Positions 1-24,082 of a stretch of DNA of 24,082 bases are shown here, one piece after another. A program made the position numbers and the translations under genes. Position 1 is the stretch's first letter, and the number at the start of each line of letters is the position of its first letter. Source of the DNA: a virus; IMG/VR virus record IMGVR_UViG_3300030105_000210, positions 1 through 24,082 of that record; one strand, written 5' to 3'. The notes under the pieces are model-generated. The model saw only the letters and a program-made list of their open reading frames with translations, searched no databases and was not told where the DNA came from.

Positions 1-2016
1 GGTGATAATAATGTTTTTGTTGGGTACGCTTCTGGAGACGCAACCACCACAGCGTCAAGTAACACAGCCGTTGGCAATGCTGCGTTAGGTGCTAACACCA
101 CAGGAGCTAATAATGTTGCATTAGGTACTTATGCTTTAGACGCTAACACAACGGCAGACAACAACGTAGCCCTTGGTAGAGAGGCTTTAACAGAAAACAC
201 CACAGGTGCAAACAATGTTGCCATCGGCTCTTATGCTTTAGACGCTAATACGACAGCAGCAAACAACACAGCCGTGGGATTTCAATCTTTATCAGCAAAC
301 ACCACAGGTGCTTCAAACGTAGCTGTTGGTCATAATTCTTTAGGTGCTAACACCACAGCAGAAAACAATACTGCTGTCGGACAAGCAACATTAGACGCTA
401 ACACCACAGGTGATTCAAACACTGGTTTAGGTGCTATGGCTTTATCTGCCAATACTACGGCTGATAACAACACAGCAGTTGGAACATCTGCAATGGAAGC
501 CAACACCACAGGAGCTAATAACACAGCAGTTGGTGTTTATGCTTTAGACGCTAACACCACAGCAGAAAACAACACAGGTATTGGTTATAATGCTTTAACA
601 GCCAACACCACAGGAACTGCTAATACTGCTGTAGGTATGGAATCTTTAAAAGCTAACACCACAGCTTCAAACAACACAGCAGTTGGCTTAAGTGCTTTGG
701 AAGTAAACACCACAGGAGCAGGTAACACAGCAGTGGGTAAAAGTGCTTTAGACGCTAATACTACTGGTTCAAACAATGTGGCAGTGGGTGTAGATTGTCT
801 AGGTGCTAATACTACTGGTGAAGAAAATACAGCAATGGCTCCGAACTTTGCTTTAGGTGCGAATACAACTGGTGATGGTAATACGGCAGTAGGTAATCAA
901 GCCTTAAAAGCTAATACTACTGCTGATGACAATACAGCCGTTGGTAGGTATGCTTTAACCGCAAATACCACAGGAACAGGAAATACTGCTGTTGGTTCTA
1001 TAGCTTTAGATGCGATTACGACATCTAGCCATAACACTGCTGTTGGACATGAAGCGTTAACAAACGCTACTTCAGGAAGTGGCAATACAGCGTTAGGTAA
1101 AAGTACGATGACGGCTACAGTTACTGGCTCAAATAATGTTGCTGTTGGTTACACTGCATTGACTGCTATTACGTCAGCCTCTAATGTCGTGGCTGTTGGT
1201 CATAATGCCTTAGTTGCGAACACCACAGGTGCTTCAAATACAGCAGTTGGACAGAACGCTTTAGCTACTAACACCACAGGAACAGGTAATACTGCGGTAG
1301 GTCTGACTTGTTTAGACGCATGTACTACAGGTAGTACCAATACTGCTATGGGAATAGGTGCTGCTACAAGTCTTACAACAGGAGATAGTAATGTAGCAAC
1401 AGGTCGTTCTGCTTTGCAAGAAGTAACTACAGGGGATAAAAATACAGCTATCGGTAATGATTCAGGAGGTGCTATAACAACAGGCAGCCATAACGTAATG
1501 ATTGGTAATGAAACTGGAAATTCTGGAAGTCCTGGTGGATTAATAACCACAGCAAGTAATACACTATGTATGGGAGCAAATGAAATTAGTGTTGCTCATA
1601 TTCAAGTAGATTGGACTATTGCTTCTGATAAACGAGATAAAACAGACGTAGAGCCTGTAAAAATGGGGCTAGAATTTATTAATCAATTAGAACCCGTTAC
1701 CTATCGTTGGGATAAACGTGCTAAATACATTGACAAGTTAGACCCTACAGTAGATTTAAACAAAGTAACTACTGACGGAACACATAAAGAAAGTTGGTTG
1801 GATGTAGGTTTCTTAGCACAAGACGTTGAAGCGTTAGAAGCTAAATACGGATATTTAATTGAAGATGAAACAAATCTTACAACAAATTTATCCGAAGACG
1901 GCAAACAGTATGGTTTAACTTACAATAAATTTACACCAATGTTAGTTAAAGCAGTACAAGAACTTTCCGCAAAAGTGGAAGAATTAGAAGATAAACTTAA
2001 TAATAAGGAGAAATAG
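1..2016 (+). CDS. Tail fibre/spike protein with 17-residue repeats and S74 chaperone domain (5' partial)
   Basis: The frame is open from base 1, so the internal ATG at 274 is not the true start and the N-terminus lies outside the window. At least 671 residues are present. The bulk is a 17-residue repeat (consensus ANTTGxxNTAVGxxALx), similar to the beta-roll head repeats of YadA-type trimeric adhesins. The C-terminus (about residues 535-671) is a peptidase S74 intramolecular chaperone, with the characteristic SDKRDK start: Ser at 1624-1626 and Lys five residues later at 1639-1641, matching the Ser/Lys dyad that releases the domain in endosialidase-type fibres. It ends in a coiled coil (LVKAVQELSAKVEELEDKL). 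Known for the family: the chaperone directs trimer folding, then cuts itself off. Inferred: a host-recognition fibre. Binding target unknown. Confidence 0.88.
   Translation, partial: GDNNVFVGYASGDATTTASSNTAVGNAALGANTTGANNVALGTYALDANTTADNNVALGREALTENTTGANNVAIGSYALDANTTAANNTAVGFQSLSANTTGASNVAVGHNSLGANTTAENNTAVGQATLDANTTGDSNTGLGAMALSANTTADNNTAVGTSAMEANTTGANNTAVGVYALDANTTAENNTGIGYNALTANTTGTANTAVGMESLKANTTASNNTAVGLSALEVNTTGAGNTAVGKSALDANTTGSNNVAVGVDCLGANTTGEENTAMAPNFALGANTTGDGNTAVGNQALKANTTADDNTAVGRYALTANTTGTGNTAVGSIALDAITTSSHNTAVGHEALTNATSGSGNTALGKSTMTATVTGSNNVAVGYTALTAITSASNVVAVGHNALVANTTGASNTAVGQNALATNTTGTGNTAVGLTCLDACTTGSTNTAMGIGAATSLTTGDSNVATGRSALQEVTTGDKNTAIGNDSGGAITTGSHNVMIGNETGNSGSPGGLITTASNTLCMGANEISVAHIQVDWTIASDKRDKTDVEPVKMGLEFINQLEPVTYRWDKRAKYIDKLDPTVDLNKVTTDGTHKESWLDVGFLAQDVEALEAKYGYLIEDETNLTTNLSEDGKQYGLTYNKFTPMLVKAVQELSAKVEELEDKLNNKEK
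40..1521 (+). repeat. About 29 tandem 51-bp (17-residue) fibre repeats
   Basis: Twenty-nine consecutive in-frame units, each 51 bp except one of 54 bp at 805-858. The first fourteen units (40-753) alternate strictly between a TTA-type and a TTG-type unit, giving a 34-residue (102-bp) higher-order period. After that, TTG-type units dominate and the last ten become degenerate towards the S74 domain. The protein pattern is conserved while synonymous codons vary, so this is a protein repeat under selection and not a recent DNA array. Confidence 0.9.
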
Positions 2017-2018
2017 AA

Positions 2019-2294
2019 ATGGCACAAACAGTAACAGAAGTCTTATCAGCAGGAACCGACTCGGTAACGCTGATAGACGAAGTAAAAGCTGGAACACACG
2101 ATGTAACAGGAATGACACAAGCCGAGATAAATGAAAGGGTGCAACGTAATGTTGACCACCTTTCAACTATCTTGCTTTACGCACCTGTAGATGCAAGTGA
2201 CGATACGCCAAACGTAGCAGGAGCAGCAGATAGTAAAAAAACTACACACGTTGCAGCCGTTACCACTGGTACAGATTACATAGCAGCAAACTAG
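2019..2294 (+). CDS. Small phage protein of unknown function
   Basis: 91 residues starting two bases after the fibre stop, with a strong AAGGAG ribosome site at 2004-2009. The sequence is acidic and Thr/Ala-rich, with no transmembrane segment or signal peptide. The middle (about residues 34-55, TQAEINERVQRNVDHLSTIL) looks helical; the C-terminal third is rich in Ala, Thr and Asp and may be extended or beta. I do not recognise the family. Its place directly behind the fibre gene suggests a virion or fibre-assembly accessory, but nothing in the sequence proves that. Confidence 0.7.
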   Translation: MAQTVTEVLSAGTDSVTLIDEVKAGTHDVTGMTQAEINERVQRNVDHLSTILLYAPVDASDDTPNVAGAADSKKTTHVAAVTTGTDYIAAN

Positions 2295-2302
2295 GAGATA
2301 AT

Positions 2303-2545
2303 ATGACTGAAGAAGCCGTAGTCTTTATAGACGATGAAGAGATAAAAGTATCTGAGTTGTCCGACCAACAGAAATACTTACACTCGCAATTACTGGACTT
2401 AAGAAACAAAGAAGCCAGTCTTAAATTCCAATTAGACCAAGTAGCTGCCAGTATGTCCGTGTTCCAAAGTGCTTTTGTGGAGGCTTCTAAAGAAGTCGCT
2501 GAAGAAGTTTTAGAAGAATCATCAACAACCGAAGAGGTAAATTAA
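2303..2545 (+). CDS. Small coiled-coil protein (DUF6447-like?)
   Basis: 80 residues; AGGAG at 2293-2297 overlaps the upstream stop and sits five bases before the ATG. A short beta-like N-terminus (VVFIDDEEIKVSELSDQQK) is followed by a heptad-like helix (residues 23-55) and an acidic tail rich in Glu and Val. The 'IDG/DEEI..SELSDQ...L..L..L' layout recalls small phage proteins grouped as DUF6447; I give this from memory and it is not verified. Role unknown. Position suggests a late-module accessory or assembly factor. Confidence 0.7.
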   Translation: MTEEAVVFIDDEEIKVSELSDQQKYLHSQLLDLRNKEASLKFQLDQVAASMSVFQSAFVEASKEVAEEVLEESSTTEEVN

Positions 2546-2710
2546 ATGGAAATGATTGTAAGCGCAGTAATGTATATAACAATGATAGTAACAGTAGCTA
2601 GTTTAATAGCAGCATCTACACCTACGCCTAAAGACGATGCTTGGATTGGCAAACTGTATAAGTTTGTGGATTTATTGGCTCTCAATATAGGCAAAGCTAA
2701 AGAGAAATAA
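2546..2710 (+). CDS. 54-residue membrane protein with TPTPKDD motif
   Basis: A complete short gene. Its ATG at 2546 follows the previous TAA (2543-2545) with no gap, and it ends at 2708-2710, one base before the next start. Residues 4-23 are hydrophobic (Met/Val/Ile/Ala-rich) and would span a membrane once. After that comes TPTPKDDAWIGKLYKFVD and a lysine-rich helical tail. The hydrophobic N-terminus plus a 'TPTPKDDxWxGKLY' segment is a pattern I recognise from many phage genomes, where its role is uncertain. A holin-like or virion/membrane role is possible. The reading frame exactly fills the space between two genes, which supports it being real. Confidence 0.8.
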   Translation: MEMIVSAVMYITMIVTVASLIAASTPTPKDDAWIGKLYKFVDLLALNIGKAKEK

Positions 2711-2711
2711 T

Positions 2712-4556
2712 ATGCCCCTAGCTAGGTACACATTAAAACCCGGCATAAATAAAGAAGGAACTTCTTATAGCAATGAAGGAAGTTGGTTTGATTGTGACAA
2801 AATAAGATTTAGACAAGGTAGACCAGAAAAAATAGGTGGATGGGCTAAAACTTCTATTAATTCTTATTTAGGTTCTGGAAGAAAATTACACCAATGGGTA
2901 GCTTTAGATAGCGATCAGTTTGTAGGGTTAGGAACACATTTAAAATTATATTTAAAACAAGGTAATGTCTTCAATGACATAACTCCTATAAGGGCAACTA
3001 CAACTAACGGCATTACTTTTGCAGCAACTGATGATTCTTCTACAATAACTGCTACAGATTCAAGTCATGGTGCAGGTGCAGGAGACTTTGTTACTATTGC
3101 AGGAGCAGCAAGTTTAGGTGGTTTAATAACAGCAGATGTTTTAAATCAAGAATATGAAATTGCTTCAGTTCCATCTACCAATACATATACATTTGTAGCA
3201 AAAGATACAGATGGAGATACTGTTACAGCTAACTCTAGTGATAGTGGTAATGGTGGTTCGGGGGTAGACGGAGTATATCAATTAAATAAAGGTGCAGATA
3301 ATTTTACAAATGGTTTAGGTTTTGGTTCTGGTTATTGGAATCAAAGTACTTGGGGAGGGGCTGTAAATAGTTTTACTTCACAATTAAGATTATGGACATT
3401 AGATAATTTTGGTGAAGATATGATATCTAATCCAAGAGGTGGTGGTTTATTTTATTGGGATAAATCAAATGGAGTAACTACAAGATCAATTAATTTTACA
3501 GCTTTATCTGGTGCTGCAGATGTACCAACTATTGCTAATCAAGTATTAGTATCAGAAATAGATAGGCATGTAGTTTGTTTAGGTGCAAATACTATAGGCA
3601 CTACAACACAAGACCCTATGTTAGTTAGATGGTCTAATCAAGAAGATGCAGCAATGTGGACACCTAAAACAGATAATACTGCTGGTAGTTTAAGATTGTC
3701 AGCTGGTTCAGAAATTATAGGTGGAATTAGAACTAGACAAGAAATTGCTATATTTACTGATAATGCTATATACAGTATGCAATACATTGGACCACCATTT
3801 ATATTTGGTATTAATCTAGTTACTGAAGGTGTAAGCATGGTATCACCACAAGCTGCAATCAATGCTAATAACGCTATATACTTTATGGATCAAGATAATT
3901 TTTATGTATATTCAGGAAGCGTACAATCTTTGCCTTGTTCTGTAAGAGCATATGTATTTGATGATTTTAATTACGGACAAACTTGGAAAGTACATGCAAC
4001 TAGAAATGCACAATTTAACGAAGTAACATGGTTCTATTGCTCAAGTGACTCTTTAGAAATAGATAGATACGTTACTTATAATTACTTAGAACAAAATTGG
4101 ACTATAGGAACAATGGCAAGAACTGCTTGGATAGATGCTGGTTCTTCTACTGACACACCTATAGGTGCTGGTTCAAGTGGAACAACAACTAATTATTTAT
4201 ATAATCAAGAAACAGGCTCTAATGATGATGGCTCTGCTATGACAGCTTATATAGAGAGTGCTGACTTTGATGCTGGTGATGGCGATCAATTTATGTTTAT
4301 TAAAAGATTAATACCAGATGTTTCTTTTATAGGAACAGAAACTAATCCTGTATTAACTTATTCAATTAAAACAAGAGACTATCCATTAGGCAGTTTAAAC
4401 ACTGCAACAACTGCAACAGTAACTACAGATACAGGTGTTGCTTATGTCAGAGCAAGAGCAAGACAAATGAGAGTAAGAATAGAAAGCATTGATGCTGATA
4501 ATACATGGCGACTAGGTGATACTAGGTTTGATATCAAAGAAGATGGAAGAAGATGA
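2712..4556 (+). CDS. P22 gp10-like packaged-DNA stabilisation / head-completion protein
   Basis: 614 residues. The N-terminus (LARYTLKPGINKEGTSYSNE, then WFDCDKIRFRQGRPEKIGGW, residues 3-44) is the signature of the P22 gp10-like DNA-stabilising family common in podoviruses. Family role: after packaging, it binds the portal-neck assembly, plugs the exit channel and carries the tail fibre or needle. P22 gp10 is about 470 residues; the extra length here is partly a Thr/Ser/Gly-rich beta-like insert at about residues 95-185. No signal peptide. It lies directly after three small genes and overlaps the next gene by four bases (ATGA). Family assignment is by remembered similarity; the internal insert has no assigned role. 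Confidence 0.82.
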   Translation: MPLARYTLKPGINKEGTSYSNEGSWFDCDKIRFRQGRPEKIGGWAKTSINSYLGSGRKLHQWVALDSDQFVGLGTHLKLYLKQGNVFNDITPIRATTTNGITFAATDDSSTITATDSSHGAGAGDFVTIAGAASLGGLITADVLNQEYEIASVPSTNTYTFVAKDTDGDTVTANSSDSGNGGSGVDGVYQLNKGADNFTNGLGFGSGYWNQSTWGGAVNSFTSQLRLWTLDNFGEDMISNPRGGGLFYWDKSNGVTTRSINFTALSGAADVPTIANQVLVSEIDRHVVCLGANTIGTTTQDPMLVRWSNQEDAAMWTPKTDNTAGSLRLSAGSEIIGGIRTRQEIAIFTDNAIYSMQYIGPPFIFGINLVTEGVSMVSPQAAINANNAIYFMDQDNFYVYSGSVQSLPCSVRAYVFDDFNYGQTWKVHATRNAQFNEVTWFYCSSDSLEIDRYVTYNYLEQNWTIGTMARTAWIDAGSSTDTPIGAGSSGTTTNYLYNQETGSNDDGSAMTAYIESADFDAGDGDQFMFIKRLIPDVSFIGTETNPVLTYSIKTRDYPLGSLNTATTATVTTDTGVAYVRARARQMRVRIESIDADNTWRLGDTRFDIKEDGRR

Positions 4557-4723
4557 CAACAGATAACTTCAATGTAAAGACTCCTTTAGAATTACCTAAA
4601 GCAGAATATGATCAACAATATTTTATAAGGATCATTAATCAACTGCGTTTAAACTTCCAACAGTTTAATTCGCCAACAGAAATAAGAGAAGTACAAGATA
4701 CTTATAATTGGTTTATATCTTAA
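4553..4723 (+). CDS. Small phage protein (56 residues), unknown function
   Basis: Starts in an ATGA overlap with the gp10-like gene and ends at TAA 4721-4723, which overlaps the next ATG by one base (TAATG). Both junctions fit tight coupling, and the frame is intact with sensible composition. Contains LPKAEYDQQYFIRIINQLRL followed by FQQFNSPTEI; the middle is probably a single amphipathic helix. No membrane segment or Cys. Short proteins of this kind often sit behind gp10-like genes in marine phages. Its role is unknown; neck or fibre adaptor is a guess from position only. Confidence 0.72.
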   Translation: MTTDNFNVKTPLELPKAEYDQQYFIRIINQLRLNFQQFNSPTEIREVQDTYNWFIS

Positions 4724-5055
4724 TGGCAAATAACTATAAACAAGTATTAACAACTCTAACAAGTACAAGTGCAACAAGTGTATATACAGTACCTGATGAT
4801 AAGGTTGCTATAGTTAAGACATTAAGTGCATACAATGTAGATGGCAGTAGTGCCATGACATTAACAGTTCAAGTGACAGATACAAGCGCAAGTGCTACAG
4901 TTACTTGGGATATTGAATCTATTGCTGCGACAACTCGTAAAGGTTTTTTAACCAATGGAGAGGTTTTAGTTTTAGATGAATCAGATATAATAAAGTTAAC
5001 TGCGAGTACAGCTGACAAATTTCACATCGTAATAGGTGTGTTGGAAACAGATTAG
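4723..5055 (+). CDS. Small beta-rich structural-type protein
   Basis: 110 residues from the ATG at 4723 (MANNYKQVLTTLTSTSATSV). An in-frame TTG at 4708 would add five residues, but the ATG in a TAATG stop-start overlap is the better start. Alternating Thr/Val/Ser strands (TLTVQVTDTSASATVTW, GEVLVLDESDIIKLTAS) suggest a beta-sandwich of the sort seen in phage neck, tail-adaptor or decoration proteins. No signal peptide or membrane helix. Structural role is inferred from fold character and from its position between the head-completion gene and the internal-protein genes. Confidence 0.72.
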   Translation: MANNYKQVLTTLTSTSATSVYTVPDDKVAIVKTLSAYNVDGSSAMTLTVQVTDTSASATVTWDIESIAATTRKGFLTNGEVLVLDESDIIKLTASTADKFHIVIGVLETD

Positions 5056-5064
5056 GAGACCACT

Positions 5065-6570
5065 ATGAGTAATTTTCCATTACAAAAAACTGCACAACAA
5101 CTAGCGACCCAAGGTCGTTATGGCGATTCAATGTTAGTACACATGAATCCTATAGAAGTTAATGCTTTGGCACAATTATCCCCAACAGGACAGCTAACAA
5201 CTAACCCTGCAACTGGGCAACCAGAGGCGTTTCTTCCCCTTTTAGGTTCTTTGCTTGCACCAAGTTTGTTAGGTGCAGCAGGTATTGGTGCTTCTTTAAG
5301 TCCTCTAGTAGCAGGAGCAATAGGTACTGGAATAGGTACTATAGCTGAAGGTGGTAGTCTTAAAGAAGGTTTAACTGCTGGGCTTATGGGTGGTTTAACA
5401 GGTGGTTTACTAGGTAAAATGATGCCTGTAGCTGGTGCTGATATTACAGGTGCAGCTGGAGAAATTACACAAGCAGCAGTACCTGATGTAAGTACAATAG
5501 GAAAATTAGCAGAAGCTACTGGTCCTTCACAACAAGCAATAACACAACTTGGTGCAGCACCTCAAGGATTTTTAGGTAATGTTAGTAGTCAATTAGGATT
5601 AACTCAAGGAGCAACGCCAGATATGTTAAGTGGGGCAATGGGAGCAGCCCCTACAGGGTTAACACAAGGGCAAGCTTTAATGGGTAATCTACCACAAGCA
5701 GCATCAGGTATGGTTGGTGAAATGTACGTGCCATACGATATGGATATGCCAGAAGAAGAAAATCCATACCCATACGAAGGACCATACATGCCTTCAGAAC
5801 AAAGAACTATGACTGGTGGATTTGATCCTATGGCTTCAGCATTTACAGGCGAGCAAGACATGATAGGTGGAAATGTTTTTCCTGATGCACCTAATTTTGC
5901 TGGCGGTGGAATGATAGAAAATCTTCCGGGTCTAGGTATGATAAAAAACATGATAGATGGTGGTCATATAGGAATCCTTCCTATGTTGTATGATCAATAT
6001 AAAAATCGTGACGATGAAGAAGAAGAAGTAGAATCTTTCAGATATGGAGGACAAGTTAATCCTCCTATGGGTAGTGGTCCAAAACCAATGCTCCCCCCTA
6101 GACCTAGACCTATGCCTCAAGAGTCTAGGGTAAGAAGAGGACCCGGATATGCTTATGGTGGTCTTTTAAAAATGGCTAATGGTGGATCACCTGCACAAAG
6201 ACAAATAGAAGAAGGAGCAGAAACTTTAGAAAGACGAGCGCAAGATGAAATGATAGCTAGACAATTACAAGGTGCTATGTCTGCACCAATGGTTGATCCA
6301 ACAGGACAAGGGCGAAAATCTTTAAATGAAGTTATGACACCACAGCCTTATCAAGCACCATCAATATCAGAAATACAAGGTATACAAAGCGGAGCATTAG
6401 ATAGACTGTTTACTCCATCAGACCCAGATAATGCAATAGACAGAGGTAGTGCTACATTTAATAGAAAATATAATCCTATAGTTAGAGGTATAGAAGCTAT
6501 TGCTCCATATCCAACTAAAGCTGGTTTAGAAATTTATGAAGCTATTGACGAATTTAGAAAAAGAAAATAA
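5065..6570 (+). CDS. Hydrophobic Gly/Ala-rich virion protein (probable internal/ejection protein)
   Basis: 501 residues; AGGAG at 5054-5058 overlaps the upstream TAG, six bases before the ATG. The N-terminus carries GDSMLVHMNPIEV (residues 20-32) and then TTNPATGQPEAF. I recognise this pair ('MLVHMxPxEV', 'L..NP.TG.PEA') from many marine phage virion proteins without an assigned function. Residues 55-128 are a long Gly/Ala/Leu hydrophobic tract that could insert into a membrane. The middle is acidic and Tyr/Pro/Met-rich. Residues 365-374 are GGLLKMANGG, nearly repeated in the gene at 11015. Inferred role: internal protein released on DNA ejection; tape-measure-like function is an alternative. 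The stop overlaps the next ATG (TAATG at 6570). Confidence 0.75.
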   Translation: MSNFPLQKTAQQLATQGRYGDSMLVHMNPIEVNALAQLSPTGQLTTNPATGQPEAFLPLLGSLLAPSLLGAAGIGASLSPLVAGAIGTGIGTIAEGGSLKEGLTAGLMGGLTGGLLGKMMPVAGADITGAAGEITQAAVPDVSTIGKLAEATGPSQQAITQLGAAPQGFLGNVSSQLGLTQGATPDMLSGAMGAAPTGLTQGQALMGNLPQAASGMVGEMYVPYDMDMPEEENPYPYEGPYMPSEQRTMTGGFDPMASAFTGEQDMIGGNVFPDAPNFAGGGMIENLPGLGMIKNMIDGGHIGILPMLYDQYKNRDDEEEEVESFRYGGQVNPPMGSGPKPMLPPRPRPMPQESRVRRGPGYAYGGLLKMANGGSPAQRQIEEGAETLERRAQDEMIARQLQGAMSAPMVDPTGQGRKSLNEVMTPQPYQAPSISEIQGIQSGALDRLFTPSDPDNAIDRGSATFNRKYNPIVRGIEAIAPYPTKAGLEIYEAIDEFRKRK

Positions 6571-9020
6571 TGCCAAAATCTAAAGGAGGCGGATCAGCTA
6601 ATAATGGTCAAGGCTCATTTAATAACTATCAGCAGTACACGCCACGATATAATAATGTGTCTAATTACGGCAACAGTTCTAAAGGCGGGGGCTTTGGCGG
6701 TGGTTTTGGTGGAGGCTTTGGCGGTGGTATCCCTGACTTTGGCGGTGGAAATATAGGTGGCGGAAACTATGGTGGAAACTTTGGCGGAGGCGGTAAACGT
6801 ACAGGTTTTAATAATCAACAAGTACAACCAAGAATGCCTTCTTTGCAACAACAATATGGAAGTTTAAATCAAGGTGTAAGTGCTTTTCAACCTTTAGGTA
6901 TTAGAGGATATACACCACCCCCACAATTTGGGTTTGGCGGAAGCTATGGCAATGACTATGGTGGAGGCTTTGGCGGAGGCTATGGCGGTGGTTATAATGG
7001 AGGATTCAATCCTTTTAATTACAATGCATTTGGACAATACGATACAGTAGACCCCGTATTACCACCAACACCACCAACACCACCACCACCAACAACACCT
7101 TCTGGACCAAATTATCCGGGAGGATCACCATATAATTTTGAACCAGATTTCGGATTTGGAGATTTTGGATTTGAAGATTTTGAAAGAGAATATGGTTTAA
7201 AAGATAATGAACCATTATTACCTCCACCACCACAAACTTACACAACCCAAACAGTAGAAGGTGGAGCAGATATAAGAGTACCAACTGCACCAACACCTGA
7301 ATCTGTAAGACCAGATTTTAATGCAGATTTAAACATACCAGATTTTTCTAATTACACTTTACCTACAACATTTAATCCACCACCAGCACCAGTTGCACCA
7401 CCACCAGCACCAGTTGCACCACCACCACCAGTAGCAACACCACCTATACCACCTCAGATGCAAGATGCTTTTGAAAGAGACCCACAAGGGGTTTTAGAAA
7501 ATATGAGAGGCGCACAAGCACAGGAAGCAGCAATGCCGGGCACTACTTTTTTATCGGCTGGACTAGGTGCAATGTCACAACAAATGCCACAAGCACCAAG
7601 AGACCCTAATTTTACCCCTGATCCTAATATGCAAGGACTTACAGGTCTTTCACAAGTAGGAGGTCAACAGAATATGCAAGATATATTTGTTAAACCACTA
7701 CAAGTGATAGGTGCAGACGGCAAATTAAGAAGTGTTCAACCAGAAAATATTCCTGCTTATAATGAAGGTAATACAGAACTTGCGGAACTAGCAAGACGAG
7801 CAGGAGGAGGTTCTGATTTAATGCAACCTGCTACACCACTTGCACCATCACCACAGAAAACAAGTTCAGTTAGTTCTATTATGCAGTTCCTTGGAACAGA
7901 TGCATCAGAGGCAGATTCATTTGATCAAGCTACTCTTTTAAGATATGACTACAATAAAGACGGCACTATTGATTTGTTAGATGCACAAAAAGCACAACAA
8001 AATGAAGAAAAATCCGCATTAAAAAACAAAAGTTATGCTGAACAAAACCAAGGTATCAACAGACCAATCGACCCTATTGAAAGAAGTTTACAAGGTAACA
8101 GACCACCAGAAGAAGAAGCGGCAATGCTACGGGACATGCAGAATCAAACACTTAAACAACAAGGTATAGGTGGTATACAGGAAACTTTAGACAATCGAAT
8201 TCTTGGTCCAGTTCGTAACTCTCAATCAATTATTGAGTATTTAGGTACAGACGATGGAGACTCTGGTGTGTATGACAAAACATATGATAAGAACAATGAT
8301 GGTGTTGTTGATATGTTAGATGCAACAGCAGCATTACAATCAGAAGAAGCAAATGCAATTCGCCCGATGCCTAATCCAAACGGACCAGCTGTTACTAAAG
8401 CACCAATGACAGGTGGAATAACAATGCCTGATCGACTATATCCGCAAGATCATCCTTTGTATAAAGATCAAGGTATGCAAAGCCTTAACCCTATACCACG
8501 ACCTAATATTGGAGAAGTTGACCCAAGAAAAATTGGTGGAATTGGAGGAGCAGCTGGTGGCTTGGTAAAAGGATATGCTGTAGGTGGACAAATAGAAGGC
8601 AATGAATCATCGGATAGATTAGAAGAAGAAACTGTTATGGCTATAATGGGTAAACATCCTAGTCCACAAGAAGTGTTTATACGATACTTAGAAGCTTATG
8701 GTGAAGAAGGTCTTGTAGCTTTAGCAGCTGAAGTAGAAGAAATGATGGCATCAAAAGGTAGAATGATTGATGGTCAAGGCAATGGAACTTCAGATGAAGT
8801 ACCAGCAATGATTGATGGAATACAACCAGCAGCTTTATCTAAAGATGAATATGTAATACCAGCAGATGTAGTTGCACATAGTGGCAATGGATCAAGTTCA
8901 GCTGGTGGTAAAAAGTTTGATGAATTAGTTGCTACAGTTAGAAAAGATAAAACAGGAAATACAGAACAACCTGAAGGTATAGAATTTGAACAAATTAGGG
9001 ATGAAGTAGTAAGACGATGA
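6570..9020 (+). CDS. Gly/Pro-rich virion protein with two EF-hand/dockerin-like loops and tape-measure-like C-terminal motif
   Basis: 816 residues. Residues 38-78 and 119-148 are low-complexity GGGFGGGFGGG and GGGYGG tracts; residues 165-180 and about 269-297 are Pro-rich (PPAPVAPPPAPVAPPPP). Two calcium-loop-like segments follow the D-x-N-x-D-G-x-[IV]-D-x-x-D pattern: residues 460-471 (DYNKDGTIDLLD) and 573-584 (DKNNDGVVDMLD), each preceded by a related 'I..[FY]LGTD' stretch. Near the C-terminus GGLVKGYAVGGQ (663-674) and DEVPAMIDGIQPAALSKDEY (742-761) followed by VIPADVV resemble the 'GGxV...DTVPAMLTPGEFVI' element of tape-measure proteins. Role inferred as virion/internal protein. ATGA overlap with the next gene. 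Confidence 0.75.
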   Translation: MPKSKGGGSANNGQGSFNNYQQYTPRYNNVSNYGNSSKGGGFGGGFGGGFGGGIPDFGGGNIGGGNYGGNFGGGGKRTGFNNQQVQPRMPSLQQQYGSLNQGVSAFQPLGIRGYTPPPQFGFGGSYGNDYGGGFGGGYGGGYNGGFNPFNYNAFGQYDTVDPVLPPTPPTPPPPTTPSGPNYPGGSPYNFEPDFGFGDFGFEDFEREYGLKDNEPLLPPPPQTYTTQTVEGGADIRVPTAPTPESVRPDFNADLNIPDFSNYTLPTTFNPPPAPVAPPPAPVAPPPPVATPPIPPQMQDAFERDPQGVLENMRGAQAQEAAMPGTTFLSAGLGAMSQQMPQAPRDPNFTPDPNMQGLTGLSQVGGQQNMQDIFVKPLQVIGADGKLRSVQPENIPAYNEGNTELAELARRAGGGSDLMQPATPLAPSPQKTSSVSSIMQFLGTDASEADSFDQATLLRYDYNKDGTIDLLDAQKAQQNEEKSALKNKSYAEQNQGINRPIDPIERSLQGNRPPEEEAAMLRDMQNQTLKQQGIGGIQETLDNRILGPVRNSQSIIEYLGTDDGDSGVYDKTYDKNNDGVVDMLDATAALQSEEANAIRPMPNPNGPAVTKAPMTGGITMPDRLYPQDHPLYKDQGMQSLNPIPRPNIGEVDPRKIGGIGGAAGGLVKGYAVGGQIEGNESSDRLEEETVMAIMGKHPSPQEVFIRYLEAYGEEGLVALAAEVEEMMASKGRMIDGQGNGTSDEVPAMIDGIQPAALSKDEYVIPADVVAHSGNGSSSAGGKKFDELVATVRKDKTGNTEQPEGIEFEQIRDEVVRR
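6681..7013 (+). repeat. Low-complexity Gly/aromatic coding repeats (GGGFGGG / GGGYGGG)
   Basis: Two G-rich patches (6681-6803 and 6924-7013) in an otherwise AT-rich gene encode Gly blocks spaced by Phe or Tyr. Codons alternate between ggc, ggt and gga, so the protein composition, not the DNA, appears to be kept. Such Gly/aromatic sequence is expected to be disordered and self-associating. Confidence 0.8.
7947..7982 (+). other. EF-hand/dockerin-like calcium loop 1 (in the 816-residue virion protein)
   Basis: Residues 460-471, DYNKDGTIDLLD: acidic or Asn ligands at loop positions 1, 3, 5, 9 and 12, Gly at 6 and Ile at 8. Asp at position 12 is the dockerin-type variant of the EF loop. Calcium binding is inferred. 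Confidence 0.6.
8286..8321 (+). other. EF-hand/dockerin-like calcium loop 2 (in the 816-residue virion protein)
   Basis: Residues 573-584, DKNNDGVVDMLD, with the same ligand spacing as loop 1. The shared upstream 'LGTD' stretch points to an internal duplication of a module of about 40 residues, separated by a linker of about 90 residues. Confidence 0.6.
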
Positions 9021-9550
9021 AGGTTTATTTAATTCCAACTGAATACATAACTAATATATATCCAGATATAGAAAAATTTGTAGATAGACTTGTACCTACA
9101 ACACATGGAAGATTTGATAAAATAGATATATTAAATGATTTGCTCTTAAACAAAGAAAGTCTTTGGACAATAGTAGATGAAGACAATGATAATAATATTA
9201 TAGGAATAATAATTACACAGATAAGTTCATATCCTAGAACTAAAATGTTATCTATACAGTATGCAGCAGGAGATCAATTAGATGAATGGATGGAAGAGTC
9301 TCTTACTACATTAGAGAATTGGGCAGTAGATAATGAATGTACTTCTATGGAAATAACAGGAAGAAGAGGATGGGTAAGAAAATTAAAGTTACATAATTGG
9401 GAAGAAGAATTTGTTATAGTTAAAAAAGATAATTTAAAAAAAGATAATTTAAAAATAGTATCATCGGAGAAAAAGAATGGGAAAGAAAAGCGGAGGAAGC
9501 AGTCAGCCTCAACAGGTAGAGTCAAAGACTTATCAGTCAAGACTTCCTGA
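9017..9550 (+). CDS. GNAT-like protein of the virion module
   Basis: 177 residues, starting in an ATGA overlap. Layout fits a small GNAT (acetyltransferase) fold: helices at residues 14-50, strand IIGIIITQI (61-69), strand KMLSIQYAAG (76-85) followed by a helix (LDEWMEESLTTLENWAVDN), then CTSMEITGRRGWVRKL (108-123), which I recognise from phage acetyltransferase-like proteins. The classical Q/R-x-x-G-x-G/A acetyl-CoA loop is reduced to AAGDQ, so catalysis is uncertain. Similar proteins sit among internal virion genes in many podoviruses (T7 gp13 position), where they may be structural. The C-terminus after about residue 137 is Lys-rich, contains a 15-bp tandem duplication and overlaps the next gene by 74 bases. 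Confidence 0.7.
   Translation: MKVYLIPTEYITNIYPDIEKFVDRLVPTTHGRFDKIDILNDLLLNKESLWTIVDEDNDNNIIGIIITQISSYPRTKMLSIQYAAGDQLDEWMEESLTTLENWAVDNECTSMEITGRRGWVRKLKLHNWEEEFVIVKKDNLKKDNLKIVSSEKKNGKEKRRKQSASTGRVKDLSVKTS
9422..9451 (+). repeat. Perfect 15-bp tandem duplication near the end of the GNAT-like gene
   Basis: Two exact copies of aaaaaagataattta (9422-9436 and 9437-9451) encode KKDNL twice. Each starts with an A6 tract. A one-base insertion in either tract would shift into the TAA embedded in gaTAAttt and end the protein there. Confidence 0.85.
9465..9469 (+). promoter_or_regulatory. Ribosome binding site supporting the start at 9477
   Basis: CGGAG lies seven bases before ATG 9477, inside the GNAT-like reading frame. 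It supports the long overlap being genuine: the downstream protein begins MGKKSGGSSQPQQ, a normal N-terminus for its family. Confidence 0.6.
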
Positions 9551-11015
9551 ATACGCAGAACCTTACTACCATAATTTAGTAGGTAGGTCGCAAGCATTAT
9601 CTTATGAGGATTATATTCCTTATAAGGGTCCTCGCGTTGCTGGTTTTTCTCCAGAACAATTAGGCGCACAGGAAGGATATAAAGCAATAGCACAAAGAGG
9701 AATGCCTCTATTAGATACTGCGGGCAATGTTGCTAGTTATGCTTCACAAGCTGGACCTATGATGACAGGATCAGGTTATCAAGCTGGACCAATACAAAGT
9801 CAATATGGTGGTTCTAATATAAGAAGTAGATTTAGAGGCGCACCTGTAAGAAGTACTTATGGTGGTTCACCTATTCAAAATCAATATCGTGCTGGACCAA
9901 TACAAAGTCAATACGCAGCTGCTCCTATTAATTCAGGAGTACAAGGGTTTGGACCAAAAGATTATATGAGAGCATCAAGAGGATTTGATGATAGATCAGC
10001 ACAAAAATATATGAATCCTTATCTTTCTAATGTTTTAGATAGACAACAAAATAGAGCAACAGATAGATTTAATGAACAACGTGCATCAAGAAATCAACAA
10101 GCAATTAAGTCTGGAGCATTTGGTGGTAGCAGACAAGCAATATCAGACTTTACTGCACAGCGCGATATGAATGAACAGCTGCAAGATATAGAAGCTAAAG
10201 CATTACAATCAGGATATTCAGATGCACAATCACAATTTGAAAGAGATAGATCAGCAAGATTTAAAGGTCTTACTGGTGCAGATACTGGACAATTAGCATT
10301 AGCTAGACAAAGATCAAGCGAACAAATAGCAACAGAAGATTCTAAAAGACAAGCTGCTGCACAAAATTTACAAGCACAGATAGCACAGCAAAAAGCATAT
10401 GAAGCTGCTGGTGGTCAATCATTACAAGCACAGATAGCACAGATGAAAGGATTATCTGAAGCAGATTCAAGACGTTTACAAGCACAGATAGCGCAAGGTA
10501 AATTTAGACAAGCTGGTGGACAAATGGATTTAGAAGCACAAATGGCTACAGATAAATCATATCAAACTGCTAATCAACAATATATAAATGCAATGATTGC
10601 ACAAGATAAAGCTAGGCAAGCACAAGGTAGTCAAGACTTAGAATCGCAATTAGCTAATCAAAAAGCATATGAAGCTGCTATGGGTAGGGGTTTAAAAGGT
10701 TCACAAGTATTAGCTGGTCTAACTAAAGGAGAACAAGACTTAGATATGCAAAGATTAAAAGCATTATCTGATGTAGGTTCACAAAGACAAGCAATGATGC
10801 AAAGAGCATACGATACTCAGTATGAAGATTTCTTAGGACAAAGAGAATATCCATATGAACAGCTAGAAAGATTTAGTTCAATACTACAAGGTATGCCAAC
10901 ACGACCTAGTTATTCTGAAAGAACATATCGACCATCACCTAATCCTATGGGGCAACTTATGCAAACAGGGCTAGGTGCTTATGGTGCGTATAGAGGAATG
11001 GGAGGCGGTGGTTAA
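9477..11015 (+). CDS. Helical internal virion protein with exact 18-residue repeats
   Basis: 512 residues. The N-terminal part (LPEYAEPYYHNLVGRSQAL ... RVAGFSPEQLGAQ, residues 23-65) and 'YMNPYLSNVLDRQQNRATDR ... GAFGGSRQAI' (178-222) are hallmarks of a virion protein family frequent in marine phages. Residues 102-153 hold short Gly/Tyr units (GPIQSQYGG type). Residues 280-405 are seven 18-residue units (consensus LQAQIAQxKxYxAAGGQx), Ala/Gln-rich and strongly helical. It ends Gly-rich. No membrane segment. Inferred role: elongated internal/ejection or core protein. The function is not established. It overlaps the next start by one base (TAATG), with GGAGG at 11001-11005. Confidence 0.76.
   Translation: MGKKSGGSSQPQQVESKTYQSRLPEYAEPYYHNLVGRSQALSYEDYIPYKGPRVAGFSPEQLGAQEGYKAIAQRGMPLLDTAGNVASYASQAGPMMTGSGYQAGPIQSQYGGSNIRSRFRGAPVRSTYGGSPIQNQYRAGPIQSQYAAAPINSGVQGFGPKDYMRASRGFDDRSAQKYMNPYLSNVLDRQQNRATDRFNEQRASRNQQAIKSGAFGGSRQAISDFTAQRDMNEQLQDIEAKALQSGYSDAQSQFERDRSARFKGLTGADTGQLALARQRSSEQIATEDSKRQAAAQNLQAQIAQQKAYEAAGGQSLQAQIAQMKGLSEADSRRLQAQIAQGKFRQAGGQMDLEAQMATDKSYQTANQQYINAMIAQDKARQAQGSQDLESQLANQKAYEAAMGRGLKGSQVLAGLTKGEQDLDMQRLKALSDVGSQRQAMMQRAYDTQYEDFLGQREYPYEQLERFSSILQGMPTRPSYSERTYRPSPNPMGQLMQTGLGAYGAYRGMGGGG
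10314..10691 (+). repeat. Seven 54-bp (18-residue) helical repeats
   Basis: Units begin at residues 280, 298, 316, 334, 352, 370 and 388, with no insertions or deletions. The first unit is degenerate (only QIA at positions 4-6 is kept); the others start LQAQIAQ, LQAQIAQ, LQAQIAQ, LEAQMAT, INAMIAQ and LESQLAN. Eighteen residues equal five alpha-helical turns. Confidence 0.85.
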
Positions 11016-12682
11016 TGATAAACAATGATATAAATAGTTTAATTTCTATGGCTGAACAACAGTCTGATCAGCGTTTAGCACAAGAATTAAATCCAGAAAC
11101 AGAAACTGGATTCCTTGGACCGGCTTTTATATCAGCGTCTGAACTTGCTTATAGGCAAAAGATAAGAGCAGAAGCACAAGCACAACCTAACAACAATCCT
11201 CCAATAGTTCAGCAGTTGGCACAGGCAGCAAACCCCCAAATGCAAGTCTCGATGCAAAACGAAATGCCTATGCCAGCTGCACCTATGCCACCGCAACAGA
11301 TGCCGCAACAGATGCCGCAACAACAAATGCCACCACAAGGATTTGCAATGGGTGGTCTTATTAAAATGGCTAATGGCGGTATGACTCCTTATGAATATGA
11401 TGAAGAAGAACTAAGAGATCGTACAGGAGAAAAAGCTAGAGGTTTCTTTGGTCCTCTATTGTCAGATATAGCATATGGTGCTGGTGATGCAGGTGCTTTA
11501 AGTAGATATGCTGGTGGCGAAGACCCTGATGAATTTTTATATGGAAGAGGTAGATTTGATAGTGCATTAGAAAGAGCAGGATTACCACCAGATGCTACAC
11601 CAGATATGGTATCAGCATATAGAAGTGGTACACCAATAAACGCTTTTGTATCAGCAATACCAGCAGGAAATCCATTGCTTGTAGATCAACAAGACAGAAT
11701 TACATCAACAGGTTCATCACAAGCAAGAGGACCAAACAATAGAAATATGAATGTTGGTGGTGGTAATGGGTTAGATACTACAATAGCAACTACACCAACA
11801 ACTACTGATGTTAATAAGATACTCACTAAAACTAACACAACTAATGCTCCAACTGCTAATACTCTTAAAACAGTTACACAAGATACAACAGATTTATTAG
11901 ACCCTAATTCTCTTCTAAACCAAGCAAAAGCAAACAGTAGTTCTGTTCCAATATTTAAAGAACAACCTAAAGTTATACCAAAAGCAGCAGATACAGATGC
12001 AAAGATAGGAGCGTTAAGTGATTACGAACAATTAATTGAAGATCAAATTAAATTAATGACTGATCCAAAAGGTAAGATGCAAGACAAATGGTTACGCATT
12101 GCAGCTGGTGCATTTAATGCAGCACAAAAAGGTTCGCCCACTTTACTTGGTGGACTAGCAGATTTAGGTGGTGGTGTAACAGAACAACTATTAGAATTTA
12201 ATGCTGATGAACAAAAGCAAGCACAAGAATTATTTACTTTATATACAGCTAGAGAAGAACTTAAACGTACATCTTTAACAACTCAAAGAGATATAAAGAA
12301 AGACGAAAAAACTAGATTAGCAAAAGCTATTACTGATTATCATTCTGATAAAGCAAGATATTATAATGTAGATATAACACAAGATTTATCTAAAGCAGAA
12401 GCAGATGCTATGCTTTCTACAACATATGCAGATCAAGGAGTTGAACTAGCAAAAGAAGATTATGGCAGAGCAATAACAAAAATTAGAGCAGCACAAGAAG
12501 AAATTATAGAAAATATAAAAGAAAATTCAGATACTGGTATAGTTACAAACCAAGAGTATCTTAGTAAATTAGATGAATATTTATCTACTAATCCTGATTT
12601 AAGAATATATTTTGACAATTATAAAAATCGTCAGTCACCAATCGAAGATTGGTTAAGCGTAAAATTATTAGAGGATGACTGA
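11015..12682 (+). CDS. Virion protein with Gln/Met/Pro linker, GGLIKMANGG motif and helical C-terminus
   Basis: 555 residues. After a helical start (SMAEQQSDQRLAQELNPE; LAYRQKIRAEAQAQ), residues 80-108 are a Met/Pro/Gln repeat (PQQMPQQMPQQQMPPQ). GGLIKMANGG follows at 113-122, almost the same as in the gene at 5065. The central part is Thr/Asn-rich and probably flexible. Residues about 330-520 are predicted long helices: SDYEQLIEDQIKLM, then RIAAGAFNAAQKGSPTLLGG, then ITKIRAAQEEIIENIKEN. No catalytic motif, signal peptide or clear membrane helix. I recognise the architecture from marine phage structural modules, but no function is known to me. Likely an internal or ejection-complex component, judged by its neighbours. 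It overlaps the giant gene by eight bases. Confidence 0.74.
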   Translation: MINNDINSLISMAEQQSDQRLAQELNPETETGFLGPAFISASELAYRQKIRAEAQAQPNNNPPIVQQLAQAANPQMQVSMQNEMPMPAAPMPPQQMPQQMPQQQMPPQGFAMGGLIKMANGGMTPYEYDEEELRDRTGEKARGFFGPLLSDIAYGAGDAGALSRYAGGEDPDEFLYGRGRFDSALERAGLPPDATPDMVSAYRSGTPINAFVSAIPAGNPLLVDQQDRITSTGSSQARGPNNRNMNVGGGNGLDTTIATTPTTTDVNKILTKTNTTNAPTANTLKTVTQDTTDLLDPNSLLNQAKANSSSVPIFKEQPKVIPKAADTDAKIGALSDYEQLIEDQIKLMTDPKGKMQDKWLRIAAGAFNAAQKGSPTLLGGLADLGGGVTEQLLEFNADEQKQAQELFTLYTAREELKRTSLTTQRDIKKDEKTRLAKAITDYHSDKARYYNVDITQDLSKAEADAMLSTTYADQGVELAKEDYGRAITKIRAAQEEIIENIKENSDTGIVTNQEYLSKLDEYLSTNPDLRIYFDNYKNRQSPIEDWLSVKLLEDD

Positions 12683-15600
12683 TAAACCAAGAAATACACC
12701 TAGTACCTTTGATGTATTCGGTACTAATACAGGTGAAGCAACTAGCGCATTTGATTTATTTGATACTCGAACATTATCTGATCCAGAAAATACAGAAAAC
12801 GCAGAAAAACTTTTCGGCACAGATGATATACCTGAACTACCTATATTTGGTTTAGGCAAAACTGATTTTACTCCAGAAGAAAACGATTGGGTTGATGGTG
12901 TAATATCAGCACCAAGAGGTATGTTACGTGGTTTAGCTAGAACTATACCCATGATGGGTGAAGGTGTATGGGCTTTACTTGACCTTGCCACTAACCTTAC
13001 AGGCAATGAAGATTATTTAAATGATAAAGAAAGTGATTTTATAGATCGTATGGATGAACTACGTGATGCTATAGGTTATGAAGATAGTGTTGCTGGTAGA
13101 ACTGGGGAAGCATTAGGTAGTGTATTAGGTTTTGTAGGTGCATCTATAGCAACTGGTGGTGCAGGAGCAGCAGCTAGATTAGCTGCTGGTACTAGAGCAT
13201 TACAAGCAGGAAATATTGCAGCTGGTGGTGCTAAAACATTAGGAGCAGCAACACAAATTGCTTCGCCCGGAATGGCAATGGGAGTAGCTGAAGCTAGTTC
13301 TAGGATGAGAGAGTATGAAGAAAGAACTGGTGAAGAAATACCAATAGCTGATAGAAACTTAGCTTATGCTTTAGGCGTGCCATTAGGAGCAACAGAAGCA
13401 TTGCCTATAGTAAGACCATTATCTATGCTTTTTTCTAAGATTAGAAAAACTGATCTTCCAAAAAGAACATTAGATACTTACATGGATTATGCAAAGTCTG
13501 CTGCTATAACAGGTACTGCTGAAGGAGTACAAGAAGCATTAGCTGGTATAGGTCAAGATGCTATAGCTAAAGGTATCTACGATGAGGATGCAGTTATAGG
13601 TGAATCAATAGCATCAGAGTTTGGTTATGGTGGTGGTGCTGGTGCTATATTTGATATTGGTGTAAACCTATTAACTAAAGGTAGACCTAGAGGTAGACCC
13701 CCCGCAGGTACTCCAGAAGAAGGCGCACCTATTCCAGAAGAAGGTACACCCTCTCCAATTATTACCGCAGAAGAAGAACAAGAAATCATAGATCAATCTA
13801 TACCAAGGGATGTAGTAGAACAAGTGTTTGGTGATGAAGAAATAGTATTGCCTGATGTACCAGTAGTTCCAGTAGCTAAACAAGAAATCAAACCTAATGA
13901 TGAAATCATAAATGCTACTGTTGATAGTCCACAAGCAGAGATAGAAGCAGCAGCACAAATTTTAAAAGATGAAACACCGCCAGTAATATTACAAGAAGAT
14001 ATAGAAACTGAAGCGTTTAAACAACAAAGAACGAAAGTAAATCCTAAGTTAGAATCTGCTATCAATAGAGAAATAGAATTAGAAAATGAAATAGAACAAG
14101 CAGAAGTACAAGAAGATTTAAATAAAGCTGATACTTTAAAAAATGAACTTGTATCTATACAACAACAACAAGAAGAGTTAATAAAGGAAGAAAAAGTACC
14201 AGTAAAAAGAGGCAGATTAGTAGAATCTTTTAATAGACCTGATGATAACGAAGTATTTACAGGTAGATTTCCAGACAAACAAAGCATAGATACATATAAC
14301 AATAAGAATTCTAAAAAAATTAAAACTGATTTAGGTATAACAACTTTAGCCCATAAACAATTTAAAAAGAAATACGATAAATATATAACTGATACAGTTA
14401 AAGACTCTTATAAAAATGATAATAAAGATTTTAAATTAAAAAGTTATTATGATTTAGTTTCAGAAGAACAAGGTTCAATACAACCAGAACAAATAATACA
14501 AGCTTTAGATTCTAAAAATATAAACACAACTGACAATACGTTTAAACGATATCTATACGAGAATACTAAAAAATCAAATTTAAAAGATACAAATGGTTTA
14601 GAACGCAAAGAAATATTTAGACAAATTTCTTTATTGCCTACTATGAAACAAAGAAATAGTGGTATAGATCAAGCGTTTAATGAAGGTAGAGAAAACACAA
14701 AAGCTTTTAGTAAACAAGAAGCTATAACGCAAAGGACTGAAGAGTTAATAAAAGATAATAACAAAACACAACTTTATAATTTAGGTATAGCTAATGGAAT
14801 ATCAGAAGATTTTATATCACCAAATACTAAAGCTTCTTTAGCAAGGGGTATAGCTAGACAAGAAATAAATAATCAAACAAGTGCAGAAGAAAACTATGAA
14901 CAGTTAGCTAATAAAGTAATACCTAATGTTTTAGTAAGTAAAAGAAAAACAAGCAAGAAAGATCAAGCACGTAACTTACAAAAATATGTAGCTACATACC
15001 CTGATGGCAAAAAATATACAACACTATTGCCTGTTGATATAGGTTTAGATAGTGCTAAAGACCAGACAGCAAGAAATACTTTTGGTCAAAGGATTGAAGC
15101 ATTAGAAGAAGAAAATAAAAGAACTAAGACTGCACCTCAAGCTTCACCAAGGGATTATGAATTAGCTGTTACACGTTCTTTATATAGTAGGCAGAATCCT
15201 TTAGGAGAACTTAGAAACATAGCCGGACCACAAGTTAAACAAAGTCAGACTCCAGCTTTAGAAACAAATCAAGTAGAACAAGTCCAACAAGATGCACCTA
15301 ATTTAGATTTACCAAATATAAAAGGTATTAATTATCAAGGAAACTTATATCAGTTTAAAGATAATATAAATGCTAGTGATACTGTAATGAATTTAAAGCG
15401 CATAGTTAAAAGAACTATGCCAAATGCAAATGTTGTAGCTGTTGATAATTTATTTAGCTTAGAAGGCAATGCAGTAGCTGGTGTAACCATAGGAGATATG
15501 ATTGCTATTAACTTAGAAACTAATCCTGAAAGTAGTAGACCTAGATTCGCATCACCTACAGATACTATATATCACGAAGCAGTACATTACTTTAAGAACA

Positions 15601-18600
15601 ATGAATACTTTCCTATAGAAGTTATTGAGTTGTTAGAAAAAAACAAACAGAAAATTATTAATATTGCAGAAGGAAGATTAAGGCAAGGAGAAAATAAAGA
15701 AGCAACAGTAGATACTTTTGAAGAAGCTATAGCTATAGCTTCTGGTTATTACAATGAACAGAAACTACAAGGCAGAATTCCTTTTGAATTTAGTCCACCA
15801 ATTAGAAGATTCTTTGAACCTATATTCAAATATTTTAATCAAGTAGCTAAATATTTTTCAGGTAAAAAATATAGAAAGCTTGAAGATGTATTCGATGCAA
15901 TAAGAACAGGTGATTTATATCAAGACGCAGTAGACAATCCTAGAATATTAAGTCCACCGCAACAAAAATATTCAGATGAAGTATTCAGAGATACAGGGTA
16001 TATAGGACCATACAAGGGCGCACCTTTAGCTAATGGTATGAATGCACAGTATGACAATCAAAGAAACATACAACCTTTTTACAGTGATACTCCTAGCTTT
16101 GGAGGATTGGAATTAAAATTAAACGATAATAGTTTTAACATTAGTCTTTTAAAAGAATCAATTAAAGAAACAAAAACTAAATCAACAAAAGGAAAAAATT
16201 GGTTAGTAAAAGATAAACAAGGAAGATATAAACTTGCTGGTTCTTCTATAAGTTTTTCTCCTCTTTACGTGGAAGAAACAAATTTAGAAGAACACTTAAC
16301 CAGTGAAGCAAACGCTGATAGAAATATAACTATAGAAGAAGTAAAAGAATACGTTGAAGCTAACGAAGGAATATTTTCTATTCAATTATTGGGTGATCAG
16401 CAACCATTAAGAATAATTCCTTATAGTCAAAATGAAAAACAAGCTATTAAATTTTTTAAAAACCAAGCAGAAAATAACGCACAAGCATTAGATGATACAA
16501 ATAAAGCCATACAATCATTGTTCATTAACAAACCTGAAGAGTATAAAACTTTAAAAGAATATTATTATACTGGACCAGATAGCCAATCACAGGCTGCTTT
16601 CTATGATTTAATAAGGAATCTTGATGAAATACAAAAAGCATACACAAAATTAAATTTACCTAATGCAAATGAAACTATAAATAAAAACTTTGATTTGTTA
16701 AGAGTTGCTTTAAATGTAGATGTGAAATCACCTGATTATATTTTTTCAACTATAAAAGGTAATCAAATAGAACAAGTTATTAGTGAGTTAACTTTAGATG
16801 GTAATATTTTTAATGACAGAAAAGCTTTAATAAAAGCTGACCCTGATGGACAGTTAGAAAAATTCTTAGTAGGTTTAAGTAATAGAAATATAGATACTGA
16901 TCCTTTATTAGAAATTGTAGACGAGATACAAGATGCTATTTCTAGTTATTCTTATAAAAGTTTTGATTCAGATACAGGTCCATTGGATGTAAATAATGCA
17001 TTAACAGTAGAACTATCTCGTTTTGAATCAAATACAGGTGAATTGTTTGATCAAAATTTTGAAAAAACTTTTGGAGAGTTAATTAAAGCTAGAGCAATAC
17101 ATAAAAAACAACACGCATACAATATGCAAGTTTTATATGCTGAACCTTTTAATCCTAGTTCTTTTGGATTGCCTCCTTCTGGAGATAATAGATTTGGTGA
17201 TTACGCAAACTTTAATATAGATACTATAAGTGGACAATTTAATCGTTCAGATAGATTAATCTTAGAAGCTAAACAAAGAGCAAATCCTAATACCCAACAA
17301 TGGGAGTTAGAACAATTTGAAGGTCAACCAATACAAAAAATATCTGAAACAGATCAAACCCAAATATTAACTGAAGGTTTTATTAATCAAAAAGGTGAAC
17401 GTACTGTTGATCTTTATGATACTAAAAAAGTATATACAGAAAATAAACAAACGATTGCATTTATTTTTGATCCAGCACAACCAAATAAAGAATTTTATAT
17501 TTCTGAACATTTCAAAGATATTAAAAATATGTTTGCTCACATAAGAACAGCAGATGTATACACAGTTGATGAGAACGGAGAGCCTATAAAAGTTTTACTA
17601 ATAGAAGAAATACAATCCGATATGTTTTCTGATATTAAAAAAGCTAAAGAAAAATTTATAAGAAATTTAAATGCAGGTGACCCAAGAAAAATACAAGGTA
17701 TAGATGAGTTATCAGAAGCAGATACATACTTAGCATTAAAAGGTTATGCAACAACTCGCAACATGGGCAAGATTCCTTTGATTGGATTTCCAAAACCAAA
17801 CAATAATAGATGGCAAGATTATGTAATGGAACAGATTGCAAAATTAGCTAACAATAATGCTTACGATGGAGTTGCTATAACAACCACAGCAATACAAGCA
17901 GAAAGAAATCAATCATCTTTGCAAAACAACTTTGACTTTTTAAGTTTTTATGCATCAGTAAATCCAAAAGATTTAAATTACAACAATATAGGAACACAAC
18001 AACAAAAATTAAATGGAACCATTACACATCAACCATCAAATACACAAGTTACAGAATCAACTTTGGTAGAACAAGGATATCTTAACGATACAGATAATGG
18101 ACCTACTCCTGTGTTAATGGGAGCATCACAATATTTTGCTGACCTTTTTTCAAACAATCCTAACTCTTATGAATTCCAAGAATATGTAACGCATACAAGA
18201 TTAATAGGAATGTTAGGAGGGTTTATAAGTAGAGACATGACTATGCCTTTGTCTGGATCAGATAAAATATTTGAACACAGAGGAACAACACAAAGTAATC
18301 ACATGACATCAGGAAGTCAAGACATAGAAAGAGATGGTGATTTAAGTACAGTTTTGCCAAAAGATATAGCTGATTTAATTGATGATCAAATACTAAGAGG
18401 GGTTCAACCTCAATATAAAAAAGTAGATATTAATAATATTACAACTGATGAACGTAATTTAGAAAACAATACTATCAATACAAGTAGATTAAACATTGCT
18501 AAAGAAATGAGTAATGCTGTAGGTGCTGGGTATATTAACCTTAATAAAATTAGTGCCAATCAAATACAATCATTCTTTGCTAAATCAGGATGGGAAATAT

Positions 18601-21407
18601 ACGACACTACATATCCACAAAAATTACAGAAAGCTATAAAAAAATTGTATGGAATAGAACCAACAGTATTAGGTAAAGGTGCAGTAGAAATAGCAAAAGA
18701 ACTTTATCCTAATGAAGATATAGGTGATCTACAAAACAAAGATTACTATTCAGAAGAAATGTATAGTGTTCCTTTTGATGAGTTAACAGAACAAGAACAG
18801 TTTGGAATAGACGAAATAATTTTTTCAAGACAAGCTGTTATACAAGAAAGAAAAGGTGTACCTCTGTTATTAGAATCAGCTTTTAAATCAGGAGCAAGAT
18901 TACAAACTAAAGGAGAGCCAACTAAAAAACATTTAAGTAGATTTAATTTACCTGTATATAGGTTTGAAACTGATAATCAAGTACAAGTTACTCCTACACA
19001 AAAATATTCAAGCACTCCAGCAGATGCACAAAGAGCAAACCTATGGAGAAGAACAATAGATTTCTTAGGTAATATTGGTTCAACTAAATTCTTCAGTGGA
19101 TTAGGTGCTATACCACAGCTTAAACAATTCATGGAACTAAGGTATAAAGCATTAGGTAAAATAGGTGCAGCAGAACAAGCTGCTTTAGATTTATATAATG
19201 AAACAGGTCCATATTTAAACCCACTTAAAACTGACAAACCTAAAGAAGAGTTTAAACAAAACAGAGAGCAGTTCACGGCATACATGACAGGTGGAATAGA
19301 TATTGATGCTGCAATAATACAAGACGAAGGACTAAGAAAGGTAGCCATCAAATCTAAAAAAGCTATTGATAACGTAGGAAAGTTATTAGTTCAAAAAGGT
19401 TTATTACCTAGAGCAAAATATGAAGAAAATAAAGGAGCATATCTACCTACTTTATATTTAAAACATTTACTTAAGTATCCTAATAGACAACCATTATCTT
19501 TCTTAAAGAAAAAGAAAGAAGTAGACGATGAAACTAAATTAATACTAGGTGATGTAGCAGAATTGTCACCAGAGTATAGGGTTCTTAATGGTCTCACTAG
19601 ACCTTTAAGAGATGTAGTTATATTAGATTTCTTTAATGAAGTTTCACAAAACCAAAACTGGGCATTACGTGATGGCGATATGTTAGTTGATTTTAAAATG
19701 GAAGATGGTTCGTCTAAAAAAGTTAGTGCGTTATGGGTAATAGATGAAGCAACAAGACTAGAAGAACAAGCAGATTATTTTGAAAATGGAGAGCCAGATC
19801 AGGCTCAAGCCATGAGAAATAAAGCTAAAGAATACAGGGCATTAGCTACTCCTGTATTAGAAAGCATTGGATATGGAGAAGATAATCCAACTGAAGGTAA
19901 CTTTATAAGGATGCCTAAGACAAAAAAATACGGCATGTTAAAAGGTGTAGCTGTACGTAAAGAAATATATGACGACATTATTGGTACATTTACAATGGGT
20001 AATACTGATAATGCTTACAACAAAGCTATAGCTACTATGGCAAAAGGAACTAGCATATGGAAACTTTTAAAAGTTCCATTGAATCCACCATCTGTAGTAC
20101 GTAACGTAGGCTCTAATATGATACTTATGAATTTAGTAGCCGGTATACCTATACATAAAGTAATACCTCGTATGCATCAAGCTATTAAAGAAATACAAAA
20201 CAATGGCAAGTATTGGAAGATTGCACAAGACTTTGGAATAAAAAATACAGGGTTTAGTGAACAAGAAATGTATAGGATTAGTGAGTCATATTTAGATTTA
20301 TTACAGGAAGAACATCCTCTTGGTGATGTTACGCGTTTCTTTTCTCCTAAAATAATAATGAATAAGATATTTAAAAAAGCAGGAGACATATATCAATTCA
20401 CAGAATCAGTAGGTAAGACTGCTGTAATCATTGATGCTATGGAAAGACAAGGCATGTCAGACATAGATGCTTTTATGTTAGCACAGAAAGCTTTGTTCGA
20501 TTATTCAGATGTACCTGAAGCTGGTAAGCAATTTAGGAAAGCACCTATAGGTATGCCATTCTTTACATTCTATTACAAAGCTTTACCAGCATTAATAGAA
20601 ACAGCAGTTAAACACCCTATGAGGTATGCACCATACGTAGCATTGTCTGCTGGTCTAACACAACTAGCTTCATACGCTTTTGGATTTGAAGATGATGAGG
20701 AAGAAAAGTTACAGAAAAGTTTACAGCCTTGGTTAGAAAGAAGAACAGGTGTATATGTATTGCCTTATAAAGATTCAGATGGAAGATTTCAATTCTTAGA
20801 TATAGGTTATTTCTTTCCTTGGTCAATGTATACAGACTCAATTAAAGCTGTAGCCAATGGAGAATTTATGGAACTACAAAGAACAACAGGATTATTTTCT
20901 GGTCCATTTGTAGATATTCTTTTAGCTATGAAAACTAATAAAGACCCGTTTACACAAAGAGTTATATGGGATAAACGTGATCCAGTACAAGATAGAATAC
21001 AAAATATGTGGTGGTATATGTATAGTTTGGGTATGCCATCATGGTTAACACCTACTGGTGCTATAAGTAAAACAACTAAAGCAATATCTGGAACACCAAG
21101 ACCTACAGGAGAGCCGGCAGATACAATACCTCAAGCGTTGTTACGTTTTGTAGGAGTAAATGTATACGGAATAAATACTAAAGAAAGCAGAACAAGAAAT
21201 ATAACACGTATGAAACAAGACATACAAAATATAAAACAAAGATTCTCTTATAAAATGAGAGAAAAAAGTTTAACTAAAGAACAAAAAGAAAGAGAAAGAG
21301 TAAGATACATGCAATTACTTAAAGAAAAAGGGGATTTATTACGACAATATCAAATAGATACAGCTATACCAAGAAATGTTTTAGAAAGAGAAAGCAAACT
21401 ACAATGA
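12675..21407 (+). CDS. Giant polyvalent/ejection-type virion protein with zincin (HEAVH) and LPD38-like regions
   Basis: 2910 residues. Regions in order: a Gly/Ala-rich hydrophobic tract (about 146-215) and a second (about 270-330) that could enter membranes; Pro/Glu linker (335-420); coiled coil (about 455-500). A zincin-like module follows with H967-E-A-V-H971, candidate third ligand E1016 or E1017 (FEEAIAIASG), and EDVFDAIRTGDLY (1070-1082), which follows such HExxH modules in other phage polyproteins. Next are an EEIQSD module (1644-1649, with WQDYVMEQIAKLANN from 1713), a helical region (about 2120-2280, KFFSGLGAIPQLKQF), and an LPD38-like region (about 2460-2860: NPPSVVRNVGSN, FDYSDVP, FFTFYYKALPALIE), ending in a basic helix. 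Inferred role: ejected with DNA to help cross the envelope or act on the host. No lytic transglycosylase or RNA polymerase motif seen. Confidence 0.8.
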   Translation: MTDKPRNTPSTFDVFGTNTGEATSAFDLFDTRTLSDPENTENAEKLFGTDDIPELPIFGLGKTDFTPEENDWVDGVISAPRGMLRGLARTIPMMGEGVWALLDLATNLTGNEDYLNDKESDFIDRMDELRDAIGYEDSVAGRTGEALGSVLGFVGASIATGGAGAAARLAAGTRALQAGNIAAGGAKTLGAATQIASPGMAMGVAEASSRMREYEERTGEEIPIADRNLAYALGVPLGATEALPIVRPLSMLFSKIRKTDLPKRTLDTYMDYAKSAAITGTAEGVQEALAGIGQDAIAKGIYDEDAVIGESIASEFGYGGGAGAIFDIGVNLLTKGRPRGRPPAGTPEEGAPIPEEGTPSPIITAEEEQEIIDQSIPRDVVEQVFGDEEIVLPDVPVVPVAKQEIKPNDEIINATVDSPQAEIEAAAQILKDETPPVILQEDIETEAFKQQRTKVNPKLESAINREIELENEIEQAEVQEDLNKADTLKNELVSIQQQQEELIKEEKVPVKRGRLVESFNRPDDNEVFTGRFPDKQSIDTYNNKNSKKIKTDLGITTLAHKQFKKKYDKYITDTVKDSYKNDNKDFKLKSYYDLVSEEQGSIQPEQIIQALDSKNINTTDNTFKRYLYENTKKSNLKDTNGLERKEIFRQISLLPTMKQRNSGIDQAFNEGRENTKAFSKQEAITQRTEELIKDNNKTQLYNLGIANGISEDFISPNTKASLARGIARQEINNQTSAEENYEQLANKVIPNVLVSKRKTSKKDQARNLQKYVATYPDGKKYTTLLPVDIGLDSAKDQTARNTFGQRIEALEEENKRTKTAPQASPRDYELAVTRSLYSRQNPLGELRNIAGPQVKQSQTPALETNQVEQVQQDAPNLDLPNIKGINYQGNLYQFKDNINASDTVMNLKRIVKRTMPNANVVAVDNLFSLEGNAVAGVTIGDMIAINLETNPESSRPRFASPTDTIYHEAVHYFKNNEYFPIEVIELLEKNKQKIINIAEGRLRQGENKEATVDTFEEAIAIASGYYNEQKLQGRIPFEFSPPIRRFFEPIFKYFNQVAKYFSGKKYRKLEDVFDAIRTGDLYQDAVDNPRILSPPQQKYSDEVFRDTGYIGPYKGAPLANGMNAQYDNQRNIQPFYSDTPSFGGLELKLNDNSFNISLLKESIKETKTKSTKGKNWLVKDKQGRYKLAGSSISFSPLYVEETNLEEHLTSEANADRNITIEEVKEYVEANEGIFSIQLLGDQQPLRIIPYSQNEKQAIKFFKNQAENNAQALDDTNKAIQSLFINKPEEYKTLKEYYYTGPDSQSQAAFYDLIRNLDEIQKAYTKLNLPNANETINKNFDLLRVALNVDVKSPDYIFSTIKGNQIEQVISELTLDGNIFNDRKALIKADPDGQLEKFLVGLSNRNIDTDPLLEIVDEIQDAISSYSYKSFDSDTGPLDVNNALTVELSRFESNTGELFDQNFEKTFGELIKARAIHKKQHAYNMQVLYAEPFNPSSFGLPPSGDNRFGDYANFNIDTISGQFNRSDRLILEAKQRANPNTQQWELEQFEGQPIQKISETDQTQILTEGFINQKGERTVDLYDTKKVYTENKQTIAFIFDPAQPNKEFYISEHFKDIKNMFAHIRTADVYTVDENGEPIKVLLIEEIQSDMFSDIKKAKEKFIRNLNAGDPRKIQGIDELSEADTYLALKGYATTRNMGKIPLIGFPKPNNNRWQDYVMEQIAKLANNNAYDGVAITTTAIQAERNQSSLQNNFDFLSFYASVNPKDLNYNNIGTQQQKLNGTITHQPSNTQVTESTLVEQGYLNDTDNGPTPVLMGASQYFADLFSNNPNSYEFQEYVTHTRLIGMLGGFISRDMTMPLSGSDKIFEHRGTTQSNHMTSGSQDIERDGDLSTVLPKDIADLIDDQILRGVQPQYKKVDINNITTDERNLENNTINTSRLNIAKEMSNAVGAGYINLNKISANQIQSFFAKSGWEIYDTTYPQKLQKAIKKLYGIEPTVLGKGAVEIAKELYPNEDIGDLQNKDYYSEEMYSVPFDELTEQEQFGIDEIIFSRQAVIQERKGVPLLLESAFKSGARLQTKGEPTKKHLSRFNLPVYRFETDNQVQVTPTQKYSSTPADAQRANLWRRTIDFLGNIGSTKFFSGLGAIPQLKQFMELRYKALGKIGAAEQAALDLYNETGPYLNPLKTDKPKEEFKQNREQFTAYMTGGIDIDAAIIQDEGLRKVAIKSKKAIDNVGKLLVQKGLLPRAKYEENKGAYLPTLYLKHLLKYPNRQPLSFLKKKKEVDDETKLILGDVAELSPEYRVLNGLTRPLRDVVILDFFNEVSQNQNWALRDGDMLVDFKMEDGSSKKVSALWVIDEATRLEEQADYFENGEPDQAQAMRNKAKEYRALATPVLESIGYGEDNPTEGNFIRMPKTKKYGMLKGVAVRKEIYDDIIGTFTMGNTDNAYNKAIATMAKGTSIWKLLKVPLNPPSVVRNVGSNMILMNLVAGIPIHKVIPRMHQAIKEIQNNGKYWKIAQDFGIKNTGFSEQEMYRISESYLDLLQEEHPLGDVTRFFSPKIIMNKIFKKAGDIYQFTESVGKTAVIIDAMERQGMSDIDAFMLAQKALFDYSDVPEAGKQFRKAPIGMPFFTFYYKALPALIETAVKHPMRYAPYVALSAGLTQLASYAFGFEDDEEEKLQKSLQPWLERRTGVYVLPYKDSDGRFQFLDIGYFFPWSMYTDSIKAVANGEFMELQRTTGLFSGPFVDILLAMKTNKDPFTQRVIWDKRDPVQDRIQNMWWYMYSLGMPSWLTPTGAISKTTKAISGTPRPTGEPADTIPQALLRFVGVNVYGINTKESRTRNITRMKQDIQNIKQRFSYKMREKSLTKEQKERERVRYMQLLKEKGDLLRQYQIDTAIPRNVLERESKLQ
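15573..15587 (+). other. HEAVH zinc-metallopeptidase motif
   Basis: Codons 967-971 of the giant gene read His-Glu-Ala-Val-His, preceded by hydrophobic/polar residues (TDTIY) and followed by YF, as in zincins. A Glu pair 45 residues downstream (E1016/E1017) could supply the third zinc ligand, as in gluzincins. Activity is inferred. Confidence 0.65.
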
Positions 21408-21841
21408 ACATAGATAAATTAATACAAGAACTTATATTAGATGAAGGTTATAAGTATGAAACATACGAAGATCATTTAGGTTTTCTCACATTAGGTGTAG
21501 GACATTTAGTATTAGACACAGACCCAGAGATTAATAAACCAGTAGGTACACCAGTATCAGAAGAGAGAGTATTAGAATGTTTAAACAATGATATAGAAAC
21601 TGTGTGTGATGAGTTAAATAGAAACATGCCTTGGTGGAAAGAATTAGGTGATGAAAAAATGCGTGTCTTAGCTAACATGTGTTTTAACTTAGGTATAACT
21701 AGGTTGTTAAAGTTTAGAAAATTTCTTGCAGCTTTAGAATCTGGAGATTTTGAAACAGCAGGAGAAGAAATGATGGACAGTAAGTGGGCTACTCAAGTAG
21801 GAGCAAGAGCCACAAGATTACAAAGAAGAATACTGTTGTAA
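21404..21841 (+). CDS. Endolysin, T4-type lysozyme (GH24 muramidase)
   Basis: 145 residues, starting in an ATGA overlap with the giant gene. The catalytic set of T4 lysozyme is conserved with exact spacing: E14 (LDEG), D23 (YEDHLG) and T29 (LTLGVGH), against E11, D20 and T26 in T4. The family cleaves the MurNAc-GlcNAc bond of peptidoglycan. The C-terminal helical lobe is present (RVLANMCFNLGITRLLKFRK; ARATRLQRRILL). It is slightly shorter than T4 lysozyme (164). No signal peptide, so release should need a holin. The following small membrane genes fit a lysis cassette. It could in principle be virion-associated, but its size and position favour an endolysin. Confidence 0.92.
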   Translation: MNIDKLIQELILDEGYKYETYEDHLGFLTLGVGHLVLDTDPEINKPVGTPVSEERVLECLNNDIETVCDELNRNMPWWKELGDEKMRVLANMCFNLGITRLLKFRKFLAALESGDFETAGEEMMDSKWATQVGARATRLQRRILL

Positions 21842-21939
21842 TGGAAGCCTTTGATCTAATTGCTGAAGTAGGATTGCCTATAGCAAGCGGATTGATTATA
21901 AAGAAGATGACCAGAGGAAAGACTAATGAAAAAATATGA
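21841..21939 (+). CDS. Possible 32-residue mini-protein (lysis region)
   Basis: A short frame starting in a TAATG overlap with the lysozyme stop and ending at TGA 21937-21939, 14 bases inside the next gene. The N-terminal half (LIAEVGLPIASGLII, residues 6-20) is hydrophobic and followed by KKMTRGK, like the start of small phage holin-type membrane proteins, but the span is short. It may be a truncated remnant of a longer membrane protein or a non-functional frame. Context and start-stop overlap are the main support. Confidence 0.42.
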   Translation: MEAFDLIAEVGLPIASGLIIKKMTRGKTNEKI

Positions 21940-22135
21940 ATCAGATTTAGCATCAATAGATAATGTGATATTTGAACCAGTAAAGGAAGAGATATCTGAT
22001 GAAGAATATTTTGATAATTTAGACAGGACTATATCTTATTCTTTGTGGGCACTTTTAATTTTATCCGCAACTGTGTTTATAAGTATTTTATTTTGGGTAG
22101 ACACAATAGAAAGCATTATAATTAACTACTTGTAA
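21926..22135 (+). CDS. Small single-TM membrane protein, holin/lysis candidate
   Basis: 69 residues; AGAGGA at 21913-21918 lies eight bases before the ATG. The acidic N-terminal half (residues 1-36, with EEISDEEYFDNLD) is followed by one clear transmembrane helix (about residues 38-60, YSLWALLILSATVFISILFW) and a short polar/hydrophobic end. It is directly behind the lysozyme, so a holin or spanin-like lysis role is reasonable. One TM with a large acidic N-terminal domain is not one of the classic two- or three-TM holins. No lipobox. Function unproven. Confidence 0.68.
   Translation: MKKYESDLASIDNVIFEPVKEEISDEEYFDNLDRTISYSLWALLILSATVFISILFWVDTIESIIINYL
22093..22122 (+). promoter_or_regulatory. 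Candidate sigma70-like promoter (weak)
   Basis: A perfect TATAAT at 22117-22122 lies 18 bases after TTGGGT (22093-22098; three of six match TTGACA). Transcription would begin near 22129, a few bases before ATG 22138, giving an almost leaderless transcript for a gene with no visible Shine-Dalgarno. In AT-rich DNA such a match can arise by chance. Confidence 0.25.
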
Positions 22136-22137
22136 AA

Positions 22138-22335
22138 ATGACTCTACAACAACTAATAAATAAATTACAAAAATCTATAGATGATTCTGTATGTGATGCA
22201 AATACAAATGTAGCTATTGAAATAAATACCGATACAGATTTTCAAACTTGTTGGGATTTTGATGTAAATAGTTTTTCAATTAATAAAACTAACCACGTTT
22301 GTATTAACGTAGATAGCGTGGTTAAGAGTAAATAA
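22138..22335 (+). CDS. Small phage protein (65 residues), unknown function
   Basis: Begins MTLQQLINKLQKSIDD, the helix-first layout of a common type of small phage protein ('LxELIxKLQ...NxxVxIEIN'), followed by beta-like VAIEINTDTDF and a C-terminal strand (HVCINVDSVV). Cys at 19, 38 and 55. No membrane segment or signal. No Shine-Dalgarno is visible before the ATG, unlike most genes in the window. Function unknown. It starts two bases after the upstream stop. Confidence 0.65.
   Translation: MTLQQLINKLQKSIDDSVCDANTNVAIEINTDTDFQTCWDFDVNSFSINKTNHVCINVDSVVKSK
22290..22324. other. Inverted repeat / possible hairpin
   Basis: taaccacg (22290-22297) is perfectly complementary to cgtggtta (22317-22324) around a 19-base loop, at the end of the 65-residue gene and just before the start at 22343. 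No T-run follows, so it does not look like a standard intrinsic terminator. An RNA-processing, translation-control or protein-binding site is possible, as is coincidence. Confidence 0.35.
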
Positions 22336-22342
22336 TTAAGTA

Positions 22343-23695
22343 ATGAAACAAAAATTAACTTTTACAGCAGTTCTACTTTTTATAGGGTTATTAAGTATGC
22401 CCACCGTGGCAGACCAAACAGGAGACTGTACGGCGGGCACTGAACATTGTGAAGCAAATAGTTTAACAACTGCAAACGCTACCACAACAACAAATACCAA
22501 TACAAACACCAATACTAATGCTAACACAAATGTAAATACAACTACGGCTACTGCTACAAATACTAACACCAACACAAACGCTAATACAAATGTAAATACA
22601 AACACCAGTACTGCTACAAATACTAATACAAACAACAATACAAATGCTAATACAAATGTAAACACAAACACTAGTACGGCTACTAATACTAATAATAATA
22701 CGAATATTAATACTAACACCAGTACCAATACTAATAACAATGTTAATACGAACGCGAATACTAATACAAATACCAGTACAAATACAAACAACAACACCAG
22801 TACCAATGTAAATACAAATAATAATGTTTCTTCAGGTGGTACTAACAACACTAATACAAATACCAACACCAATAATAATACTAATACTTCTAGTAATACC
22901 AACAACAATACAAATACAAATGTTAATACATCAACATCTACAGTTGATTCAAATGTAAATCAAAATGTAACTAACAACTCGACTTCTAATAATACGAATA
23001 CAAATAATAGCACCAGCGATAATACTAATACGAATAACAACACCAGTAACAACACTAATACGAATAACAACAACAACACATCCACCTCTGATTCAAAGGT
23101 AGAAACGGATAACACCAACACGAATAACAACAACACAGTTACCGACAATACAAATCGTAATATTAACGAAAACAATTCAACGCAAACCATAAAGCAAGAG
23201 ATAACAAGTAAGGCTCCTCCTGCTTCTGCTATAGCCCCTAGTATCATGTCTTATTCACAAGACTTATGTACTGTTGGCAGGTCGGGTGCTTTCCAAGGAC
23301 AAGTATTTGGGTTCTCTGGTGGTCGTACTGTCACAGACCAAAACTGTGAAAGGTTAAAGCTAAGTAAATATATCTTTGATATGGGGATGAAAGTTGCAGC
23401 AGTCTCTATTCTTTGCCAAGACGAAAGAGTATTTCAAGCGATGGAAATGGCAGGTACACCCTGTCCCTACATGGGTAAAATAGGTAAAGAGGCTTCAAAT
23501 GGATGGAAAGCTAATCCTTCTAAAAGACCAGACGCTAAAGAATACAAATCTAATTGGATTAAACAGTGTAAAACAGGGCTGAACCCTGATGATACAAATT
23601 ACAACAAGGATATCGTAAGTGGAGTAAGAAAGGTTTTAACGAAAAGCACTAAGACTGCAAAACAATGTAAAAAAGAGTGGAGAAATGCGAGCTAA
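22343..23695 (+). CDS. Exported Asn/Thr-repeat protein with conserved Cys-containing C-terminal domain
   Basis: 450 residues. A Sec signal peptide (MKQKLTFTAVLLFIGLLSMP, cleavage probably after TVA at residue 23) is followed by a short segment with Cys29 and Cys36, then an Asn/Thr tract (residues 45 to about 280) mostly reading NTNTN. The C-terminal domain (about 290-450) has SYSQDLCTVGRSGAFQG, NCERLKLSKYIFDMGMKVAA, LCQDERVFQAM and GTPCPY. I recognise this domain in many marine phage genomes, with no function known to me; Cys pairs suggest disulphides outside the cytoplasm. Possible roles: periplasmic or surface protein made late in infection, or a virion appendage. No lipobox. The ATG has no good Shine-Dalgarno. 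The stop overlaps the next start by 11 bases. Confidence 0.83.
   Translation: MKQKLTFTAVLLFIGLLSMPTVADQTGDCTAGTEHCEANSLTTANATTTTNTNTNTNTNANTNVNTTTATATNTNTNTNANTNVNTNTSTATNTNTNNNTNANTNVNTNTSTATNTNNNTNINTNTSTNTNNNVNTNANTNTNTSTNTNNNTSTNVNTNNNVSSGGTNNTNTNTNTNNNTNTSSNTNNNTNTNVNTSTSTVDSNVNQNVTNNSTSNNTNTNNSTSDNTNTNNNTSNNTNTNNNNNTSTSDSKVETDNTNTNNNNTVTDNTNRNINENNSTQTIKQEITSKAPPASAIAPSIMSYSQDLCTVGRSGAFQGQVFGFSGGRTVTDQNCERLKLSKYIFDMGMKVAAVSILCQDERVFQAMEMAGTPCPYMGKIGKEASNGWKANPSKRPDAKEYKSNWIKQCKTGLNPDDTNYNKDIVSGVRKVLTKSTKTAKQCKKEWRNAS
22475..23179 (+). repeat. Asn/Thr low-complexity coding repeat
   Basis: About 235 residues composed almost only of Asn and Thr with Ser, Val, Ala and Asp interruptions. 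A higher-order unit ANTNVNTxTxTAT begins at residues 60, 80 and 102 (22520, 22580, 22646), so spacing is 20 and 22 residues. AAT/AAC and the four Thr codons are mixed, which argues against pure polymerase slippage. Confidence 0.85.
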
Positions 23696-24082
23696 AAAAC
23701 CAGACCCAGAATATAAAGCAGAATGGTTTGTTGTATTGGGTATGGTAATTTTAGGGATTTCAGTCCTATTCGTATCTCTTAATGCCAAAGCCGATTACAT
23801 TTATGAAGCCAACCAATCCTTATACGATTTACAAACTAACTCAGTAGGGTCAACAGGATTAGGTTCAAATGACGATGCAGTATCTGGAGCATTTAATATA
23901 GGATTTACTTTTGATTTTTATGGGCAATCTTTTACCCAAGCAAGAATGGCAACTAATGGTTGTCTTCACTTTAAAACAAGTGGGGCTTACTGTAATGACT
24001 TTACCCCCGACCCCTTAACAGGGCAGCATACTTATACTTTATACCCCTTTTGGACTGACCTAATAAAAGATAATGGTTCAGC
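23685..24082 (+). CDS. Exported beta-rich protein, NIDO-like N-terminal region (3' partial)
   Basis: At least 132 residues; the frame is open at the right edge. A basic N-terminus, a hydrophobic segment (residues 14-33, FVVLGMVILGISVLFVSL) and AKA at 34-36 form a Sec signal peptide with likely cleavage before Asp37. The mature part (FNIGFTFDFYGQSFTQARMA, then TNGCLHF, YCNDFTPDPL and YPFWTDL) matches a family I know from marine phages and resembles the nidogen-type extracellular domain in its 'F.FDFYGQ.....TNG' core. Cys93 and Cys103 may pair. It is probably co-expressed with the exported protein before it (11-base overlap). A surface or virion adhesion role is inferred, not shown. Confidence 0.78.
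   Translation, partial: MRAKKPDPEYKAEWFVVLGMVILGISVLFVSLNAKADYIYEANQSLYDLQTNSVGSTGLGSNDDAVSGAFNIGFTFDFYGQSFTQARMATNGCLHFKTSGAYCNDFTPDPLTGQHTYTLYPFWTDLIKDNGS

Follow-up and report, generated by a model that had tools for sequence, protein, structure and literature searches.

The 24,082-base virus record IMGVR_UViG_3300030105_000210, taken whole as the window of this analysis, carries a gene, here called A, for a predicted exported protein of 450 amino acids. A lysozyme gene lies upstream of it and the start of a second gene, B, overlaps its end; a third gene, C, is found downstream of B in relatives. The features of the locus are as follows.

21404..21841, + strand: lysozyme (endolysin), upstream of A (Phage_lysozyme PF00959, E 3e-12; phrog_7 endolysin, E 1.4e-15)
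21926..22135, + strand: protein of 69 aa encoded between lysozyme and A, with a single transmembrane segment predicted
22343..23695, + strand: gene A, putative exported protein, 450 aa (open ORF; homologues)
22343..22411, + strand: signal-peptide-like segment of A, residues 1-23, without lipobox (sequence and hydropathy heuristic)
22427..22450, + strand: early cysteine pair of A, Cys29 and Cys36 (C-x6-C; sequence)
22466..23191, + strand: Asn/Thr/Ser tract of A, residues 42-283, in a two-residue register (composition, parity, autocorrelation)
23192..23692, + strand: C-terminal Cys domain of A, phrog_20531 (profile match, alignment)
23685..24082, + strand: beginning of gene B, which runs past the window end; putative exported partner with a beta-sandwich-like N-terminal domain (homologues, HMM, AlphaFold2 of a relative)

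A sequence-only reading of this locus had described A as a signal segment, two early cysteines, a tract of about 235 Asn/Thr residues and a Cys-bearing C-terminal domain. All of these are present in the 450-residue ORF, and the tract is indeed long and dominated by Asn and Thr, although its measured length is 242 residues (103 N, 80 T and 21 S). The hydrophobic N-terminus ends in PTVA before DQ, which by hydropathy and motif resembles a type I cleavage site. Of 73 window-type homologues, 72 have a recognisable early cysteine pair, and the four core cysteines of the C-terminal domain are invariant in 29 aligned homologues. Opposite the tract, a 190-aa frame is open on the - strand (22336-22908); it bears no sign of being a gene and is probably a by-product of the repetitive codons.

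Export of A, as proposed in the same reading, was borne out across the family. A signal-like segment lies in frame in 372 of 376 uncut homologues, so that the absence of a signal from all homologues, which would have spoken against export, was not what was found; of the four exceptions, three have no in-frame signal and one is a short ORF that was dropped. The 376 derive from 393 domain-bearing loci, less 13 that are cut at the 5' end and 4 that have no Cys motif, and the signal, lipobox and membrane calls were made with hydropathy and pattern heuristics rather than a dedicated program. Among 239 homologues scored, the 238 with a signal-like segment were used for counting cysteines, and the mature protein has an even number in all 238: window-type proteins have 8 in 72 cases and 6 in one, and those of other groups have 4. 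A pattern search for a lipobox gave no match in these 238 A proteins or in 91 B proteins, and by hydropathy a second membrane anchor is nearly absent from the same sets (2 A, 1 B). Signal-like starts, even cysteine numbers and the lack of a lipobox together point to A as an oxidised, exported, non-lipoprotein product. No known outer-membrane secretion signal was seen in A or B, nor a lipobox, so that surface exposure is no more than a possibility and both proteins could remain periplasmic until lysis.

A search with the C-terminal domain, which the earlier reading had recommended along with a comparison of tract lengths, placed it in phrog_20531 (E 4.7e-15; PHROGs v4), a family of unknown function that is also matched by the isolated-phage relatives CRP-810, HTVC023P, Baldr and Mosig (E 3.8e-10 to 2.8e-18). 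There was no Pfam match to A at E<=1, curlin repeats included, and no relevant PDB match to the domain by sequence-profile searches; two NCBIfam matches to full-length A were far under their cut-offs and both lay inside the tract. An AlphaFold2 model of the domain reached a pLDDT of 51 only. The domain is no rarity, as it was found in at least 598 IMG/VR stretches and in 11 of 50,697 phage records, the latter including the Pelagibacter phages HTVC023P, HTVC033P, HTVC115P, HTVC202P, Baldr and Mosig, as well as an uncultured Autographiviridae phage and two Roseobacter phages. It thus spans podovirus-type pelagiphages, a Kyanoviridae myovirus (Mosig) and an Autographiviridae phage, a distribution among unrelated phage types that suggests a module passed between phages and directed at the host, not a basic component of the virion. 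In a profile search of 11 phage records, three known carriers matched A and the other eight did not (seven chosen for a related tail gene, and HTVC008M). Cys-domain proteins of Pseudomonas-type phages, which we took to be a possible link to A, were represented in the profile search by NV1, which gave no match. A scan of genome contigs returned three relatives of A among 49 pattern matches, in MAGs of three unrelated groups labelled Alphaproteobacteria, Trichodesmium and Actinomycetota (L255, L256 and L257). A bacterial, non-phage origin of A was considered for these and rejected, since the neighbouring genes look phage-like and the three are probably phage contigs misbinned into MAGs.

The segment between the early cysteines and the domain differs greatly in length among these proteins. 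Window-type tracts have 144-250 residues, the corresponding linkers of HTVC023P types mostly 40-50 and those of CRP-810 types about 40; the isolates with the domain have short linkers, the short-linker relatives spanning 16-50 residues overall, and the longest tracts, of up to 498 residues, are those of freshwater and GC-rich phages. What stays constant is thus the domain, and the tract resembles a polar linker that has grown; the short-linker relatives indicate that the module can work without a long tract. In L286, L255 and their relatives, whose tracts extend to 498 residues, a NINSGTMTNINQNT-like unit recurs, as does Gly, and these tracts may contain a longer repeat.

The first 11 nt of gene B overlap A, and its product has a signal-like start. 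An HMM built on the B tail matched downstream of A in 51 of 52 window-type loci that were long enough; in the exception, L079, the tail is encoded in a different frame. Among HTVC023P-type loci the HMM matched in 49 of 50, L089 alone being without a match. All 91 complete B copies have a signal-like start. In the non-redundant locus set the signal of B was called by a loose criterion without a control, and the B-tail counts are the firmer. The tail is conserved, and the N-terminal part varies between groups. No Pfam match to B exceeded the cut-off; one relative has a weak match to CBM_4_9 (E 0.0089), and two others carry the annotation 'putative carbohydrate binding domain'. Full-length B of L003, which is closely related to the window, was modelled with AlphaFold2; about residues 44-205, folded as a beta-sandwich, were the only part predicted with confidence. 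This model had no PDB match with Foldseek at E<=0.001 and none at Z>=5 with VIA-align 2, the best Z for that region being 4.6; by eye, the head looked 'nidogen-like'. Gene C, downstream of B in relatives, encodes a protein in which a membrane segment and a coiled coil are followed by NPL at the very end. It is present in 98 of 101 non-redundant tract-bearing loci and in all 6 short-linker pelagiphage loci with enough sequence, with just 4 of 34 loci in the CRP-810-like groups having it. ORFs ending in NPL number 155 on the gene strand versus 5 on the other. Identical proteins or tracts were removed for the 98/101 count of C and for the set of 156 tracts described below; some contigs occur twice in the window-type B-tail count, the NPL-strand count and the counts of neighbouring lysis genes.

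The most regular property of A is the arrangement of its tract. When the residues of the window's tract are divided by parity, Asn fills 82 of 121 in one class and 21 of 121 in the second, a bias of 61; the highest value in 10,000 shuffles was 31, so the register is not due to chance. Autocorrelation is 0.41-0.52 at even lags and 0.13-0.19 at odd lags, up to lag 40, and within that range shows no longer or turn period such as a classical solenoid would have. Counts of NT/TN dipeptides, a weak test, put 23 of 72 tracts above all shuffles. In the window clade, tract length is even in 72 of 72 homologues, which have 17 distinct lengths, and the parity of Asn relative to the first Cys of the domain is identical in all 72 (these counts exclude L012, a short ORF, and L057, which has no early Cys pair). 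Charged residues are sorted completely in 55 distinct tracts of this clade, at 0 of 4317 positions on the Asn/Ser face versus 409 of 4317 on the Thr face.

The same register was found in a wider set of 156 unique tracts of at least 80 aa. Asn and Ser favour one parity and Thr the other, above all 200 shuffles in 156 of 156, and a single register runs through all three thirds in 155. Charges again fall mainly on the Thr face, 1271 of 13295 positions versus 70 of 13285 on the Asn/Ser face. The phase relative to the domain Cys is opposite in 11 of the 156, which counts against a rigid link to the domain. Where the tract can be anchored by the early cysteines, 130 of 137 have even length and 7 odd, and at least five of these seven (L406, L414, L409, L324 and L335) belong to the opposite-phase set. 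With mostly Asn or Ser at alternate residues, and Thr and nearly all charges between them, the tract does not resemble a random linker. The plain reading of strict register and face segregation is a two-faced extended beta structure, and the tract of the window probably forms one, as a fibre, a stalk or an intermolecular sheet. The earlier proposal of a beta-solenoid or amyloid-like stalk thus gains support with respect to a beta-like tract carrying the Cys domain; this could take the form of a solenoid, for which the window's tract shows no turn period, of a cross-beta fibre or of a sheet shared between chains.

Gene structure, export-like signals, even cysteine numbers, the register and the gene trio are seen in the sequences; beta fold, complex formation, final location and function are inferred from them. 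Together, these findings suggest the following scheme. A would be made late, alongside the lysis genes, judging from its position, and exported by Sec to fold in the oxidising periplasm, with which its even number of cysteines is consistent. Its tract, 80-500 residues long among homologues, would set an uncharged ladder of Asn and Ser opposite a face of Thr and charged residues, and so form a beta stalk for the Cys-bearing C-terminal domain, which may be the conserved business end or a cap. B would be an exported partner of A with a swappable, lectin-like beta-sandwich head on a conserved tail, and C an inner-membrane anchor, its coiled coil ending in NPL, that works with both. We tentatively favour, at somewhat less than an even chance, the view that A, B and C form an envelope or surface fibre-adhesin module of the infected cell, most likely altering the host surface or periplasm, as in superinfection exclusion or adhesion. 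The more elaborate version is on the doubtful side. Here, three parts would make up an envelope-spanning apparatus, with C as anchor, B as adhesin with interchangeable heads and A as a new class of polar beta fibre in a two-residue register, its tract reaching about 500 residues. Such an apparatus would be separate from curli, from spanins and from the fibres of virions, and would rebuild the infected-cell surface. No description of A or of the trio was found in searches of the open-access literature. The domain family was already known as phrog_20531, without a function; the register of the tract and the partners B and C are not described there.

The position of A raises the alternative that the trio serves lysis, as a periplasmic apparatus that sets the time of envelope breakage or assists in it, whether as a spanin substitute or as a regulator resembling T4 RI. 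It had been thought that phages seldom place such a gene after the lysis genes, but in this group that expectation fails. Of the flanked window-type loci, 44 of 60 have a match to a lysozyme, an M15 peptidase or a holin close to A, as do 25 of 28 HTVC023P-type loci (two short-linker pelagiphage clusters, 12/14 and 13/14) and 37 of 37 CRP-like loci. In many loci A is a neighbour of a gene for a lysozyme, an M15 peptidase or a GTA-type holin; Mosig 203 is a GTA_holin_3TM protein. The lysis-gene seeds matched in 0 of 54 flanked loci of the remaining tract-bearing clusters, for which they are possibly too distant. For the 69-aa protein between lysozyme and A, there was no family match at E<=0.001 and no tblastn relative among the loci compared. 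The periplasmic topology predicted for all parts would also suit a lysis role, and the trio resembles Rz/Rz1 spanins in comprising neighbouring exported or envelope proteins in the lysis region, with an inner-membrane coiled coil in C. However, the gene order in L003 is A, B, C, Rz-like, Rz1-like, lysozyme, with a separate spanin pair (Rz-like phrog_739, E 8e-10; Rz1-like phrog_812, E 1.6e-13) between C and lysozyme, and unlike spanins, neither A nor B is a lipoprotein. A two-component spanin made of A and B is thus unlikely, the window itself ending within B. T4 Sp and RI, exported exclusion and lysis regulators that are small and without repeats, provide a second comparison, as A shares with them a signal-peptide-type start and a predicted site of action in the periplasm. 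RI, described in PMC8385771 as a lysis regulator that is exported and whose signal peptide is cleavable, offers a precedent for a regulator of this kind. Nonetheless, the near absence of a second membrane anchor is unfavourable to a lysis apparatus, which also leaves the swappable head of B unexplained, and we consider a lysis module rather unlikely.

A different objection concerns the tract itself, which might be a disordered polar spacer whose register arose merely by duplication of units that are multiples of a hexanucleotide. Tandem Repeats Finder assigns the tract periods of which most are multiples of 6 bp, the composition is of low complexity, and relatives manage with linkers of 16-50 residues. 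Duplications in 6-bp multiples could indeed partly uphold the register. Against this, Asp, His and Lys are each one base from Asn codons and yet are nearly absent from the Asn/Ser face, where Ser, also one step away, is common; this sorting of charge by face is more than repeat duplication alone would give. Synonymous codons are also mixed (AAT 64, AAC 39; ACA 30, ACT 21, ACC 19, ACG 10), which argues against a simple DNA microsatellite, and the pattern is equally present in GC-rich phage contigs (L255, GC 0.50; L257, GC 0.55). A disordered spacer is thus an unlikely account of the tract. With regard to codon usage, ACC and ACG make up 36% of Thr codons in the tract (22466-23191), compared with 9% in the other genes of the window, and their share is higher in the tract than in gene B of the same locus in 48 of 51 relatives; this excess may stem from selection against repetitive DNA.

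Among published ideas, the closest concerns the curli (type VIII secretion) modules of pelagiphages and a related methylophage, for which roles in superinfection defence, aggregation or lysis are proposed in PMC9599517, PMC7029224 and PMC9004378. Capture of siblings, as suggested there for the curli of pelagimyophages (PMC7029224) and of HTVC023P-type phages (PMC9599517), could be extended to the present proteins, with A and B freed at lysis as a sticky matrix that holds neighbouring cells or virions. The fibre-like nature of A and the lectin-like nature of B would fit; the predicted membrane anchoring of C would not, and such a matrix seems distinctly improbable. That A or B coats or decorates the virion, another role that might be read from the late-gene position and from a variable beta-sandwich head such as receptor-binding proteins may have, is very unlikely, as both proteins have signal-like starts, tailed virions assemble in the cytoplasm, and the module is common to unrelated phage morphotypes.

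Pelagiphage curli nevertheless share with A the character of exported, Asn-rich repeat proteins from phages of SAR11 and its neighbours. A differs in having no match to curlin repeats and a different set of partners (B and C). CsgG was found in none of 42 A-bearing records, chosen by length among 252 loci (6 complete isolates and many fragments, the window's record being outside the set), with HTVC008M positive as a control, which indicates that in those records no phage curli pore serves A. That A is a curlin-like substrate of such a system, as its Asn-rich repeats and the occurrence of these systems in some pelagiphages (PMC9599517) might suggest, is hardly tenable given the absence of CsgG and of curlin matches and the dissimilarity of A to the HTVC008M curlins. 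In HTVC008M (L253), a 'hypothetical' protein near CsgG (10638-11963) has curlin-like repeats after another exported domain, in agreement with PMC9599517, and a phage 'outer membrane porin' with a signal-like start is encoded at 28040-28897 of this pelagimyophage. 

The functional amyloid FapC has Asn-rich beta repeats and cysteines near its C-terminus; A lacks a Pfam match, and its window tract has a register of two without a fixed repeat unit.

If the fibre-adhesin reading of A, B and C is correct, many phages of SAR11-type bacteria, which are among the commonest viruses in the sea, would place a purpose-built fibre and adhesin in the host envelope before lysis. This would bear on how pelagiphages handle superinfection and on why some carry partial curli systems, and the two-residue register would be a simple way, found in nature, of designing a beta fibre that is polar. 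Sequence handles for annotating hundreds of hypothetical proteins would also come from the C-terminal domain of A and the coiled coil ending in NPL.

Two other ORFs of the window are of note. A 580-aa ORF at 274-2016, rich in ANTTG-type repeats and with Peptidase_S74 (endosialidase chaperone) as its C-terminal domain, is probably a tail fibre. A single ORF of 2910 aa at 12675-21407, just before the lysozyme, takes up more than one third of the window and, by its position, probably encodes a large virion or ejection protein.
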